From Microbacterium sp. Root61 (lineage in GTDB: Bacteria > Actinomycetota > Actinomycetes > Actinomycetales > Microbacteriaceae): a DNA stretch of 64,000 bases. The stretch is taken from contig NZ_LMGU01000001.1 in NCBI RefSeq assembly GCF_001427525.1, forward strand, positions 3,169,713-3,233,712, given 5' to 3'. Positions 1-64,000 of the stretch are shown one piece after another. The translations under genes and the position numbers were made by a program. Under the pieces are notes generated by a model. The model was given only the letters and a program-made list of their open reading frames with translations, did no database searches and was not told the DNA's origin. Positions within the stretch are counted from its first letter, which is position 1. Every line of letters starts with the position of its first letter.

Positions 1-149
1 CAGGTTGAGGTCCATCCGATTCCGCCTTCGGTCGGCTTAGCGCGCGTGTGCGAACTATAAGCAGCAATTATGCCGGAGGCTCTTGCGGATACGTAGCCTG
101 GGATCGAGATGATCGCGGATGCCGCGGCATCCTGAACGAAGGAGTTCCC
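1..149. other. Upstream region, no gene seen
   Basis: No convincing coding region. A TATAAG hexamer lies at 56-61 and could be a -10 element for the gene starting at 150, but no good -35 accompanies it. A perfect 16-bp palindrome (GGATGCCGCGGCATCC) lies at 117-132, just ahead of the ribosome binding site; the same 16 bp recur at 8003-8018 and 62134-62149. Confidence 0.4.
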
Positions 150-1502
150 ATGACCGAGTCCCTCGCCGCCGCGATCGAGCGCGTCGGCAGTGCCGTGCAG
201 CTGCTGCGCAACGCACCCGCCCTCCCGACCGTCTTCCCGGTGACGCCGGAGTTCAGCAACTGGCGCTCCGAGCAGCAGTCCTGGCGCAGCTCGGTCGCGC
301 TGCTGGACCAGTCGCACCACATGACAGACCTGTTCCTCACCGGACCGGACGCCCTCAAGCTGCTCAGCGACGTGGGCGTGAACAGCTTCGCGAACTTCCA
401 GGTCGACAACGCCAAGCAGTTCATCGCGGTCAACTCCGACGGCTACCTGATCGGCGACGCGATCCTCTTCTACCTCGCCGAGGAGTCCTTCGACCTCGTC
501 GGCCACCCCATGGTGATCGACTGGGTGCAGTTCCACCTCGAGACCGGCGACTACGACGCGACGTTCGAGCGCGACGGCAACTCGATCGTGCGCGCCGGCG
601 ACCCGAAGCTGTACCGCTACGAGCTGCAGGGCCCGAACGCCCTCGCGCTCATGGAGAAGGTCACGGGGGCACCCGTGCCACCGACGAAGTTCTTCCACAT
701 GGCGACGTTCACCATCGACGGACTCACCGTCCGCTCGCTCCGCCACGGCATGGCCGGTCAGCCCGGCTTCGAGCTGTTCGGACCGTGGGCCGAGGGGGAG
801 CGCGTCCGCAGCGCCCTGATCGCGGCGGGCGCCGACCTCGATCTGGTGCTGGTGGGCTCGAAGGCCTACTCGTCCGCCAACCTCGAGTCGGCGTGGGTGC
901 CGTCGCCGCTGCCGGCGATCTTCACCGGCGAGGGCTCGGATGCCTACCGCGAGTGGCTGCCCGTCGCGCGGGCCGGCTCGCTCGCCGGCAGCCTGCACTC
1001 CGACGACATCACCGACTACTACGTCACCCCGTACGACATCGGCTACGGCCGCAGCGTCGCATTCGACCACGACTTCATCGGCCGTGAGGCCCTCGAGCGC
1101 CACGCGGCCGCGCAGGACCGCACGAAGGTCACGCTGGTGTGGAACGCGGATGACGTGGCCAGCGCCATCGAATCGCTCATGCAGCCGGGCCTCCCGGCCA
1201 AGTACATCGACTTCCCGAAGGCCCGTTACGGGCTCTACCAGGTCGACCGCGTGCTGATCGACGGCGCGGACGTCGGCATCTCGCACGACGCGGGCTACAT
1301 CACCAACGAGCAGGCGTTCGTGTCGCTCGCGAGCATCGCCACCGCCCACGCCGCACCCGGCACGGCGGTCGAGGTCATCTGGGGCGAGGAGCCCAACTCC
1401 AACAAGCCGGCCGTGGAACGCCACCGCCAGGTGCGCATCCGTGCCACGGTCGAGCCGGCGCCGTACTCGCGCTTCGCCCGGGAGAACTACCGCACCACCT
1501 GA
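150..1502 (+). CDS. Aminomethyltransferase/LigM-like folate-dependent O-demethylase family protein
   Basis: A 450-residue cytoplasmic protein of the GcvT aminomethyltransferase fold. It resembles the branch containing LigM/DesA, which move a methyl group from methoxylated aromatic acids to tetrahydrofolate. The segment around residues 165-185 (GDPKLYRYELQGPNALAL) and the later GMAGQPGFELFGPW stretch are typical of the folate-binding fold. The length fits LigM-like proteins (about 450-470) better than true GcvT (about 370). The start at 150 was chosen because GAAGGAG sits 6-7 bases upstream and the family N-terminus begins there; the frame stays open further 5' without a binding site. It is followed 33 bp later by a permease on the same strand, so the pair may import and demethylate an organic acid, which is inference. 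The substrate is not determined. Confidence 0.75.
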   Translation: MTESLAAAIERVGSAVQLLRNAPALPTVFPVTPEFSNWRSEQQSWRSSVALLDQSHHMTDLFLTGPDALKLLSDVGVNSFANFQVDNAKQFIAVNSDGYLIGDAILFYLAEESFDLVGHPMVIDWVQFHLETGDYDATFERDGNSIVRAGDPKLYRYELQGPNALALMEKVTGAPVPPTKFFHMATFTIDGLTVRSLRHGMAGQPGFELFGPWAEGERVRSALIAAGADLDLVLVGSKAYSSANLESAWVPSPLPAIFTGEGSDAYREWLPVARAGSLAGSLHSDDITDYYVTPYDIGYGRSVAFDHDFIGREALERHAAAQDRTKVTLVWNADDVASAIESLMQPGLPAKYIDFPKARYGLYQVDRVLIDGADVGISHDAGYITNEQAFVSLASIATAHAAPGTAVEVIWGEEPNSNKPAVERHRQVRIRATVEPAPYSRFARENYRTT

Positions 1503-1522
1503 TCCGCACCCGCGGGTGTCGT

Positions 1523-1528
1523 TACGCT
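1523..1528 (+). promoter_or_regulatory. Candidate -10 element (TACGCT) of a leaderless promoter
   Basis: TACGCT ends 7 bases before the GTG start at 1536, so transcription should begin at or within a base of the start codon. No Shine-Dalgarno sequence is present in the 33-bp gap. Confidence 0.5.
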
Positions 1529-1535
1529 GGGCCGC

Positions 1536-3098
1536 GTGGACCCCATCGTGAGCACGCTCGTCATCCTGGTGCTCGCCATCGCCGCGTTCCTGAGCAATCG
1601 CATTCCGCTCGGGATCGTGGCGATCGGCGTCTCACTCGCGCTGTTCTTCACCGGGGTGCTCACGCTCCCCGAGGCGCTCGCGGGCTTCGGGGACCCGACG
1701 GTGCTGTTCATCGCGGCCCTGTTCGTGGTCAGCGAGTCGCTCGACTCCACCGGCGTGACCGCCTGGGCCGGGCAGAAGGTGATCGGTCGCGCGGGCACGG
1801 GACGCAAGACGCTGCTGGTCGTGATCAGCCTGATGGTGGCGCTGGCGACCGCGCTGATCAGCATCAACGGCGCGGTCGCCGCGCTGCTCCCGCTGGTGGT
1901 GGTGGTGGCCGCACGGGCCGGCATCCCATCGTCCCAACTGCTGATGCCGCTCGCGTTCGCCGCGCACGCCGGCTCGCTGCTCCTGCTCACGGGCACGCCG
2001 GTCAACATCCTCGTCTCGGACTTCGCCGAGGGAGCCGGCGGTCGGGCGTTCGGCTACTTCGAGTTCGCGCTCGTCGGGCTTCCGCTGCTGGCCGGCACCA
2101 TCGTCATCCTGCTGCTGTTCGGGCGGCGCCTGCTGCCGAACCGCAGTGGCGGGGAGATGCCGCTCGACCTCGTCCGGCATACGCGCCTGCTGCGTTCGCA
2201 GTACTCGCTGAGCCTGGATACCGGGATGCTGGTGGGCGCCGTGAACGGGGTCACCGAGTTCGTCATCGCGCCGCGCTCGCCGCTGATCGGCACGAAGGTC
2301 TACCCCGGGATGGCCACCCCGACGGGGGATCTCGTCGTGCTCGCCGCGCGCCGGGGCGACGAGCAGCTGCGCGGGAAGGATGTCACGCTGCAGGCCGGCG
2401 ATGCCCTGCTGCTGCAGGGGTCGTGGGACGACCTGGCCCGTCACGCGGAGAAGCCCGGGCTGCTGGCGGTCGATTCCCCCGCGCAGCTGCGCCGTTCCGC
2501 ACCGCTGGGCGGCCGGGCCGTCGCCGCCCTCGTCATCCTCGGGGCCATGGTGATCCTCCTCGCCACCGGCTTGGTGCCGCCCGCCGTCGCGGCGCTGCTG
2601 GCGGCGTGCGCGCTCGTGCTCACGCGCACTGTGAGTGTCACGCAGGCGTACCACTCGATCTCCTGGACCACCGTCGTGCTCATCGCGGGGATGATCCCGC
2701 TGTCGACCGCCTTCATCCGCACCGGCACGGCCGACCTCGTCGCGGGCTGGCTGCTGGACGCGGTGGGCGGTGCGGGTCCGCACGTCGTGCTGCTCGCGCT
2801 GTGCGTGCTCACGCTGCTGCTCGGTCAGTTGATCAGCAACACCGCGACCGTGCTGATCATCGCACCGATCGCGCTCTCGGTGGCTGCCACCCTGAGTCTG
2901 TCGGTACAGCCGTTCATGATGGCGCTCACCGTCGCGGGGGCGGCGGCGTTCTTCACGCCGATCGCGACGCCGGCCAACCTGATGGTGATGCAGCCGGGCG
3001 GGTACCGGTTCGGCGACTACTGGAAGCTCGGGCTGCCGCTCGCACTGCTGTTCCTGGGCGTCGCGGTCTACTACGTGCCGCTGATCTGGCCGTTCTGA
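1536..3098 (+). CDS. SLC13-family (DASS) anion permease with TrkA-C domain
   Basis: A 520-residue polytopic inner-membrane protein of the divalent anion:Na+ symporter family. About five to six hydrophobic helices (residues 1-210) are followed by a soluble insert (about 210-310) that looks like a TrkA-C/RCK-C domain (APRSPLIGTKVY...LVVLAARRGDE...GDALLLQG). A second helical bundle follows (about 320-520) with the family-like signature SNTATVLIIAPIALS and the FFTPIATPANLMVMQPG loop. Proteins of this layout import sulfate or di/tricarboxylates; the substrate cannot be read here. The start is GTG with no ribosome binding site but with a -10 element at leaderless spacing. A strong hairpin follows the stop. 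Confidence 0.85.
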   Translation: MDPIVSTLVILVLAIAAFLSNRIPLGIVAIGVSLALFFTGVLTLPEALAGFGDPTVLFIAALFVVSESLDSTGVTAWAGQKVIGRAGTGRKTLLVVISLMVALATALISINGAVAALLPLVVVVAARAGIPSSQLLMPLAFAAHAGSLLLLTGTPVNILVSDFAEGAGGRAFGYFEFALVGLPLLAGTIVILLLFGRRLLPNRSGGEMPLDLVRHTRLLRSQYSLSLDTGMLVGAVNGVTEFVIAPRSPLIGTKVYPGMATPTGDLVVLAARRGDEQLRGKDVTLQAGDALLLQGSWDDLARHAEKPGLLAVDSPAQLRRSAPLGGRAVAALVILGAMVILLATGLVPPAVAALLAACALVLTRTVSVTQAYHSISWTTVVLIAGMIPLSTAFIRTGTADLVAGWLLDAVGGAGPHVVLLALCVLTLLLGQLISNTATVLIIAPIALSVAATLSLSVQPFMMALTVAGAAAFFTPIATPANLMVMQPGGYRFGDYWKLGLPLALLFLGVAVYYVPLIWPF

Positions 3099-3102
3099 CG
3101 AA

Positions 3103-3142
3103 ACGGGGAACGGCCGAGGCATCCGCCCCGGCCGTTCCCCGT
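3103..3142. terminator. Bidirectional terminator hairpin between convergent genes
   Basis: Perfect 14-bp stem (ACGGGGAACGGCCG at 3103-3116, its complement at 3129-3142) with a 12-base loop. It lies between the stops of the permease (+) and the dehydrogenase (-). No T-run follows, as is common in actinobacteria. Confidence 0.8.
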
Positions 3143-3152
3143 GCGCCTGGTC

Positions 3153-4217
3153 TCAGGCAGCGGACCAGCCGCCGTCGCTCGCGAGCACGACACCGTTGAT
3201 GTTCACGCCGTCGTCGCTGAGCAGGAAGGTGATGGATGCCGCCAGCGCCTCGGCCTCGGCCGCACCCGGGAGGATCGCCATCGCCAGCTGCACGCGCTCC
3301 GCGCCGAGGGGCGAGGCGAACTTCGCCTCGATGTTGGTGATCGTGGCGCCGGGGGCGACGGCGTTCACGCGCAGGCCGCTGGGGCCGTACATGAACGCGG
3401 TGCTCTTGGTCAGGCCCACGACGGCGTGCTTGGACGCCGTGTAGGCGGCACCGGCCGCCGAACCGCGCAGTGCGGCCTCGGAGGCGGTGTTCACGATCGA
3501 TCCGCCGCCCTGGGCCATCATCACGGGAATGACGGCGCGCATCAGCTTCATGGTGCCGTCCACGTTCACGCGGAAGACGCGCTCCCACACGGCATCCGAC
3601 ATCTCGCCCACGGGCGTCATGTCGTCCATGATCCCCGCGATGTTGGCGAGGCCGTCGATGGTGCCGTCGGCCGCCTCGACGATGCGCGTGATGGCAGCGT
3701 CGTCGGTGATGTCGGCCACCATCGCCACGATGTCGGCACCGGCGTGCTCGGCGACGAACTCGTCGAGGCGCTCCTGGCTGACGTCGACGGCGATGACGCG
3801 GCCGCCCTCGCGCACGATGCGCGAGGCGGTGGCGCGGCCGATGCCGGATCCGGCGCCGGTCACGATGACGGTCCGGCCGGTGAAGCGGCCCTGGTCGATG
3901 CGCTCGGTCCACTCGCGGAGGGCGACGGCGGGGGCTGCGCTCTCGGCGGCGGCGGTGTCTTCGGCCACGGGGGCGGACCCGGTCGGCACGTCACCGGCGG
4001 CGGCACGGCGGACGAGGTCGTCGAGCATCTCCTGTGTGAACGCGCCGCGGCTCATCTTCACGAGTCGCTTGATCGCGAGACGACTCACGGGCTTGAAGAC
4101 GTCGGGGCTCTGGCCGCCCTGGGCGAGCATGTCGGTGAGGATCGCGCTGCCCACGGGGTCGGCGAGCCAAGTGGCGATGGAGGAGTCGCCGGAGAGCGGC
4201 TGTGCAGATGTAGCCAT
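3153..4217 (-). CDS. Short-chain dehydrogenase/reductase with N-terminal helical extension
   Basis: A 354-residue NAD(P)-dependent oxidoreductase. The classical SDR domain begins near residue 114: TGAGSGIG at 120-127 binds the cofactor, NIAG follows, NTASEAA carries the catalytic serine, and YTASK is the Tyr/Lys pair; the end GGWSAA is normal. Ahead of it sit about 75 extra, probably helical residues (ATWLADPVGSAILTDML... LVKMSRGAF) and an Ala/Pro-rich linker (about 78-100), absent from ordinary 250-residue SDRs. The start at 4217 has AGAAGGGA upstream. It is divergent from a TetR gene across a perfect 20-bp operator-like palindrome, so TetR control is likely. The substrate is unknown. Confidence 0.85.
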   Translation of the reverse strand: MATSAQPLSGDSSIATWLADPVGSAILTDMLAQGGQSPDVFKPVSRLAIKRLVKMSRGAFTQEMLDDLVRRAAAGDVPTGSAPVAEDTAAAESAAPAVALREWTERIDQGRFTGRTVIVTGAGSGIGRATASRIVREGGRVIAVDVSQERLDEFVAEHAGADIVAMVADITDDAAITRIVEAADGTIDGLANIAGIMDDMTPVGEMSDAVWERVFRVNVDGTMKLMRAVIPVMMAQGGGSIVNTASEAALRGSAAGAAYTASKHAVVGLTKSTAFMYGPSGLRVNAVAPGATITNIEAKFASPLGAERVQLAMAILPGAAEAEALAASITFLLSDDGVNINGVVLASDGGWSAA

Positions 4218-4230
4218 GATGTTCCCTTCT

Positions 4231-4250
4231 ACCGGACAAGTATGTCCGGT
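4231..4250. promoter_or_regulatory. TetR-type operator, 8-bp arms, 4-bp centre
   Basis: ACCGGACA-AGTA-TGTCCGGT is a perfect inverted repeat between the dehydrogenase (start 4217, -) and the TetR gene (start 4265, +). It covers the expected -35 of the TetR gene and lies 14 bases upstream of the dehydrogenase start, so one bound dimer pair could shut both promoters. Confidence 0.75.
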
Positions 4251-4252
4251 AA

Positions 4253-4258
4253 TAGGAT
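4253..4258 (+). promoter_or_regulatory. Candidate -10 element (TAGGAT), leaderless TetR gene
   Basis: TAGGAT ends 6 bases before the GTG at 4265 and directly abuts the operator at 4231-4250. Confidence 0.55.
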
Positions 4259-4264
4259 ACACCC

Positions 4265-4846
4265 GTGGAACCACGTGAGGCAGGGGCACCGAAGGCCAAT
4301 CGTGGTCGCGCCGCGGGACCGGAGAATCGGCGCGCCCTGATGGCCGCCGCGCGCGAGGTCTACGCCGAAGCGGGCCTCAATGCGCCGTTCAGCGCGGTCG
4401 CCAAGCGCGCCGGTGTCGGGCAGGGCAGTCTGTATCGCCACTTCCCCGATCGCACCGCGCTCGCCGTCGCCGTGTTCGACGAGAACGTCGGCGAGCTGGA
4501 GCTCTTCGCGGCAGTCGACGGGCGTACCCTCGACGACCTCCTCGACCGGGTCGTGGACCAGGCGATGGTCTCCACCGCGTTCATCGATCTGCTCGCGGGA
4601 GACCCGCACAATCCGATCGTGCAGCACCTCGGCGGACGCTATCGTGACGTCGTGGTGGCGCTGCTGGACCGGGAGCGCGCGGCGCGCCACGTGTCCGCCG
4701 ATGTCGAGGCCGAAGACGTGCTGCTGGCGACCGAGATGCTGGCGACCGCGATCGCGCGCAGTGATCCGGACATGCGCCCCGATGTTGCGCGTCGCGGCCG
4801 CGCGATCTTCCACGCCGCGCTCACCGCGCGGCGGCCCGCGGCCTGA
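4265..4846 (+). CDS. TetR family transcriptional regulator
   Basis: 193 residues. The N-terminal TetR helix-turn-helix is clear at residues 19-65: ENRRALMAAAREVYAEAGLNA opens it, and GVGQGSLYRHFPDR is the recognition helix with the YRHF hallmark. The C-terminal part is a helical ligand-binding domain with no recognisable ligand motif. GTG start, no ribosome binding site, -10 at leaderless spacing. The gene is divergent from the dehydrogenase at 3153-4217 and shares its operator, so it probably represses both that gene and itself. Confidence 0.9.
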   Translation: MEPREAGAPKANRGRAAGPENRRALMAAAREVYAEAGLNAPFSAVAKRAGVGQGSLYRHFPDRTALAVAVFDENVGELELFAAVDGRTLDDLLDRVVDQAMVSTAFIDLLAGDPHNPIVQHLGGRYRDVVVALLDRERAARHVSADVEAEDVLLATEMLATAIARSDPDMRPDVARRGRAIFHAALTARRPAA

Positions 4847-4858
4847 ACTCCGACGGTC

Positions 4859-5479
4859 CTATTCGGCGGCGTCGGGACGGAGCAGTCGCTCCAGCAGTCG
4901 GAGGCCCGCTTCCTGGGGTGCGTCAGGATCCAGCAGCCACTGGGTCTGCAGGCCGTCGGAGGCGGCGATGACCAGGGCTGCCACGGCATCCGGATCCATG
5001 TCGCGACGCATCCGTCCGGCTTCCTGCCTACGCCGCACATTCTCGGCCAGCTCTTCGCGGATCCGCGCGAACCGGGTCGTGGCGAACTCCGTGGCGTACG
5101 GATGTCCGTCCTCCAGTGCCGTGGCCACGAGCGTCGAATAGAGCTGCACGAGGCCCGGCACCTCGCGGTTGCGGGCGGCCGAGGTGGTCATGATCTCGAC
5201 GACGGAGGAGTCGGGTGCAGCGGGATGCTGAGCATCGAGCTGCCGCGATGACTCCAGGTAGACCTCGACGAGGAGTTCTTCGCGCGAGTGGAAGTAGTGC
5301 GACAGTGCCGCGTGGGAGACCCCGATCTCTGCGGCGATCGAGCGCAGGCTGGTGCGCTCGGCGCCGCGGCGCGCGAACACCTCGATGGCGCGATCGAGGA
5401 TCTCCTGGCGGCGCGCGAGTCCCTTCGCGTAAGAGCCTTTCGCCCGTGCGGAGGCGGGACTGTCGGGCTCTTCGGTCAT
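4859..5479 (-). CDS. TetR family transcriptional regulator
   Basis: 206 residues. Helix-turn-helix at about residues 23-70 (RRQEILDRAIEVFARRGAERTS, then GVSHAALSHYFHSREELL, with the YFH hallmark). The rest is helical and includes a W-containing segment near the C-terminus (LQTQWLLDPDA) seen in many sugar- and aromatic-related TetR proteins. It converges with the other TetR gene (12-bp gap) but faces away from the isomerase gene at 5589. The 109 bp between them hold a perfect 10-bp-arm palindrome, so it most likely controls the isomerase/oxidoreductase operon and itself. Confidence 0.9.
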   Translation of the reverse strand: MTEEPDSPASARAKGSYAKGLARRQEILDRAIEVFARRGAERTSLRSIAAEIGVSHAALSHYFHSREELLVEVYLESSRQLDAQHPAAPDSSVVEIMTTSAARNREVPGLVQLYSTLVATALEDGHPYATEFATTRFARIREELAENVRRRQEAGRMRRDMDPDAVAALVIAASDGLQTQWLLDPDAPQEAGLRLLERLLRPDAAE

Positions 5480-5499
5480 GCTGGCATCCTACTCGGACA

Positions 5500-5521
5500 A
5501 AAACCTCCACATGGAGGTTTT
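5500..5521. promoter_or_regulatory. TetR-type operator, 10-bp arms
   Basis: AAAACCTCCA-CA-TGGAGGTTTT, a perfect inverted repeat with a 2-bp centre. A possible -10 (TAGCGT, 5528-5533) for the isomerase operon lies just downstream, so the palindrome would cover its -35. It is markedly AT-richer than the surrounding DNA. Confidence 0.8.
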
Positions 5522-5588
5522 GTCTGTTAGCGTGTTGATGTGCGGGCCGGAGAGGCCCGATCAACGGCGAAACTCAAGGAGAACGACA

Positions 5589-6395
5589 ATGCCGACGCTC
5601 ACTTCCGTCCAACTCTTCACGGTCAACGCGGCTCTCGAGGCCGACCTCGACGGGACTCTGGCCGCCCTTGCGGGCCGCGGCTTCACCGCCGTCGAGCCGT
5701 ACGACTTCGTGCGCCGGGCGGAGCTTCTTGCGGCGGCACTGTCCGCGCACGGGCTGCAGTCGCCTACGGGCCACGCGTTCCTCGCATCGGATTCCTTCGT
5801 CAACCCGGACGGCTCCGGAACGACCGTCGCGGTGCCCTCGCACGAGGAGGTCTTCGCGGCGGCCGAGGTGCTGGGCATGAACACCGTGATCGACCCGTAC
5901 ACGGCACCGTCCCGCTGGGAGAGCGTCGAGCAGATCGAGGACACCGCTCGCCGACTGAACACCGCCGCAGACGCCGCGGCCGTGCACGGCCTGCGGGTCG
6001 GCTACCACAACCACGCGCACGAGCTGGAGGCGACCTTCGACGGCGTCACGGGACTCGAGGTCCTCGCCGGGCTGCTCGATCCGCGTGTGGTGCTCGAGGT
6101 CGACCTCTACTGGGCCGCCCGCGCCGGCGTCGATTCGCCCGCGCTTCTGGGTCGCCTCGGCGACCGCGTCGTGGCCGTCCATGTCAAGGACGGCACGCTG
6201 GACGAGGACGCGCTGGTCGCGTATCCGCCGGTGGATCAGGTCCCGGCCGGGCAGGGTGTGGTGCCCCTCGCCGCAGCGCTGGATGCGGCATCCGCTCTGG
6301 AATACGCCATCGTCGAGTTCGACGTCTATGACGGCGACATCTTCGAGGCCGTCGAGCAGAGCCGGGTCTTCCTCGACGAGTTGGCGGCCCGCTGA
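5589..6395 (+). CDS. Sugar phosphate isomerase/epimerase (xylose isomerase-like TIM barrel)
   Basis: 268 residues of the AP-endonuclease-2/xylose-isomerase-like TIM barrel superfamily. Metal-binding style segments are visible: GYHNHAHELE (about 142-151), VLEVDLYWAARAGVD (about 172-186), VAVHVKDG, and the C-terminal YAIVEFD. Such enzymes isomerise or epimerise sugars, inositols or keto-sugars. The start at 5589 follows AAGGAG. Its stop overlaps the next start by one base (TGATG), so it is translationally coupled to a Gfo/Idh oxidoreductase. That pairing is typical of cyclitol or rare sugar catabolism. The exact substrate is not readable. Confidence 0.8.
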   Translation: MPTLTSVQLFTVNAALEADLDGTLAALAGRGFTAVEPYDFVRRAELLAAALSAHGLQSPTGHAFLASDSFVNPDGSGTTVAVPSHEEVFAAAEVLGMNTVIDPYTAPSRWESVEQIEDTARRLNTAADAAAVHGLRVGYHNHAHELEATFDGVTGLEVLAGLLDPRVVLEVDLYWAARAGVDSPALLGRLGDRVVAVHVKDGTLDEDALVAYPPVDQVPAGQGVVPLAAALDAASALEYAIVEFDVYDGDIFEAVEQSRVFLDELAAR

Positions 6396-7516
6396 TGGGT
6401 GCGGTCGGAGTCGGCATCATCGGTGCGGGCAACATCAGCGACACCTACCTCGAGAACCTGTCGAGCTTCCCCGACGTCCGCGTGCTGGCCGTCGCGGATG
6501 TGATCGGGGAGCGGGCCCAGGCGCAGGCATCCCGCTACGGTGTCCCGCGCAGCGGCGGCGTGGATGTCGTCCTGAACGATCCCGACATCGAGATCGTCGT
6601 CAACCTCACCGTCCCCGCGGCGCACGTCGAGGTGTCGGAGGCGATCATCGCAGCCGGCAAGCACGTATGGAGCGAGAAGCCCATCGGCGTGGATCGGGAG
6701 AGCTCGCGGCGCCTGCTGGAGCGGGCGAAGGAGGCGGGCCTGCGCGTCGGGATCGCACCCGACACCGTCCTCGGACCGGGTGTGCAGACCGCCAAGCGGG
6801 CGATCGCCCGCGGTGACATCGGTCGTCCGCTGTTCGCGCAGACGACCTTCCAATGGCAGGGGCCGGAGATCTTCCACCCCAACCCGGCATTCCTGTACGC
6901 ACGTGGCGGCGGACCGCTCCTGGACATGGGGCCGTACTACGTCTCGACCCTCGTGCACGTGTTCGGGCCGGTGGCGGCCGTGGCCGCGCTCGGCCTGCGC
7001 GGCACGGAGGCGCGGCGCGTGCAGGTCGGCCCGCTCGCAGGCACGGAGTTCCCCGTCGAGATCCCGTCCACGGTCACGGTGCTCACGCAGTTCGAGGGCG
7101 GCGGCCAGGCGCAGAGCCTGTACAGCACCGACTCACCGCTGCTGCGTCAGGGCGTCGTGGAGATCACCGGCACAGAGGGGACGCTGGTGATCCCCGACCC
7201 CAACACGTTCGGCGGCGCGATCACCATCACGCGCGGCCTGACCGCGCTGACCGCGGGCCCCGTCGTCCAGCAGGTCGACGAGGTCGCGCCCGAAGGCGTC
7301 ATGGTCGGACGGGGGCTCGGATTGCTCGACATGGTGCGCGCGATCCGCGAGGACCGTCCGCACGTGGCCAGCGGCGAGCTCGGCTACCACGTGCTGGACA
7401 CCCTGCTCTCGATCGAGGAGTCCGTCGGCGCACAGGCCTTCGTGCCCGTGGCGAGCACCGTCGACCGCGTCGACTCGGTGCCCGCCACGTTCGATCCGTT
7501 CGCCGCGACCCTCTGA
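6395..7516 (+). CDS. Gfo/Idh/MocA family oxidoreductase
   Basis: 373 residues. The N-terminal Rossmann fold opens with VGIIGAGNISDTYLENL. GKHVWSEKPIGVD (about 88-100) contains the EKP motif whose lysine is catalytic in this family. The C-terminal part has [21 protein letters not shown] and the NTFGG turn. It dehydrogenates or reduces a sugar or cyclitol with NAD(P). The start overlaps the isomerase stop. It is a close relative of the protein at 12860-13939: the same [12 protein letters not shown] and PDPNTF landmarks occur at matching positions. A hairpin at 7525-7556 follows. Confidence 0.88.
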   Translation: MGAVGVGIIGAGNISDTYLENLSSFPDVRVLAVADVIGERAQAQASRYGVPRSGGVDVVLNDPDIEIVVNLTVPAAHVEVSEAIIAAGKHVWSEKPIGVDRESSRRLLERAKEAGLRVGIAPDTVLGPGVQTAKRAIARGDIGRPLFAQTTFQWQGPEIFHPNPAFLYARGGGPLLDMGPYYVSTLVHVFGPVAAVAALGLRGTEARRVQVGPLAGTEFPVEIPSTVTVLTQFEGGGQAQSLYSTDSPLLRQGVVEITGTEGTLVIPDPNTFGGAITITRGLTALTAGPVVQQVDEVAPEGVMVGRGLGLLDMVRAIREDRPHVASGELGYHVLDTLLSIEESVGAQAFVPVASTVDRVDSVPATFDPFAATL

Positions 7517-7524
7517 CGCCGGCG

Positions 7525-7556
7525 CACCCGCTGGGTCCGCCCGGACTCAGCGGGTG
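7525..7556. terminator. Terminator hairpin between convergent genes
   Basis: CACCCGCTG (7525-7533) pairs with CAGCGGGTG (7548-7556), and an inner GTCCG/CGGAC extends the stem through one G-T pair. It overlaps the last codons of the reductase on the minus strand. Confidence 0.65.
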
Positions 7557-8182
7557 GCGCGGGCCAGGTTCTCGACGAGCTCGTCGCGCGTCTGGCGCAC
7601 GACGTAGGCGGGCTGGTCGCGCTCCACGCGCCAGCTCTCCGAAAGTGGGCCGACGTTCACGGTGTCGTAGCCGAACTCGTCGTACAGCGCCGTGACGAAC
7701 GCGACGGCGTCCGCGTGGTCGCTCGAGGTGGCGAGGGCGCGGCGGTCGGGCGATCCGGCCGCGGCGCCGTCGGTCAGGATCTCGGTGGACAAGATGTGGT
7801 TGAAGGCCTTGACGACCTTCGAGGACGGCAGGTGCTCCTGCAGCATCCCGGCCGTGGTGGTGAGCTTGTCGTCCAGCTCGGCGATGCGGCCGTCGCGCTC
7901 CCAGTAGTAGTTGTTCGTGTCGAGCACGATCTTGCCGGCGAGCGGCTCGAGGGGCACCTCGCGGTACGCCTTGAGCGGGACCGTCACGATGACGATGTCA
8001 CCGGATGCCGCGGCATCCGTCACCGTGCCTGCACGGGCGTTCTCACCCAGGTCCGCCACCACGTCGGCGAGGGTCTCGGGCCCGCGCGAGTTGCTGATGA
8101 CGACCTCGTAGCCGCGTTCGGCGAGGCCGCGCGCGAGGGTCGATCCGATGTGTCCTGCTCCGATGATTCCCACTGTTGTCAT
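7547..8182 (-). CDS. NADPH-dependent F420 reductase-like oxidoreductase
   Basis: 211 residues. It opens MTTVGIIGAGHIGSTLARGLAERGYEVVISNSRGPE, the single-domain Rossmann fold of the F420_oxidored/ProC-NAD-binding family; the SNSRGPE segment follows strand 2, where the NADPH 2'-phosphate is usually held. VTVPLKAYREVP and VLDTNNYYWERDG are typical of the branch related to NADPH:F420 reductases. It may reduce F420 or act as a general NADP oxidoreductase; the branch cannot be decided from sequence alone. The start at 8182 fits the family N-terminus; only weak Shine-Dalgarno complementarity is seen. It lies 53 bp downstream of the aminotransferase on the same strand. Confidence 0.75.
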   Translation of the reverse strand: MTTVGIIGAGHIGSTLARGLAERGYEVVISNSRGPETLADVVADLGENARAGTVTDAAASGDIVIVTVPLKAYREVPLEPLAGKIVLDTNNYYWERDGRIAELDDKLTTTAGMLQEHLPSSKVVKAFNHILSTEILTDGAAAGSPDRRALATSSDHADAVAFVTALYDEFGYDTVNVGPLSESWRVERDQPAYVVRQTRDELVENLARATR

Positions 8183-8235
8183 GTCGGAGTGAACGCACCG
8201 GACCGCCCGGCATTCCCGTGTGACGCGGGATGGCG

Positions 8236-9639
8236 TCAGAGGCGCGTCCACGCCTCCGTCAGCACACCGCGCAGGATCTGCTCGATCTCGTCGAACTCGC
8301 TCTGCCCGATGGTCAGCGGCGGGGCGAGCTGGATGACCGGGTCGCCGCGGTCGTCGGCGCGGCAGTACAGCCCGGCGTCGAACAGCGCCTTGGAGAGGAA
8401 TCCGCGGAGGAGGCGCTCGGACTCGTCATCGTCGAAGGTCTCCTTCGTGGCCTTGTCCTTGACGAGCTCGATGCCGAAGAAGTATCCGTCGCCGCGCACG
8501 TCGCCGACGATCGGCAGGTCGGTGAGCTTCTCGAGCGTGGAGCGGAACGCGGGGGAGTTCGTCCGGACGTTCTCGAGCAGCTTCTCCTCCTCGAAGATGT
8601 CGAGGTTCTCCAGGGCGACCGCCGCCGAGACGGGATGACCGCCGAAGGTGTAACCGTGGTAGAACGTCGTGTCGCCGGTGCGGAACGGCTCGTAGAGCTT
8701 GTCGCTGACGATCGTGCCGCCGAGCGGGGAGTAGCCGCTGGTGACCGCCTTGGCGAACGTGATCATGTCGGGCTGGTAGCCGTAGGCGTCGGCGCCGAAG
8801 TAGTGCCCGAGGCGGCCGAAGGCGCAGATGACCTCGTCCGAGACCAGCAGCACGTCGTACTTGTCGCAGATCTCGCGGACGCGCTGGAAGTAGCCGGGGG
8901 GAGGAGGGAAGCATCCGCCGGAGTTCTGCACCGGCTCGAGGAAGACGGCCGCGACCGTCTCGGGTCCTTCGAACTGGATCATCTCCTCGATGCGGTCGGC
9001 CGCCCAGACGCCGAACTCCTCGAGGCTGCCGGTCGGCGCACCCATGTCGGCCGCACGATAGAAGTTCGTGTTCGGCACGCGGAATCCGCCGGGTGTCACC
9101 GGCTCGAACATCGCCTTCATCGCAGGGATGCCGGTGATGGCCAGGGCGCCCTGCGGGGTGCCGTGGTAGGCGACCGCACGCGAGATGACCTTGTGCTTGG
9201 TGGGCTGGCCCTGCAGCTTCCAGTAGTACTTCGCGAGCTTGAACGCGGTCTCCACGGCCTCGCCGCCGCCGGTGGAGAAGAAGACGTGGTTGAGGTCGCC
9301 GGGAGCCAGGTCGGCGATCCGGTCGGCAAGCTCGATGGCCGCGGGGTGCGCGTACGACCAGATCGGGAAGAACGCGAGCTGCTCGGCCTGCGTCGCGGCG
9401 GCCTGGGCGAGACGCTTGCGCCCGTGCCCGGCGTTGACCACGAAGAGCCCGGACAGGCCGTCGATGTACTTCTTGCCGGCCGAGTCCCAGATGTGATGGC
9501 CCTCGCCCTTGACGATGATCGGGACACCGGGGCCGTTGGTCATGACGGACTGCCGGGCGAAGTGCATCCAGAGGTGGTCTTTCGCCATCGTCTGGAGCTC
9601 AGCCTCGGTGCGGGTGTGGCGTTCGGTCGAGATCGACAT
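8236..9639 (-). CDS. Class III PLP-dependent aminotransferase (omega-amino acid:pyruvate type)
   Basis: 467 residues. Class III aminotransferase landmarks are present: STGGGEAVETAFKLA (about 122-136), VAYHGTPQGALAITG, FLEPVQNSGGCFPPPPGYF, and LLVSDEVICAFGR with the PLP-ring Asp268. The Schiff-base lysine is K297 in ITFAKAVTSGYSPLGG. The PVQNSGG segment and Trp94 in FPIWSYAHP resemble omega-amino acid:pyruvate and putrescine-type enzymes. It would move an amino group from a terminal amine or beta-amino acid to pyruvate. RBS GGAAGG precedes the start; a possible -10 (TATCGT, minus, 9674-9669) sits about 30 bp upstream. It is a distant relative of the enzyme at 46178-47560. Confidence 0.88.
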   Translation of the reverse strand: MSISTERHTRTEAELQTMAKDHLWMHFARQSVMTNGPGVPIIVKGEGHHIWDSAGKKYIDGLSGLFVVNAGHGRKRLAQAAATQAEQLAFFPIWSYAHPAAIELADRIADLAPGDLNHVFFSTGGGEAVETAFKLAKYYWKLQGQPTKHKVISRAVAYHGTPQGALAITGIPAMKAMFEPVTPGGFRVPNTNFYRAADMGAPTGSLEEFGVWAADRIEEMIQFEGPETVAAVFLEPVQNSGGCFPPPPGYFQRVREICDKYDVLLVSDEVICAFGRLGHYFGADAYGYQPDMITFAKAVTSGYSPLGGTIVSDKLYEPFRTGDTTFYHGYTFGGHPVSAAVALENLDIFEEEKLLENVRTNSPAFRSTLEKLTDLPIVGDVRGDGYFFGIELVKDKATKETFDDDESERLLRGFLSKALFDAGLYCRADDRGDPVIQLAPPLTIGQSEFDEIEQILRGVLTEAWTRL

Positions 9640-9835
9640 TGCGGGCCTTCCGTCAGGACGTGCTCCCGACGATACTCGCGAGGCGGTCGCGCGCGTCCAT
9701 GACGGTTCGTCCGGTTCGGATGCCGCGCCCCGCCGGTCCGTCCGATGCCACGACCCCGGCTCCGGGTATATCGCGTGCTCGCTCGACGGTGCGATCGGCG
9801 GCGGCGGCAGGTCGTGGTCGGGGCGGGCAGGCGAC
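9640..9835. other. Intergenic region, 196 bp
   Basis: Lies upstream of the aminotransferase and downstream of the LacI gene, both minus-strand. Two minus-strand -10-like hexamers are seen: TATCGT (9674-9669) and TATACC (9770-9765). No clear operator or terminator is seen. Confidence 0.35.
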
Positions 9836-10834
9836 TCAGGTCGAGTCGCGCTCGATGAGCCGCGTCGCGAGGATGATCGGCGATGGCGGCAGAGGATCGC
9901 CCGCCGCCGCGTCGGCGAGGGCGATGACGGCCGCCGCGGCCATCTCGCGGATCGGCTGTCGCACGGTGGTGAGCGGTGGTGTCAGCCAGCGGGCGCCTCG
10001 GAGGTCGTCGAACCCGACGACGAGCACGTCGTCGGGAATGCGCCGCCCCGTGGCCGCGGCCGCGGAGTACACGCCCGCCGCCATCTCGTCGGAGCAAGCG
10101 AAGACGCCGAGTCGTTCACCCGGCCGCAGGCCGCGTAACAGCGGGAGTGCGGCCTCGCGTGCCGCCGACCCGCCCCAGTCGGCCTGCAGAGCGACGAGAT
10201 CGGCGTCCGGGCGGACGAGCCGCAGCGCCTCGCGGAAGCCGGTGTTGCGCGCGCGGCCGTATCGGTAGGGCGGCGAGCCGAGCATCACGGCGAACCGGGT
10301 CGCACCGCGTTCGGCCAGGTGCATCGCCGCAGCGGCCCCGCCCTCGTGATCCGTCGTGCGCACGCTCGTGAGCCCCCGGGAGGTCTCGGCCTGCGGGTCC
10401 ATCAGCACGACCGGGATACGGGCATCGGCCAGCGCCGTCAGCTGCGAGGCGGTCGGCGAGATCAGCCCCAGGACCACGCCGGCCGAACCCCGCCTCCGGA
10501 TGCGCATCGGCCAGTCGTCGTCAGGGTCCTCGCGCTCCTCGGTGAGCACGAGGTCGTAGCCCGCGGCGGCAGCGGCGCGGCGCGCGCCGGCCGTCACCTC
10601 GTCGGAGTAGGCGTTGTGGTACCAGCCCAGAACGAGGTCGACCAGCCGCGCGGATCCGGGCGGTCGCCCACCCACCGCGGGGTCGCGGGTGTAGCCGAGC
10701 GCGCGGGCGGCGGCCAGCACGCGACGCCGTGTCGCGGGGGCGAGGTCGCCGCGCCCCGAGAGCGCTCGAGATGCCGTGGCGACGCTGACTCCGGCGTCGG
10801 CCGCGACCCCGGCCAGGGTCACCCTCGCAGCCAT
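9836..10834 (-). CDS. LacI family transcriptional regulator
   Basis: 332 residues. LacI helix-turn-helix at the very N-terminus (VTLAGVAADAGVSVATASRALSG, with ATRRRVLAAARALGY as the hinge). The periplasmic-binding-like effector domain follows, with FACSDEMAAGVYSAA and DDVLVVGFDDL near the C-terminus and the closing LTTVRQPI motif. The start at 10834 has GAAAGGCGG upstream. It is divergent from the Gfo/Idh-ThuA-GH51 operon (134-bp gap), so it probably represses that operon in response to an arabinoside or related sugar (inference). The only operator-like element I see between them is a short TTGCGCAA palindrome at 10904-10911, which is weak. Confidence 0.9.
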   Translation of the reverse strand: MAARVTLAGVAADAGVSVATASRALSGRGDLAPATRRRVLAAARALGYTRDPAVGGRPPGSARLVDLVLGWYHNAYSDEVTAGARRAAAAAGYDLVLTEEREDPDDDWPMRIRRRGSAGVVLGLISPTASQLTALADARIPVVLMDPQAETSRGLTSVRTTDHEGGAAAAMHLAERGATRFAVMLGSPPYRYGRARNTGFREALRLVRPDADLVALQADWGGSAAREAALPLLRGLRPGERLGVFACSDEMAAGVYSAAAATGRRIPDDVLVVGFDDLRGARWLTPPLTTVRQPIREMAAAAVIALADAAAGDPLPPSPIILATRLIERDST

Positions 10835-10968
10835 GGGTCGCCGCCTTTCCCCGACACGTCCCCGTGAAGCGTCATCTGACCACTGTCGTGCATGCGGGAG
10901 GTTTTGCGCAACGTGCTCGACCAGGGCGACGGGCGGTGGCATCGTCGGGGCTGGAAAGGGCACCAACG

Positions 10969-12174
10969 ATGACGACGACGACATCGCCACTGCGGATCGC
11001 GCTGATCGGCACCGGCTTCATGGGCCGCATGCACACGCAGGCGTGGCACACGGCCCCGCGCTTCTTCGACCTTCCGCTCGCGCCGCAGCCCGCCCTGCTC
11101 GTCGGCCGCCGTGCGGACGCTGCCGCTCAGGCCGCCGAACGGTGGGACTGGCCGGAGTACTGCGTCGACTGGCGCGGGGCGATCGAACGCGACGACATCG
11201 ACGTGGTCGACATCTGCACGCCCGGTGACACCCACGCCGAGATCGCGCTGGCCGCGCTGGCTGCCGGCAAGCACGTACTGTGCGAGAAGCCGCTCGCGAA
11301 CACGGTCGCCGAGGCCCAGGAGATGACGGATGCCGCCCGCCGCGGTCCGGGCATCGCCATGTGCGGCTTCAGCTACCGCCGCACGCCCGCCCTCGCGCTG
11401 GCCCGCGAGCTGATCGCAGACGGACGTGTCGGCGAGATCCGGCACGTGCGCGCCCAGTACCTGCAGGACTGGCTGAGCGATCCCGACTCCCCGCACACGT
11501 GGCGCCTCGATCGCGACCGCGCGGGCTCCGGTGCCCTCGGCGACATCGGCGCGCACAGCATCGACACGGTGCAGTGGCTCACCGGTCAGGACATCGTTGC
11601 GGTCTCGGCGACCGTGCGCACCTTCGTGACCTCGCGTCCGCGCCGCACGGGCGTCGAGGGCCTGGGCGGCGTCGCGACCGACACCTCCGACCGCCTCCCC
11701 GTCAGCGTCGACGACGCCGCCGCCTTCACCGCCCGCTTCGACGGGGGCGCCCTCGGCGTCTTCGAGGCCACGCGGATGGCGACCGGTCGCCGCAACGCGA
11801 ATCGCATCGAGATCAACGGCGACCGCGGCTCGATCGCGTTCGACTTCGAGCGCATGAACGAACTCGAGGTGTACGACACATCGATCGATGCCGCGCAGGG
11901 CTTCCGGCGCGTGCACGTGACCGAGGCGCAGCATCCGTATGCGGGTGCGTGGTGGCCCGCCGGTCATGGGCTGGGCTACGAGCACCTGTTCACGCACCAG
12001 GCCGTCGACTTCGTGCGCGCCGTCGCGGGGCAGATCCCGGTATCGCCGAGTTTCGCCGACGCGACGCAAGTGCAGCGCGTGCTCGCCGCTGTCGAGCAGA
12101 GTGCCGCGCACGACAGCATCCTCACGCCGGTCGCCTCCGCCGACGCCGACCTCTCGAAAGGGGCTTCCGCATGA
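10969..12174 (+). CDS. Gfo/Idh/MocA family oxidoreductase
   Basis: 401 residues. N-terminal NAD(P) fold (IALIGTGFMGRMHTQAW), the catalytic EKP motif in GKHVLCEKPLAN, then YRRTPALALARELIADGRVGEIRHV and LGDIGAHSIDTVQWLTG. The last is typical of the inositol 2-dehydrogenase/1,5-anhydro-sugar group within the family. The start has GAAAGGG upstream. It is the first gene of a four-gene operon in which every junction overlaps by 4 bp (Gfo, ThuA, Gfo, GH51). It likely oxidises a sugar released or processed by the other enzymes. Confidence 0.88.
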   Translation: MTTTTSPLRIALIGTGFMGRMHTQAWHTAPRFFDLPLAPQPALLVGRRADAAAQAAERWDWPEYCVDWRGAIERDDIDVVDICTPGDTHAEIALAALAAGKHVLCEKPLANTVAEAQEMTDAARRGPGIAMCGFSYRRTPALALARELIADGRVGEIRHVRAQYLQDWLSDPDSPHTWRLDRDRAGSGALGDIGAHSIDTVQWLTGQDIVAVSATVRTFVTSRPRRTGVEGLGGVATDTSDRLPVSVDDAAAFTARFDGGALGVFEATRMATGRRNANRIEINGDRGSIAFDFERMNELEVYDTSIDAAQGFRRVHVTEAQHPYAGAWWPAGHGLGYEHLFTHQAVDFVRAVAGQIPVSPSFADATQVQRVLAAVEQSAAHDSILTPVASADADLSKGASA

Positions 12175-12863
12175 CGCGAACCGCACTCGTCGTCCGCGGC
12201 GGATGGGACGGCCACCACCCCGTCGCGGCGACGGAGCTGTTCCTGCCCTTCCTCCGCGAGAGCGGCTTCGACGTCATCGTCGAGGACGACCCGCAGGTGT
12301 ACGCCGACGCCGACCGTATGGCCGCCACCGACCTCGTCCTGCAGTCGGTGACGATGTCGGAGGCGTCGCCCGAGGCGGTGCGAGGACTCCGCGACGCCGT
12401 CACCGCTGGTACGGGACTCGCCGGGTGGCACGGCGGAATCGCTGACTCGTTCCGGGCGAGCTCCGACTATCTGCAGCTCGTCGGCGGACAGTTCGCGACG
12501 CATCCGTCGAAGCGGCCCGACGAGGTGCACGGTGACCAGAGCGACAACTACCTCGACTACACAGTCGAGATGACCGACCTCGGTCATCGGCACGAGATCA
12601 CCGTCGGCATCGAGGACTTCGCGCTCACGACCGAGCAGTACTGGGTGCTGCACGACGATCTCATCGATGTACTCGCGACGACCACACACCCGGTGCAGCC
12701 CTACCACCCGTGGCACCGCCCGGTTGCCTCGCCCGCGGTATGGACGCGCGAGTGGGGCCAGGGACGCGTCTTCGTGTCGACGCCGGGGCACAGCATCGAC
12801 GTGCTGCAGGACGCCAACGTCCGCACGATCATCGAGCGGGGGATGCTGTGGGCGGCCCGGTGA
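12171..12863 (+). CDS. ThuA domain-containing protein
   Basis: 230 residues with the ThuA/trehalose-utilisation glutamine-amidotransferase-like fold: TALVVRGGWDGHHP at the start, VLQSVTM, AGWHGGIADSF (about 84-94), and VFVSTPGHSIDVL near the end. ThuA proteins are often encoded beside Gfo/Idh enzymes in sugar keto-derivative metabolism; their chemistry is poorly defined. It begins within the upstream stop (ATGA) and ends within the next start (GTGA), so it is tightly coupled on both sides. Confidence 0.85.
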   Translation: MTRTALVVRGGWDGHHPVAATELFLPFLRESGFDVIVEDDPQVYADADRMAATDLVLQSVTMSEASPEAVRGLRDAVTAGTGLAGWHGGIADSFRASSDYLQLVGGQFATHPSKRPDEVHGDQSDNYLDYTVEMTDLGHRHEITVGIEDFALTTEQYWVLHDDLIDVLATTTHPVQPYHPWHRPVASPAVWTREWGQGRVFVSTPGHSIDVLQDANVRTIIERGMLWAAR

Positions 12864-13939
12864 CGGACATCGGCATCGTCGGACTCGGCGTCATCTCTCG
12901 GCAGTATCTCGACACCCTGGTCCCGGCCTCGAGTGTGCGGATCGCGGCCGTCGCCGACCTCGACGTTCTGCGCGCCGAAAGGGCCGCGGCCGCCATCGCC
13001 GGGTGCCGCGCCCTCACGACCGGCGAGATGCTCGCCGACCCCGGCATCCGCACCATCCTCAACCTGACCATCCCCGCCGCGCACGCCGAGGTCGCGCTCG
13101 CCGCGATCGCGCACGGCAAGGACGTGTACAGCGAGAAGCCGCTGGCGGCGACCTTCGCGGACGCCCTGCGGGTGACGGATGCCGCCGCCGACGCGGACGT
13201 TCGCGTCGGGGGAGCGCCCGACACGGTGCTGGGCACAGGTGTGCAGACGGCCCGCGCCGCGATCGACGACGGCCGGATCGGCCGGCCCGTGTCGGCATCG
13301 GCGATGTGGGTCTCGGCCGGGCACGAGTCGTGGCATCCGCAACCCGACTTCTACTATCGCGAGGGCGGCGGACCGCTGCTGGACATGGGGCCGTACTACA
13401 TCACGTCTCTCGTGCACCTCCTCGGCCCCGTCACCGCGGTGTCGGGCGCCGGATCCCGTTCGCGCGACGAACGCGTGATCGCGTCGGGGCCGCGGGCTGG
13501 GGAGCGCATGCCCGTCGAGGTCGACACCCATCTCGCCGGGATCCTCCATCACGCCTCGGGCGCGATCTCGACCGTCACGATGAGCTTCGACGGCGTGGTC
13601 TCCACGGCGGCGCCCATCGAGGTCCACGGCGTCGACGGGACCCTCCTCCTTCCCGATCCCAACACCTTTGCCGGCGATGTGCGGCTGTACGCGCGCGGCG
13701 GCTCGTGGGAGACGCTCGATCAGTCCGCCGGGTACGTCGATTCCGGTCGCGGCATCGGGCTGATCGACTTCGCTGCCGGCGATGCACGCGCGAGCGGGAC
13801 CATGGCCCTGCACGTCCTCGAGGTCATGACGATGCTTGCCGCGTCCGCCGTGTCCGGTGTCCGTGAGCCGCTGGCCACGACCGTCGAGCGTCCCTCGCTC
13901 GTTCCCCTGACCGCCGCATCCACCTGGAGGAATCTGTGA
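12860..13939 (+). CDS. Gfo/Idh/MocA family oxidoreductase
   Basis: 359 residues from a GTG start that overlaps the ThuA stop. [19 protein letters not shown] opens the Rossmann domain; [14 protein letters not shown] holds the catalytic lysine; [24 protein letters not shown] and [21 protein letters not shown] follow. The last two stretches are shared almost word for word with the protein at 6395-7516, so the two are close paralogues. It therefore probably acts on the same class of substrate, in an arabinan-linked setting here and beside a sugar isomerase there. Confidence 0.88.
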
Positions 13940-15441
13940 CCCCAGCCCACGCCGTCATCGACCTCGACGTTCCCGGCGACGTCATCAGCCGTCACCTCTA
14001 CGGCCACTTCGCCGAGCATCTCGGCCGCTGCATCTACGGCGGGTTCTGGGTCGGCGAGGACTCCGATATCCCGCACGTACGCGGCATCCGCTCCGATGTC
14101 GTCGAGGCGCTGCGGGCACTCGGCATCCCGAACCTGCGCTGGCCGGGCGGCTGCTTCGCCGACGAGTACCACTGGCGTGACGGCGTCGGTCCGCGTGAGG
14201 ACCGCCCCCGGATGGTGAACTCGCATTGGGGCGATGTCGTCGAGGACAACCACTTCGGCACCCACGAGTACATGGACCTCTGCGAGATGCTGGGCGCCGA
14301 TGCCTACGTCAACGGCAACGTCGGCAGCGGCACCGTGCGCGAGATGAGCGAGTGGGTCGAGTACCTCACGCGCGACGGCGACAGTCCGATGGCGCGGCTG
14401 CGCCATGAGAACGGCCGCGGCGCGCCCTGGAAGGTGCCCTTCTGGGGCATCGGCAACGAGGCGTGGGGCTGCGGCGGCAACATGACCGCCGAGCAGTACA
14501 CGCTCGAGGCGCGCCGCTACGGCACGTTCTGCCGAAACCACGGCGGCAATGAGCTGTACCGCATCGCCGCCGGTGCCGCCGACGACGACATCACGTGGAC
14601 CCGCGCGCTCATGGAGTCGCTCGGATGCCTCACCTGCGAGTCGACCCCGGTGCCGGTGTTCCAGGGGCTGTCGTTCCACTACTACACGCACGCCGGCGCC
14701 GGCATCAACACCGAATCGGCGACCGACTTCTCGGCCGAGCAGTACTACGGCACGATGCGCAAGGCGGTCGAGGTGGAGCGCGTGATCCGCAAGCACGAGG
14801 CGGTCATGGACTCGTACGACCCCGACCGTCGCGTCGGGCTCGTGCTGGACGAGTGGGGCACGTGGTGGGACGTCGAGCCGGGCACGAATCCCGGGTTCCT
14901 GTTCCAGCAGAACACCGTGCGCGACGCGTTGGTCGCTGCCGTGCACTTCGACGCATTCCACCGTCACGCCGGGCGCCTGAAGATGGCGAACATCGCCCAG
15001 ACGCTCAATGTGCTGCAGGCGATGATCCTCACCGACGACGAGGGAGCCATGGTGCTCACCCCGACCTACCACGTCTTCGAGATGAATCGCGGGCACCATG
15101 ATGCCACCGCACTGGCCGCGCACGTGCTGTCGTCGCCGACCGCGGCGGACGGCGTGCCCGGCCTGTCGGTGTCGGCCTCGACGCGTGACGGCTCGGCGCT
15201 GGTGTCGCTGTCGAACCTGTCGCTCGACGAGTCGCTCGAGGTGCGCATCGACCTGCGTGGACGCGAGGCCTCCGTGCGTCGTGCCCGTGTGCTGACCGGG
15301 ACGGATGCCGCCGCCCACAACTCCTCCGAGAGCCCGGATGCCGTCTCACCCGTGGGCCTCGATGTGTCGATCGATGGCGGCGTACTGGCGGTGTCGCTTC
15401 CCCGTCACTCCTTCGCAGCCGTGGAACTCGACCTGGCGTAA
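13936..15441 (+). CDS. Alpha-L-arabinofuranosidase, glycoside hydrolase family 51
   Basis: 501 residues, the normal size for intracellular GH51. The catalytic TIM barrel carries [20 protein letters not shown] (about 67-86), [12 protein letters not shown] with acid/base Glu175, and [10 protein letters not shown] with nucleophile Glu306. A C-terminal beta domain runs from about residue 385. It removes terminal alpha-L-arabinofuranosyl groups from arabinan or arabinoxylan oligosaccharides. No signal peptide is present, so it acts on imported oligosaccharides. GTG start with GGAGG just upstream, overlapping the previous stop. A strong hairpin follows. Confidence 0.95.
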
Positions 15442-15453
15442 GAGCTGCCGCAA

Positions 15454-15493
15454 GACGAGGTCCCGGGCGCGCACTGCGCACCGGGACCTCGTC
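15454..15493. terminator. Bidirectional terminator hairpin
   Basis: Perfect 13-bp stem, GACGAGGTCCCGG (15454-15466) with its complement at 15481-15493 and a 14-base loop. It lies between the convergent GH51 (+) and GH3 (-) genes. Confidence 0.8.
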
Positions 15494-15512
15494 ATTCGGC
15501 GGAGGTCGGCTC

Positions 15513-17810
15513 TCAGCGGGGGTCGGCGACCAGCAGGGAGACGGCCGCGGTCGCCACCCGGGCCGACTCCGGGGTGATCATGTGGACCGGGCCGGTGAGT
15601 CGGATCATGGCCTCGGTCTCCCGTTCGGCGCACGAGGGCCCTACCCACAGAGCGACGTCCCCCGGCTCCACAATGCGTCGCTCGTCGCGCCCGGAGAAGG
15701 CCAGACGCGAGGCGGGCACTGTGAAGGTGACCGTGGCCGAGCCGCCCGGCTCGAGGGTCACCCGCTGGTAGGCGAGCAGCTGCGCCACCGGGCGGGTGAC
15801 CGAGCCGAGGACGTCGCGCGCATAGAGCTGCACCACATCTGTGCCGGTCCGCGCGCCGGTGTTCGACACCCGCACGCGCGCGACGATGGCGCCGTCGGTG
15901 GCCGCATCGGCGGCGCCGAGGTCCTCGTGGGCGAATGTGGTGTAGCTCAGCCCGTGGCCGAACGGCAGTGCCGGCGTGTTGTCCGCGCTGGTGACGTCGG
16001 TAGGACCGCCGAGCACCGGGTGCAGGTACGTGTAAGGCTGCGCGCCTGCCGACCGGGGCAGGGACACCGGCAGCCTTCCCGAGGGGACCGTCGCGCCGGA
16101 GAGGATGCGTGCGATCGCAGGACCACCCTCCTCGCCGGGGAAGAACGCCTGCAGGACCGCGCCGGCGGCCGACGGGCCGTCCAGCATCCAGCCGATCGCG
16201 TACGGACGACCCGAGACGACCACCACGACCGTGGGGGTGCCCGTCGCGACGACAGCCTCCACGAGCCGGCGCTGCGCGCCGGGCAGCTCGAGGTCGTCGA
16301 CGTCGTTGCCCTCGCCGACCGTGCCGCGACCGAACAGTCCGGCCCGGTCGCCGACAACGACGACGGCCGCCTCTGCCCGCGTGGCGGCCTCCACGGCCGC
16401 CACGATGCCCGTGGGATCGAGATCCTCGACATCGCAGCCCCGCTCGAGCACGAACGAGGCGTGCGGGAACTCCGCGCGCAGCGCCTCCGCGACCGTCGGG
16501 ATCTCGACGCCCAGCGCGGTGCCGGGGTGATGTGCCAGCACGTGGTTGGCGAACGAGTAGCAGCCCATCAGTGACTCTGCCGCGTCGGCGTTGGGTCCGA
16601 TCAGCGCGATCGTGCGCGGCTCGGCGAGGGGCAGCATCCCGTCGTTGCGGAGGAGAACGATCGACTCCTCCGCGGATCGGCGGGCGAGCTCCCGCAGCTC
16701 GGGGCTATCGAGGTCCACCGCCGTCGGGGCGGACGAGAAGTCCTCGTCGAGGAGCCCCAGCTCCTCCTTCTGCGACAGCACCCGCAGCACGGCGCGGTCT
16801 ACGTCGGCGAGCGCCTGGGGGTTCGAGTCCAGCAGCTCGCGTAGGGGAGCGACGAACGCGTCGCCCGTGGGCAGTTCGATGTCGATCCCCGCCCGCAACG
16901 CCAGCAACGCTGCTTCGCCGAGATTCGCTGCGACCCCGTGCAGGGCGTGGAGGAACGCGACGGAGAAGTAGTCGGCGACGACCGTGCCGTCGAAACCCCA
17001 CTCCTCGCGCAGCAGTGACGTGAGCAGCTCGGGGTTGGAAGCCACGGGTACGCCGTCGATCTCGGCGTACGAGTTCATCACCGACCGCACCCCGCCGTCG
17101 CGCACCGCCATCTCGAAGGGTGGCAGGATGACATCCTGCAGTCGTCGTCTGCCCATGTGCACCGGGGCGTGATTGCGCCCGGCCTGCGAGGCGGAGTACC
17201 CCGCGAAGTGCTTCAGAGTGGCGTGGACTCCGGCGGACTGGAGCCCCCGCACGTAGGCGGTGCCGATCGTACCGACCACGTACGGGTCTTCCGAGATGCA
17301 CTCGTCGACGCGGCCCCAGCGGGGATCCATCACGACATCGAGTACCGGTGCGAGGCCCTGATGGATGCCGAGCTCCGCCATCGAGCGGCCGATCGCGGCG
17401 CCGAGCTCCTCCGTCAGCTCCGGGTCGAAGGCGGCGCCCCAGGCCAGGGGCGTGGGGAAGGTCGCGGCCTTCCATGCGGCCAGGCCGGTGAGGCACTCCT
17501 CGTGGACGATGGCGGGGATGCCCAGCCGGGTCTCGTCCCGCAGCCGGCGCTGCTCGGCCCAGAGCCACGCGGCACGCTCGACCGGGTCGACCGGTCGAGT
17601 GCCGTAGACGCGGGTGAGGTGTCCGATGCCGTTTGCGGTGGCGTCCTCGTACCGGGTCGAGGTCACCATCTCGCCCGCCATCGGCGCGACGACCTCGTCC
17701 CCCTGATCGACCCAGTAGCCGACGAGCTGCGCGAGCTTCTCATCCAACGTCATCTGCGCGTGAAGGGACCGTACCCGCGGCGAGACCGCGGGCATCACGA
17801 TGTCGCTCAT
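15513..17810 (-). CDS. Glycoside hydrolase family 3 beta-glycosidase
   Basis: 765 residues. The N-terminal GH3 barrel contains PTPLAWGAAFDPEL, LAPVLDVVMDPRWGRVDECISEDPY, and the nucleophile aspartate in GFDGTVVADYF. The C-terminal alpha/beta domain (ESIVLLRNDGMLPL, ALIGPNADA) and a fibronectin-III-like end (VQLYARDVLGSVTRPVAQLLAYQRV) complete the standard three-domain form. It hydrolyses beta-glucosides or beta-xylosides in the cytoplasm (no signal peptide). Its start overlaps the stop of the upstream permease (ATGA), making it the last gene of the ABC-transporter operon. The transported sugar is therefore probably a beta-linked oligosaccharide that this enzyme cleaves. Confidence 0.93.
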   Translation of the reverse strand: MSDIVMPAVSPRVRSLHAQMTLDEKLAQLVGYWVDQGDEVVAPMAGEMVTSTRYEDATANGIGHLTRVYGTRPVDPVERAAWLWAEQRRLRDETRLGIPAIVHEECLTGLAAWKAATFPTPLAWGAAFDPELTEELGAAIGRSMAELGIHQGLAPVLDVVMDPRWGRVDECISEDPYVVGTIGTAYVRGLQSAGVHATLKHFAGYSASQAGRNHAPVHMGRRRLQDVILPPFEMAVRDGGVRSVMNSYAEIDGVPVASNPELLTSLLREEWGFDGTVVADYFSVAFLHALHGVAANLGEAALLALRAGIDIELPTGDAFVAPLRELLDSNPQALADVDRAVLRVLSQKEELGLLDEDFSSAPTAVDLDSPELRELARRSAEESIVLLRNDGMLPLAEPRTIALIGPNADAAESLMGCYSFANHVLAHHPGTALGVEIPTVAEALRAEFPHASFVLERGCDVEDLDPTGIVAAVEAATRAEAAVVVVGDRAGLFGRGTVGEGNDVDDLELPGAQRRLVEAVVATGTPTVVVVVSGRPYAIGWMLDGPSAAGAVLQAFFPGEEGGPAIARILSGATVPSGRLPVSLPRSAGAQPYTYLHPVLGGPTDVTSADNTPALPFGHGLSYTTFAHEDLGAADAATDGAIVARVRVSNTGARTGTDVVQLYARDVLGSVTRPVAQLLAYQRVTLEPGGSATVTFTVPASRLAFSGRDERRIVEPGDVALWVGPSCAERETEAMIRLTGPVHMITPESARVATAAVSLLVADPR

Positions 17811-18679
17811 CCCTTGACCGCCCCCGTCAAGCCGCCGACGATGCGCCGTTCGAAGAGGCTGAAGAAGACCAGCGCGGGAACCATGGAGAGCGAGGTGAAC
17901 GCGAGCACCTTCGCCGTGTCGACGGAGTACTGCGACGAGAACGCCTGGACGCCGAGCGGCAGGGTGAAGTTCGCATTGTCGTTGAGCAGGAACAGCGGCA
18001 GCAGGTAGCTGTTCCAGCTGGCGATGAAGGCGAGGATCCCGACGGTGATCACACCGGGAACCGCGAGCGGGATCACCATGCGCCAGAAGAAGCCCAGGCG
18101 GCTGCATCCGTCGATGAAGGCGGCTTCCTCGATCTCGTCGGGGATCGCACGCAGGAACGGCACCAGGATGATGATCGTCGTCGGCAGGGCGAACGCGATC
18201 TGCGGCAGGATGACGCCCCCCAGCGAGTTGATGAGCCCGAGGTCGCGCACGACGATGTACAGCGGCGTGATCGCGACGGTGATCGGGAACATGAGTCCGG
18301 CGGCGAACAGCGCGTACAGCGCCGCGCGGCCCCGGAACCGGTAGCGCGCGAGGACGTAGCTCGCCATGAGACCCAGCAGGATGACGCCCAGAGTGGTCGC
18401 CACCCCGACGATGGTGGAGTTGAGTACGAGCTGCCAGAAGATGCCGCCGGTCAGCACGTCCAGGTAGTTGGTCCAGACCCAAGGATCGGGCAGGCCGCCG
18501 GGGTCGGTCGTGATCTGCGAGTTGGAGCGGAACCCGCCGAGGATGATGTAGATGACCGGACCCAGCATGAGCGCGATCACGACGAGGGCGACGAAGTACA
18601 CCGCGGGGGTACCGGCCCGCATCCGGGTACGACGAGGCGGGGGCAGCGCAATGGTCGCCATGGTGTCGAGGGCGGTCAT
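17807..18679 (-). CDS. Carbohydrate ABC transporter permease (MalG type)
   Basis: 290 residues, six predicted membrane helices after a short basic N-terminus. The EAA loop of MalG-type permeases is present (EIEEAAFIDGCSRLGFFWRMVIPLAVPG), the site where the ATPase docks. The C-terminus (FFSLFERRIVGGLTGAVKG) is typical. Start and stop each overlap the neighbouring gene by 4 bp. No ATPase gene is in the operon, so it presumably uses a shared MsmK/UgpC-type ATPase encoded elsewhere. Confidence 0.93.
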   Translation of the reverse strand: MTALDTMATIALPPPRRTRMRAGTPAVYFVALVVIALMLGPVIYIILGGFRSNSQITTDPGGLPDPWVWTNYLDVLTGGIFWQLVLNSTIVGVATTLGVILLGLMASYVLARYRFRGRAALYALFAAGLMFPITVAITPLYIVVRDLGLINSLGGVILPQIAFALPTTIIILVPFLRAIPDEIEEAAFIDGCSRLGFFWRMVIPLAVPGVITVGILAFIASWNSYLLPLFLLNDNANFTLPLGVQAFSSQYSVDTAKVLAFTSLSMVPALVFFSLFERRIVGGLTGAVKG

Positions 18680-19701
18680 CGGGCGGTCCTTTCGGTGAGG
18701 GCGCCTGCGGTGTCGCGGCGCAGCACGAAGCGCTGGTAGATCAGGGCGACGATGAGTGAGATGAGGAAGATGACGACGGCGACGGCGTTTCCGTATCCGA
18801 AGTTGCCCGCGTTTCGACCGTTGGCCACCATGTAGGTCGCCATCGTCGAGGTGCCCGCCACCGGCGCAACGTACTGTCCCCAGATGATGTACACCAGGTC
18901 GAACAGCTGCAGTGCGCCGATGATCGACAGGAACGCCCAGATGCGCAGGGTCGGGCCGAGCAGTGGAATCGTGATGCGCCGCTGGATCTGCCAGTAGGTC
19001 GCGCCATCGATAGCAGCCGCCTCGTACAGCTCTTCGGGGATTCCCTGGAGCCCGGCGAGGAAGAGGATGACCGCGAAGCCCACGTACTTCCAGGTGAGGA
19101 TCCCCATCAGGGTCCAGATCGCGATGCTCGGATCCGAGAGCCAGTCGTGGGTCAATCCCGACAGGCCCCATTCGTCGAGGATGCCGTTGAGGGCGCCGTT
19201 GGTCGCCAACATGAGGCTGAACCCCGTGCCGACGACGACCTCGGCGATCACGTAGGGCACGAAGATGAGCACCCGGATGAGTGACTGCCCCCGCATCTTG
19301 CGGTTGAGCAGAAGTGCCAGCAGGAGTGCGATCGGACCCTGGATGACCAGCGACATCACGACGATGAAGCCGTTGTGGCCGAGCGCTTCCTGAAAGTCGG
19401 GATCGGTGAGGATCGTGGCGTAGTTCTTGAAGCCGACGAAGTCCGTCGCCGGGCCGTAGCCGTGCCAGTTGAAGAACCCGTAGTACGCCGCCATGACGAC
19501 CGGGAAGATGACGAAGCCGACGAAGAAGATCAGTGCCGGCCCGACCAGCACGGCGATCTCCATACGACCGGACCATCCGATCCCTCGGCGTCGGCGGCGC
19601 GGCGGAGCCGAGGGCGGCGGTGTGACGCCGCCGCCCCCGGCACGCTGCGCGAGATCCGTCTCCGGGCGATCGTCCGTTTTCGGTGTCTCGCTCGTGTGCA
19701 T
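18676..19701 (-). CDS. Sugar ABC transporter permease (MalF type)
   Basis: 341 residues. A Pro/Arg-rich cytoplasmic N-terminus (about 45 residues) is followed by six helices. The MalF-type EAA loop is IPEELYEAAAIDGATYWQIQRRITIPLLGPT. It partners the MalG-type permease immediately downstream and the binding protein 12 bp upstream. AAGGAACAC precedes the ATG. Confidence 0.93.
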   Translation of the reverse strand: MHTSETPKTDDRPETDLAQRAGGGGVTPPPSAPPRRRRRGIGWSGRMEIAVLVGPALIFFVGFVIFPVVMAAYYGFFNWHGYGPATDFVGFKNYATILTDPDFQEALGHNGFIVVMSLVIQGPIALLLALLLNRKMRGQSLIRVLIFVPYVIAEVVVGTGFSLMLATNGALNGILDEWGLSGLTHDWLSDPSIAIWTLMGILTWKYVGFAVILFLAGLQGIPEELYEAAAIDGATYWQIQRRITIPLLGPTLRIWAFLSIIGALQLFDLVYIIWGQYVAPVAGTSTMATYMVANGRNAGNFGYGNAVAVVIFLISLIVALIYQRFVLRRDTAGALTERTAR

Positions 19702-19713
19702 GCGAAGTGTTCC

Positions 19714-21003
19714 TTATCCCTTCGCGCCGGCCGAGTTGGCCGCTGCGATCATTTCGTCGGGCGTGCTCTGGCCGGCGAGCATGTCGACCACGGCGACGTT
19801 GAGCGCGTTGCCGACGTTCTGCCCGAGGACGGTGTCGAGCCACTGCGAGACGAACGGGGCCGCGTTGTAGGCCTCGAGGATCTGCTTGAGGTACGGCTCG
19901 GTGACCTCGGACTGCGCCGCCTGGTTGACCGGCGGTGAGGAGAACGCCTTGTAGTACGCGGTCTGCTGAGCGTCGGACGCGACGAAGTTGAGGAAGTCGA
20001 CGCACTCCTTCGGTGCCTTCGCAGAACAGGAGTAGCCGTCGACGCCGCCCATCATCGATCCCGGCTCGCCCTTGCCGCCCGACACCTCAGGGAAGGGGTA
20101 CCACGCGAGGTCGGCCAGCGGCTTCTCGTCGGGCGTCAGCGACGCGATCACGCCCGGGTCCCACGCGCCCATCAGCTCGCCGCCGGCCTGGTGGTTGGCG
20201 ACGAGGCCGGCCGAGCTGCCGGCGCCCTGCTGGGCGGACGTCGTGAGGAAGCCCTCGTTGAACGGCTGGGTGGCGGCGAACTTCTCGAGGTCCTCGGCGG
20301 CCTTCAGCCAGCACGGGTCGCTGAAGTCCTTCGAGTCGCCGGTCTCCTCCACCGTCTTGGGGGCGCACTCGCGCAGCGCGAACCAGTAGAACCAGTGGGC
20401 CGCCGGCCAGGCGTCCTTCGCGCCGAGCGCGAGGGGAGCGACGCCGGTCGCCTTGAGCTTGTCGTTGGCCGCGACGAGTTCGTCGATGGTGGTCGGGGTC
20501 TCGGTGACTCCGGCCGCGGTATAGAGGTCCTGGCTGTAGAAGATGCCGCCGGGAAGCACCGACAGAGGCATCGCCCACACCTTGTCCTGGTAGGTCTCCG
20601 CCTTGAAGGAGCCGTCGGAGATGTTGTCCTTCGCCTCGCCTTCGATCTTGCCGGTCAGATCCATCAACTGGCCCGCCTGCACCATCGCCGCCATCTTTCC
20701 GCCGCCGCGCTGAAGGAAGATGTCCGGCGGGTCTCCGGCGTTGAGGGACGTCTGCAGCTTGCCATCCATGTCCTCGTTCTGGATGGACTGCATCTTGATC
20801 GTGACGTTCGGGTTGTCCTTCTCGAACGCGGCGATCGCGTCCTTCCAGAACTGCTGGCCGTCACCGGTCGTCGAGTTCTGCCAGAGCGTCATCTCCACGT
20901 TGCCGTCGCTGCTCGCGTCGGAGCCGCCGGCACTGCAGCCGGCGAGCGCGAGTGCGCCGACGACGAGTGCTGCGGAACCCGCGAGGATTCTCTTGCCGAT
21001 CAT
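19714..21003 (-). CDS. Sugar ABC transporter solute-binding lipoprotein
   Basis: 429 residues. A lipoprotein signal peptide ends in LALAGC with Cys23 as the lipidation site, then a Ser/Gly/Asp linker. The mature part is an extracellular solute-binding protein family 1 (VEMTLWQNSTTGDGQQFWKDAIAAFEKDNPNV, typical cluster). It captures a sugar or oligosaccharide for the two permeases downstream. The operon is binding protein, two permeases and GH3, read leftward, and faces a LacI gene across a region with overlapping LacI-type operators. That is strong context for sugar-inducible control. Confidence 0.93.
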   Translation of the reverse strand: MIGKRILAGSAALVVGALALAGCSAGGSDASSDGNVEMTLWQNSTTGDGQQFWKDAIAAFEKDNPNVTIKMQSIQNEDMDGKLQTSLNAGDPPDIFLQRGGGKMAAMVQAGQLMDLTGKIEGEAKDNISDGSFKAETYQDKVWAMPLSVLPGGIFYSQDLYTAAGVTETPTTIDELVAANDKLKATGVAPLALGAKDAWPAAHWFYWFALRECAPKTVEETGDSKDFSDPCWLKAAEDLEKFAATQPFNEGFLTTSAQQGAGSSAGLVANHQAGGELMGAWDPGVIASLTPDEKPLADLAWYPFPEVSGGKGEPGSMMGGVDGYSCSAKAPKECVDFLNFVASDAQQTAYYKAFSSPPVNQAAQSEVTEPYLKQILEAYNAAPFVSQWLDTVLGQNVGNALNVAVVDMLAGQSTPDEMIAAANSAGAKG

Positions 21004-21130
21004 GTGATTCCCGTTCTCTTCATCGAGGAGCACCTCTGCTCCGAGGTGCGGTGGTCGGCGCGATCGGGTCGCGCGCTGCTCGATGCTGCGACCGAGCAGC
21101 AAAAGTGTGCGTTCGCAACAAATACTTTGT

Positions 21131-21153
21131 CAAACGTTTTCGAAAACGGTTTC
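21131..21153. promoter_or_regulatory. Overlapping LacI-type operators between transporter operon and LacI gene
   Basis: CGTTTTCGAAAACG (21135-21148) is a perfect 14-bp palindrome with the central CG typical of LacI sites. AAACGTTT (21132-21139) and GAAAACGGTTTC (21142-21153, imperfect) overlap it, giving three interleaved half-site pairs. It lies upstream of the -10 (TACGCT, 21162-21167) of the LacI gene and within the upstream region of the binding-protein gene. Confidence 0.75.
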
Positions 21154-21176
21154 CAAGGCGTTACGCTATCGAGATC

Positions 21177-22172
21177 ATGAAGCGCCGCCCCACCATCACA
21201 GATGTGGCCGCTGCGGCCGGCGTCTCCGTCGCGACCGTGTCGAAAGCGGTCAACGGCCGCTACGGTGTGGCCAGTGAGACGGCCGACCGTGTCCTGGCCG
21301 TCGTCGCGGAACTGGGCTACGAGTCCAGTCTCATCGCCAGCAGCATGCGCTCGCGCAGGACCGGCGTGATCGGGGTGCTCGTCGCCGACTTCGAGCCGTT
21401 CAGCGCCGAGATCCTCAAGGGTGTCGGACAGGCGCTGCGCGACTCCCGCTACGACCTCCTCGCGTACTCCGGCTCCCACGGCTCGTCGGAAGGGTGGGAG
21501 CGGCGCTCGCTGTCACGCCTCAGCGGCACGCTCATCGACGGCGCCATCATGGTCACCCCGACGGTGGTCAACGTCGGCGCGGAGGTGCCCGTGGTCGCCA
21601 TCGATCCGCACACCGGGCCGGCGGACCTGCCCGTGGTCGAGTGCGACAGCTACGGCGGTGCGCTCCAGGCGACGCGGCACCTCCTCGACCTGGGCCACAC
21701 CCGCATCGGCTTCATCGCCGGCCGGCGCGACCTGCGTTCGTCGATCGCGCGCGACGCCGGGTATCGGCGGGCGCTGACAGATGCCGGCATCGCGGTCGAT
21801 CCGGCGCTCGTGGGGTCGGGCAGTTACCGTCAGGATGCCGTCCGCGTCGCCGCTGTCGAGATGCTCCGGCGCGGCGACCGCCCCAGCGCCATCTTCGCCG
21901 CCAACGACATCTCGGCGCTCGAGATCGTGAACGTCGCCGCGGAGCTCGGGCTCGATGTGCCGCGAGATCTCTCCGTCATCGGATTCGACGACGTCCCGGA
22001 GGCCTCCAAGTCGACACCGGCCCTGTCGACGGTCCGTCAGCCGATGCAGACCCTGGGCGCCGAAGCGGCGCGGCTGCTGCTCACGCTCATGGACGGCGAG
22101 GTTCCGGCGGCGACGCATGTGACGCTGCCGACACGGCTCATCCCCCGAGGGACGACCGCGCCGCCGCTCTGA
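21177..22172 (+). CDS. LacI family transcriptional regulator of the GH3/ABC sugar operon
   Basis: 331 residues. N-terminal helix-turn-helix PTITDVAAAAGVSVATVSKAVNGRYGVASETADRV and hinge LIASSMRSRRTGVIGVLV; the effector domain has AIFAANDISALEIVNVAAELG, VIGFDDVPEASKSTPALSTVRQP and the normal end. It starts at 21177, with TACGCT 9 bases upstream, so the 5' leader is at most a few bases and no ribosome binding site is seen. It is divergent from the sugar-binding lipoprotein gene, with overlapping operators between. Probable repressor of that operon and of itself. Confidence 0.92.
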   Translation: MKRRPTITDVAAAAGVSVATVSKAVNGRYGVASETADRVLAVVAELGYESSLIASSMRSRRTGVIGVLVADFEPFSAEILKGVGQALRDSRYDLLAYSGSHGSSEGWERRSLSRLSGTLIDGAIMVTPTVVNVGAEVPVVAIDPHTGPADLPVVECDSYGGALQATRHLLDLGHTRIGFIAGRRDLRSSIARDAGYRRALTDAGIAVDPALVGSGSYRQDAVRVAAVEMLRRGDRPSAIFAANDISALEIVNVAAELGLDVPRDLSVIGFDDVPEASKSTPALSTVRQPMQTLGAEAARLLLTLMDGEVPAATHVTLPTRLIPRGTTAPPL

Positions 22173-22188
22173 GGACGGCGGAGCGTGC

Positions 22189-23352
22189 TCAGTTCAGTGC
22201 AACGCCTGCCGGATCGCGCAGCAGTTCCGCGAACGCCACCTCGGCCGCGCCGATCAGCAGGCGATCTTCGGCGAGGGCCGCCGGCCGGATCTCGAGTTCT
22301 TCGCCGTTCGCCGGCATGCTCTGCGCGACGACGGCCTGCGTGAACCCGTCCAGGTCGTCGGTGGCGAGCATCGCCAGGAAACCGCCGAGCACGACGACGG
22401 CCGGATTGAGCACGTTGACGGCATTGGCCAGTGCGGTGGACAGGATGCGGCGCTGCCGCGCGATCTCGTCGCGCACCTCGGGCGCGCGGGCTGCGCGTAG
22501 CATCTCGGCGAGAGTCGGCTCGTCGGCGTTGTCACGACCGAGGACGGCCAGCAGGCGCGCGCGGCTCACCTCGTCCTCGAGCACGCCGTCACTCGCCCGG
22601 CGGTCGGCGCTCGACGCGATGCCGGGGCGGTTCTGTCCGAATTCGCCGGAGTATCCCGAGGCGCCGGCTACCGGCATCCCGTGCACGATCACGCCGCCGC
22701 CGATGCCGCTCGCACCGCCGTTGAGATAGACGACGTCGTCGATTCCGCGCGCGGCGCCGAAGAGGTGCTCGGCGAGGACTCCCAGCGCCGCGTCGTTGCC
22801 GACCACGGTGGGCAGGCCGGTCGCCGCTTCGATGAGTTCGCGCAGAGCGGTGTCGATCCACCTCAGGTGCGGGGCGTCTCGTACCACACCGTCGGACGCC
22901 CGCACGAGTCCCGGGACGGCGACGCCGATCCCCGCGATCCGCGCCTCGGCGAGATCGCCCGAGCGCCACGCGGCGATGCGCTCGCCGATGAGCTGTGCCG
23001 TCCCCTCGGGGCCCAGTAGACCGGTCATCTCGATGCGCTCGCGACGTCGCACCGTGCGATCGAGACCGACTGCCGCGATCGTGAGGGCATCGACCTCGGG
23101 GTTCACCGCGATGGTCACCACGCGCGGGTGCGGAGCGACCAGTGGAGACGGCCGACCGACGCGGCGGCTGGGACCGGGAGCGTGCTCCTCCACGACGCCG
23201 AGGGCTACGAGATCGCCGACCAGGTCGGCGATGGTCGAGCGGTTCAGACCGGTCGCACCGGTCAGCGTCGCACGCGAGACGGGGCCATCGATGTGCGCGA
23301 GACGCAGTAGCCGCGACAGATTCGCTTGGCGACTGGCCATCGGCTCGTTCAT
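22189..23352 (-). CDS. ROK family transcriptional regulator (XylR-like)
   Basis: 387 residues. N-terminal winged helix (SRLLRLAHIDGPVSRATLTGATGLNRSTIADLVGDLVALGVV) and a sugar-kinase-like ROK domain: IAGIGVAVPG, VVGNDAALGVLAEHLFGAARG, VYLNGGASGIGGGVIVHG and a GEFGQNRPG loop. That loop replaces the usual Cys-rich zinc motif of ROK kinases, so catalysis is unlikely. It is divergent from xylA across 176 bp, the classic position of the xylose repressor XylR. The ATG at 23352 has TACAGT ending 6 bases upstream and no ribosome binding site. It ends 16 bp from the convergent LacI stop. Confidence 0.9.
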   Translation of the reverse strand: MNEPMASRQANLSRLLRLAHIDGPVSRATLTGATGLNRSTIADLVGDLVALGVVEEHAPGPSRRVGRPSPLVAPHPRVVTIAVNPEVDALTIAAVGLDRTVRRRERIEMTGLLGPEGTAQLIGERIAAWRSGDLAEARIAGIGVAVPGLVRASDGVVRDAPHLRWIDTALRELIEAATGLPTVVGNDAALGVLAEHLFGAARGIDDVVYLNGGASGIGGGVIVHGMPVAGASGYSGEFGQNRPGIASSADRRASDGVLEDEVSRARLLAVLGRDNADEPTLAEMLRAARAPEVRDEIARQRRILSTALANAVNVLNPAVVVLGGFLAMLATDDLDGFTQAVVAQSMPANGEELEIRPAALAEDRLLIGAAEVAFAELLRDPAGVALN

Positions 23353-23358
23353 ACCCCC

Positions 23359-23364
23359 ACTGTA
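23359..23364 (-). promoter_or_regulatory. Candidate -10 element (TACAGT), leaderless ROK gene
   Basis: On the minus strand TACAGT is followed by exactly 6 bases (GGGGGT) and the ATG. The same TACAGT-6-ATG layout occurs at 37354-37366. Confidence 0.6.
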
Positions 23365-23441
23365 GAGGCGCCCCGTGAGGGGGTCGGGCGGTGGACGTGA
23401 CTGGGCCCACGCGGCACAAGATTCCCCGAGACGTCCCGGCG

Positions 23442-23484
23442 GCGCGCGGACTAGGCGCGCGGACTAGCAGTGCAGGCCACTGCT
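23442..23484. promoter_or_regulatory. Tandem repeat and inverted repeat upstream of xylA (candidate xylose operator)
   Basis: A 13-bp unit, GCGCGCGGACTAG, is perfectly duplicated in tandem (23442-23454, 23455-23467). It runs into an inverted repeat, AGCAGTG-CAGGC-CACTGCT (23466-23484). A possible -10 (TATAGG, 23487-23492) follows at once, so a regulator bound here would block the xylA promoter. The divergent ROK protein is the natural candidate. Confidence 0.6.
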
Positions 23485-23528
23485 GGTATAGGTTGTCGTC
23501 AGCAACATTTCTCGCAAAGGAGCATCAG

Positions 23529-24716
23529 ATGGCCAAGCCCACACCCGCCGACAAGTTCTCCTTCGGGCTCTGGACCGTCGGCTACAACGGCGCCGACCCG
23601 TTCGGCGGACCGACCCGTCCCGCGCTGGATGTCGTGCACGCCGTCGAGAAGCTCGCCGAGCTCGGCGCCTACGGCCTCACGTTCCACGACGACGATCTGT
23701 TCGCCTTCGGCTCGACCGACGCACAGCGCCAGACCCAGATCGACCGCCTCAAGGGCGCGCTGGCCGACACCGGCCTCATCGTGCCGATGGTGACGACCAA
23801 CCTGTTCAGCGCACCGGTCTTCAAGGACGGCGGCTTCACTTCGAACGACCGCGCCGTGCGCCGCTTCGCGCTGCGCAAGGTCTTCCGCCAGCTCGACCTC
23901 GGCGCCGAGCTGGGCGCGAAGACGTTCGTGATGTGGGGCGGCCGCGAAGGCGCCGAGTACGACTCGGCCAAGGACATCCGCCAGGCACTGGAGCGCTACC
24001 GCGAGGCCGTGAACCTCCTCGGCGACTATGTCACCGACAAGGGCTACGACATCCGCTTCGCCATCGAGCCCAAGCCCAACGAGCCGCGCGGCGACATCCT
24101 GCTGCCGACCCTGGGTCACGCGCTCGCGTTCATCAACTCGCTCGAGCGCCCCGAGCTCGTGGGCCTGAACCCCGAGGTCGGGCACGAGCAGATGGCCGGG
24201 CTCAACTTCGCCGCAGGTATCGCGCAGGCGCTGTTCCACGGCAAGCTCTTCCACATCGACCTCAACGGTCAGCGTGGCATCAAGTACGACCAGGACCTCG
24301 TGTTCGGTCACGGCGATCTGCACAACGCGTTCGCCCTCGTCGACCTGCTCGAGAACGGCGGCCCCGGCGGGGTTCCGGCTTACGAGGGCCCGCGTCACTT
24401 CGACTACAAGCCGAGCCGCACCGAAGACGAGAAGGGCGTGTGGGACTCCGCCGCCGCCAACATGCGCACGTACCTGCTCCTCAAGGAGCGTGCCGCGGCC
24501 TTCCGTGCCGACCCCGAGGTGCAGGAGGCGCTCACCGCCGCCCGCGTGGACGAGCTGGCCGTCCCGACCCTCGGCCAGGGCGAGAGCTACGACGACTTCC
24601 TCGCCGACCGCTCGGCGTACGAGGACTTCGACGCCGACGCGTACTTCGGTGGCAAGGGATTCGGCTTCGTCCGCCTGCAGCAGCTCGCGACCGAGCACCT
24701 GCTCGGCGCTCGCTGA
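23529..24716 (+). CDS. xylA: Xylose isomerase
   Basis: 395 residues, the short class I (actinomycete) size. Active-site landmarks match this class: TFHDDDLF with His53 and Asp56, [11 protein letters not shown] (135-145), [14 protein letters not shown] with metal ligand Glu180 and Lys182, and [17 protein letters not shown] for the second metal site. It interconverts D-xylose and D-xylulose in the cytoplasm. RBS AAAGGAG lies 7-8 bases upstream. xylB follows 128 bp downstream on the same strand, separated by nested inverted repeats. Confidence 0.97.
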
Positions 24717-24741
24717 GTCGACACCACACGCCCCCGAGCGC

Positions 24742-24808
24742 CGAGACTGCACGCGGGGGTCGAGACTGCGGGTGGACCCCGCAGTCTCGACTTCCCGTTG
24801 CAGTCTCG
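24742..24808. repeat. Nested inverted repeats of CGAGACTGC between xylA and xylB
   Basis: A perfect 14-bp stem (GTCGAGACTGCGGG at 24759-24772, complement at 24778-24791, 5-base loop) lies inside an outer 10-bp inverted pair (CGAGACTGCA at 24742-24751, TGCAGTCTCG at 24799-24808). The core CGAGACTGC thus occurs four times, two in each orientation. It could act as a transcription attenuator or RNA-stability hairpin setting the xylA:xylB ratio, or be an interspersed palindromic repeat. Confidence 0.75.
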
Positions 24809-24844
24809 CGGCCCGGGTCCGGATCTGAACGAAAGGGCGACGTC

Positions 24845-26167
24845 ATGACGTTGGTCGCGGGGGTCGACTCGTCGACCCAGTCCTGCAAGGTCGTGATCGT
24901 GGATGCCGCGACCGGCGCGCCGCGCGGAGCCTCCGGCCGCGTAAGCCCCACCGTCGTGCGCTCGGGGCGGGCCACCCACCCCGACGGGACCGAGGTCGAT
25001 CCCGAGGCGTGGTGGAGCGCGCTTCAGGCTGCGATCGTCGACGCCGGCGGGCTCGATGACGTCGCGGCGCTATCGGTCGGCGGACAGCAGCACGGCATGG
25101 TCGTACTGGATGCCGAAGGCCGCGTCATCCGTCCCGCCCTGCTGTGGAACGACACCCGGTCGGCGGGTGCCGCGGCCGACCTGATCGCGGAGTTCGGCGC
25201 GCAGCAGCTAGCCGAGCGCACCGGGCTGGTCCCCGTGGCATCCTTCACGATCACCAAGCTGCGGTGGCTGCGGGATCACGAGCCGGAGAACGCCGCGCGG
25301 GTCGCCGCAGTCGCGCTGCCGCACGACTGGCTGACATGGCGACTGCGCGGATTCGGCCCCGAGAATCCAGCGCTCGACGAGCTCGTGACCGACAGATCGG
25401 ATTCCTCGGGAACCGGCTACTGGAACCCTGCGACCGGTGACTATGACCGTGCTCTGCTGATCGCCGCCCTGGGCCACGATGCGCTTCTGCCGCGGGTGCT
25501 CGGCCCGGACGAGTTCGTCTTCGACACCGCCCGTCGGCGCATCGGCGGCGGCGCGGGCGACAACGCCGGTGCCGCGCTCGGGCTCGGTGCGAAGCCGGGC
25601 GACGTGATCGTCTCGATCGGCACGAGCGGCACCGTCTTCGCGGTGAGCGAGCAGCGCACGATCGACCCGACGGGAACGGTCGCCGGATTCGCCGATTGCA
25701 CCGGTCGCTTCCTTCCGCTCGTGGCGACGATGAACGCCGCGCGCGTGCTCGAGGCGATCGCAGGGCTGCTCGGCGTCGACCATGAGGAGCTCAGCCGCCT
25801 GGCCATGGCCGCCGAGCCTGGCGCCCACGGGCTCAGCCTCGTGCCCTACTTCGAGGGCGAGCGCACCCCGAACCTCCCCGATGCCACCGCGTCGCTCACG
25901 GGCATGACTCTGGCATCGACGACTCGCGAGAACCTCGCCCGTGCCGCCGTCGAGGGGATGCTCTCGGGGCTCGCCGCCGGACTCGAAGCGCTGCGCGGAC
26001 TCGACGTGCCGCTCGAGCGCGTGCTGCTGATCGGCGGAGCCGCCCAATCCGAGGCGGTGCGGACGATCGCCCCGCTGATCCTCGGACTCCCGGTCGAGGT
26101 CCCCGAACCCGGCGAGTACGTCGCCCTCGGCGCTGCGCGCCAGGCCGCCGCAGTCCTGGGAGCCTGA
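24845..26167 (+). CDS. xylB: Xylulokinase
   Basis: 440 residues of the FGGY carbohydrate kinase family. The N-terminal half has [17 protein letters not shown] (phosphate 1), [14 protein letters not shown] and ALLWNDTRS (substrate pocket); [11 protein letters not shown] and [12 protein letters not shown] match xylulokinase rather than glycerol kinase. The C-terminal half has [26 protein letters not shown] and [13 protein letters not shown] (ATP binding). It phosphorylates D-xylulose to xylulose-5-phosphate for the pentose phosphate pathway, directly after xylA. RBS GAAAGGG upstream. Confidence 0.95.
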
Positions 26168-26224
26168 CGCCGGGGTTCGCGGTCGGCGGCCGAGCATCGG
26201 AGTGCGCGCGCGGCGCTCTGACGC

Positions 26225-26230
26225 AAGAAT
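26225..26230 (+). promoter_or_regulatory. Candidate -10 element (AAGAAT) at leaderless spacing
   Basis: Ends 6 bases before the ATG at 26237. It is a weaker match than the TANNNT elements elsewhere, but no ribosome binding site is present. Confidence 0.35.
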
Positions 26231-26236
26231 GACACC

Positions 26237-27100
26237 ATGACGGATGCCTCGAACGACGGCGCCGCGGCAGTCGAGGCCGCGGTGACGACGGCCGCAGCGG
26301 AGCTCTACGCCCTGACTCCGGACGAGTTCACTGCGGCACGCAACGCGCGGGCGGGGGCATCCGATCGTGCATCCGCGGCGGCGATCAAGGCCCTGCGCAA
26401 GCCTTCGGCGGCCGCGTGGACGATCAACCTCCTCGCCCGCGAGGGTCGCCTGACCGATGCGCTCGAACTCGCCGCCGCGCTGCGGGACGCGCAGGAGGAC
26501 CTTGACGCAGCCGAACTGGCCCGGCTCGGGCGACAGCGTCGCTCGCTCGTCTCGGCCCTCGCCCGCGATGCGGTCGCGCTGGCCGCCGAGCGCGGGGTGA
26601 CCGTCGGCGCGGCCGCGCGGGACGACCTCGAGAAGACGATCAACGCCGCGATGATGGATGCCGGAGCCGCCGCGGCGGTCCAGTCCGGACGGCTGGTGCA
26701 CGGGCTCGAGGCATCCGGATTCGATGCCGTCGACATCTCCGATGCAGTGGCCGGAGCGGGCCCCGCCGCGGCGGCCCCGCGTTCTCGAGACGACCTCGCC
26801 GAGCGGCGCGCCCGCAAGGCCGCCGAGCAGGCCGCCCGCGAGGCGGATCGGCTGTCGTCCGAGGCCGAGCGCGCCCTGACGAAGGTCGAGGCGCGACTCG
26901 CCAAGACCCGCGAACGTGCCGACCTCCTCAACGAGCGCATCGACGACCTGCGCGAGCAGCTCGCGCGCATGGAGCGGGACGCTGAGGCGATCGAGGCGGA
27001 AGTACGCGGCATGGAGAGCGAGCACAGGGATGCCGCATCCGCGGCGAAGTCGGCGGCCGACCGGGCGGAGCGGGCGCGCGCCGCGCTCGACGAGGGATGA
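26237..27100 (+). CDS. Conserved hypothetical coiled-coil protein
   Basis: 287 residues, not recognised as a named family. An Ala-rich N-terminal half has PDEFTAARNARAGA and KALRKPSAAAWTINLLAREG, segments that look conserved and structured. The C-terminal third (about 185-285) is a long, highly charged helix with heptad-like leucine spacing (LSSEAERALTKVEARLAKTRERADLLNERIDDLREQL in part), very likely a coiled coil. No membrane segment or signal peptide. Its stop overlaps the next start (ATGA), coupling it to a lipase gene, but the link is unclear. Confidence 0.7.
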   Translation: MTDASNDGAAAVEAAVTTAAAELYALTPDEFTAARNARAGASDRASAAAIKALRKPSAAAWTINLLAREGRLTDALELAAALRDAQEDLDAAELARLGRQRRSLVSALARDAVALAAERGVTVGAAARDDLEKTINAAMMDAGAAAAVQSGRLVHGLEASGFDAVDISDAVAGAGPAAAAPRSRDDLAERRARKAAEQAAREADRLSSEAERALTKVEARLAKTRERADLLNERIDDLREQLARMERDAEAIEAEVRGMESEHRDAASAAKSAADRAERARAALDEG

Positions 27101-28317
27101 CACGCGACGCCCGTCCGCGACTACGCCGTCATCGGATCGTCGTCCCACTGTTCGCTGCACTCCTCGCCGTCTTCGGTGCCGTGATCGCGACCGAAGCGGT
27201 GCGCGTCGTCGGCGACGAGCTCGAACGGCCCGACCTCGCAGCGTTCTACGCGCAGCCGTCGCCTGCTACGGCGGGGGAGCCCGGCGCGATGATCAAGTCC
27301 GAGGAGCTCGTCGGGGTGCCTTTCGCCGCGCGCGCGTGGCGGCTGATGTACCACTCGCGCGACCTGCACGACGAAGACGTCATCGTCACCGCCATCCTCG
27401 TCGTCCCGCTAGGACCTGCCCCCGCCGAGGGGCGCACCGTCGTCTCGTGGGGGCATCCGACGACCGGTTCCGCACCGACCTGCGCGCCGTCGTACGGTCT
27501 CGATCCGTTCATCGGCATCGAGGGGATGCGTCCGCTCCTGGACCGCGGCTACGCGGTGGTCGCGACGGACTACGCCGGGATGGGAACGGCGGGGCCGGAC
27601 TCCTATCTCGTCGGCGTCACCGAGGGCAACAACGTGCTGGACGCCGTGCGCGCCGCGCGCGCGATCCCCGCGGCATCCGCAAGCGAGCGCGTCATCCTCT
27701 GGGGACACTCGCAGGGCGGACAGGCCGTGCTGTTCGCCGCCGAGCAGGCGGGCACCTATGCCCCGGAGCTGCAGATCGAAGCGGTCGCGGCGGCGGCACC
27801 CGCGGCGGATCTCTCGGCGCTGATGCGGTCGCACCTGGACGATATCTCCGGCGTCACGATCGGGTCGTACGCGTTCGCCGCGTATGCCGACGTCTACGGC
27901 GACGCCGTGCCGGGCGCGCAGCTGAGCACGGTCCTCACGCCGGCGGCGATCGCCTTGCTGCCCCGCATGAACTCGCTCTGCCTGCTGACGAACATCCCGG
28001 AGCTGCATGAGATCGGGCAGCCGCTGGTCGGAAACTTCTTCGCGCAGGACCCGACCACCACCGCACCCTGGAATGAGCTCCTGGCCGAGAACTCCGCCGG
28101 CGGGACGAGCTTCTCCGCCCCGCTGTTCATCGCCCAGGGGCTGTCCGATCAGCTGGTCGTCCCCGCCGACACGGAGGAGTTCGTGCGGCACGAGCAGTCG
28201 ATCGGCGTCGACGTCACTTTCGAGCCGATCTCCTTCGCGACGCATGCGACGGTGGCCTACCTCGCGATTCCCGGGCTGCTGTCGTGGCTCGATCGCACCG
28301 TGTCGCCGGCGCCCTGA
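27097..28317 (+). CDS. Secreted or membrane-anchored alpha/beta hydrolase (secretory lipase-like)
   Basis: 406 residues. After a basic start, one hydrophobic helix (about 13-35) is a signal anchor or signal peptide. The mature alpha/beta hydrolase resembles the secretory lipase (LIP) family: VVSWGHPTTGSAPTCAPSYG, GYAVVATDYAGMG, ILWGHSQGGQAVLFAAEQA with the GHSQG nucleophile, QGLSDQLVVPADTEEF with the acid, and FATHATVAYLAIP with the histidine. It probably hydrolyses esters or lipids outside the membrane. The start overlaps the preceding stop by 4 bp. Confidence 0.82.
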   Translation: MTRDARPRLRRHRIVVPLFAALLAVFGAVIATEAVRVVGDELERPDLAAFYAQPSPATAGEPGAMIKSEELVGVPFAARAWRLMYHSRDLHDEDVIVTAILVVPLGPAPAEGRTVVSWGHPTTGSAPTCAPSYGLDPFIGIEGMRPLLDRGYAVVATDYAGMGTAGPDSYLVGVTEGNNVLDAVRAARAIPAASASERVILWGHSQGGQAVLFAAEQAGTYAPELQIEAVAAAAPAADLSALMRSHLDDISGVTIGSYAFAAYADVYGDAVPGAQLSTVLTPAAIALLPRMNSLCLLTNIPELHEIGQPLVGNFFAQDPTTTAPWNELLAENSAGGTSFSAPLFIAQGLSDQLVVPADTEEFVRHEQSIGVDVTFEPISFATHATVAYLAIPGLLSWLDRTVSPAP

Positions 28318-28336
28318 CGGGTGTGCGCGCGGCCAC

Positions 28337-28342
28337 TACGCT
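28337..28342 (+). promoter_or_regulatory. Candidate -10 element (TACGCT), leaderless antiporter gene
   Basis: TACGCT followed by exactly 6 bases and the ATG at 28349; only 31 bp separate the previous stop from this start. Confidence 0.6.
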
Positions 28343-28348
28343 GACGGG

Positions 28349-29557
28349 ATGAGTGTCGTGGACTCCGGGTTCTTCCTCATCCCTCTCCTGGCGGTCCTCG
28401 CACCGATCCTCGGACGGATGCTGGGTCGTTGGGTGCGCATCCCCATCGTGGTGTTCGAGCTCGTGCTCGGCATCGTGTTCGGCCCGAGCATTCTGGGGTT
28501 GATCGAGCCCTCCGAGCTGTTCTCGCAACTCTCCAACCTCGGCCTGGCGATGCTCTTCTTCATGGCCGGCTCCGAGATCAACTTCGGCGCGATCGCCGGC
28601 CGCCCCATCCGTCGGGCGTCGCTCGGCTGGCTGATCAGCCTCGCCGCCGGCGTCGCGGCCGGATTCCTGCTGCAGCCCGGCGAGGCCGCGGTCGTGATCG
28701 GCGTCGCCCTGTGCTCGACCGCGCTGGGTACGCTGATGCCGATCCTGCGCGATGCGAAGGAGCTCGGCACCCCGTTCGGCCAGGCGGTGACCGCCGTCGG
28801 CGCGGTCGGCGAGTTCGGTCCGCTCGTGGCGATCTCCCTGTTCCTCGGGGCGCGCAACCTGGAGCTCTCCACGCTCGTGCTCGCCGCGTTCATCCTCGTG
28901 GCGGGGGGATCGATCTGGCTCGCGATGCGCGCGCCGCACGGCCGGTTGCACCGCTTCGTGAACGCGACGCTGCACACGTCGGGTCAGGTCGCCGTGCGCA
29001 TCGTGTTCCTGATCCTGGGCGCGCTGGTCGTGCTGAGCATCTGGATGGACCTGGACATGCTGCTCGGCGCCTTCACCGCGGGCATCGTGTGGCAGCTCAT
29101 CATGCGCAACGCGAACCATGAGGACCGCGAGGCCGTGGAGAGCAAGGTCGAGGCCGTCGCCTTCGGCTTCCTCGTGCCGGTGTTCTTCATCTACACGGGT
29201 GTCACCTTCGACCTGGACGCGCTGGTCTCGGACTGGCGCGTCATGGTGATGGTGCCGATCCTCCTCGTGCTGCTGCTCATCGTCCGCGGCCTCCCGTCCA
29301 CGCTCGCGCTCCCCGTCGGCTCGTCGCGCAAAGACCGGATGGCGATGCTGCTGCTCGGCTCCACCGGGCTGCCGATCATCGTCGCGGTCACCGCGATCGG
29401 CGTCGACGAAGGCCTCATCTCGTCGGGGATGGCGTCGGCGCTGGTCGGTGCGGGCATGCTGTCAGTACTGCTGTTCCCGCTCATCGGAATGTCGCTCCAC
29501 GGCGACCGCGAGGTCGTCACCTCCCCGGCGTACGACCCGCTCGTTCCCCCGAGATGA
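28349..29557 (+). CDS. Cation:proton antiporter (CPA2/KefB-type)
   Basis: 402 residues, roughly 12 membrane helices. VFELVLGIVFGPSILGLIEPS is the typical first re-entrant region of CPA2 exchangers. GLAMLFFMAGSEINF, GVALCSTALGTLMPILRDA and VGEFGPLVAISLFLGA (position of the exchange site) follow, then VEAVAFGFLVPVFFIYTGV. There is no C-terminal RCK/TrkA domain, so it is shorter than KefB/KefC. It exchanges Na+ or K+ for H+ across the inner membrane. Leaderless-type start; the stop overlaps the next gene (ATGA). Confidence 0.85.
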   Translation: MSVVDSGFFLIPLLAVLAPILGRMLGRWVRIPIVVFELVLGIVFGPSILGLIEPSELFSQLSNLGLAMLFFMAGSEINFGAIAGRPIRRASLGWLISLAAGVAAGFLLQPGEAAVVIGVALCSTALGTLMPILRDAKELGTPFGQAVTAVGAVGEFGPLVAISLFLGARNLELSTLVLAAFILVAGGSIWLAMRAPHGRLHRFVNATLHTSGQVAVRIVFLILGALVVLSIWMDLDMLLGAFTAGIVWQLIMRNANHEDREAVESKVEAVAFGFLVPVFFIYTGVTFDLDALVSDWRVMVMVPILLVLLLIVRGLPSTLALPVGSSRKDRMAMLLLGSTGLPIIVAVTAIGVDEGLISSGMASALVGAGMLSVLLFPLIGMSLHGDREVVTSPAYDPLVPPR

Positions 29558-30051
29558 CCGACTCGATCGCCGCTCTGTTCGCCGACGCGCGCGCCCGGCT
29601 GGCGCAAGCGCCGACGGAGGCGCTGGGCGAGCTCAGCCTCGGTCGACGCATCCTCGGACTCTCCCGCCCGCCGCGGATCGTGCCGCGCGGTCGGGCGTGG
29701 CACCTCGGCGTGCTGCTGCTCACGCCGGACGCCGTGCTCGCCACCGGCGACATCGTCTCCTCGCACGAGGAGGTGCGCCGGGGGTTCGCCGCCGAGTCGC
29801 AGCGACGACGGGCCGAGCTCGCGGCGGCCGCATTCCGCGGCGGCTTCGCCGAGGGCACACCGGTGCACTTCGGATGGCGCGCAGTGGACCTCGACGCGAT
29901 CGGTGCGACCGGCGGCCCGCTCGTGACGCAGGACGGTGCGTTCGGGGTGCGGTGGAGCGCAGCCGGGGCGATCGCGCCACTGGTCGGCTACCTCGACGAC
30001 CGCATCGACCTGCTGCTGCGCAGCGCGGACGACGCACCCGCCATGGACTGA
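29554..30051 (+). CDS. Conserved hypothetical protein
   Basis: 165 residues, no recognised domain name. It is soluble, with WHLGVLLLTPDAVLATGDIVSSHEEVRRGFAAESQRRRAEL in the middle; the register suggests a small mixed alpha/beta fold. It starts inside the stop of the antiporter gene (ATGA), so it is co-translated with it. It ends 4 bp from the convergent amidotransferase stop. Confidence 0.65.
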   Translation: MTDSIAALFADARARLAQAPTEALGELSLGRRILGLSRPPRIVPRGRAWHLGVLLLTPDAVLATGDIVSSHEEVRRGFAAESQRRRAELAAAAFRGGFAEGTPVHFGWRAVDLDAIGATGGPLVTQDGAFGVRWSAAGAIAPLVGYLDDRIDLLLRSADDAPAMD

Positions 30052-30055
30052 GCCC

Positions 30056-30802
30056 TCAGCCCTCCGCGGAACCGAACTCGCGGGCGAACGCGCGCAGCAA
30101 GCGCGCCGGTTCGGTGACGGATGCCGCCAGCACGCGTCCCGCGATCGCGTCGAAGTCGCCGGAGTCGAAATAGCCGTCGTCCCGGTAGACGGCCATCCGC
30201 TCGGTGAATGCGCGGGTCGTCGGCTCCGGGTGGAACTGCGTCGCGTACAGCCGATCGCCGACGCGGTAGGCCTGGACGGGGCACGCCTCGTTCGTCGCGA
30301 GGAGCTCGGCGCCGGGCGGCAGCGACCGGGCGCCCTCCTTGTGGGCGGTGAGGGCGGTGAACCGGGTCGCCAGCCCGCCCAGCACCCGGTCGCGCCCGCC
30401 GGCCGCGGTGAGCGAGATCGTCACCGGGCCGGTGTCCTCGGGGAATGCCCTCGTGACCTCGCCCCCCAGCATCCGCGTCACGATGCCGATGCCGTAGCAG
30501 GTGAACAGTGCGGCGGTGGTCGCGGCGGCGGCAGCTGTCGCGATGCGTTCGAGGTCGCTCTCGAGCCGTCGCTGCACGGGTGTCTTGGTCGATTCGGGGT
30601 CGGCCACGTTGAACGGGCTCCCGCCGATCACGAAACCGCCGAAGCGCTCGAACGCATCGTCCGGAAGGGGCTCGCGCACGAGATCGTGCTGCGCGAGGTC
30701 GCGTTCGTCGAGATGCGTCGCCAGGCGGAAGGACTCGTACTCGGCTGCGGCCGCGCCTTGCTGCGGGCGCACGCATACGTACAGAAGCGGCGCAGAGGTC
30801 AT
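30056..30802 (-). CDS. Class I glutamine amidotransferase-like protein
   Basis: 248 residues of the GMP-synthase-like GATase1 family. The triad is visible: Cys in ALFTCYGIGIV, and His/Glu in YATQFHPEPTT near residues 193-195. The usual nucleophile elbow GxCxG is changed to TCYGIG, still with Cys before Tyr-Gly. No synthetase domain is attached, so it would be a stand-alone glutamine hydrolase or gamma-glutamyl hydrolase-like enzyme of unknown partner. TAGAAT ends 7 bases before the ATG; there is no ribosome binding site. Confidence 0.82.
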   Translation of the reverse strand: MTSAPLLYVCVRPQQGAAAAEYESFRLATHLDERDLAQHDLVREPLPDDAFERFGGFVIGGSPFNVADPESTKTPVQRRLESDLERIATAAAAATTAALFTCYGIGIVTRMLGGEVTRAFPEDTGPVTISLTAAGGRDRVLGGLATRFTALTAHKEGARSLPPGAELLATNEACPVQAYRVGDRLYATQFHPEPTTRAFTERMAVYRDDGYFDSGDFDAIAGRVLAASVTEPARLLRAFAREFGSAEG

Positions 30803-30809
30803 GGGGTGG

Positions 30810-30815
30810 ATTCTA
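30810..30815 (-). promoter_or_regulatory. Candidate -10 element (TAGAAT), leaderless amidotransferase gene
   Basis: Minus-strand TAGAAT followed by CCACCCC and ATG. Confidence 0.6.
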
Positions 30816-30892
30816 GGCCGCTGCGGCCCTGGTGTCAGCGTTCCGAACTCGGTGTATCAAGGCGGCACTACCGCGCTCTCTGGTGATGTGGA

Positions 30893-30898
30893 GACAAT
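30893..30898 (+). promoter_or_regulatory. Candidate -10 element (GACAAT) for the sigma-factor gene
   Basis: Ends 7 bases before the ATG at 30906. This decides for 30906 as a leaderless start over the in-frame GTG at 30888 and ATG at 30897. No Shine-Dalgarno sequence precedes any of them. Confidence 0.45.
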
Positions 30899-30905
30899 GG
30901 GCGCT

Positions 30906-31580
30906 ATGACCGCGAGAGACCGCGCAGCGCCCCTCGGTGATTCCGGCGAGCCTGCGGACGCGGGGGGCGCCCTCCCCGGCGACCCCGGCGAGCCCACCGC
31001 CGACCTGCCCCGGTGGGAGCGCGCTGCCGCGCTCTTCATCCGTTGGAGGGAGGGGGAGTCGCGGGCGATGGACGAGCTCGTCCGCGTGATGACCCCCGTG
31101 CTGTGGCACGTGGTGCGCGCGTACGGTCTGGACCGCGCCCTCGCCGAAGACGTCGTGCAGACCACCTGGATGACGCTGGTGCGGCGCCACGACTCCATCG
31201 CCGAACCGCTCGCCGTGTCGGGGTGGCTGACGACCTGCGCTCGACGCGAGGCCTGGCGTGTGGGGAAGCTGCACCGTCGCGCCGACCCCACCGAGACCGA
31301 GGACCTCGAGCCGCATCTGCCGAGCACCGAGTCGGCCGAGCACACGGCCACGGTCAGCGACGAATCGCATCGGCTGTGGTCGGCGGTGTCGAAGCTCAAC
31401 GACCGCTGTCAGCGGCTGCTGCGAGTGGTCGCGTTCGACGAACGGCCCGACTACGCACGCATCGCCCAGGACCTCGCGATGCCGATCGGCTCGATCGGGC
31501 CGACCCGGCAGCGCTGCCTGGGCAAACTCCGCGCTCTGATCGAGGGCGACGGATGGGGAGGAGACCACCATGGAGATTGA
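30906..31580 (+). CDS. RNA polymerase sigma factor, ECF-like (sigma-70 family)
   Basis: 224 residues. A disordered Pro/Gly/Asp-rich N-terminus (about 1-35) is followed by sigma region 2 (about 40-120: AAALFIRWREGESRAMDELVRVM, LAEDVVQTTWMTLVRRHDSI, VSGWLTTCARREAWRV). Region 4 (about 155-212) contains LWSAVSKLNDRCQRLLRVVAF, then DYARIAQDLAMPIGSIGPTRQRCLGKLRALI as its helix-turn-helix. It directs RNA polymerase to a specific promoter set. The next gene starts inside its 3' end (11-bp overlap), followed by a subtilase and a TPR-CHAT protein. Its immediate neighbour is therefore the natural candidate to restrain it. See the locus finding. Confidence 0.92.
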   Translation: MTARDRAAPLGDSGEPADAGGALPGDPGEPTADLPRWERAAALFIRWREGESRAMDELVRVMTPVLWHVVRAYGLDRALAEDVVQTTWMTLVRRHDSIAEPLAVSGWLTTCARREAWRVGKLHRRADPTETEDLEPHLPSTESAEHTATVSDESHRLWSAVSKLNDRCQRLLRVVAFDERPDYARIAQDLAMPIGSIGPTRQRCLGKLRALIEGDGWGGDHHGD

Positions 31581-32040
31581 GGACTTCGCCGCCGATGCGG
31601 CGGTCTTCGCGCGATTGCGTGAGACGTGGCGGGAGGTGGATCCGATGCCGGCCGATCTCATAGACCGGATGGTCGCCGCCGTCGCGGTCGAGGACCTCAG
31701 CCGCGAGTACGCGCTGCTGACCCTCGTCGAGGGCGCGCATCTGGCCGCCGTGCGGGGCGAGGCCGATACCGCGACGCTGCAGTTCAGCGACGGCGAGACG
31801 AGCGTGCTCGTCCACGTGACGACGGTCGAGGACGGCTCGCGACGCGTCGACGGCTGGGTGGACGCCCTGCCGCTGGCGATCCGGCTCACCCAGGGCGAGC
31901 GCGAGTGGTCCGCCGACCCGGGGGAGCACGGCCGCTTCGCGTTCGACGCCGTCACGCCGGGCGTCTCGCGCATCCGTCTGGTCGTGCGCGGCTCCGACGG
32001 CGAGATGCACGAGTTCGAGACACCGCAGTTCGAAGTCTGA
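31570..32040 (+). CDS. Small putative sigma-regulator with helical N-terminus and beta-rich C-terminus
   Basis: 156 residues. Two parts can be seen. Residues 1-55 are helical, with FARLRETWREVDPMPADLIDRMVAAVAVEDLSREYALL; the W-x3-DP-x-P-x-DL pattern around residues 20-30 looks like a conserved interaction motif. From about residue 56 the sequence alternates in beta-strand style (TATLQFSDGETSVLVHVTTV ... FAFDAVTPGVSRIRLVV), resembling a small carboxypeptidase-regulatory or Ig-like sandwich. Excellent RBS (GGGGAGGAG) and an 11-bp overlap with the sigma gene. By position it could be an anti-sigma or protease substrate between the sigma factor and the two proteases; this is inference. No membrane helix. 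Confidence 0.75.
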   Translation: MEIEDFAADAAVFARLRETWREVDPMPADLIDRMVAAVAVEDLSREYALLTLVEGAHLAAVRGEADTATLQFSDGETSVLVHVTTVEDGSRRVDGWVDALPLAIRLTQGEREWSADPGEHGRFAFDAVTPGVSRIRLVVRGSDGEMHEFETPQFEV

Positions 32041-32046
32041 CCGGAT

Positions 32047-32068
32047 GCCGCGACCTGGGGGTCGCGGC
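32047..32068 (+). other. Intra-operon hairpin
   Basis: Perfect 9-bp stem GCCGCGACC-TGGG-GGTCGCGGC between the small protein and the subtilase gene, without a T-run. It may partly attenuate or stabilise the mRNA; the subtilase keeps its own RBS (TTGAGGAA) just downstream. Confidence 0.55.
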
Positions 32069-32086
32069 CGACCTTGAGGAACGCCC

Positions 32087-33763
32087 ATGACCGATGCCAC
32101 GCCTCCCACTTCCGACGACGGCCGCGCGCGGCCGCCCCAATGGCGCGAGCGTTTCGACGCGACGCGCGGGCGCGGCATTCCGCTGGATCCGTCGAGCGAG
32201 CCGGTCCGGGGGGTGGATGCCTACCCGACCTCGTATGCGGCCGGGCATCTGCTCATCACGGCGACCGACGGCCGGCTCGAAGAGCTGCTGAAGCGGCTGC
32301 GCGAAGCAGCGGGAGACTTCGGGTGGGGCATCGAGCTGCAGAACCTCGACGGGACGCCGTTGGATGAGGCCGCGGCATCCGCTCGGGCGAAGCGTGCGCG
32401 GGACGCCCTGAACCTGCCGACGATCCACCGGGTCGGGATCTTCCCGCAGCCCAGCCCCGACAAGGATGACCAGCCGGTGCCGCCGATCGACGCCTGGCGC
32501 CTGCTGCAGCGGGTGCGGGCGCGGTACGGCAAAGACGTACAGGGTGTGGGGCTGGACCACCTGATCACCGTCGACCCCTACGGCAGCACCAACCCCTACG
32601 GCTCCACGAACCCGTACGGCTCGACGAACCCGTACGGCTCGACGAATCCCTACGGCTCCACCAATCCGTACGGGAGCACGAACCCGTACGGATCCACGAA
32701 CGCCCCCGGCCCGGGCAGCTACGCCACGGCCGGGATGGGCGGGCACCAGGCCGTGGACTACATCGGCGCGGGGCCGCAGCGCACCGCGGCGATCGTCGAG
32801 GGTGGGCGCCGACCGGTGATCGCGGTGCTCGACACGGGATGCGGCATCCATCCGTGGCTGCCCGAGGGGATCGTCACGCGCAAGCCGCATTTCGACGGCA
32901 ACCCGATCGGGCTGGTCGACGATGTGACGGACCCGGAGCTGCACGGCGACCTGACCGGACCGTTCGACGGCGCCCTCGATCCCTCCGCCGGGCACGGCAC
33001 CTTCATCGCCGGCATCATCCGGCAGGTCGCGCCCGAGGCGGACCTCATCGCGGTGCGGGTCGCCGACAGCATGGGGACGGTGCTGGAGGGCGAGCTGATG
33101 CTCGCCGTGCGCTCGCTCGTGAAGTGGATGGCGGCCACCCCGGAAGAGGGTGGGCGTGCGATCGACGTGATCAACCTGTCGCTCGGCTACTACCACGAGA
33201 CCCCGGACGACGAGCTGTTCGACCATACGCTCGCCGAGCTGCTGGTGGCCGCGCGGCGTCACGGATGCGCCATCGTGTGCTCCGCCGGCAACGACGCCAC
33301 CGACCGGCCGACGTTTCCCGCCGCGTTGTGGGACTGGCCCGGAGCCGACTTCGTCGTCGAGGATCCGGCGGATGCCGCACCGCATGTCGCGGTCGGCGCG
33401 CTGAACCCGAACCGCCGCTCGATGGCGCTGTTCAGCAACGTCGGCGACTGGGTGCATGTCTACGCGCCCGGAGCGTCGCTGCTCAGCACCGCACCGCCCT
33501 TCAACGGGGGCGTGCAGGCCGGTGCGCGCAACGACAGGTACGGTCTGCGGCGCGAGAACATCGACCCGGATGACTTCACCGGCGGCTTCTCGCTCTGGAG
33601 CGGCACTTCATTCGCGGCACCGTTCGTCGCGGGGAGGCTCGCTGCGATCGTCGCCGCCGGACTCATGGACGGAACGGGGGGTGGCACGGCCGAGGATCGG
33701 TCGACGGCTCTGCGGACCGCGGAGGGCACGGTCCTCGAGGAGCTGCCGAACCCCGCAGGCTGA
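32087..33763 (+). CDS. S8 family serine protease (subtilase) with NPYGST tandem repeat
   Basis: 558 residues. Catalytic triad: Asp249 in VIAVLDTGCGIHPW, His303 in AGHGTFIAGII, Ser508 in WSGTSFAAPFVAGRLA; oxyanion Asn402 in VCSAGNDAT. There is no signal peptide or membrane anchor, so it is probably cytoplasmic, unusual for a subtilase. The first 160 residues form a separate N-terminal domain (VGIFPQPSPDKDDQP at its end). Residues 163-204 are DPYGST plus six NPYGST copies, a hinge-like linker just ahead of the protease domain. In the operon it follows the sigma gene and the small protein and precedes the TPR-CHAT protein. A role in a cytoplasmic proteolytic cascade is inferred. Confidence 0.9.
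   Translation: MTDATPPTSDDGRARPPQWRERFDATRGRGIPLDPSSEPVRGVDAYPTSYAAGHLLITATDGRLEELLKRLREAAGDFGWGIELQNLDGTPLDEAAASARAKRARDALNLPTIHRVGIFPQPSPDKDDQPVPPIDAWRLLQRVRARYGKDVQGVGLDHLITVDPYGSTNPYGSTNPYGSTNPYGSTNPYGSTNPYGSTNPYGSTNAPGPGSYATAGMGGHQAVDYIGAGPQRTAAIVEGGRRPVIAVLDTGCGIHPWLPEGIVTRKPHFDGNPIGLVDDVTDPELHGDLTGPFDGALDPSAGHGTFIAGIIRQVAPEADLIAVRVADSMGTVLEGELMLAVRSLVKWMAATPEEGGRAIDVINLSLGYYHETPDDELFDHTLAELLVAARRHGCAIVCSAGNDATDRPTFPAALWDWPGADFVVEDPADAAPHVAVGALNPNRRSMALFSNVGDWVHVYAPGASLLSTAPPFNGGVQAGARNDRYGLRRENIDPDDFTGGFSLWSGTSFAAPFVAGRLAAIVAAGLMDGTGGGTAEDRSTALRTAEGTVLEELPNPAG
32573..32698 (+). repeat. Seven-copy 18-bp coding repeat (hexapeptide [N/D]PYGST)
   Basis: The seven units encode an unvarying hexapeptide except Asp for Asn in the first. 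The codons differ between units: Ser as AGC, TCC or TCG; Asn as AAC or AAT; Pro as CCC or CCG; Gly as GGC, GGG or GGA. Third-position drift with a fixed peptide suggests selection on the protein repeat, not recent slippage. Confidence 0.9.
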
Positions 33764-33793
33764 CTGGCGGATGCGTTCCGCCGCGGGGTACGC

Positions 33794-33799
33794 CATGAT
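33794..33799 (+). promoter_or_regulatory. Candidate -10 element (CATGAT) for the TPR-CHAT gene
   Basis: Ends 6 bases before the GTG at 33806; the 42-bp gap has no ribosome binding site. The protease gene may therefore have its own leaderless promoter inside the operon. Confidence 0.4.
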
Positions 33800-33805
33800 G
33801 AGCCC

Positions 33806-36286
33806 GTGGCGCGGACACCTGGGGAGTTGCACAGTCGTGCCGTCGAGCTGACGATCCACGGCAAGTACGCCCGGGCGCTGCGCGCGTTGGATGAGGCGGC
33901 CGCGCGCGTCGAGGACCCGGACCTGGACGCGCGCATCCTCGGGACGCGCGCCGTGATCCTGCAGCGCACGGGACGTCCGGCGGAGGCGGAAGAGCTGTGC
34001 CGTCGCGCCATGGCGATGCCCGGCATCTCCGCGCACACCGAGGCTGTGCTCAACGGGCAGCTGGGTGCGCTCGCGGTCTACGGCGGTCGGTTGGATGACG
34101 CCGTCCGGCTGCTGACCGCGTCGATCGTCCGCCTCGAGGACGACTCGGTCGCCGCCGCTCGTACGCGGGTGAACCGCAGTCTGGTGAGCCTGCAGCTCGG
34201 GCGCCTGGAGGATGCCACGGCCGACCTCGAAGCCGCGATCACGACGTTCCACGCCCACGGCCTGCCGACCGACGAAGGGCAGGCCCGCCACAACCTCGGC
34301 TACGTCGCCCTCCTGGCCGGCGACCTCGTCGCGGCGCTGCACGAGATGCTCGCTGCACGGCCGTTCGCGGCATCCTCTCCCGTCGCTGCCGCCGTCGGCG
34401 ACGTCGACCGTGCCGAGGTGCTGCGCGATGCCGGCCTGACCACCGAGGCCGAGCGCATCCTGACCCGGGCCGCGACGGTGTTCGGCTCGCACCGGATGCC
34501 GCAGTCGCGGGCCGAGGCCGAGTTCAACCTCGCGCGCTCCAAGCTGATGCACGATCCGGTCGCCGCCGGCCGTCTGGCCGCCGCCGCCGGCCGTCGGTTC
34601 CGCGCCCTCGGGAACGAGACGTGGGCGGCGCGTGCCGACGCGGTCCGGTTGCGCGCACTCCTGTCCGGAGGCGGGCCGGCGAAGGTGGGCGAGCGGGTGC
34701 CCGAGCCCCGCCGCACCCCGACGGCCGCAGAGGTCGAGCTGGTCGCGTCCGACCTGGAGGCCCGCGGGTTCCGCAGCGAGGCGGCCGCGCTCCGGATGTC
34801 GCGGGAGCTGTGGCGTGCACGACACGCGCACGACGGCCCCGCGCGGATGCTCCGCCCACCGTCGACGGCGTCGATGGATGTGCGGCTGCTCGCCCACGAG
34901 GTCCGTGCGGCACGCGCGTCGGCGCGGGGGAGGGACGGCGAGGCCCGTCGTCATGCGGCGGCGGGGCTGGAGACGCTCGGGCGGTGGCAGCGGGACTTCG
35001 GCAGCCTCGACCTGCAGACCTCGATCGGGATGCACGGCAACGGACTGATCTTCGCGGGACTCGCCGCGGCGGTGCGGTCGCGGCGGCCCGACGTGCTGTT
35101 CGAGTGGTCCGAGCGCGCCCGCCACCTCAGCCAGCAGGTGGTGCCGGTGCGGCCGCCGCCCGACCCCGAGCTCGCGGAGGACCTGGCCCAGCTGCGGATG
35201 CTGCGCGCCGACGATCCGACCGGCGCGTGGCTCACCGACCCCCGGGCGGCTGAGCTGCAGCACCGTGCTCGCGAGCGGCAGTGGTCGGCGACGAGCTCGG
35301 TGACCTTCGAGGACCATGTCGGTCTGGAGCAGTTGCGCGCCGGACTGGACGAGGACACGGCGCTGATCGCCTACATCTTCTCCGGCTCGGCGCTGACGGC
35401 GCTGGTGGTCACCCGCTCTCGCGAGGCCGTCATCGACGTCACCCAGTGGCCCGCCGTGCGGCAGGCGCTGCCGGGGCTGCGCGCCGACCTCGACATGTCG
35501 GCGACGGTGCGGACCGGACCGCTGGCCGACGTCGTGCGACGGTCGTTGGACGATCGTCTCGCGCGGCTGTCCTCCGCGCTGCTCGACGAGGCCGTCGCCG
35601 TGGCCGGCGACCGGCGCCTGGTGATCACCGTCCCCGGCATCCTGAACGGGGTGCCGTGGGGGATGCTGCCCGCGATGCACGGACGCACCTTCACCCTCGC
35701 CGTCTCCGCGACCGCGTGGCTGAGCCGCCGCGAGACCGCGCGCGTCGCGCCGACGACGGTGGCTCTCGCCGTCGGTCCGCGGGTCGCCCGTGGAGACGAG
35801 GAAGTGACGGCCGCGGCATCCGCCTGGACGTCTGCGCGGCTGCTGCGCGGCTCGGAGGCGACGGTCGACGCCGTCACGACGCTGGCGGCCGAGGTGGACC
35901 TCCTGCACATCGCCGCCCACGGGCGCCACGCCGCCGACAACGCGCTGTTCTCCGGTCTCGAGCTGGCCGATGGTGCGTTGTTCGGGTACGACATCGATCG
36001 GATGCCGCGGGTCCCGTCGGTCGTCGTGCTGTCGGCGTGCGAGGTCGGGCGCTCCTCGGTGCGCTGGGGGGAGGAGGCGGTCGGGATGACGCGCGTCTGG
36101 CTGCACGCCGGCACCCGGGCCGTCATCGCCACCCCGGTCATCGTCGCGGACGACGTCGCCTGCGAACTGCTGGGGGCGATGCACGAGGGGCTGGCCGTCG
36201 GGCTTCCCCCGGCCGCGGCGTTGGCGGCGGCATCCGCTCTGACCGGACTCGTCTCCCCGTTCCAGACGCACGGCGCGGGCTTCTGA
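33806..36286 (+). CDS. TPR-CHAT protein (caspase-like protease)
   Basis: 826 residues. Residues 1-280 are tetratricopeptide-like helical repeats (AEELCRRAMAMPG, DDAVRLLTASI, RHNLGYVALLAGDLVAALHEM, AEFNLARSKL). A second helical region runs to about 490. The C-terminal CHAT domain (about 510-826) has the caspase-like dyad: His705 in LLHIAAHGRH and Cys745 in VVLSACEVGRS. GVPWGMLPAMHGRTFTLAVSATAWL and GTRAVIATPVIVADDVACELL are typical CHAT landmarks. It would cleave target proteins when its TPR part senses a signal. The dyad is intact, so activity is expected. No signal peptide. It is the last gene of the sigma/subtilase locus and ends near a strong hairpin. Confidence 0.9.
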   Translation: MARTPGELHSRAVELTIHGKYARALRALDEAAARVEDPDLDARILGTRAVILQRTGRPAEAEELCRRAMAMPGISAHTEAVLNGQLGALAVYGGRLDDAVRLLTASIVRLEDDSVAAARTRVNRSLVSLQLGRLEDATADLEAAITTFHAHGLPTDEGQARHNLGYVALLAGDLVAALHEMLAARPFAASSPVAAAVGDVDRAEVLRDAGLTTEAERILTRAATVFGSHRMPQSRAEAEFNLARSKLMHDPVAAGRLAAAAGRRFRALGNETWAARADAVRLRALLSGGGPAKVGERVPEPRRTPTAAEVELVASDLEARGFRSEAAALRMSRELWRARHAHDGPARMLRPPSTASMDVRLLAHEVRAARASARGRDGEARRHAAAGLETLGRWQRDFGSLDLQTSIGMHGNGLIFAGLAAAVRSRRPDVLFEWSERARHLSQQVVPVRPPPDPELAEDLAQLRMLRADDPTGAWLTDPRAAELQHRARERQWSATSSVTFEDHVGLEQLRAGLDEDTALIAYIFSGSALTALVVTRSREAVIDVTQWPAVRQALPGLRADLDMSATVRTGPLADVVRRSLDDRLARLSSALLDEAVAVAGDRRLVITVPGILNGVPWGMLPAMHGRTFTLAVSATAWLSRRETARVAPTTVALAVGPRVARGDEEVTAAASAWTSARLLRGSEATVDAVTTLAAEVDLLHIAAHGRHAADNALFSGLELADGALFGYDIDRMPRVPSVVVLSACEVGRSSVRWGEEAVGMTRVWLHAGTRAVIATPVIVADDVACELLGAMHEGLAVGLPPAAALAAASALTGLVSPFQTHGAGF

Positions 36287-36445
36287 GAATACTTCCGCGC
36301 CGATGTATCAGCAGGTCCGCGGCGGACTCTGGATGCATGGAACAGACGGAACGCATGCGCCCGGCGGGGAGCCGGGCGTACTGGGGGCACAGCGGTTTTC
36401 GGGGGCGTGTGGGGGCACGCAGGTCGCTGTTCGTCGAAGCCAGCG
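36287..36445. other. Intergenic stretch without a gene
   Basis: Follows the CHAT gene. Short open frames are present but lack family features. GGCGGGGAGCC-like GC-rich short repeats occur; nothing definite. Confidence 0.35.
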
Positions 36446-36481
36446 GGGGATGTCGCAGAGACCCAGGTCGGCGACATCCCC
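36446..36481. terminator. Bidirectional terminator hairpin
   Basis: Perfect 11-bp stem GGGGATGTCGC/GCGACATCCCC with a 14-base loop, between the convergent CHAT (+) and LysR-domain (-) genes. Confidence 0.75.
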
Positions 36482-36504
36482 TGTCTTCGGCCCGGAGGCC
36501 TGCT

Positions 36505-37332
36505 TCAGGCGCGGGACGAGTTGGCGGTGCGCCCGCGGACGATGCCGATGAACGCCTCGACCTCGGGGGTCGTGCGGTCGGTGGGCCAGGCCAGCGCCAC
36601 CGTCGAGGTGGGTCCGTCGCGGAGCCGGCGGTGCGGGGCGTCCTTGCGACGGTGCAGTCGCGCGAGCGACAGCGGCACGATCAGCACCCCGACACCCGCG
36701 GCGACCGTGGCGACCGCCTCGGCCGTGTCGGCGGGCGGCTCGAAGGCGGGGGCGACGGCTCCGGCGACTTCGAGGCCGTAGACGTCGTCGAGCGGGGCGA
36801 TGACGATCTCCCCGGCGAGGTCGGCGAGATCGAGCTCCTCCGCGACGGTGAGCGACGAATCGGCGTTCATCATGACGACGGCGACCTCGTCATACAGCGG
36901 AATGACGGACAGTCCGTCCATCGTGAGGGGCAGTCGTACGAGGGCCGCATCGATCCCGCCGTCGCGCAGACGGTCGTGCTGGTCGCGCAGCTCGATCGGC
37001 TCGAGCTCGATCGCCGTCATGGGCATGCGCTCGTGCCAGGCGTCGATCCACTTGCCGGGAGTCGCCCCCGGGACCATGCCCAGACGGAACACCGCAGCGG
37101 GTGCGAGCGTCTCGGACTCCGGCGCGACCGGTGTCGCGGCGGGGCGCTTAGGGGCTCTGCCCTTCGCCGGAGTGCCGGGCTTGCCACCCTTGGCGCCGGG
37201 CTTGGCGCCCTTCACCCCGGGCTTGCCGCCTTTCGACGCCGCCAGCTGTGCGCCGCGCGTCAGCTTGCCCTTGGTGGGACGAGCGGGTGCGGCATCCCGC
37301 TTCTTGCCTGAGGAATTGCCGCTCTTCGCCAT
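36505..37332 (-). CDS. LysR substrate-binding-domain protein lacking a helix-turn-helix, with Lys/Gly/Pro-rich N-terminus
   Basis: 275 residues. Residues 1-68 are low-complexity and strongly basic (KSGNSSGKKRD; repeated GGKPG/GAKPG units). From about residue 78 it is a LysR-type effector-binding domain (FRLGMVPGATPGKWIDAWHERMP, IDAALVRLPLTMDGLSVIPLYDEVAVVMM, VATVAAGVGVLIVPLSLARL). The usual winged helix that would bind DNA is absent, so it is not a normal LysR regulator. The basic tail may bind nucleic acid or polyphosphate non-specifically. The ATG at 37332 has TACGCT ending 6 bases upstream. It is divergent from the DUF1304 gene by only 33 bp. Confidence 0.8.
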   Translation of the reverse strand: MAKSGNSSGKKRDAAPARPTKGKLTRGAQLAASKGGKPGVKGAKPGAKGGKPGTPAKGRAPKRPAATPVAPESETLAPAAVFRLGMVPGATPGKWIDAWHERMPMTAIELEPIELRDQHDRLRDGGIDAALVRLPLTMDGLSVIPLYDEVAVVMMNADSSLTVAEELDLADLAGEIVIAPLDDVYGLEVAGAVAPAFEPPADTAEAVATVAAGVGVLIVPLSLARLHRRKDAPHRRLRDGPTSTVALAWPTDRTTPEVEAFIGIVRGRTANSSRA

Positions 37333-37338
37333 CACGCC

Positions 37339-37344
37339 AGCGTA
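37339..37344 (-). promoter_or_regulatory. Candidate -10 element (TACGCT), leaderless LysR-domain gene
   Basis: Minus-strand TACGCT-GGCGTG-ATG. It lies only 10 bases from the plus-strand -10 of the divergent gene. Confidence 0.6.
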
Positions 37345-37353
37345 CTCGGGCGA

Positions 37354-37359
37354 TACAGT
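37354..37359 (+). promoter_or_regulatory. Candidate -10 element (TACAGT), leaderless DUF1304 gene
   Basis: TACAGT-TCGCTC-ATG at 37354-37368. Its -35 would fall at about 37331-37336, over the start codon of the divergent gene. Confidence 0.6.
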
Positions 37360-37365
37360 TCGCTC

Positions 37366-37764
37366 ATGATCGCGATCATCGCCACCGTCTTCGGAGCACT
37401 CGCCGCGCTGCTGCACGTCTACATCTTCGTGATGGAGAGCGTGCAGTGGACCCAGCCCCGAGTCTGGAAGCGCTTCGGCGTCGCGGACCAGGCGGCCGCC
37501 GACATCACCAAGCCGATGGCGTACAACCAGGGGTTCTACAACCTGTTCCTGGCCATCGGCGCGGTCCTCGGCATCGTGCTTTTCTGGGCCGGTGGTCCGG
37601 GGACCGTCGCGGATGTCGCCGGCCGCACGCTGGTGCTGTTCAGCCTCGGCTCGATGCTCGCGGCGGCGCTCGTGCTCACGACCTCGGGCGCTAAGTACCT
37701 GCGCCCCGCGCTCGTGCAGGGCACGCTCCCGCTGATCGGGTTCGTGCTGTTCCTGTTCGCCTGA
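37366..37764 (+). CDS. DUF1304 family small membrane protein
   Basis: 132 residues with four predicted membrane helices. VFGALAALLHVYIFVMESVQW and KPMAYNQGFYNLFLAIGAVLGI are the hallmark DUF1304 segments. Family function is unknown. Leaderless-type start shared back-to-back with the LysR-domain gene. Confidence 0.85.
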   Translation: MIAIIATVFGALAALLHVYIFVMESVQWTQPRVWKRFGVADQAAADITKPMAYNQGFYNLFLAIGAVLGIVLFWAGGPGTVADVAGRTLVLFSLGSMLAAALVLTTSGAKYLRPALVQGTLPLIGFVLFLFA

Positions 37765-37774
37765 CGCAGAGGCC

Positions 37775-38371
37775 TCAGCCGCACGCGCCCCACTGGCCGA
37801 CTCCGGATGCCTCGGCCTGCCTCTGCGCATCGCTGAGCAGGTCGTAGTACCGCACGTTCGGCCAGACCCGGATCGCCTCGGCGTCGCCGGCCACGACGAG
37901 TTCGTGGTTCACGAACCGGCCGTCGTCGGTCCAGAGGTTGAACAGGCGTCGCCGGTAGTCGTCCCACGTGTCGCTGTCGGGTGCCGCCCACACGGTGGCG
38001 CCCTCGGGCAGCAGCTCGCTGAGATGTGCGCGGGCCTCGTCCGCCCAACACTCCGGCGTCGGCGTGCCCTCGGGCGTGTCGATGCCGATCAGCCGGATGC
38101 GGATCGGGTTCGAGGTCGTCACGATGTCGTTCGGTGCGACCATCGTCGCCTCGATGGTGTCGCCGTCGAACACGTAGTTCACCGTGAGGGCGAACGCGTC
38201 CGCGGGGCGTGACGGCACTTCCTCGGCGGGAGGCGCGGTGGTGGCATCCTCTTCGGCGTCGCCGGGGGATCCGCCGGTCCACACCATCCATCCGAGGACG
38301 ATCGCGGCCGCGAGTGCGAGCACGCCGATCAGCGACCAGAGCGACCCGCGTCGCCGGGAGTTGTGTGCCAC
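37775..38371 (-). CDS. Thermonuclease (SNase-like) family protein, membrane anchored
   Basis: 198 residues. One N-terminal membrane helix (about 11-32), an acidic Pro/Ala linker, then a staphylococcal-nuclease-like OB fold: VFDGDTIEA, IRLIGIDTPEGTPTPECWADEARAHL (Asp and Arg of the active site), VWAAPDSDTWDDYRRRLFNLWTDDG. The last carries the second catalytic arginine region (DxYxR in the family, DYRRR here). It probably degrades or processes nucleic acid outside the membrane. GTG start with TACTCT ending 6 bases upstream. Confidence 0.85.
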   Translation of the reverse strand: MAHNSRRRGSLWSLIGVLALAAAIVLGWMVWTGGSPGDAEEDATTAPPAEEVPSRPADAFALTVNYVFDGDTIEATMVAPNDIVTTSNPIRIRLIGIDTPEGTPTPECWADEARAHLSELLPEGATVWAAPDSDTWDDYRRRLFNLWTDDGRFVNHELVVAGDAEAIRVWPNVRYYDLLSDAQRQAEASGVGQWGACG

Positions 38372-38377
38372 CGCGTC

Positions 38378-38383
38378 AGAGTA
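38378..38383 (-). promoter_or_regulatory. Candidate -10 element (TACTCT), leaderless nuclease gene
   Basis: Minus-strand TACTCT-GACGCG-GTG. Confidence 0.55.
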
Positions 38384-38411
38384 GCGGCATCCCGCGACGC
38401 GTCCGGGTGGG

Positions 38412-38843
38412 TCAGGCGGCCAGGCGCAGTCCGCGACGGTCGGTGGCGACGCGCTCGCCGTCGGCGATGATCTCGTCGTCGCCGATGAGCGAGCCGACGG
38501 CTACCCGGGCGTCGGTGCCGACCTGGGTGCGCACGCCGATCTTGGCGCCGGCGCCGATGGCCGCACGCGAGCCGATGTGGGCGAGGGGGGCGATCTCGGC
38601 GTCGGGCCCGATGATGGCGCCGGATTCGACCCAGACACCGCGTCCGACGTGTGCGCCCGCCGCGATCTGCACGCCGGGCTCGACATACGCTCCGCTGTCC
38701 ACGATCGCGCTTGGGTGCACCTTGGCGCCGTGCGCGATCAAACCCCGACCGTTGACGTGCTTGCGATAGCGCAGCGTCTCGCCCAGGTCGTTCTCGATGT
38801 CGACGTAGTTCTTGCCCACGATCCCCTCCTGCAGCGCCTTCAT
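38412..38843 (-). CDS. Hexapeptide-repeat (left-handed beta-helix) protein
   Basis: 143 residues. From about residue 36, repeated hexapeptides of the [LIV]-G-x4 type (AKVHPSAIVDSGAYVEPGVQIAAGAHVGRG, then IGPDAEIAPLAHIGSRAAIGAGAKIG) build a left-handed beta-helix, as in bacterial transferase hexapeptide acyltransferases and gamma-carbonic anhydrases. No catalytic histidine set is obvious, so its activity is unclear. Minus-strand TTTACT ends 6 bases before the ATG; no RBS. Confidence 0.78.
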   Translation of the reverse strand: MKALQEGIVGKNYVDIENDLGETLRYRKHVNGRGLIAHGAKVHPSAIVDSGAYVEPGVQIAAGAHVGRGVWVESGAIIGPDAEIAPLAHIGSRAAIGAGAKIGVRTQVGTDARVAVGSLIGDDEIIADGERVATDRRGLRLAA

Positions 38844-38849
38844 GCGCCG

Positions 38850-38855
38850 AGTAAA
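38850..38855 (-). promoter_or_regulatory. Candidate -10 element (TTTACT), leaderless beta-helix gene
   Basis: Minus-strand TTTACT-CGGCGC-ATG. A 6-bp-arm inverted repeat, GGGAAT-TC-ATTCCC (38874-38887), lies about 20 bp further upstream and could be an operator. Confidence 0.45.
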
Positions 38856-38992
38856 TGAATAACCTCCGAACGAGGGAATTCATTCCCGTGCATCGTGCTC
38901 TTCGCAGCGAGTGGGGCGAACGGATTGCGGGGACCGCCACGCATGGCCGGCGTGATGCGTCGACTACCGGCCGTGCGCGTGTCGGAGGAGGG

Positions 38993-39772
38993 CTACCAGG
39001 TGGAGTCGCCGCGCATCACGGCGTCCGATCCGCCGTCGATGAAGACGACCTGTCCGCACAGATGCGCGTTCTCCTCGCTGGTCAGCCAGGCCAGCAGATA
39101 CGCGACATCCCGCGGTCCGAAGATGCCGTTCAGCGGCATCGGCACCTGCTGCAGCAGCGCGTCGCGGTCCTCCGCGGTCGTGGTCAGCCCGGCCGTCATC
39201 GGGGTCGCGACGACGCCCGGGCCGACGGCGTTGAGGGGAATGCCCGCGCCGGCCCACTCGGGGGTGGGAGCAGCGCGACGGATCCACTGTGCGAGCGCGC
39301 GCTTGGATGTGCCGTAGATGAGGTTCGCATGCTGCGGCGATGCCTCCAGCTCGGCGGCTCGAGCAAGGGCGGCGTTCTCGTCGCCGAGGCGCAGGGCTTC
39401 CAGCAGTGCGTCATCCGGCGGATACAGGGAGGCCATGGATGCCGTGGCCACGGCCCGCGGCGCATCCGAGCGTTCCAGCAGCGGACGCAGTCCCTCCAGC
39501 GTCGCGACCGCCCCGAAGAAGTTCACGGCCACGGTGACGGCCTGGGGGACCGACAGCCCGGCGTTGGCGATGACCCCATCGATCACGCCGCCACTCGCTG
39601 CGGTGACGCCGGCCACCATCGCCTCGCGGCCCTCGGTGGTGGACAGATCCGCGACGACGTCGGCATCTCTGATGTCGACCCCGATCACGCGGTGACCACG
39701 CTCGACGAGCAGTTGGGATGTCGCCTGGCCGATGCCGCTCGCGGCTCCGGTGATGACGTAGGTGCGGGACAT
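38993..39772 (-). CDS. Short-chain dehydrogenase/reductase
   Basis: 259 residues, a standard-length SDR. TYVITGAASGIGQATSQLL binds NAD(P); VIANAGLS is the NxAG-type motif; VATASMASLYPP carries the Ser and YGTSK the Tyr/Lys pair. A roughly 25-residue insert before YGTSK (DALLEALRLGDENAALARAAELEASPQ) is characteristic of the 3-alpha-hydroxysteroid dehydrogenase/carbonyl reductase-like branch. AGGAACACC upstream of the ATG at 39772. It follows the pfkB-iclR-ridA operon on the same strand but is separated by a hairpin, so expression may be partly independent. Confidence 0.87.
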   Translation of the reverse strand: MSRTYVITGAASGIGQATSQLLVERGHRVIGVDIRDADVVADLSTTEGREAMVAGVTAASGGVIDGVIANAGLSVPQAVTVAVNFFGAVATLEGLRPLLERSDAPRAVATASMASLYPPDDALLEALRLGDENAALARAAELEASPQHANLIYGTSKRALAQWIRRAAPTPEWAGAGIPLNAVGPGVVATPMTAGLTTTAEDRDALLQQVPMPLNGIFGPRDVAYLLAWLTSEENAHLCGQVVFIDGGSDAVMRGDSTW

Positions 39773-39801
39773 GGTGTTCCTGCCTCTCAGCTGGATCGCG
39801 A

Positions 39802-39820
39802 CCCGTCCGCCCCGGACGGG
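39802..39820 (-). terminator. Hairpin after ridA
   Basis: Perfect CCCGTCCG-CCC-CGGACGGG, 8-bp stem and 3-base loop, in the 115-bp gap between ridA and the downstream dehydrogenase. Acts as a terminator or attenuator for read-through into the dehydrogenase. Confidence 0.6.
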
Positions 39821-39887
39821 CTCTCCTCCCATCCTGTCGCGGGCAGGCAGCCGGCACAGCGTGTCGCGCCGTGAATAATCGGTCCGC

Positions 39888-40292
39888 TCAGACGACGGCG
39901 AGGCCGTCGATCTCGACCAGCATCTCGGCGCGGGGCAGGCCGGTGAAGACCGTCGTGCGCGACGGCAGCACGCCGCTGGGGGTGTGCGCGGAGACGAACT
40001 CGCCGTACGCCTCGTTCATCAGAGCGAAGTCGTCGCGGGTGGTGAGGTACACGCGCAGCATGACGACGTCGTCGAAGGTGGCGCCGGACGCCTCGACGAT
40101 CGCCTTCACGTTCTCCAGCGTCCGCAGCGTCTGGGCGGCGACATCCCCCGCGTGCAGATACTCGCCCGAGATGGGATCGACCGGTCCTTGCCCGGACACC
40201 TGCACGATCGGGCCCTTGCGCACGCCCTGCGAGAACGTGTGGGCGGGCGCGGGCGCGCCGGTGGTGGAGACGCGGGTCTTGACATCGGTCAT
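39888..40292 (-). CDS. ridA: RidA family enamine/imine deaminase
   Basis: 134 residues of the RidA/YjgF/UK114 family. VQVSGQGPVDPISGEYLHAGDVAAQTLRTLENVKAIVEASGA is the characteristic core, and PSRTTVFTGLPRAEMLVEID holds the arginine that binds the carboxylate of the substrate. RidA hydrolyses reactive enamines and imines released by PLP-dependent dehydratases. Such an enzyme is encoded just across the divergent promoter (42118-43395), giving it a direct job here. The start overlaps the iclR stop (ATGA). Confidence 0.92.
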   Translation of the reverse strand: MTDVKTRVSTTGAPAPAHTFSQGVRKGPIVQVSGQGPVDPISGEYLHAGDVAAQTLRTLENVKAIVEASGATFDDVVMLRVYLTTRDDFALMNEAYGEFVSAHTPSGVLPSRTTVFTGLPRAEMLVEIDGLAVV

Positions 40293-41068
40293 TCGGATGC
40301 TCCTTCAGCAGGGGGGATCTCGGGTGCTGGTGCCCAGCCCAGGTCGATCGACGCGGCCAGGGTGGCCTGCAACAGCAGTGGGCGCAAGGCGAAGACGCCG
40401 CGCTCGTCGAGGGTGACGTGGGGGACGGAGAGGGATGCCGCGGCCACGACGGCGCCGCTGCCGTCGCGGATCGGTGCGGCGATGCACGTGATGAACGACT
40501 CGTGCTCCCGTCGGTCCTGCGCGTAGCCGTCGGCGCGGGCGTGTTCCAGCTCGGCGAGATAGCGCTCGGGGTCGAGGATCGTCTGGTCGGTGTACCGCTG
40601 GTAGTCGATCTCTGCGGCGATCCGCACCCGCTGTGCCTCGGGCAGATCAGCCACGAGCACCTTGGCCACCGCCGTGCAGTGCAGGGGCGCGCGGGAGCCG
40701 ACGCGCGAGGACATCCGGATGCCGTCGCGGGCGTCGATCTTGTCGATGTAGACCACTTCGCCGGATTCGTACGCGGCCAGATGCACGGTCTGTCCGGTCA
40801 GTGCGCTCAGCTGCTCGATGTGCGGACGGATCACCGCGCGCACGTCGCGCTGGCTCAGCGCTGCATTCGCGAGGTCGAACAGGCGGCTGCCGAGCCGATA
40901 GCGGTGCTGCGCGTCGTGGGTGACGAAGCGCTCCGCCTCCATCGTCTGCAGCAGCCGCAGCACTGTCGACTTGTGCACCCCCAGCCGGGTGGCGCATTCC
41001 TCGAGGGTGCGGGGGCCGTCCTGCAGGGCGATGAGCAGCTCGAGGGATCGCGCGACGCTCTGGTTCAT
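40289..41068 (-). CDS. IclR family transcriptional regulator
   Basis: 259 residues. N-terminal winged helix SVARSLELLIALQDGPRTLEECATRLGVHKSTVLRLLQTMEAERFV. The C-terminal IclR effector domain has LTGQTVHLAAYESGEVVYIDKID, PLHCTAVAKVLVADLP (with the family's conserved Cys), and FITCIAAPIRDGSGAVVAAASLSVP. It is translated between the kinase and RidA genes with 4-bp overlaps on both sides. It likely controls both divergent operons through the TTGCA-rich repeats at 42070-42110, with a keto-acid or sugar-acid effector (inference). Confidence 0.92.
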   Translation of the reverse strand: MNQSVARSLELLIALQDGPRTLEECATRLGVHKSTVLRLLQTMEAERFVTHDAQHRYRLGSRLFDLANAALSQRDVRAVIRPHIEQLSALTGQTVHLAAYESGEVVYIDKIDARDGIRMSSRVGSRAPLHCTAVAKVLVADLPEAQRVRIAAEIDYQRYTDQTILDPERYLAELEHARADGYAQDRREHESFITCIAAPIRDGSGAVVAAASLSVPHVTLDERGVFALRPLLLQATLAASIDLGWAPAPEIPPAEGASE

Positions 41069-42054
41069 CGCACACCTCCCGCGACGTGGTCGGAGGAGGT
41101 GCGCAGCGCCCGTGCGGCGGTCGCGTGGCCGTGCTCCACGCAGTCGCGCAAGGCGTCTCCGCGTGCGAGCCCGGCGAGCAGCCCGGCTGCGAACGCGTCG
41201 CCGGCGCCGATGGCCTCGACGACCGCGACCTCGTGCGCGTCCACATCCACCCGCTCGTCGCCGTCGTATGCGCTGACCGCGCCCCCGTCGTTCTTGACGA
41301 TGAGCCAGCGTGGCTCGGGGAACCGCCGCCGGATGTCGTCGGCGGTGCGGGTGCCGAACACGGCGGACGCCTCGTCGAGTCCGGTGAGGGCGATGTCGCT
41401 CGTCTGCAGGAAGCCCGCCAGCAGCTCGCGCCCGTGCTCGATGCGGCCGTGCCACAGTGCCGGGCGCCAGTTGAGGTCGAACGCGACGAGGCTGCGCGAG
41501 CGCGACCGATCCACGAGGAGACGCTGCGCGGCCGCGGCGTGGGACGAGAGCGCCGGGGTGATGCCCGTGGTGTGCACGAGGGTCGCAGCGTCGAGCGTCG
41601 CCGCCACTCTCGGCGTGTCCAGCAGAGCGGGGGAGAGGTGGGAGCCGGCCGATCCGGCGCGGTAGTAGTGCATCGCGCTGCGGCCGGGCCCGAGGTCGGT
41701 GAAGGAGCCGGTGGCACCGCCGACCTCCTTCACGTACACGCCCGTGGATCGCACCGGATCGACCTCGATCATCGACGTGTCCACCCCGAACCGCTCGAGC
41801 TCTGCGCGCACGTAACGCCCGAACCCGTCGTCGCCGACGCGGCTGAGCAGCGTCGTCGGGAGGCCGTGCGCGACCAGTCCGATCGCGACGTTGGTCTCGG
41901 CTCCGCCCAGCGACCGCCGGAAGCTCTCGGCGTCCTCCAATGGCCCGGGCTCGGTCTGGACGAGCACCACCAGGGCCTCGCCGAAGGCGACGGCGCGCGG
42001 CGGACGGTCGGGGTGTGCCCGATCCGTTCCGGCCGTCGGGATTGACGTGCTCAT
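41065..42054 (-). CDS. kdgK: PfkB family sugar kinase, probable 2-keto-3-deoxygluconate kinase
   Basis: 329 residues. PfkB signatures: SLGGAETNVAIGLVAHGLPTTLLSRVGDDGFG near the N-terminus and VVEAIGAGDAFAAGLLAGLARGD, whose GAGD holds the catalytic Asp. TGVYVKEVGGATGSF and YYRAGSAGSHLSPALL, with the Y-Y-R-x-x-S-A motif, are typical of 2-dehydro-3-deoxygluconokinases. It phosphorylates KDG to KDPG, the substrate of the aldolase encoded at 45032-45676. TAATCT ends 6 bases before the ATG (leaderless). Confidence 0.82.
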   Translation of the reverse strand: MSTSIPTAGTDRAHPDRPPRAVAFGEALVVLVQTEPGPLEDAESFRRSLGGAETNVAIGLVAHGLPTTLLSRVGDDGFGRYVRAELERFGVDTSMIEVDPVRSTGVYVKEVGGATGSFTDLGPGRSAMHYYRAGSAGSHLSPALLDTPRVAATLDAATLVHTTGITPALSSHAAAAQRLLVDRSRSRSLVAFDLNWRPALWHGRIEHGRELLAGFLQTSDIALTGLDEASAVFGTRTADDIRRRFPEPRWLIVKNDGGAVSAYDGDERVDVDAHEVAVVEAIGAGDAFAAGLLAGLARGDALRDCVEHGHATAARALRTSSDHVAGGVR

Positions 42055-42060
42055 GCCGCG

Positions 42061-42066
42061 AGATTA
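42061..42066 (-). promoter_or_regulatory. Candidate -10 element (TAATCT), leaderless kinase gene
   Basis: Minus-strand TAATCT-CGCGGC-ATG; adjacent to the TTGCA repeats. Confidence 0.6.
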
Positions 42067-42069
42067 CTC

Positions 42070-42111
42070 TGCAATCACACCTGTTGCAATGCACGTTGCA
42101 CTGTGCGCAAC
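42070..42111. promoter_or_regulatory. TTGCA-rich repeats between divergent operons (candidate IclR operator)
   Basis: TGCAAT at 42070-42075 and 42085-42090, GTTGCA at 42083-42088 and 42095-42100 (12 bp apart), and GCGCAAC at 42106-42112 in the opposite sense. The TGCAA/TTGCA pair (42085-42089, 42096-42100) forms an inverted repeat. Several half-sites in a 63-bp divergent gap is the arrangement expected for IclR proteins. Confidence 0.5.
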
Positions 42112-42117
42112 GAAAGG

Positions 42118-43395
42118 ATGAACGTGCTCGCCGTCGACGACAAGTCCTTCCCGCCCGACGCCTGGGGGCTGACGGTCGCCGAGTTCCTCGCCACTGCCCC
42201 GCCCGTGTCCCGGTTCGCCACTCCGCTGCTGACCCTCGACCAGGCGGCGATGAGCCACAACGTCCGCGTCATGTCCGCGTGGGTGGCCTCGCACGGCCTG
42301 CACCTCGCGCCGCACGGCAAGACCACGATGGCTCCCGCGCTCTGGGAGATGCTGACGGATGCCGGAGCCTGGGGACTCACCCTCGCCACTGCCTGGCAGG
42401 CGCAGGTCGCGCGCAGCGTCGGAATCGGTCGCCTCATGGTCGCGAACGCGATCGTGGATCCCGTCGCCCTGCGCTGGCTCGCGTCCGAGCTCTCGGCCCA
42501 CGCCGATGTCGAGATCAGCTGCTGGGTCGACAGCCTCGCCACCGTGCGCGTGATGGAGGCCGTGCTGCGGGAAGCCGGGGTGCCGCGCCCGATCCCCGTG
42601 ATCGTCGAGCTGGGTGCTCCCGGCGGGCGCACCGGAGCTCGGTCGCGCGCCGAAGCGCTCGAGGTCGCCCGGGCGGTCGCGGCATCCGACGTCCTCACCG
42701 TCGCCGGCGTCGGCGGATACGAAGGCGCGCTCGCGCATGACCGCGCCCCCTCATCCGTCGCCCGCGTGGACGCGTACCTCGATGACGTGCGCGGTCTGCA
42801 CGAGGAGGTCGCCGCCGCCGGGCTGTATCGCCCGGGCGTTCCGCCGATCGTGACCGTGGGCGGCAGCGCCTATTTCGATCGCGTCGCCGAGCGGCTCGCG
42901 CCGGTGGCGGATGAGGCGGAGGTCGTGCTGCGCTCCGGGGCGTTCCAGATCCACGACGACGGCTTCTACGCGCAGATCTCACCGATGGGGATGCTGCCTG
43001 GCACCGAGCCGTTCCGTTCGGCCATGCATGCCTGGGTGCGGGTCGTGTCGCACCCGGAGCCGGGGCTGGTGCTGCTGGACGGCGGCAAGCGCGACCTGTC
43101 GTTCGATGAGGGACTGCCGGTTCCGCAGCGCATCGTCGGGCTGTCCGCGGCGGACAGCGATCGCGCCCTCGCCGGGAGTGAGATCACCGCGCTCAACGAC
43201 CAGCACGGCTTCCTGAGGCTTTCCCCCGATGCGCTCGCGGCGGGTGCGGCCGAGGCACTGCCCGTCGGGGCCGTCGTCCGGCTCGGGCTCTCGCATCCGT
43301 GCACCGCGCTGGACCGCTGGCGGCGGATCCCGGTGGTGGCCGATGCGAACGAGGACGACCCCCGCGTGATCGATGTCGTCGAGACGCGATTCTGA
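42118..43395 (+). CDS. Fold-type III PLP amino acid deaminase (D-serine dehydratase/D-threonine aldolase-like; possible D-glucosaminate dehydratase)
   Basis: 425 residues. An alanine-racemase-like barrel with the PLP lysine in HLAPHGKTTMAP (Lys68); CWVDSLATVRVM, VIVELGAPGGRTG and GVGGYEGALAHD follow. The C-terminus has LGLSHPCTALDRWRRIPVV, whose His-x-Cys binds the divalent metal in D-threonine aldolase/D-serine dehydratase relatives. It eliminates water and ammonia from a D-configured hydroxy-amino acid, giving a 2-keto acid. Neighbouring KDG kinase and KDPG aldolase point to D-glucosaminate as substrate (inference). Start: GAAAGG touches the ATG at 42118, while GTG at 42124 is 6 bases from it and is an equally good or better start. 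Confidence 0.8.
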   Translation: MNVLAVDDKSFPPDAWGLTVAEFLATAPPVSRFATPLLTLDQAAMSHNVRVMSAWVASHGLHLAPHGKTTMAPALWEMLTDAGAWGLTLATAWQAQVARSVGIGRLMVANAIVDPVALRWLASELSAHADVEISCWVDSLATVRVMEAVLREAGVPRPIPVIVELGAPGGRTGARSRAEALEVARAVAASDVLTVAGVGGYEGALAHDRAPSSVARVDAYLDDVRGLHEEVAAAGLYRPGVPPIVTVGGSAYFDRVAERLAPVADEAEVVLRSGAFQIHDDGFYAQISPMGMLPGTEPFRSAMHAWVRVVSHPEPGLVLLDGGKRDLSFDEGLPVPQRIVGLSAADSDRALAGSEITALNDQHGFLRLSPDALAAGAAEALPVGAVVRLGLSHPCTALDRWRRIPVVADANEDDPRVIDVVETRF

Positions 43396-43397
43396 GC

Positions 43398-45035
43398 ATG
43401 ATCCACGACCCCGCTCCGACGACCGCGATCCGCGGTGCCACCGTCATCGACGGCACCGGGGCCGCGGGGTACCCCGCCGACGTCCTCGTGCGCGACGGGC
43501 GGATCGCCCGGATCCACCAGCCTGGCGCGACCTTCGCGGGCGATCCCGCACCGCCCACGATCGACGCGACCGGACTCGTGCTCGCGCCCGGGTTCATCGA
43601 CATGCACGCCCACTCGGACCTGGCGGTGCTCGCCGATCGCGCCCACCTGGCGAAGATCAGCCAGGGTGTGACGACCGAAGTGCTCGGCCAGGACGGCATC
43701 GGGTACGCCCCGGTCGACGACGAGGTGCTCCCCGGTATCCGACTGCAGATCGCGGGCTGGAACGGCCGTCCGGAGCTGCCGATCGGGTGGCGGAGCATGG
43801 CCGAGTACCTCGAGCGGCTGTCCGGCGGCACGGCCACCAACACCGCGGTGCTCGTGCCGCAGGGCAACCTGCGGATGCTGACCGTCGGGCAGGACGACCG
43901 GCCGGCCACCCCCGCCGAGCTCGATGCGATGTGCGGCATCCTCGCCGACAGCCTCGCGGCCGGGGCGGTCGGGCTCTCCAGCGGCCTCACCTACACCCCC
44001 GGCATGTACGCCGACACGGCCGAGCTGACCGCGCTGTGCCGCGTCGTCGCGGCGGCCGGCGGGTACTTCGCGCCGCACACCCGCTCGTACGGTGCAGGGG
44101 CGCTCGACTCCTACGCCGAGATGATCCGCATCGCGCGCGACAGCGGGTGCGCCCTCCATCTCACCCACGCGACGCTCAACTTCAGCTCCAACACCGACTC
44201 GGCGCCGGAGTTCCTCGACATGATCGACCAGGCGCTCGCGGACGGCATCGACCTCACGCTCGACTCGTATCCGTACCTGCCCGGCGCGACGACGCTGGCC
44301 GCGCTGCTGCCCAGCCGGCTGGCGCAGGGCGGGCCCGACGCCCTGCTCGACCGCCTCGCGTCCGGTACGGAGCGGGCGGCGCTGGTCGACGCGTTCGAGG
44401 TGGCCGGCAGCGACGGCTTCCACGGCGAGCGCGCGGACTGGTCGCGCATCCAGATCTCCGGCGTCGTCGCACCCGAGCTCGCACCGTACGTGGGGCGCAC
44501 GATCGCCGACATCGCCGGGGGCGAGGATGCGGATCCCGTGGATGTGGTCACCCGCATCCTGCTCGCCGACCGCCTGGCCACCGGCATCCTGATGCACGTC
44601 GGTCACGAGCACAACGTGCAGGCCGTGATGCGGCATCCGCAGCACGCCGGCGGCAGCGATGGCATCCTCGTCGGCGACCGGCCGCACCCGCGGGCGTGGG
44701 GCACGTTCCCGCGCTACCTGTCGCGCTACGTGCGCGAACTCGGCGTCCTGAGCCTCGAAGAGGCCATCCGCCACCTGAGTGGAACCCCTGCCCGGCGGCT
44801 CGGGCTGACCGACCGCGGACTCGTGCGGGAGGGCTACGCCGCCGACCTGGTGCTGTTCGATCCGCGCACGGTGCACGACACCGCGACGTTCGAGGCCCCA
44901 CGGCAGGCGGCGACGGGCATCGTCGCGGTGCTCGTGAACGGCCGCGTCGCCTACCGCGACGGCATCCGCACCGACGTCCTCGCCGGTACCGTGCTGCGCC
45001 CGACCCCACCCTCGACGACAGGAACCCGCTCGTGA
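43398..45035 (+). CDS. N-acyl-D-amino-acid deacylase family amidohydrolase
   Basis: 545 residues. Amidohydrolase barrel: ATVIDGTGAAGYPADVLVRDGRIA at the N-terminus, LAPGFIDMHAHSDLAVL with the HxH metal pair, LSSGLTYTPGMYAD, FAPHTRSYGAG, LHLTHATLN with a further metal-binding histidine, and HAGGSDGILVGDRPHPRAWGTFPRYL with the catalytic Asp. These fit D-aminoacylases (N-acyl-D-Glu/Asp types). The VVGNCG cysteine of classical D-aminoacylase is replaced by LGQDG, so metal binding is altered. It removes an acyl group from an N-acyl-D-amino compound; in context, possibly N-acetylglucosaminate. It is 2 bp after the deaminase gene and its stop overlaps the aldolase start (GTGA). Confidence 0.83.
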   Translation: MIHDPAPTTAIRGATVIDGTGAAGYPADVLVRDGRIARIHQPGATFAGDPAPPTIDATGLVLAPGFIDMHAHSDLAVLADRAHLAKISQGVTTEVLGQDGIGYAPVDDEVLPGIRLQIAGWNGRPELPIGWRSMAEYLERLSGGTATNTAVLVPQGNLRMLTVGQDDRPATPAELDAMCGILADSLAAGAVGLSSGLTYTPGMYADTAELTALCRVVAAAGGYFAPHTRSYGAGALDSYAEMIRIARDSGCALHLTHATLNFSSNTDSAPEFLDMIDQALADGIDLTLDSYPYLPGATTLAALLPSRLAQGGPDALLDRLASGTERAALVDAFEVAGSDGFHGERADWSRIQISGVVAPELAPYVGRTIADIAGGEDADPVDVVTRILLADRLATGILMHVGHEHNVQAVMRHPQHAGGSDGILVGDRPHPRAWGTFPRYLSRYVRELGVLSLEEAIRHLSGTPARRLGLTDRGLVREGYAADLVLFDPRTVHDTATFEAPRQAATGIVAVLVNGRVAYRDGIRTDVLAGTVLRPTPPSTTGTRS

Positions 45036-45676
45036 CCGACTCCGCCCTCCTCGACCTGCTCGAGGCCGACCGCGCGATCGCCCTCGTGCGGCTTCCCGCC
45101 ATCGCCGACCCCGCCGCTTTGGTCGCGGCGCTGGCGCGCGGCGGCATCCGTGCGATCGAGTTCGCGTTCACCACGCCCGGCGTCGAGGAGATCATCGCCG
45201 CGGCGGTGGCCGGAGCCCCCGCCGGCGTGCTGATCGGGGCGGGCACCGTGACCGACGCCGACCTCGTCCGCCGTGCCGGCGCCGCCGGCGCGCAGTTCCT
45301 CGTCACGCCCGGCGTCAGCGGCGAGGTGGCGGTCGCGGCGCAGGACGCGCGGCTGCCCGTGGTGATGGGAGCGATGACCCCGACCGAGGTGATGGCCGCC
45401 GTCGGACTCGGCGCGTCGGCAGTGAAGATCTTCCCGGCCGACACGGTGGGGCCCGCCTACTTCCGCCACCTGGCCGGGCCGCTGCCGCACGTGCCGCTCG
45501 TGGCCTCCGGAGGGATCGCGGCGCACAACGCCGCGGACTACGTGCGAGCGGGAGCGCTCGCCGTCACCGCGGGCTCGAGTGTCATCGGGCGCGCCGACGT
45601 CGAATCCGGTGACTGGAGCGCGGTCACGTCGAAGGCGCGTGCCTTCACCACCGCCGCGCGCGGCATGAAGGGCTGA
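45032..45676 (+). CDS. eda: KDPG/KHG aldolase
   Basis: 214 residues of the class I KDPG aldolase family. Glu43 in IEFAFTTPG and Schiff-base Lys132 in ASAVKIFPADTVGPAYFRHLAGPLP are both in place; GAGTVTDADLVRRAGAAGAQFLVTPG and ASGGIAAHNAADYVRAGA are normal. It splits 2-keto-3-deoxy-6-phosphogluconate into pyruvate and glyceraldehyde-3-phosphate. GTG start with AGGAA upstream, overlapping the deacylase stop. With the divergent KDG kinase it completes an Entner-Doudoroff-like lower branch. Confidence 0.93.
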   Translation: MTDSALLDLLEADRAIALVRLPAIADPAALVAALARGGIRAIEFAFTTPGVEEIIAAAVAGAPAGVLIGAGTVTDADLVRRAGAAGAQFLVTPGVSGEVAVAAQDARLPVVMGAMTPTEVMAAVGLGASAVKIFPADTVGPAYFRHLAGPLPHVPLVASGGIAAHNAADYVRAGALAVTAGSSVIGRADVESGDWSAVTSKARAFTTAARGMKG

Positions 45677-45685
45677 GAAGACCCG

Positions 45686-46042
45686 TCAGAAGGTGATGAC
45701 GGTGGCGTCTTCGAGGGTGAAACGAAGGAACTCGTCGCGTGCGACGTGCAGCGCGATCCCGCGACCGCGAAGGGCATCCTCGGTCTCGTCGGCGCGCGCG
45801 GCGTTGATGCAGGCGCCGACGGTCACCCCGGCGGCGACCAGCTCATCGATCTGGCGATTGAATGTGTTCTCCGCATCGGTGGCGGACGCACCGAGGCGGC
45901 GCTGAGCCGGACCGAAGCAGAACACCTCGATCTCGACGTCCTTCTCGACGGAGATCTCCCGCATCCGAAGCGCCACCCGGCTTCCGGTCGCGATCGAGTC
46001 CGGATCGTCGTGGAAGATGTGGATCACGGTCTTCTTGGTCAT
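45686..46042 (-). CDS. DsrE family protein
   Basis: 118 residues. VIHIFHDDPDSIATGSRVALRM and EIEVFCFGPAQRRL followed by VAAGVTVGACINAARADE fit the DsrE/DsrF-like sulfur-relay fold; one Cys (ACINAA) is where some family members carry the active cysteine. The function here is unknown. Convergent with the aldolase (9-bp gap). GAGGG lies about 9 bases upstream of the ATG. Confidence 0.72.
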   Translation of the reverse strand: MTKKTVIHIFHDDPDSIATGSRVALRMREISVEKDVEIEVFCFGPAQRRLGASATDAENTFNRQIDELVAAGVTVGACINAARADETEDALRGRGIALHVARDEFLRFTLEDATVITF

Positions 46043-46126
46043 GTGCGTTCGCCCTCGATTCCTCGGTGTTCCTCCAACATACGTGCCGGTCCTCTCGGGC
46101 GTGACGACGGCATCGGCGCGCGGCCG

Positions 46127-46162
46127 AAGGGCCGGTCGACCTGGAGAGGTCGACCGGCCCTT
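46127..46162 (-). terminator. Terminator hairpin after the aminotransferase gene
   Basis: Perfect 16-bp stem AAGGGCCGGTCGACCT with its complement and a 4-base GGAG loop, 16 bp past the stop at 46178. It separates the aminotransferase/mmsA operon from the DsrE gene. Confidence 0.88.
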
Positions 46163-46177
46163 GTGGCGTGCGATGCG

Positions 46178-47560
46178 CTACGCGACGTACTCGTCGGCGA
46201 CGTCCAGCGCGCGGTCGATGACCTCGAGGCCGCGGACGAGCTCGTCCTCCGAGATCACCAGTGGCGGCGCGACGTGCAGGCGGTTGAAGTGCGTGAACGG
46301 CCAGACACCGGCCTTCTTGCACGCCGCGGCGACCGCGGCCATGGGTGCGGCATCCGCTCCACCGGCGTTGTACGGCACCAGGGGCTCGCGCGTCTCGCGG
46401 TTGCGCACGAGCTCGATCGCCCAGAACAGTCCCGCACCGCGGACGTCGCCGATGGACGGGTGGCGCTCGGCCATCGCCCGCAGGCGCGGCTCGACGACGC
46501 GGGAGCCGAGGTCGCGCACGCGCTCGAGGATGCCGTCGCGCTCGAACACCTCGAATGTCGCGACGCCCGCGGCGCAGGCCAACGGGTGGCCCGAGTACGT
46601 GAGTCCGCCGGGGAAGGCGACGGTGTCGAAGTGCGACGCGATCCGGTCCGAGATCACGACGCCGCCGAGGGGCACGTAGCCCGAGTTCACACCCTTGGCG
46701 AACGTGATCAGGTCGGGGTCGGCGCCATAGGCCTGGAAGGCGAACCACTCGCCGGTGCGGCCGAAGCCGACCATGACCTCGTCCGCGATCCAGACGATGC
46801 CGTAGCGGTCGCACAGCTCGCGGACGCCGGGCAGGTAGCCAGGCGGGGGGATCAGCACGCCGTTGGTGCCGACGACCGTCTCGATGATGATCGCCGCGAT
46901 CGTCGAGGCGCCCTCGAGGATGATCGTCTGCTCGAGGTGCTCCAGCGCGCGCTGCGTCTCCTGCTCGTCCGAGGACGAGTGGAACGCCGAGCGGTAGGGG
47001 TACGGGCCGAAGAACTTCGCGACCGATCCGTCGCCCGGCTCGTTCGCCCAGCGCCTCGGGTCACCCGTCAGTGAGATCGCCGTCGTGGTGTTGCCGTGAT
47101 AGCTGCGGTACATCGAGAGCACCTTGCGGCGGCCGGTGACGGCCCGCGCCATGCGCACCGCGTTCTCGTTCGCGTCTGCGCCGCCGTTGGTGAAGAAGAC
47201 CTTCTCCATGCCGTCCGGCGCGACCTCGGCGATTCGCCGGGCGAGGTCGCCGCGCACGTCGTTGGCCATCGAGGGCTGGATCGTCGCGAGACGGCCCGCC
47301 TGGTTCTGGATGGCGGCGACGAGATCGGGATGCTGGTGCCCGAGGTTGAGGTTCACCAGCTGCGAGCTGAAGTCGAGGTACTCATTGCCCTGGTAGTCCC
47401 AGAACGTCGAGCCCTCACCGCCCGCGACGGGCAGCGGGTCGATGAGCGCCTGTGCACTCCAGGAGTGGAAGACGTGCGCGCGGTCGTCGGTGCGGACGCG
47501 GGCGTCGCCGTCCGGGTCCGGGATCGCGCGGGCTGTGGTGGTCATTGCATCGGTCATCAT
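46178..47560 (-). CDS. Class III PLP-dependent aminotransferase (omega-amino acid type)
   Basis: 460 residues. FFTNGGADANENAVRMARAVTGR, YRSYHGNTTTAISLTGDPRRW, IIIETVVGTNGVLIPPPGYLPG, WIADEVMVGFGRTG with Asp260, and PLP Lys289 in ITFAKGVNSGYVPLGG. The YRSYHG and GDPRRW segments resemble beta-alanine/taurine/4-aminobutyrate:pyruvate-type enzymes. It would give a semialdehyde for the dehydrogenase encoded 23 bp upstream. Start at 47560 with AGGGACTC just upstream; in-frame ATGs at 47557 and 47545 are alternatives. Confidence 0.88.
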   Translation of the reverse strand: MMTDAMTTTARAIPDPDGDARVRTDDRAHVFHSWSAQALIDPLPVAGGEGSTFWDYQGNEYLDFSSQLVNLNLGHQHPDLVAAIQNQAGRLATIQPSMANDVRGDLARRIAEVAPDGMEKVFFTNGGADANENAVRMARAVTGRRKVLSMYRSYHGNTTTAISLTGDPRRWANEPGDGSVAKFFGPYPYRSAFHSSSDEQETQRALEHLEQTIILEGASTIAAIIIETVVGTNGVLIPPPGYLPGVRELCDRYGIVWIADEVMVGFGRTGEWFAFQAYGADPDLITFAKGVNSGYVPLGGVVISDRIASHFDTVAFPGGLTYSGHPLACAAGVATFEVFERDGILERVRDLGSRVVEPRLRAMAERHPSIGDVRGAGLFWAIELVRNRETREPLVPYNAGGADAAPMAAVAAACKKAGVWPFTHFNRLHVAPPLVISEDELVRGLEVIDRALDVADEYVA

Positions 47561-47583
47561 GAGTCCCTGAGGTTGCCTGCGGG

Positions 47584-49134
<1,551 letters not shown>

Positions 49135-49151
49135 GGGAGTCCTTTCGTGCC

Positions 49152-49169
49152 GGACAGATCGTACGGTCC
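49152..49169. promoter_or_regulatory. Candidate PucR operator, copy 1
   Basis: GGACAGATCGTACGGTCC, an imperfect dyad (12 of 18 symmetric positions), between mmsA and the divergent pucR-like gene. Its parts GACAGATCGT and ACGGTCC recur in order at 53256-53275. Confidence 0.5.
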
Positions 49170-49219
49170 TCATCTAGGCTTATGAACCCAAGTGTGTCAG
49201 GCGCAAAAGGGGTATGGGC

Positions 49220-50875
49220 ATGGATGATCGTCGCGAAGATGCGTCGTTCCGAACGGATCGTCCGACGGGCGCTCCGGCGGACGCGAGCCTCCCGACGGTG
49301 CGCGAGGTGCTGGCCCTGCCGCAAGTGGTCGAGGGTCTGCCCGAGGTCATCGTCGGCGGCGAGGTGCTGGACGCACGCGTGCGCTGGGTGCATGTCTCGG
49401 ACAGCGCCGGGGTCGCCCGCCTGCTCAACGGCGGCGAACTGCTGCTGTCGACGGGCAGCGGCTGGCCGGCCGACCCCGCGGTGCTGCGCACGTTCATCGG
49501 CGACCTCGTCGCCGCAGGGCTCGCCGGCCTGGTCCTGGAGCTCGGCACGCACTACCGCTACCTCCCCGCGGTCGTCGCCGACGCCGCGCAGGAGCACGGG
49601 CTGCCGCTGGCCGCACTGCACCGCGAGGTGAAGTTCGTGACGATCACGGAGGCCGTGCACGGCCGGATCATCTCGGACCAGACTGCCGCGCTGCGGGCGC
49701 GGGACGAGGTGCGCGAACGGTTCACCGCCCTGGCGCTGCGCGGGGCGCCGGCCGACTTCATCGTGCACCAGCTCGCCCAGACGCTGGGGGCCTCGGTGAT
49801 CCTGGAGAACCTCGGCCACGAGATGGTCGCCGCCGAGGTGCCGCTCGCGAACGAGGCTGAGCTCTTCGCCGAGTGGGAGCTGCGCTCCCGCACGGTACAT
49901 CGCGACGCGCGGGCGCGCGGCGACCGAGCACCGGACCCGGACGAATGGCTCGTGATTCCGGTCGAGGCGCGCGGCGTCCGGTGGGGACACCTGATCGCGC
50001 TCCCCGGACCCCCGCACGCGGCCGGGCGCACGGCGGTGCTCGAGCAGGGCGCGATCGCCCTCGCCCTCGGCCGACTCGCGGACGGCGACGTCGACGAGTG
50101 GAGCCGTGTCGGCCGGCGGCGGCTGATCGACGGGCTGCTCGCCGGCCGGTTCGCCGGGATCCCCGGCGCCGCGGCGCGGCTGGAGGCCGCCGGGGTGCCG
50201 ATCGCCGGCGCCAGGCTCTACGGCGTCGTCTTCGCCGGTGTCCCGCTGGCGGGCGAGGCGGCCGATGCCGCGGCCCGCGGCCTGCGCGGACGTGCGCTGG
50301 CGGGCTCGGTGCCCGCCGGGGTGAACCCACCGGCGGTCGCCGTGCTGCTGTCATTGCCGCTCGAGGCGACGTTCGACGATGCCACCGCGGCCGAGTTCGC
50401 CCGGGCGGTCGCGCCGGGAGCGGACCTCGACCGGCTCGTCATGTCGGTCGGTCGTGCGGCGGACGGCCTCGAGGAGGGGCTCGTCTCGCTGCAGGAGGCG
50501 ATCGCTCTGGCGCGCGGCCGTCGCCGTCGCGCCGGCCGCGGTGTGCAGTTGCGGCGGGCGGCCGATCGGCCGCTCGTGCAGCTGATCTCGTCGCTGCGCG
50601 ACGATCACCGGCTCCTCGAGCACGGCGAGCGGATGCTGTCGCCGCTCATCGTGCACGACCTCGAGCGGGGCGGCGATCTGCTCGACGTGCTGGAGGCGAT
50701 GCTCGCGCATCCGGGCAACCGCACGGCCGCGGCATCCGCTTCGCACCTATCGCGCTCGGTGTTCTACCAGCGCATCGCGCTCATCGAACAGCTGCTGGGC
50801 GCCGACCTCGACGACGGCGAGACGCAGACCGCCCTGCACCTCGCCCTCCTGGTGCGCCGCAGCGCGGGGCGCTGA
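49220..50875 (+). CDS. PucR family transcriptional regulator
   Basis: 551 residues. N-terminal PucR (purine catabolism regulator) domain (VREVLALPQVVEGLPEVIVGGEVLDARVRWVHVSD, LLNGGELLLSTG, LVLELGTHYRYLPAVVADAAQEHGLPL). A GGDEF-like middle region follows, and the CdaR/PucR-type helix-turn-helix is at the C-terminus (LLDVLEAMLAHPGNRTAAASASHLSRSVFYQRIALIEQLLG). Such proteins usually activate nitrogen-compound catabolism. It is divergent from mmsA/aminotransferase. Start at 49220: AAAGGGG is 7 bases upstream, whereas the in-frame ATG at 49214 is only 1 base from it. A hairpin follows the gene. Confidence 0.9.
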   Translation: MDDRREDASFRTDRPTGAPADASLPTVREVLALPQVVEGLPEVIVGGEVLDARVRWVHVSDSAGVARLLNGGELLLSTGSGWPADPAVLRTFIGDLVAAGLAGLVLELGTHYRYLPAVVADAAQEHGLPLAALHREVKFVTITEAVHGRIISDQTAALRARDEVRERFTALALRGAPADFIVHQLAQTLGASVILENLGHEMVAAEVPLANEAELFAEWELRSRTVHRDARARGDRAPDPDEWLVIPVEARGVRWGHLIALPGPPHAAGRTAVLEQGAIALALGRLADGDVDEWSRVGRRRLIDGLLAGRFAGIPGAAARLEAAGVPIAGARLYGVVFAGVPLAGEAADAAARGLRGRALAGSVPAGVNPPAVAVLLSLPLEATFDDATAAEFARAVAPGADLDRLVMSVGRAADGLEEGLVSLQEAIALARGRRRRAGRGVQLRRAADRPLVQLISSLRDDHRLLEHGERMLSPLIVHDLERGGDLLDVLEAMLAHPGNRTAAASASHLSRSVFYQRIALIEQLLGADLDDGETQTALHLALLVRRSAGR

Positions 50876-50890
50876 GACCGCGCACACGAA

Positions 50891-50924
50891 GGGGCCCGCA
50901 TCGCCTGCGCGCGATGCGAGCCCC
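50891..50924. terminator. Bidirectional terminator hairpin
   Basis: GGGGCCCGCATCGC and GCGATGCGAGCCCC pair with one internal mismatch and a 6-base loop, between the convergent pucR-like (+) and cupin (-) genes. Confidence 0.7.
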
Positions 50925-50937
50925 TCGATCCCGGCTC

Positions 50938-51282
50938 TCAGCCGACGATGTAGACCTTCCGCAGCGTCTCGCGGACGGTCCAGACCGTCTCCATGCCCTC
51001 CGCGAGCCGCACGACCGAGCCCGGGACGAGCTCGATCGAGGGCAGGGCAGGGCGGACGAACTCGACCGTGGCCGCCCCGGCGAGCACGACGAACACTTCG
51101 TCGGCCTCGACATCGCTCATCGCGCCGGGCGTCATCTCCCACACGCCGACGCCGGATGCATCGTCGAGCTCCGCGTACCCGGTCGCGGGTGCGCCGGCCA
51201 CGACCTGATCCGGTGCGACCGGTTCGTGCTCCAGAACCAGGGCCGCGGCATCCGTCACCGCTCCGGCGGTCAGCCCGCTCAC
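50938..51282 (-). CDS. Cupin domain protein
   Basis: 114 residues. Single small cupin barrel: GVWEMTPGAMSDVEADEVFVVLAGAATVEF is motif 1, reduced in histidines compared with metal-binding cupins, and ELVPGSVVRLAEGMETVWTVRETLRKVYIV is the second part. The EAD-E-x-F-x-V-L-x-G layout matches the (S)-ureidoglycine aminohydrolase-like/DUF861 cupins often found beside FAD amine oxidoreductases. GTG start overlaps the oxidoreductase stop (GTGA), so the two are coupled. Confidence 0.82.
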   Translation of the reverse strand: MSGLTAGAVTDAAALVLEHEPVAPDQVVAGAPATGYAELDDASGVGVWEMTPGAMSDVEADEVFVVLAGAATVEFVRPALPSIELVPGSVVRLAEGMETVWTVRETLRKVYIVG

Positions 51283-52715
51283 GAGTCGAATCCGAGCCCG
51301 AGCGCATCCAGCGTCTTGAGCAGGATGTTGCGGCGTCCACGGTTGTGGTCGGCGCGATCCATCGACCAGCGGGTGGCGTTGATGCCCATCGCGGCCACCG
51401 GCTCGGGTGGGAATGGCCACGGGCGCTTGCGCACCATCTCCAGCTCGGTCCGCTCGGTCTTGGCGCCCTCGAGGAGGTCGAGCATCACCTCGCCCGCGAA
51501 TCGGGTCGCGGCCACGCCCAGGCCGGTGAACCCTGCGGCGTACGCCACGCGGCCCTTGCGTGCGGTGCCGAAGAACGCGCAGAACTGCGTCGACGAGTCG
51601 ATCGCCCCCGCCCACTTGTGGCTGAACCGCACGCCTTCCAGCTGCGGGAACGTCGTGAAGAAGTGGCTGGCGAGCCGCTCGAACGACGCCGGCCGGTTCT
51701 CGTACCCGGCGCGCACCTTGCGGCCGTAGTGGTACACGGCGTCATAGCCGCCGTACAGGATCCGGTTGTCGCTGCTCAGTCGGTAGTAGTGGAACTGATT
51801 GGCGAGGTCGCTGAGTCCCTGACGGTCCTTCCACCCGATCGACGCCAGCTGGGCGTCAGTGAGCGGTTCGGTCATGAGCACATAGTCGTAGACCGGGACG
51901 GTCATCAGCGCATTTCGCCGCAGCAGCGACGGGAACACGTTGGTGGCCAGGACGACGCGGCTCGCGATGACCTCGCCGACGGAGGTCACCACGCGCACCC
52001 CGCCGTCGATGTCGTCCAGCGAGCGCACCGGGGAGTGCTCGAAGATCTCGACCCCGGCCGCTTCGGCGGCGGCGGCGAGTCCGGTAGCGAGCTTGCCCGG
52101 GTGCACCAGAGCGGCCGAGTGCTGCTCCCACACGCCACCCAGGTAGGTGGGGGAGGCGATGGATGCCTGCAGCTCGGCCTCGCTCAGGCGCACGACGCCC
52201 TCTTCGCCCCGAGCCGCGGCATCCGCTGCCCACTCGTCGAGCCACTCGAGCTGGTGCGGTTCGGTGGCCACGCCGATCGTGCCGACGCGCTGCCATTCGG
52301 CGTCGATGCCCCACTCGGCGATGTCGGCGCCCATGGCGTCGAGGTTCTCGTGACCGAGACGGTCCAGCGTCTCGATCTCATCCGGCCAGCGGTTGAGTCC
52401 GTTCTCGCGGCCGTGCGTGAGGCTCGCCTCGCTGAATCCGCCGTTGCGGCCGGAGGCGGCCCATCCGATCTTCTGCCCCTCGAGGAGCACGATGCGGGCG
52501 TCCGGGTTGCGGCGCTTCGCCAGCATCGCGGTCCATAGCCCGGTGTATCCGCCGCCGACGATCACGAGATCGGCGGTGCGGGTTCCGGTCAGCGCCGGGC
52601 GCGTCGGGACATCGTGCAGGTCATCCAGCCAGAAGACGCTCTGACGCGTCTCGGCCAGGCCTCGGCGGATGGCGGCGGCGGGCGGTATCTGCCGTTCGAA
52701 CACGGTAGTTCCCAC
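51279..52715 (-). CDS. FAD-dependent amino acid/amine oxidoreductase (DAO family, PuuB-like)
   Basis: 478 residues. TADLVIVGGGYTGLWTAMLAKRRNPDARIVLLEGQKIGWAASGRNGGFSEA in part is the FAD-binding GxGxxG fold and the SGRNGG motif of gamma-glutamylputrescine oxidase and related DAO-family enzymes. FSHKWAGAIDSSTQFCAFFG and AYAAGFTGLGVAATRFAGEVMLDLL complete it. It oxidises an amine or amino acid to the aldehyde or imine. GTG at 52715 is chosen because TAAGGAAG lies about 10 bases upstream; the GTG at 52724 is too close to it. It is coupled to a cupin, downstream of a decayed amidohydrolase. Confidence 0.85.
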   Translation of the reverse strand: MGTTVFERQIPPAAAIRRGLAETRQSVFWLDDLHDVPTRPALTGTRTADLVIVGGGYTGLWTAMLAKRRNPDARIVLLEGQKIGWAASGRNGGFSEASLTHGRENGLNRWPDEIETLDRLGHENLDAMGADIAEWGIDAEWQRVGTIGVATEPHQLEWLDEWAADAAARGEEGVVRLSEAELQASIASPTYLGGVWEQHSAALVHPGKLATGLAAAAEAAGVEIFEHSPVRSLDDIDGGVRVVTSVGEVIASRVVLATNVFPSLLRRNALMTVPVYDYVLMTEPLTDAQLASIGWKDRQGLSDLANQFHYYRLSSDNRILYGGYDAVYHYGRKVRAGYENRPASFERLASHFFTTFPQLEGVRFSHKWAGAIDSSTQFCAFFGTARKGRVAYAAGFTGLGVAATRFAGEVMLDLLEGAKTERTELEMVRKRPWPFPPEPVAAMGINATRWSMDRADHNRGRRNILLKTLDALGLGFDS

Positions 52716-52782
52716 GGCTATCACTTCCTTACAGGGGTTCGGTATTGCAGGTTCAGGGACAAGTCTGCGGGATCCCGCGGAC

Positions 52783-52799
52783 GCTGCGGATGACGCAGC
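52783..52799 (-). other. Small hairpins in the 83-bp gap upstream of the FAD oxidoreductase
   Basis: GCTGCG-GATGA-CGCAGC (52783-52799), preceded by a near-perfect 20-bp palindrome GTCTGCGGGATCCCGCGGAC (52763-52782). They could terminate transcripts coming from the amidohydrolase remnant. Confidence 0.45.
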
Positions 52800-53113
52800 T
52801 ACGCGTCGGCGGCGGTGTAGACGCGCCCGCCCTCGACGAACGTCTGCAGCACGCGCGTGGCGCCGATCCGGTCGGCCGGGCCGTCGAACGGATCCCGATC
52901 GAGGACCGCGGGGTCGGCGTACTTGCCGACCTCGATCGTGCCGGTGACGGCGTCGAGGTGGTTCACGAACGCGGAGCCGGCGGTGTACGCCGTGAGGGAG
53001 GTCGCCAGGTCGATCGCCTGCTCGGGCAGCGCTTCGTGATGCGGTCGAGGACGACCGCTCCTGCAGTCTCGGCGGTGTCCGAAGCATCCTGCCGGGCGGT
53101 CGGGGCATCCATC
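52799..53113 (-). pseudogene. Amidohydrolase remnant (C-terminal fragment fused out of frame to a foreign 5' end)
   Basis: The last 75 or so codons (about 52799-53040) read as the end of a YtcJ-like amidohydrolase: LPEQAIDLATSLTAYTAGSAFVNHLD, GTIEVGKYADPAVLDRDPFD, VLQTFVEGGRVYTA. Even here a usually conserved Leu is Pro (YADPAVLDRDPF). Nothing of the catalytic barrel remains. About 25 codons with a plausible start (ATG at 53113 after GAGAGGTGA; MDAPTARQDASDTAETAG) lie upstream in a different frame and are not recognisable. The structure suggests an internal deletion followed by a frameshift. Confidence 0.7.
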
Positions 53114-53388
53114 GTCGCTGTCACCTCTCGGCACTCTCCTCGTCGCACCGGCGCGCCGATGCGCGGGTATACGGGTCATTCAATACGCGGCCCCCGTCGC
53201 GGGCAATGGTGAGCGCGATGAACAGGACGATTCGTGATCGCAGCCGATCGCGCGCGACAGATCGTCCGACGGTCCGTAACACGCAGGAAACCGGGGTGAT
53301 CCGAAAGGTATGCACCTTCAGATTCCGGTGAGGATTCGTGACGCCGACAGATCGTCCTTGCCGCGGTGGCCGTGGGGCCGTGCGTTGC
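53114..53388. promoter_or_regulatory. Gene-free region with repeated putative PucR sites
   Basis: Two copies of a two-part element are seen: GATTCGTGA (53229-53237, 53333-53341) followed by GACAGATCGTCC (53256-53267, 53346-53357). The first copy continues as GACGGTCC to 53275, like the site at 49152-49169. A minus-strand TATACC (53171-53166) could be the -10 for the amidohydrolase remnant/FAD oxidoreductase transcript. Confidence 0.5.
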
Positions 53389-54162
53389 TCAGCGCTGACA
53401 GGCGGGGCACCAGAAGGTCAGGCGTTCCGCGGTCGGCGTCGCACCGATCGACCCCGCGAGGATGGCTGTGCCGCAGCGTCGGCACGGGCGATTCTCGCGT
53501 CGATACACCCAGGCGTTCCGACCGGGGCGGGTGTCGCCCGTGAACGTCCGGTCGGCGCGCTCGACGTTGGCGCGGATCATGCGGGCACCGAGTTCGACGA
53601 TGGCGGCGGCATCCGTCTGCGCAGCGGGAGTCGTGGGAAGGATGCCGCGGACGAACAGGATCTCGTTGGCGTACTCGTTGCCGAAGCCGGCGATGTTGCG
53701 CTGATCCAGGAGGGCGACATGGACGGGGCGGTCGTCGGCCCCGAGACGCCGTGCCGCCTCCGCGGCATCCCAGTCTGGTGCGAGCGGATCCGGACCGAGA
53801 TGCCCGACCACGCGCTCCTCGTCCGCCGTCGGCAGCACCTCGACCATGGCGAGGTCGAACCCGACGCTCTCGTGCGTCGCCGTGCCGACGATGGCCCGCG
53901 CCCGGAACGCCGGCTTGCGCCACCGCTCGCCGGGGCGGTACAGCTGCCACTCACCCTCCATCTTCAGATGCGAGTGGAGGGTCCAATCGCCGATCCGCTC
54001 CAGGAGATGCTTGCCCCGGGGGACGACGCCGATGATTCTCTCGCCGCGCAGATCGGCCGTGGCGCTGCCCGGTACCCGGATGTCGAACCGCGTGACCTCC
54101 GCCTCCGCCAGCGCTTCGTGCAGTCGCCGGGCGGTGCGGTAGACCGTGTCACCCTCGGGCAT
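53389..54162 (-). CDS. nei: Fpg/Nei family DNA glycosylase (endonuclease VIII-like)
   Basis: 257 residues. MPEGDTVYRTARRLHEAL gives the N-terminal catalytic Pro2-Glu3 and is Nei-like rather than Fpg-like. HLKMEGEWQLYRPGERW follows; LLDQRNIAGFGNEYANEILF is the helix-two-turn-helix; the C-terminal zinc finger is CRRCG...CPACQ. It removes oxidised pyrimidines and cuts the AP site. It lies 35 bp after lhr on the same strand, so the pair probably forms a DNA repair operon. Confidence 0.93.
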   Translation of the reverse strand: MPEGDTVYRTARRLHEALAEAEVTRFDIRVPGSATADLRGERIIGVVPRGKHLLERIGDWTLHSHLKMEGEWQLYRPGERWRKPAFRARAIVGTATHESVGFDLAMVEVLPTADEERVVGHLGPDPLAPDWDAAEAARRLGADDRPVHVALLDQRNIAGFGNEYANEILFVRGILPTTPAAQTDAAAIVELGARMIRANVERADRTFTGDTRPGRNAWVYRRENRPCRRCGTAILAGSIGATPTAERLTFWCPACQR

Positions 54163-54197
54163 GGACCTGTCGCCCGCGGTGCCGGATGCGCCGGAGG

Positions 54198-57100
54198 TCA
54201 GCCACGCGGGGCTCCGACCGGGTTCGCCGACGCCGTCGTCCGGCGCAGCGTGAGGCCGCGCGGAGACTCGACGAATCCGGCATCCCGCAATGCGCGACCC
54301 ACCGCGGTGCCGTACACGAATGCGCCGTTGACCTGCTCGATCGTGAGGGTGTCGAGGCGGCGTGCGCGCGCCGTCATGGCGAGGTCCCGCGTGGCGGCCC
54401 CGAGCCGCGCTTCGTCGTCGGTGAAGGCGAGCGCGGACTTGCCACCGCGCTCGAGGTAGATCGTCAGCGCGCCGTCCACGAGCACGACGAGCCCGCCGGC
54501 CTTGCGCCCAGGGCGGTGCGACACTCCCTCGAGGGCGGGCCAGGGGAGCGCGGCGCCGTACGGGTTGGCCGGGTCGGTCGCCGCCAGGGTGACCGCGTTC
54601 AGCGGCGCCGGGTCGGGGAGCCCGGCGAACTCGCGCAGGCGGTCGACGGTCGTGGAGGCCGCGAACTGCGCCGCGCCGAGCTTCTCGATCACGTAGCCGC
54701 GCCGGCAGTGCCCGGCCTGTTCGAACCCGGCGAGCACGCGATACACCTGGGCGAAGCCGCCGGGCACCCCCTCGGCCTGGACCGAGCCGCGGGTGACCAC
54801 GCCGTAGCGGTCGAGCAGGAGGCTGGCCGAGGCGGTCGCCCGCAGCGTCGCGTCGGGCTCGGCGGCGGGCAGCATCGACCAGCGACCACCGAGCGCCGGC
54901 GGTCGTGGCGGGGCGCTCGCGGTCGGGCGCGGCAGCGCGACCCCGCGGTACATCCGCGATCGCGGGGCCTTGCGTGCCACGCGGTGCGTCTGTGCGCCGC
55001 CGCCCAGCAGCGTCCGGATGGGGGAGAAGGTGTCGTTGGTGACGCGTCCTGCCCACGTCAGGTTCCACAGCGCCTCGATGACGGACTGCTCGTTCTCGGC
55101 GTCGGTGAGCTGGCGCAGCTGGGTGGCGAAGTAGGCGCCGCCACCGGCGAGCGACTCCAGGAGCCGTGCCTCGAGCGACTCCGCGGCGATCTCGACATCG
55201 GGCTCGGCGAGCGTGAAGGGCGCGGTGTCGGCGGGATGCAGGGCGATCCAGCCGTCTCGTCCGGGCAGCGAGCCGTGGCCCGACCAGAGGACCTCACCGG
55301 TGGCGGTCAGCTCATCGAGCATCGTCGGCGCGTAGTCGCGGACGCGCGCCGGGAGGATGAGGGACTCCCAGGCGCTCGCCGGGATCGGCACCCCGGCCAG
55401 CTGCTCGACGACGGCGGCGACCCCGTCGAGGCCCTCGAGTGGACGGGTGACGTGCTGCCACATCGGCAGGAAGCGCGCGTAGGACTCGGGCGAGACCGGC
55501 TCGACGCTGCCGCGGATGGCAGCGAGCGAGCGCATCCGGAGGCGGCGCAGCACCTCGGTGTCGCACCACTCGGGGTCCAGGCCGTGCGAGGAGTCGTCCG
55601 CGCGTGCCTCGGGCAGGAAGAAGCCGCTCGTGACACGGCCCTGTCCTTCGAGGCGCTGCAGCGTCTGCCGTGCGACGGCGATCCCGACGCCGAACCGGGT
55701 GGCCACGGCATCCGCCGTGAACGGGCCATGCGTGCGGGCGTAGCGCGCGGTCAGATCGCCGAGCGGATCGGCGACGGGTTCGAGGAACGCGACCGGGATG
55801 CCGACGGGCAGGGCGACCCCGAGCGCATCGCGCAGCCGTCCGGCGTCCTCGATCGCCGCGACCCGCGGGACGCCCGCGATGGTGACGGCGATCGCCCGGC
55901 GCGCGTCGATCAGCGCGGCCAGGTGGGCACCGGCGTCGTCCGATTCGGCCCCGTCCGCCGGTTCGAGCCGCTCCGCCACCTCGGCCGCGTCGAGCGGTCC
56001 GAGCATCCGGAGCAGGTCCGCGACGCCTTCGAGCCCGCGTGCGCGCCGCTCGGGATCCAGGCGCTGCGCTTCGCGCTCGAACTGCACGATGATGTCGGGG
56101 TCGAGCAGCTCGCGCATCTCGATCTTGCCGAGCAGTTCGCTCAGCAGCGCCGGATCGACGGACAGTGCGGCGGCCCGGCGCTCGGCCAGCGGCGAGTCGC
56201 CCTCGTACATGAACGCGCCGACATATCCGAACAGCAGATCGCGCGCGAACGGCGACGGCTGGGTCGTGGTGGTCTCGACGAGCCGGATCTTGCGCTCGCC
56301 GATGCCCCGCGCGATGCGCAGCAGCGCGGGCAGGTCGTAGACGTCCTGCAGCACCTCGCGGAGGGTCTCCAGGATGATCGGGAACGTGGGGTGGCGGCGG
56401 GCCACCTCCAGCAGCTGGGCGGAGCGCTGCCGCTGCTGCCACAGCGGCGTGCGCTTCATCGGGTTCATCCGCGGCATCAGCAGGGCACGCGCCGCGCACT
56501 CCCGGAACCGCGACGCGAACAGCGCGGAGCCGCCCACTTCGTCGATGACGATCTGCTCGAGCTCGTCCGGATCGAAGACGAACAGCTCCGCGCCGGGCGG
56601 CTCGGCCGCGGCATCCGGTACGCGGGCGATGATCCCGTCGTCACTGGCGACCGCCGATCCTTCGACGCCGAGGCGCTCGCGGATACGGGCGTTGACGGCC
56701 AGCGCCCACGGCGAGTGCACTTGCATGCCGAAAGGGGAATGCAGGATGACGCGCCAGTCGCCGACCTCGTCGCGACTGCGCTCGACGGTGAGGCTCTTGT
56801 CGGTCGGCAGGCTGCCGGTCGCCTCCTTCTGCTCGTCGAGGTAGGCGAGCAGGTTGGCGGCGGCGCGGTCATCGAGCCCCGCTTCGCGGAGGCGCTCCTG
56901 GGCCTTGGCGCGCGGGGCGGTCGACACGTCGCGATTGAACTTCCCGAGCGCCTCGCCGAGCTCGGCGGGCCTACCGATGCCGTCGCCGTGCCAGAATGGG
57001 AGCTTGCCCGGCTGCCCGTACGCAGGCAGCACGTTGACGCGATCATGGGTGATCTCGACGATGCGCCAGCTCGTGGTGCCGAGGGTGAAGACGTCGTTCA

Positions 57101-58889
57101 CTCGCGACTCGTAGACCATCTCCTCGTCGAGCTCGCCGACGCGGGCGTTCTGCGATTCGCCGGCGACGAAGACGCCGAACAGCCCCCGGTCGGGGATCGT
57201 CCCGCCGCTGGTGACCGCGATCCGCTGCGCCCCGGGGCGGCCCGTGAGCGTACCGTTGTCGCGGTCCCACACCAGGCGCGGGCGCAGCTCGGCGAACTCG
57301 TCGGACGGGTATCGTCCGGCCAAGAGGTCGAGCGTGGCTTCGTAGGCGGAGCGGGGCAGGCTGCGGAACGGCGCGCTCCGCTTGACGGTCTCGTACCAGT
57401 CCTCGACGTCGATCGACCCGAGTGCCGAGGCCGCGACGGTCTGCTGGGCCAGGATGTCGAGCGGGTTCTGCGGCACGGTGATGGCCTCGATCTGCCCGGC
57501 CAGCATCCGTTCCGTCACGATCGCGGTGTGCAGCACGTCGCCGCGATGCTTGGGAAAGAGCGCGGCGCGGCTGACCTCGCCGACCTGGTGGCCGGCGCGC
57601 CCGACCCGCTGCAGGCCGCTGGCCGCGCTCGGCGGAGCCTCGACCTGGATGACCAGGTCGACCGCGCCCATGTCGATGCCGAGCTCGAGGCTGCTCGTGG
57701 CCACGACGCAGCGCAGGACGCCGGACTTCAGCTCCTCTTCGACCTGTGCCCGCTGCTCTTTGGAGACCGAGCCGTGGTGCGCCTTGGCGAGCACCGGTTC
57801 CGCGCCCGCGGTGATGCCGGCCTGTGCCATCGTGGCGGCGGGGATCGCCTTCTCCGGCAGATCGAGTCCGAGTCGCTCCGAGTAGATCTCGTTGAGCCGT
57901 CCGGTCAGGCGTTCTGCGAGACGACGGGAGTTGGAGAACACGATCGTGGACCGGTGCGCCAAGATCCGGTCCACGATGGCCTCTTCGACGTGGGGCCACA
58001 CCGACCCGGTCATCTCGGTGCTCTCGGGGCGACTGTCGCTCGCGAACCAGTCCTCGCCGTCGGTCGCGGCATCCGAGGTGGCAGCCTGCTCCGTCCCCGG
58101 CGGCGGTGGGGGATTGAGCATGTCCTCGACGGGCACGATGACGCGCAGATCGTACGCCTTCGTCGCCCGCGGTGCGACGATCTCCACCGGGGCGGAGCCG
58201 CCGAGGAAGCGCGCGACCTCGTCGATCGGGCGCACGGTGGCCGACAGCCCGATGCGTTGCGCCGGACGCTCGAGGAGGGCGTCGAGCCGTTCGAGACTGA
58301 CGGCCAGATGCGCGCCGCGCTTGGTCGCGGCGACCGCGTGCACCTCGTCGACGATCACCGTGTGCACGCCCGTCAGGGTCTGCGCCGCCTGGCTCGTGAG
58401 CATGAGATACAGCGACTCGGGGGTCGTGATCAGGATGTCGGGCGGCGCGGTGACGAGCTTGCGCCGGTCGCTGGAGGTCGTGTCACCCGACCGCACGCCG
58501 ACCGAGACCTCGGGCACGCGCGTGCCCAGTCGCCGGGCTGACTGGCCGATGCCGACGAGCGGCGAGCGCAGGTTGCGCTCGACGTCGACGCCGAGCGCCT
58601 TGAGCGGCGAGATGTACAGGATGCGCGTGGCGGGCGGCTTCGGGGTCGAGCGGGCCGCCTTCTTGACGGGGACGGATGCCTCGGCCTCCGGCTTCTCCCG
58701 GAACACGCGGTCGATCGCCCAGAGGAACGCCGACAGCGTCTTGCCCGACCCGGTCGGCGCGACCACGAGCGCGTGCTTGCCCGCGGAGATGGCGTCCCAC
58801 GCGCCCTTCTGCGCGTCGGTGGGCGCGACGAACGCGCCGCGGAACCAGTCCGCCGTCGCGGGACTGAACCGGTCCAGCACGTCACCCAT
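54198..58889 (-). CDS. lhr: ATP-dependent helicase Lhr (long form)
   Basis: 1563 residues, the full-length actinobacterial Lhr size. Superfamily 2 motifs: VVAPTGSGKTLSAFLWAID (Walker A), ILYISPLKALGVDVERNL (Ia), DILITTPESLYLML, VIVDEVHAVAATKRGAHLAVSLERLDAL (DEVH box), IGLSATVRPI (III), IVFSNSRRLAERL (IV), VVATSSLELGIDMGAVDLVIQ and QRVGRAGH (VI). These are followed by the Lhr winged helix and the long C-terminal domain ending in SLTIYLERGGKSALAF-type sequence. It is a 3'-5' helicase in DNA repair, encoded directly upstream of nei. The start at 58889 fits the family N-terminus (MGDVLDRFSPAT); a G-run stands where the RBS should be. Confidence 0.96.
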   Translation of the reverse strand: MGDVLDRFSPATADWFRGAFVAPTDAQKGAWDAISAGKHALVVAPTGSGKTLSAFLWAIDRVFREKPEAEASVPVKKAARSTPKPPATRILYISPLKALGVDVERNLRSPLVGIGQSARRLGTRVPEVSVGVRSGDTTSSDRRKLVTAPPDILITTPESLYLMLTSQAAQTLTGVHTVIVDEVHAVAATKRGAHLAVSLERLDALLERPAQRIGLSATVRPIDEVARFLGGSAPVEIVAPRATKAYDLRVIVPVEDMLNPPPPPGTEQAATSDAATDGEDWFASDSRPESTEMTGSVWPHVEEAIVDRILAHRSTIVFSNSRRLAERLTGRLNEIYSERLGLDLPEKAIPAATMAQAGITAGAEPVLAKAHHGSVSKEQRAQVEEELKSGVLRCVVATSSLELGIDMGAVDLVIQVEAPPSAASGLQRVGRAGHQVGEVSRAALFPKHRGDVLHTAIVTERMLAGQIEAITVPQNPLDILAQQTVAASALGSIDVEDWYETVKRSAPFRSLPRSAYEATLDLLAGRYPSDEFAELRPRLVWDRDNGTLTGRPGAQRIAVTSGGTIPDRGLFGVFVAGESQNARVGELDEEMVYESRVNDVFTLGTTSWRIVEITHDRVNVLPAYGQPGKLPFWHGDGIGRPAELGEALGKFNRDVSTAPRAKAQERLREAGLDDRAAANLLAYLDEQKEATGSLPTDKSLTVERSRDEVGDWRVILHSPFGMQVHSPWALAVNARIRERLGVEGSAVASDDGIIARVPDAAAEPPGAELFVFDPDELEQIVIDEVGGSALFASRFRECAARALLMPRMNPMKRTPLWQQRQRSAQLLEVARRHPTFPIILETLREVLQDVYDLPALLRIARGIGERKIRLVETTTTQPSPFARDLLFGYVGAFMYEGDSPLAERRAAALSVDPALLSELLGKIEMRELLDPDIIVQFEREAQRLDPERRARGLEGVADLLRMLGPLDAAEVAERLEPADGAESDDAGAHLAALIDARRAIAVTIAGVPRVAAIEDAGRLRDALGVALPVGIPVAFLEPVADPLGDLTARYARTHGPFTADAVATRFGVGIAVARQTLQRLEGQGRVTSGFFLPEARADDSSHGLDPEWCDTEVLRRLRMRSLAAIRGSVEPVSPESYARFLPMWQHVTRPLEGLDGVAAVVEQLAGVPIPASAWESLILPARVRDYAPTMLDELTATGEVLWSGHGSLPGRDGWIALHPADTAPFTLAEPDVEIAAESLEARLLESLAGGGAYFATQLRQLTDAENEQSVIEALWNLTWAGRVTNDTFSPIRTLLGGGAQTHRVARKAPRSRMYRGVALPRPTASAPPRPPALGGRWSMLPAAEPDATLRATASASLLLDRYGVVTRGSVQAEGVPGGFAQVYRVLAGFEQAGHCRRGYVIEKLGAAQFAASTTVDRLREFAGLPDPAPLNAVTLAATDPANPYGAALPWPALEGVSHRPGRKAGGLVVLVDGALTIYLERGGKSALAFTDDEARLGAATRDLAMTARARRLDTLTIEQVNGAFVYGTAVGRALRDAGFVESPRGLTLRRTTASANPVGAPRG

Positions 58890-59026
58890 CCCCCCATCTT
58901 CGTCGCTGTCGGCGACATCGGGGCGAGTGCGACGTGCGACGTGCGGGCGGGATGTCCGCGTTCGCCAGGTCATAGTCTGTCGAGACAGCCGCTTCAACGA
59001 CGCCGTTGCCGACGACAGGACCCAGG
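58890..59026. other. Divergent intergenic region
   Basis: Contains GTGCGACGTGCGACGTGCG short direct repeats, a CTGTC-GA-GACAG palindrome (58977-58988) and a CATAGT -10-like hexamer (58971-58976) for the lipoprotein gene. Nothing firmer is seen. Confidence 0.35.
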
Positions 59027-60037
59027 ATGCCCCGCCGCCCCGCACTCGCTATCGTTCCGATGCTCGCGATGCTGTTGATCTTCACCGGCTGCACGCCCGC
59101 CCCCGCGCCGAGGCCGTCCCCGACGGTGGCCTTGTCGACACCGGAGCCGTCCCCGACCGCGGAGGCGCTGGTCGTCGCTCCGGGGGATAAGCCGCCGCAG
59201 GTCTTCGGTGGCGACTGCCATGCCGCGATATCGGAGGAGGCGTTGTCGGAGGTCACCGGCATCGCGGGGATCGAGTTGACGCAGCGTGATCCGACATGGA
59301 CGAGTTCGATCGACAATGTCGGCGGGTTAGCGTGCGAGTGGGTCGGCGGTGATGTGTCGGGATCGTTCCAGGTACTGCCTCGTCAGATGCTCGGGGACAC
59401 GGTCTTCTCGGTGTGGGAGCAGTCGCACATCGGCGAGTGTGAATGGGGCTGCAGTTGGATCGAGGAGACGGATTCGCTCTGGATCGGAGGGTATGCCACG
59501 GATCTGCCCGAGCGCGGGCGTGCCGAAGCCGACCGTATGGCGGCAGAGATCAGCGCCCTTATTGTCGGCCGAGCGGCCGCGTCCGACCTCGCATGGGAGC
59601 GCGACACGTCTGGTTGGTGGCCGGTCGTCGACTGCAACTCGGTAGCCGTGGCGATTGGGCAACGGCTCAATGCGACCCTGTCCGCGACTTCCGCCGGCTA
59701 TCACGATCCGCCGCTGCAGGCGACACGGGCGGGAGACTTCGCCTCGAACCGTACCTGGTGCTCATTGGAAGAGTCCGGGCAGACGATCGCTCTGGGGATC
59801 CTGGAGTCGGGGATGGCCTGGAACGTGCCCTGGGCAGGGCTCGGCGAGCCGCACGATCTCGGCGTTGCCGGCATCACATCGTTCCTCATGGAATCCAGTG
59901 GTTACCTGGGTGGGACCAACTACGAGATGACCGACGGGGTGAATGCGCTGTCCGTTGAGGCAGCCCTCGACACACGGTGGACGACGGAGCAGATCGCAGC
60001 GGCCTTCGCCGACTTCGCCGGCTCCGGCCTTCGCTGA
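59027..60037 (+). CDS. Putative lipoprotein of unknown function
   Basis: 336 residues. A signal peptide with lipobox LLIFTGC (Cys22) and a Pro/Ser/Thr-rich linker (about 24-50) mark it as an exported lipoprotein. The mature part has two similar halves: each contains a short D-C element (FGGDCHAAI; WWPVVDCNSVAVAIG), a later W-C element (GGLACEWVG; SNRTWCSLEE) and segments around 130 residues apart. It may be an internal duplication with two disulfides per unit. No named family recognised. Base composition is slightly lower in GC than neighbours. RBS AGGACCCAGG upstream. Confidence 0.78.
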   Translation: MPRRPALAIVPMLAMLLIFTGCTPAPAPRPSPTVALSTPEPSPTAEALVVAPGDKPPQVFGGDCHAAISEEALSEVTGIAGIELTQRDPTWTSSIDNVGGLACEWVGGDVSGSFQVLPRQMLGDTVFSVWEQSHIGECEWGCSWIEETDSLWIGGYATDLPERGRAEADRMAAEISALIVGRAAASDLAWERDTSGWWPVVDCNSVAVAIGQRLNATLSATSAGYHDPPLQATRAGDFASNRTWCSLEESGQTIALGILESGMAWNVPWAGLGEPHDLGVAGITSFLMESSGYLGGTNYEMTDGVNALSVEAALDTRWTTEQIAAAFADFAGSGLR

Positions 60038-60083
60038 TGAAACGCCGGCGGGTGGGTCTGCGCAGACGTGCGGGCTGCTGCGG

Positions 60084-60269
60084 CTACGCGTCGGCGTTGG
60101 GCATGAGGAACCACAGCAGGATGTAGATCCACAGCGACAGGCCGAAGAAGACGACGGCGAGCACTGTCAGCACTCGCACGGCTGTGACGTTCCAGCCGAA
60201 GCGGTTGGCGACTCCGCGGCAGACGCCGGCGAGCATGCGCCCCTGTCGGGGTCGGGCGAGATTGTTCAT
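60084..60269 (-). CDS. PspC domain protein
   Basis: 61 residues, essentially one PspC domain: RMLAGVCRGVANRFGWNVTAVRVLTVLAVVFFGLSLWIYILLWFLMP. The GVxxGxA turn and one or two membrane helices are the family hallmark. Small PspC proteins sit in the membrane and are linked to envelope stress. CAGGAT ends 6 bases before the ATG, but GGAGAT in the spacer could also serve as an RBS. Confidence 0.88.
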   Translation of the reverse strand: MNNLARPRQGRMLAGVCRGVANRFGWNVTAVRVLTVLAVVFFGLSLWIYILLWFLMPNADA

Positions 60270-60309
60270 ATCTCCATCCTGTCGTGCGGGATCGGGCTGC
60301 ACGAGGGGG

Positions 60310-61971
60310 CTAACCCCCGATCTCGGTCAACGACCCGTCGGGGCCGAGCTCGAGTCGAAGGTCGAGCCCGAGCCGGTCGAGGAACGCGTCATCGTGGCTG
60401 ACGACCAGCACGGCACCGCGATAGACGGCCAGCGCCTCCACCAACCGGTCGACCGTGTCGAGATCGAGGTTGTTGGTCGGCTCATCCAGCACGAGCAGCT
60501 GCGGCGGCGGGTCGGACAGGAGCAGCCTGGCCAGCGCGACGCGGAAGCGCTCGCCGCCGGACAGCGTCCAGACCGCGCGCTCCACGGCGTCCCCCCGGAT
60601 CAGGAATCGCGCGAGCCGATTGCGCAGTTCGGCCGGGGTGACGTTCGGCGCCGCGGCGCGGACGTTGTCGAGGACGGATGCCGTGTCCACCAGTCCGTCC
60701 ACCCGCTGCGGGAGGTACGCGACGAGGTCGGTGAGCGCCTCGGCGTGTGCACCACTCCGCCGATCCGCGGCCGAATCGGCGGGAGGGGCCGTGTCCGGGT
60801 CTTCCAAATCCGGCTTGGAGTCGGCACCTCCGACGAGCCGCTCCAGCAGCGTCGTCTTACCGACGCCGTTGGGGCCGACGATCGCCACGCGCTCCGGCCC
60901 CTGGATGATGAACGTCCGCGACCCGTCATCGAGCGTCGCGATGCGGCGCCCGGCCGGAACCCCCGGATCGGGCAGGTCGATGCGGATGCCCTCATCGTCG
61001 CGCACCCGCCGTTCCGCGGCATCCCAGGCCGCACGGGCGGAGGCCTCGCGTCCGGCCATGCCGCCGCGCAGCTTGCCCGCGGACACCTGGGCCGAGCTCT
61101 TGCGCAGGCCCGCGACGATGCCGGGTACCCGCTTCTCGACCTGTGCCTTGTTCCCCGTGCGCTCGCGTTTGGCCAGCGTCGCCTCCGCGCTGATGCGATC
61201 GCGCTTCTCGCGGCGGAAGGCCTGCTCGGCGGAGCGCTCGGCGTGCTTCGCGGCGTCCTGCTCGGCATCCAGCCACGCCCGCCACTGCGAGTACGGGCCG
61301 CCGAACAACGACAGTGCGCTCTCGTGGAGCTCGGCGGTGTCGTCCATCAGCTCGAGTAGAGCGACGTCGTGGCTGACCACGATCAGGGCCCCGCGCCATC
61401 CGCGCACCATGTCGTACAGGCGCGCGCGGGCGACGCGATCGAGGTTGTTGGTGGGCTCATCCAGCAGGGTGATCGGCGCACCGCTCAGGCGGATGCCGGC
61501 CAGCGCGACCAGCACAGCCTCGCCGCCGGAGAGGGTGCCGACGTGCCGGTGGAGCGCGTCCGGCGGCAGACCGGCATCGCCCAGCGCCGCCTCCGCGCGC
61601 GCTTCGATATCCCAGTCGGAGCCGACCGTGTCGAAATGTCGCGGGTCGACGTCGCCCGACTCGATGGCGCGCAGCGCCGCGAGCGTCTCCGCGATACCGA
61701 GCAGCTCGGCGACGGGTCGGTCGACCTCGAGCGTCAGCCGTTGCGGCAGGTACGCCACCTCGGCCGAGCGCGAGACCGTGCCATCGGAGGGCGCGAGCTC
61801 ACCGGCGATCAGCCGCAGCAGCGTGGACTTTCCGGAGCCGTTGCGGCCGACGAGACCGGTGCGGCCGGTGCCGAACGAGCCAGAGACCTGATCGAGGGCG
61901 ATCGAACCGTCCGGCCAGGCGAAGGTGACGCGGTCCAGAACGATGGAGGGTGCAGAAGTGTGAGTGGGCAT
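60310..61971 (-). CDS. ABC-F family ATPase (ribosome protection/translation factor type)
   Basis: 553 residues, two ATPase domains and no membrane segment. Domain 1: GLVGRNGSGKSTLLRLIAGE (Walker A), TLSGGEAVLVALAGI, ITLLDEPTNNLD. Domain 2: AIVGPNGVGKTTLLERLVGG, WTLSGGERFRVALARLLLSDPPPQLLVLDEPTNNLD. A charged linker (about 235-330) is the P-site tRNA interaction motif region. ABC-F proteins act on the ribosome, many conferring resistance to 50S antibiotics. The leader contains a short upstream ORF and alternative hairpins, which supports antibiotic-responsive regulation. RBS GGGAGG, 4 bases before the ATG. Confidence 0.92.
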   Translation of the reverse strand: MPTHTSAPSIVLDRVTFAWPDGSIALDQVSGSFGTGRTGLVGRNGSGKSTLLRLIAGELAPSDGTVSRSAEVAYLPQRLTLEVDRPVAELLGIAETLAALRAIESGDVDPRHFDTVGSDWDIEARAEAALGDAGLPPDALHRHVGTLSGGEAVLVALAGIRLSGAPITLLDEPTNNLDRVARARLYDMVRGWRGALIVVSHDVALLELMDDTAELHESALSLFGGPYSQWRAWLDAEQDAAKHAERSAEQAFRREKRDRISAEATLAKRERTGNKAQVEKRVPGIVAGLRKSSAQVSAGKLRGGMAGREASARAAWDAAERRVRDDEGIRIDLPDPGVPAGRRIATLDDGSRTFIIQGPERVAIVGPNGVGKTTLLERLVGGADSKPDLEDPDTAPPADSAADRRSGAHAEALTDLVAYLPQRVDGLVDTASVLDNVRAAAPNVTPAELRNRLARFLIRGDAVERAVWTLSGGERFRVALARLLLSDPPPQLLVLDEPTNNLDLDTVDRLVEALAVYRGAVLVVSHDDAFLDRLGLDLRLELGPDGSLTEIGG

Positions 61972-61982
61972 GAAGCCTCCCG

Positions 61983-62027
61983 GGTGTCAGGGATGCACTG
62001 ACACCGGATGCCCAGAGAGGGCAGTGC
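61983..62027 (-). promoter_or_regulatory. Alternative hairpins upstream of the ABC-F gene (candidate attenuator)
   Basis: On the minus strand GGTGTCAG-TGCATCC-CTGACACC forms a perfect 8-bp stem (62005-61983) directly before the GGGAGG ribosome binding site. An alternative pairing, GCACTG (62027-62022) with CAGTGC (62000-61995), would disrupt it and encloses a 5-bp TGCCC/GGGCA stem. The two cannot form together. Confidence 0.55.
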
Positions 62028-62051
62028 TCACACGGAGGGAGCGTCGACGGG

Positions 62052-62093
62052 TCAGCGCGCGGAAGAGAGCGCGGAAGCGTCGATCTTTGTCAC
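62052..62093 (-). CDS. Upstream leader peptide of the ABC-F gene (13 codons)
   Basis: GTG-initiated frame encoding VTKIDASALSSAR followed by TGA. A Shine-Dalgarno AAGG sits 7 bases before the GTG. It ends 80 bases upstream of the ABC-F start and just ahead of the alternative hairpins, the layout of ribosome-stalling leader peptides. The peptide resembles nothing I know. Confidence 0.5.
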   Translation of the reverse strand: MTKIDASALSSAR

Positions 62094-62125
62094 CGGAGGA
62101 CCTTACGTCGGGAACAGGAACCGCC

Positions 62126-62131
62126 AGACTA
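62126..62131 (-). promoter_or_regulatory. Candidate -10 (TAGTCT) of the ABC-F leader transcript
   Basis: Gives a leader of roughly 150 bases. The palindrome GGATGCCGCGGCATCC (62134-62149) lies immediately upstream in the expected -35/-10 spacer. Confidence 0.4.
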
Positions 62132-62175
62132 GCGGATGCCGCGGCATCCTGTCTGCCCGTTCGCTGAACGTCGCG

Positions 62176-62859
62176 TCATCCCGCCGCGACGGCCGGACCT
62201 TCGGCGGCGGCGGCGAGCTGCTTGTCGAGGAACGCGCGGACGTCGCCCAGCTCCGCCTCGGACACGCTGTGCGTCAGGCCCGGGTATACCCGACCGCTGA
62301 GCTCGACGTGGCGGGGGAGCCAGTCGATGGTGTGCTCCACGAGCTCGGCCGGGATCACCTCGTCGCGGGTGCCCCGACCCCAGAAGACCGGCGGCCGCAG
62401 CTCCGCGAGTTCCTCGTCGTGGTCGAGTTCGCCGGGACTCACGTAGCCCGACAGGTTGACGACGAACGCGAAGCGGTCGGGGTCGAGTCGCAGCGCCTGC
62501 AGCGCGATCGCCGCGCCCTGCGAGAACCCGAGCAGCCCGATGAGCGGCGCGCCGGCGGTGGTGGCATCCGCCCACGACAGGAAGGCGGATGCGGCGGCGG
62601 TGACATGCGAGGAATCCCGGCCGTCGAGTCCCTCGATCGGATACCAGGAGTACCCGGGCGCCGGGAACGGCGGGGACAGCGGCGCGCGCACGGCGGCGAC
62701 CACGAACTCCTCCGGCAGGTACGGCGCGAGGCCGAACAGGTCGCGCTCGTCGGCGCCGTACCCGTGCAGGAGCACGAGCACCGGCCGTCCGGCGCGCTCG
62801 TCCTCGGGCGCCGACCACAGCACGACATCGGCATCCAGGCGCAGCGAAGACTCGGTCAT
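62176..62859 (-). CDS. Alpha/beta hydrolase, phospholipase/carboxylesterase family
   Basis: 227 residues. VLVLLHGYGADERDLFGLAPYLP (oxyanion region), LIGLLGFSQGAAIALQALRLDP with the GFSQG nucleophile Ser, WGRGTRDEVIPAELVEHT with the Asp, and PGLTHSVSEAELGDVRAFL with the His. This is the classical carboxylesterase/lysophospholipase YpfH-like family; cytoplasmic. CAGGAT ends 6 bases before the ATG; no RBS. Divergent from the NUDIX-family gene. Confidence 0.9.
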   Translation of the reverse strand: MTESSLRLDADVVLWSAPEDERAGRPVLVLLHGYGADERDLFGLAPYLPEEFVVAAVRAPLSPPFPAPGYSWYPIEGLDGRDSSHVTAAASAFLSWADATTAGAPLIGLLGFSQGAAIALQALRLDPDRFAFVVNLSGYVSPGELDHDEELAELRPPVFWGRGTRDEVIPAELVEHTIDWLPRHVELSGRVYPGLTHSVSEAELGDVRAFLDKQLAAAAEGPAVAAG

Positions 62860-62931
62860 CCGCCCATCCTGCCAGGCGGTCCTGACAGGGACACCCGACG
62901 CCGGCCGCCAGCGGAGCACCCCTCGCTGAGG

Positions 62932-62937
62932 TATACA
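62932..62937 (+). promoter_or_regulatory. Candidate -10 element (TATACA), leaderless NUDIX-family gene
   Basis: TATACA-GGACAC-ATG at 62932-62946. Confidence 0.55.
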
Positions 62938-62943
62938 GGACAC

Positions 62944-63612
62944 ATGCCGGTGCGCACGCCTGATCCCGATCCCAACGAGAACGACGACGAGGGTACCCCC
63001 CGCGATCCTCTCGGCGGCATCGGCGCGTCGTTCGGCTCGAGCGGGCACCCGCTCGGCGACGGGTCATTCGGATCGCCCACGCCGGGATCGGCGTCAAACC
63101 CGGGCTGGCTGTCCGATATCGAGCTCGCGGAGGCGCGTCGACGCCTGCCCATGCTCTACGTCGAGGCGCTGCCGGTGCGCACCGACGGACTCGGCACCGT
63201 CACCCAGGTGGGGATCCTGCTGCGCGCGACACCCGTCGGCGAGATGACGCGCACGCTCGTGAGCGGCCGCATCCGCTACGGCGAGACCATCCGCGACGCC
63301 CTGTTCCGGCACCTCGAGAACGACCTCGGACCGATGGCCTTCCCGCTGCTGCCGCCGCAACCGCTGCCCTTCACGGTCGCGGAGTACTTCCCGATCCCCG
63401 GCGTCAGCGCGTTTCACGACGACCGCCAGCACGCCGTGTCGCTCGCCTTCGTCGTGCCCGTCACCGGCACGTGCGAGCCGCGTCAGGACGCGCTGGAAGT
63501 GACCTGGCTGACACCGGAGGAGGCGGCATCCGATGCCCTCTCCGCCGAGATGGAAGGCGGACGCGGCACGCTGATCCGCCTCGCCCTCGCGAGCGTCGGC
63601 GCGCTGCGCTGA
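62944..63612 (+). CDS. NUDIX hydrolase-like protein (DUF4916 type)
   Basis: 222 residues. A disordered Pro/Gly/Asp/Ser-rich N-terminus (about 1-55) is followed by a NUDIX-like core: YVEALPVRTDGLGTVTQVGILLRATPVGEMTRTLVSGRIRYGETIRDALFRHLENDLGP. The consensus GX5EX7REUXEEXGU box is degenerate (GRIRYGETIRDALFRHLENDLG): the REUxEE glutamates are mostly lost, so hydrolysis is doubtful. This matches the DUF4916 group of actinobacteria. Leaderless-type start. Confidence 0.8.
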   Translation: MPVRTPDPDPNENDDEGTPRDPLGGIGASFGSSGHPLGDGSFGSPTPGSASNPGWLSDIELAEARRRLPMLYVEALPVRTDGLGTVTQVGILLRATPVGEMTRTLVSGRIRYGETIRDALFRHLENDLGPMAFPLLPPQPLPFTVAEYFPIPGVSAFHDDRQHAVSLAFVVPVTGTCEPRQDALEVTWLTPEEAASDALSAEMEGGRGTLIRLALASVGALR

Positions 63613-63621
63613 CCCGTCGGA

Positions 63622-64000
63622 TCAGGCCGTCGTGAGGCGGGCGAGCTCGGCGACGAACGCGTCGACGTCGGCCTCGGTGGTGTCGAACGAGCACATCCAG
63701 CGCACCTCGTTCTTCGCCGCATCCCAGTCGTAGAACCGGAACGACTCGCGCAGACGGTCGGCGACGCCGTCGGGCAGCGTCGCGAAGACGCCGTTCGCCT
63801 GGGTCTCCTGTGTGAACGCGACGCCCGAGATCGATCCGTCGGCGATGCCGGCGGCGACGCCCGCCCGCAGTCGGGCGGCCATCGCGTTGGAGTGCGTTGC
63901 GTTGCGCAGCCACAGGTCGCCCTCCAGCAGCGCGATCAGCTGCGCCGAGACGAACCGCATCTTCGAGGAGAGCTGCATGTTGAGCTTGCGCCCGAAGATC
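63622..64000 (-). CDS. Threonine aldolase/beta-eliminating lyase family (truncated by window edge)
   Basis: Only the last 126 codons or so are in the window; the 5' part lies beyond position 64000. The end of a fold-type I PLP L-threonine aldolase is clear: FGRKLNMQLSSKMRFVSAQLIALL, LWLRNATHSNAMAARLRAGV, then the small C-terminal domain ending VDAFVAELARLTTA. The internal ATG at 63978 is not the start. Convergent with the NUDIX-family gene (9-bp gap). It would cleave L-threonine or a related beta-hydroxy amino acid to glycine and an aldehyde. Confidence 0.88.
   Translation of the reverse strand, partial: IFGRKLNMQLSSKMRFVSAQLIALLEGDLWLRNATHSNAMAARLRAGVAAGIADGSISGVAFTQETQANGVFATLPDGVADRLRESFRFYDWDAAKNEVRWMCSFDTTEADVDAFVAELARLTTA

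Follow-up and report, generated by a model that had tools for sequence, protein, structure and literature searches.

A candidate ECF54-type sigma switch, proteolytic and CRISPR-independent, with a predicted RNA output in Microbacterium sp. Root61

Within the window (the whole stretch of DNA that was analysed, 64,000 nucleotides from Microbacterium sp. Root61), four open reading frames on the + strand encode, in this order, an ECF sigma factor, a small protein of 156 residues, a subtilase, and a TPR-CHAT protease, and we consider the chance somewhat better than even that together they make up an ECF54-type sigma switch with an RNA output, one that is proteolytic and CRISPR-independent, complete in itself and acquired by horizontal transfer. 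The gene association itself is not new and is the published ECF54 neighbourhood (Huang 2015; Casas-Pastor 2021; both via PMC8999054), where an ECF sigma factor lies beside a subtilase, a CHAT protein and a "carboxypeptidase" and where proteolytic regulation was proposed. The account of ECF54 in the passages of PMC8999054 at hand gives no small-protein architecture, promoter, RNA or pro-subtilase, whereas all of these are proposed here for the following features:

30853-30878, + strand: predicted operon promoter (TGTATCA 30853-30859, 16-nt spacer, CTC 30876-30878), from motif conservation
30906-31580, + strand: ECF sigma factor (Pfam Sigma70_r2, TIGR02937, alignment; ECF54-type neighbourhood)
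31570-32040, + strand: candidate anti-sigma, 156 aa (AF2 model, alignments)
31753-31755, + strand: Arg62 codon, putative P1 position for cleavage, proposed from invariance in alignments
32087-33763, + strand: pro-subtilase, S8 (Pfam S8, triad alignment, AF2 model)
32228-32569, + strand: residues 48-161 of the subtilase, an N-terminal domain resembling a propeptide (alignment to pro-subtilisins)
32576-32728, + strand: tandem (NPYGST)n linker from prodomain to catalytic domain (alignment, AF2 confidence)
33806-36286, + strand: TPR-CHAT protease (Pfam CHAT and TPRs, alignment)
36304-36329, + strand: second copy of the predicted promoter (TGTATCA 36304-36310, 16-nt spacer, CTC 36327-36329), from motif conservation
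36338-36487, + strand: predicted small non-coding RNA with GGGG loops (arm-swap, pair counts, covariance model)

The cassette and its distribution

The layout of the four genes, including the 11-bp overlap in which the small protein opens at 31570 and the sigma factor ends at 31580, is as an earlier note on this DNA had described it, and the same overlap recurs in 26 of the 45 loci that have the sigma factor on the + strand and a small protein found. That note had named a lack of co-conservation across genomes as the main result that would speak against its reading; instead, the order and strand of the four genes are kept in 45 of the 51 loci retrieved by a search with the CHAT protein. Among the six exceptions, L073 has the sigma factor and the small protein relocated to the opposite strand, L056, L058 and L078 lie on short contigs, the small protein of L068 was not found by tblastn, and L077 is divergent. 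The sigma factor and the small protein behave as a pair: they moved together in L073, and they adjoin in 39 of the 40 class loci examined. Nine full class loci of 19.5 kb carry this pair with neither CHAT nor subtilase in the stretch, while their genomes have CHAT elsewhere, so the pair can do without protease genes next to it.

The sigma factor matches Pfam Sigma70_r2 (2.6e-8), and TIGR02937 and Sigma70_r2 together span residues 64-220 of 234 with no C-terminal extension in the alignment; it is thus an ECF sigma factor with regions 2 and 4 only, as in ECF54. As to similarity with the ECF54 sequence SFT86700.1, two related sigma factors used as queries gave no Geodermatophilus name among the best 120 matches listed for each, the majority of them without an organism name.

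The 156-residue family is present in 87 of 393 class genomes. CHAT is found in 85 of those 87 and in 126 of the 306 others (Fisher p 8.6e-25, ignoring phylogeny), and at the genus level in 19 of 20 family-positive and 4 of 15 other genomes (p 3e-5, again ignoring phylogeny). Seven of the eight family-negative genomes examined have an empty site, and the cassette comes or goes as a whole. The CRISPR-independence that the earlier note had suggested is supported, as Cas1 has no match in this genome and none of the four genes is a Cas gene.

That the cassette is patchily distributed, leaves empty sites and changes its position among genomes would also suit a strictly anti-phage or abortive-infection system, where infected cells would be killed or arrested by the proteases or through release of the sigma factor, and such a system would work by analogy with Csx29/Csx30/CASP-sigma and CalpL/CalpT/CalpS, as far as these are described in the sources cited below. 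We regard this as fairly unlikely, since the cassette encodes no killing domain, nothing unusual marks the two flanking genes that were compared, and no PADLOC model matched the sigma factor, the small protein or the CHAT protein at E 0.01, while the subtilase matched only generic subtilase and IetS models (3.6e-10 and 8.2e-7). An environmental-stress trigger would, moreover, look alike.

The small protein and the two proteases

The AF2 model of the small protein (pLDDT 85) has helices at 3-23 and 30-51 and a beta-sandwich at 67-150, with a low-confidence linker at 46-59, and we therefore describe it, from the model, as a probable helical hairpin joined by a linker to a beta-sandwich. Arg62, which lies 3 residues past the lowest-confidence segment and 5 ahead of the first strand, is invariant in all 64 rows of the close alignment and all 41 class-wide rows, two sets that overlap in the query and a few genomes and in which the linker around Arg62 aligns poorly. 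A two-part protein with an invariant linker arginine fits a cleaved anti-sigma, as far as sequence and model go; given its position in the model, Arg62 could instead be structural.

The small protein belongs to no Pfam family, and no known anti-sigma family matched it in Pfam, NCBIfam or a profile search of PDB chains; the last gave four matches (E 0.15-0.6), none of them informative, also as regards a Csx30 homologue. Structure comparison gave a fold match that spans only the generic beta-sandwich and barely probed the helical half, so the lack of an anti-sigma match in that half carries no weight. For ECF54 the view in print, drawn from gene context in the part of PMC8999054 that treats it, is that there is no anti-sigma; the proteases would degrade the sigma factor itself to keep the system off, and the small protein would be an adaptor or accessory. 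The lack of a recognisable anti-sigma domain in Pfam or NCBIfam agrees with that view, but the "carboxypeptidase" that the review counts among the proteases would correspond here to the small protein, the conserved third neighbour, which has a beta-sandwich and a relative of which (P0050) bears the UniRef name "Carboxypeptidase regulatory-like domain", and it is on these grounds probably no enzyme. The small protein also adjoins the sigma factor even where no proteases lie in the stretch, as expected of an anti-sigma. We thus hold degradation of the sigma factor itself to be improbable.

A different role would have the small protein regulate the proteases, its beta-sandwich or its C-terminal tail docking on CHAT or the subtilase as an inhibitor or scaffold while sigma control is mainly transcriptional. 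In the close family the C-terminus TPxFE[VIL] is conserved, with T-P-x-F-E nearly invariant, and the near-constant company of CHAT in the 87 family-positive genomes points the same way. Class-wide, however, the tail is not maintained (F154 in 9 of 41 rows), and the partner retained in the locus is the sigma factor (39 of 40) rather than the proteases, which makes this role very improbable to us; a cleaved anti-sigma is the reading that we prefer.

The subtilase matches Pfam Peptidase_S8 (5.8e-25), and the triad that the earlier note had assigned, Asp249/His303/Ser508, is present, together with Asn402, in all 47 aligned rows; class-wide, Asp is found in 23, His in 29, Asn in 31 and Ser in 26 of 33 rows, with zero substitutions, the remainder being gaps from partial matches. 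Unprocessed pro-subtilisins align to it from residue 52 on and over 293-313 residues, whereas chains without a propeptide in the same match list align over only 212-241 residues. The enzyme thus resembles an unprocessed pro-subtilisin, with a propeptide ahead of the catalytic domain as in a zymogen, and because the N-terminal region looks like a propeptide, the suggestion that it is a sensor domain is not favoured. Homogenised short repeat arrays, whose unit varies by species, lie at the same place in all 47 aligned subtilases, and in the AF2 model (mean pLDDT 76.7) residues 164-226 fall below pLDDT 50.

The CHAT domain of the last protein (35567-36232; Pfam 1.8e-25) follows TPRs in the N-terminal part, and the dyad that had been read as intact is so in the close alignment, with Cys745 in 47 of 47 rows and His705 in 46 of 47. 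Class-wide, His is found in 28 and Cys in 27 of 31 rows, with zero substitutions and the remainder gaps from partial matches. A phmmer search of PDB chains with this protein gave no match. No transmembrane or signal segment is evident, the highest 19-residue hydropathy being 1.77, in agreement with the earlier description of a subtilase lacking a signal peptide, so a cytoplasmic location is inferred.

Two promoters and a predicted RNA

Upstream of the sigma gene, GTATCA occurs in 66 of 73 loci, a count in which some loci are one genome under two handles, and CTC follows after 15-17 nt in nearly all printed rows. Among 40 class loci, 23 have the motif ahead of the operon, and in the other 17 none was recognised there. 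The predicted promoter TGTATCA-N15-17-CTC, new here, is in these comparisons conserved ahead of the operon across families, so the sigma factor probably drives its own transcription. Given its position at 30853-30878, the ATG at 30906, which the earlier note chose, or the in-frame GTG or ATG at 30888 or 30897 are plausible starts of the sigma factor.

A second motif lies between the CHAT stop and the RNA element, within 100 bp of that stop, in 38 of the 51 loci, with none in that interval in 13. Across these loci, 70 exact TGTATCA copies occupy the two positions where they are expected, against 9 elsewhere in 875,730 bases, and of the four exact promoter sites that the genome contains, the cassette holds two. 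In G000 and G019 the motif also stands ahead of a DnaK/Hsp70-like gene near groES. The motif is absent upstream of the relatives of that gene from G011 and G013 (cassette-positive) and from G006, G016 and G020 (family-negative), and a larger sigma regulon that includes this gene, tentative only, was dropped because these relatives lack the motif.

The second promoter appears to fire into a small RNA with exposed GGGG loops, which is new here and matches none of the 4227 Rfam families at 36304-36487 up to E 5. The element of about 150 nt is predicted to have a long-range stem (36340-36345/36427-36432) and a terminator hairpin (36443-36484), and a covariance model matches at 36334-36487 with 74.4 bits. 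When stem arms were swapped among sequences, the own arms were equalled in 0 of 20,000 permutations in a run with 21 sequences of one architecture; 45 sequences had been collected, and another run left out 11 and used 34. Seven pairs have changes on both sides (equalled in 1 of 500 shuffles), the covariation score was reached in 0 of 500, and further pair types, one of five covariation measures, were unremarkable (129 of 500); these tests are inflated by related sequences, and the structure was specified by hand on 8 well-aligned sequences chosen from the 45, with L030 kept one column out of register, so that it favours itself. GGGG runs number 65 against 33 in shuffled sequence, and in each of the 21 sequences GGGG is unpaired more often than the other G residues. 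Folding is only moderately better than that of shuffled sequence (mean z -1.3).

In a search of 58 genomes, the covariance model picks out the element in 7, with a single copy in each that always adjoins the CHAT match of that genome; these are G003 and no more than 6 of the 20 family-positive genomes of the genus. No conserved open reading frame was seen after the second promoter in Microbacterium, and a small protein as its product was dropped.

One might take all of this for a conventional sigma operon that regulates itself and serves stress or development, with the element after CHAT being merely the operon's 3′ end and a terminator shared with the convergent downstream gene. A terminator is indeed expected between convergent genes, and it is the only helix that MAFFT and RNAalifold recover unaided on 21 sequences, because the long-range arms misalign. 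The second sigma promoter between the CHAT stop and the element, the covariation of the long-range stem upstream of the terminator, and the fact that promoter and a structured element still follow CHAT where the cassette sits elsewhere (L059, L060), with a model match also 3′ of the truncated second CHAT of L064, all argue against this, and we find it quite improbable. A separate structured RNA is, on such comparative grounds, the best-supported output of the proposed switch.

CsrB/RsmZ-type RNAs also present the same short motif single-stranded in several hairpins, in their case the GGA loop bound by CsrA; the repeated-loop layout is alike, while the loop motif here is GGGG. The 6C RNA of Actinobacteria (RF01066) is likewise multi-hairpin with homopolymeric loops, but its loops are C-rich and those predicted here G-rich. 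RF01066 matched in 7 of 34 genomes searched, 5 over the cut-off, and a role as a sponge for 6C RNA was dropped because this genome has no match at E 0.001. A literature search made up mostly of papers outside subscription found no description of a linked RNA, and the main text of PMC7159879 contains neither "CHAT" nor "sigma factor". The subtilase prodomain, both promoters and the RNA element (36304-36487), which lies just beyond the coordinates of the earlier note, were absent from that note, whose interpretation is overall partly supported.

The proposed switch and known systems

In the resting state, the small protein would hold the ECF sigma factor through its N-terminal helices. The TPR-CHAT protease would read a trigger and then cut the flexible linker of the small protein, at Arg62 or close to it, or, by an alternative route, CHAT would first activate the pro-subtilase through its repeat linker and the small protein would then be cut. 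We infer these binding, cleavage and trigger steps. The freed sigma factor would transcribe its own operon from TGTATCA-N16-CTC, a positive feedback that conservation strongly supports, and would also transcribe the short structured GGGG-loop RNA from the second promoter 3′ of CHAT, as promoter conservation and covariation suggest.

Type III-E Craspase, as presented in the portions of PMC10028731 consulted, consists of Csx29 (TPR-CHAT), Csx30 and CASP-sigma, where Csx30 inhibits the ECF sigma factor until cleaved and sigma motifs lie in its own locus. The cassette likewise has a TPR-CHAT protein with an intact His-Cys dyad, a candidate sigma inhibitor and sigma motifs inside its own locus; unlike Craspase, whose CRISPR-Cas genes include Cas7-11 (gRAMP) and Cas1, it has a second protease and a predicted RNA, and no Cas gene among its four. 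In CalpL/CalpT/CalpS, a Lon-SAVED protease activated by cyclic oligoadenylate cuts an anti-sigma and frees an ECF sigma factor, according to the sections of PMC11417357 at hand, which also mention SAVED-CHAT. A protease that cuts an anti-sigma to free an ECF sigma factor is proposed here by analogy, but Pfam finds no Lon or SAVED domain in the four proteins. The type III-B CRISPR SAVED-CHAT/PCaspase/PC-sigma cascade is said to combine two proteases in series with a sigma factor and an inhibitor, its CHAT reportedly being fused to SAVED and its second protease a caspase, whereas the second protease here is a subtilase.

ECF54, known in the literature surveyed by gene context alone, would thus gain a proposed mechanism, with an anti-sigma candidate and a candidate residue in it, a promoter, a zymogen, and an RNA as readout. 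More speculatively, and with a probability that we place clearly below even, the cassette may serve Actinobacteria as a caspase-type alarm that is mobile, widespread and free of CRISPR, in which a cascade of TPR-CHAT and pro-subtilase targets a small anti-sigma, and the freed sigma factor has as its dedicated output a GGGG-loop non-coding RNA of a new class that titrates an RNA-binding partner or feeds back on TPR-CHAT. If the switch is as proposed, protease-released sigma control of the Craspase/Calp type would be a common actinobacterial module rather than a CRISPR accessory, its output would include an RNA absent from Rfam, and that RNA would be a simple reporter for finding the trigger.

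A conserved four-gene module

The cassette lies in the 4.02-Mb genome of a Microbacterium host (window at G000:C1:3169713-3233712) and consists of the following genes:

30906 to 36286, + strand: ECF sigma factor, 156-aa small protein, S8 subtilase and TPR-CHAT protease, in that order

The genes for the sigma factor and the 156-aa protein overlap by 11 bp. Alignments of CHAT and the subtilase show that the catalytic residues named in the earlier note are correct and conserved: the CHAT Cys is kept in 47 of 47 sequences and the His in 46 of 47, the subtilase Asp/His/Asn/Ser are kept in all 47, and at these positions the class-wide rows have some gaps but no substitution in either protease. The subtilase is zymogen-like, which is strongly supported. 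Its prodomain is followed by a linker (32576-32728 in the window) that, in each of the 47 subtilases aligned, is built of short, nearly identical repeats, with a unit that varies by species (NPYGST, NPFTKT, HNEPTP and MHDGSP among others). This pattern resembles concerted evolution, and the TPRs of CHAT could dock on the array. One locus, L030, has two tandem subtilases (4747-7979), and the host genome has a second CHAT protein (L001, G000:C1:372832-373725; 1007-aa open frame) with no similarity to the window CHAT by tblastn.

Conservation of the four-gene order across genomes, on which the earlier note had made its proposal depend, was borne out: with the window CHAT protein as query we retrieved 51 loci, and 45 have the same order and strand, reaching Nocardioides and Flexivirga. 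The exceptions are L073, where the sigma and small-protein pair is inverted and placed behind CHAT, three short contigs, one locus without a recognised small protein and one divergent locus.

In a class survey of 393 evenly drawn genomes, the 156-aa family occurs in 87 (36 of 122 genera) and CHAT in 211, with CHAT present in 85 of the 87 family-positive genomes versus 126 of the 306 others (p 8.6e-25, ignoring relatedness). The two family-positive genomes without CHAT, G392 and G431, contain weak partial matches within large open frames. Within the genus (35 genomes), CHAT is found in 19 of 20 family-positive versus 4 of 15 family-negative genomes; the sole CHAT-less family-positive genome (G023) is a draft that is 83% complete, and G003, CHAT-positive and family-negative, probably carries a cassette cut by the contig end, because the RNA element is also present there.

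Beyond the genus we examined the neighbourhood, at most 19.5 kb per genome, in 40 genomes, namely 39 of the 77 family-positive class genomes that lie outside it and G052. In 39 of these 40 loci a sigma gene stands directly beside the small-protein gene; the exception, L138, has no sigma match. CHAT and the subtilase are both absent by profile from 11 of the 40 stretches, two of them short contigs, and an unlinked CHAT was found elsewhere in 12 of 12 tested genomes without a linked one. Eight loci (L121-L123, L130, L135, L136, L138 and L140) have a related small-protein gene, adjoined by sigma in all but L138, and share a neighbourhood in which this gene adjoins one ending VPSWDEIMFG, which we take to be SepH. 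Apart from a subtilase match in L138, no protease is linked to them, and they may be an older branch of the system.

The cassette lies between amidotransferase-like and LysR-like genes in 31 of the 51 loci, and only the LysR-like flank is visible in L056 and L058. The flanking genes stand side by side within ~450 bp, as an empty site, in seven of the eight family-negative genus genomes examined (G004, G006, G009, G015, G016, G018 and G020); the eighth, G007, has no LysR-like match within the flank. The two genes are likewise contiguous in six genomes that carry the cassette at another position (G001, G002, G005, G014, G021 and G022). We conclude, with strong support, that the four genes are a conserved module and that the cassette is gained or lost as a unit.

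A promoter motif common to the operon start and the RNA

GTATCA is found upstream of sigma in 66 of 73 loci, several of which are one genome under two handles, and is followed 15-17 nt later by CTC in nearly all printed rows. Exact TGTATCA in the 51 loci (875,730 bases) occurs at 70 sites near the sigma start or directly after CHAT and at nine sites outside these two places, of which four (L056, L061, L064 and L068) precede the RNA at a greater distance. Thirty-eight of the 51 loci carry a second, same-strand copy of the motif no more than 100 bp from the CHAT stop. Among the 40 class loci, the motif is within 200 bp upstream of sigma in 10 (L108-L112, L116-L118, L137 and L147), ~400 bp upstream in two (L136 and L140) and upstream of an operon-leading subtilase in 11 (L113-L115, L124, L125, L127, L128, L142-L144 and L146); none was recognised in the other 17. 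That one motif is common to the operon start and the RNA is strongly supported.

The host genome contains four exact motif sites, two within the cassette, versus six for a reversed control pattern, so isolated sites elsewhere in the genome mean little. The only two outside the cassette are at G000:C1:3406114 (L151), in front of an Hsp70-like gene that is transcribed away from a groES-like one (both named from sequence), and at G000:C1:784885 (L148), upstream of a gene for a protein with repeated peptidoglycan-binding domains. A site of the L151 type upstream of an Hsp70-like gene is also present in G019.

Other genes stand behind motif copies at some loci. In some Nocardioides-like loci, what follows the promoter after CHAT is a 105-109-aa protein rather than the RNA (L070 10514-10840, L112 4920-5234 and, judged by eye only, L111 near 5455); its sequence, ...SFRRRLGLSRWRV...GHDFSFLVF, is alike between loci by eye, and the L070 and L112 copies match no Pfam family above cut-off. 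At L078 1756-2871 a papain-family peptidase (PF00112, 8e-38) stands behind a copy of the sigma promoter motif, and L129 10031-10738, also after a copy, has a PF00112 match of 0.017, below cut-off; such a peptidase would bring a third kind of protease into the regulon in some genomes. Directly behind motif copies near the cassette are an AAA_16/STAND-type regulator (L143 7014-9455, 1.9e-21), an ORF resembling it by look (L144 16886) and a HopA1-family domain match (L124 5969-6886, 5.2e-13).

A structured RNA behind CHAT

No conserved ORF was seen behind the second promoter in Microbacterium, and no Rfam family matches the element there. This ~150-nt element, a structured RNA with strong support, combines a long-range stem with hairpins and a terminator. 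When stem arms were swapped among 21 loci sharing one architecture, none of 20,000 permutations paired as well as the loci's own arms (-19.8 kcal/mol for own arms vs -15.5 for swapped ones), and in a wider set of 34 loci 0 of 5000 permutations match own arms. For eight chosen sequences with the structure specified by hand, 93% of cells pair; seven pairs are altered on both sides, a number reached by 1 of 500 shuffles, and the covariation score is reached by 0 of 500, tests that relatedness of the sequences inflates. By the count of further pair types the alignment does not stand out (129 of 500 shuffles). The folding energy is just slightly better than that of shuffled sequence (mean z -1.3). 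GGGG runs are enriched (65 observed vs 33 shuffled) and CCCC runs depleted (1 vs 9), and in all 21 sequences G-runs are unpaired more often than the remaining G.

A covariance model built on the eight sequences, with strict search filters, found the element in seven of 58 genomes, one copy each and always beside the genome's CHAT match. These are six of the 20 family-positive genus genomes and G003, so most diverged copies escape the model. The window element is matched over its full length (74.4 bits), and at L064 the model finds an RNA copy following a second, 5′-truncated CHAT (11887-13107; 406-aa frame). Visual inspection shows the motif followed by three-hairpin versions with GGGGG loops in Nocardioides L061, L062 and L068, and similar versions in L113 and in Flexivirga L063, where the element is upstream of sigma.

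Known systems and a proposed cascade

The cassette has the gene context that defines ECF54, and the association of the four genes is already known as the ECF54 neighbourhood (PMC8999054). The 'carboxypeptidase' of that neighbourhood is probably the 156-aa protein, a close relative of which is named 'Carboxypeptidase regulatory-like domain' in UniRef. This is the name of a non-catalytic beta-sandwich. We propose a way of working similar to that of Craspase/CASP-sigma and of CalpL/T/S, but by Pfam its four proteins include no Cas protein like those of the former and no Lon-SAVED protease like that of the latter; Cas1 was not found in the host genome and occurs in one of 21 genus genomes. The small protein would be the anti-sigma and would be cut near Arg62 by CHAT, alone or via the subtilase, after which sigma would amplify itself and make the RNA.
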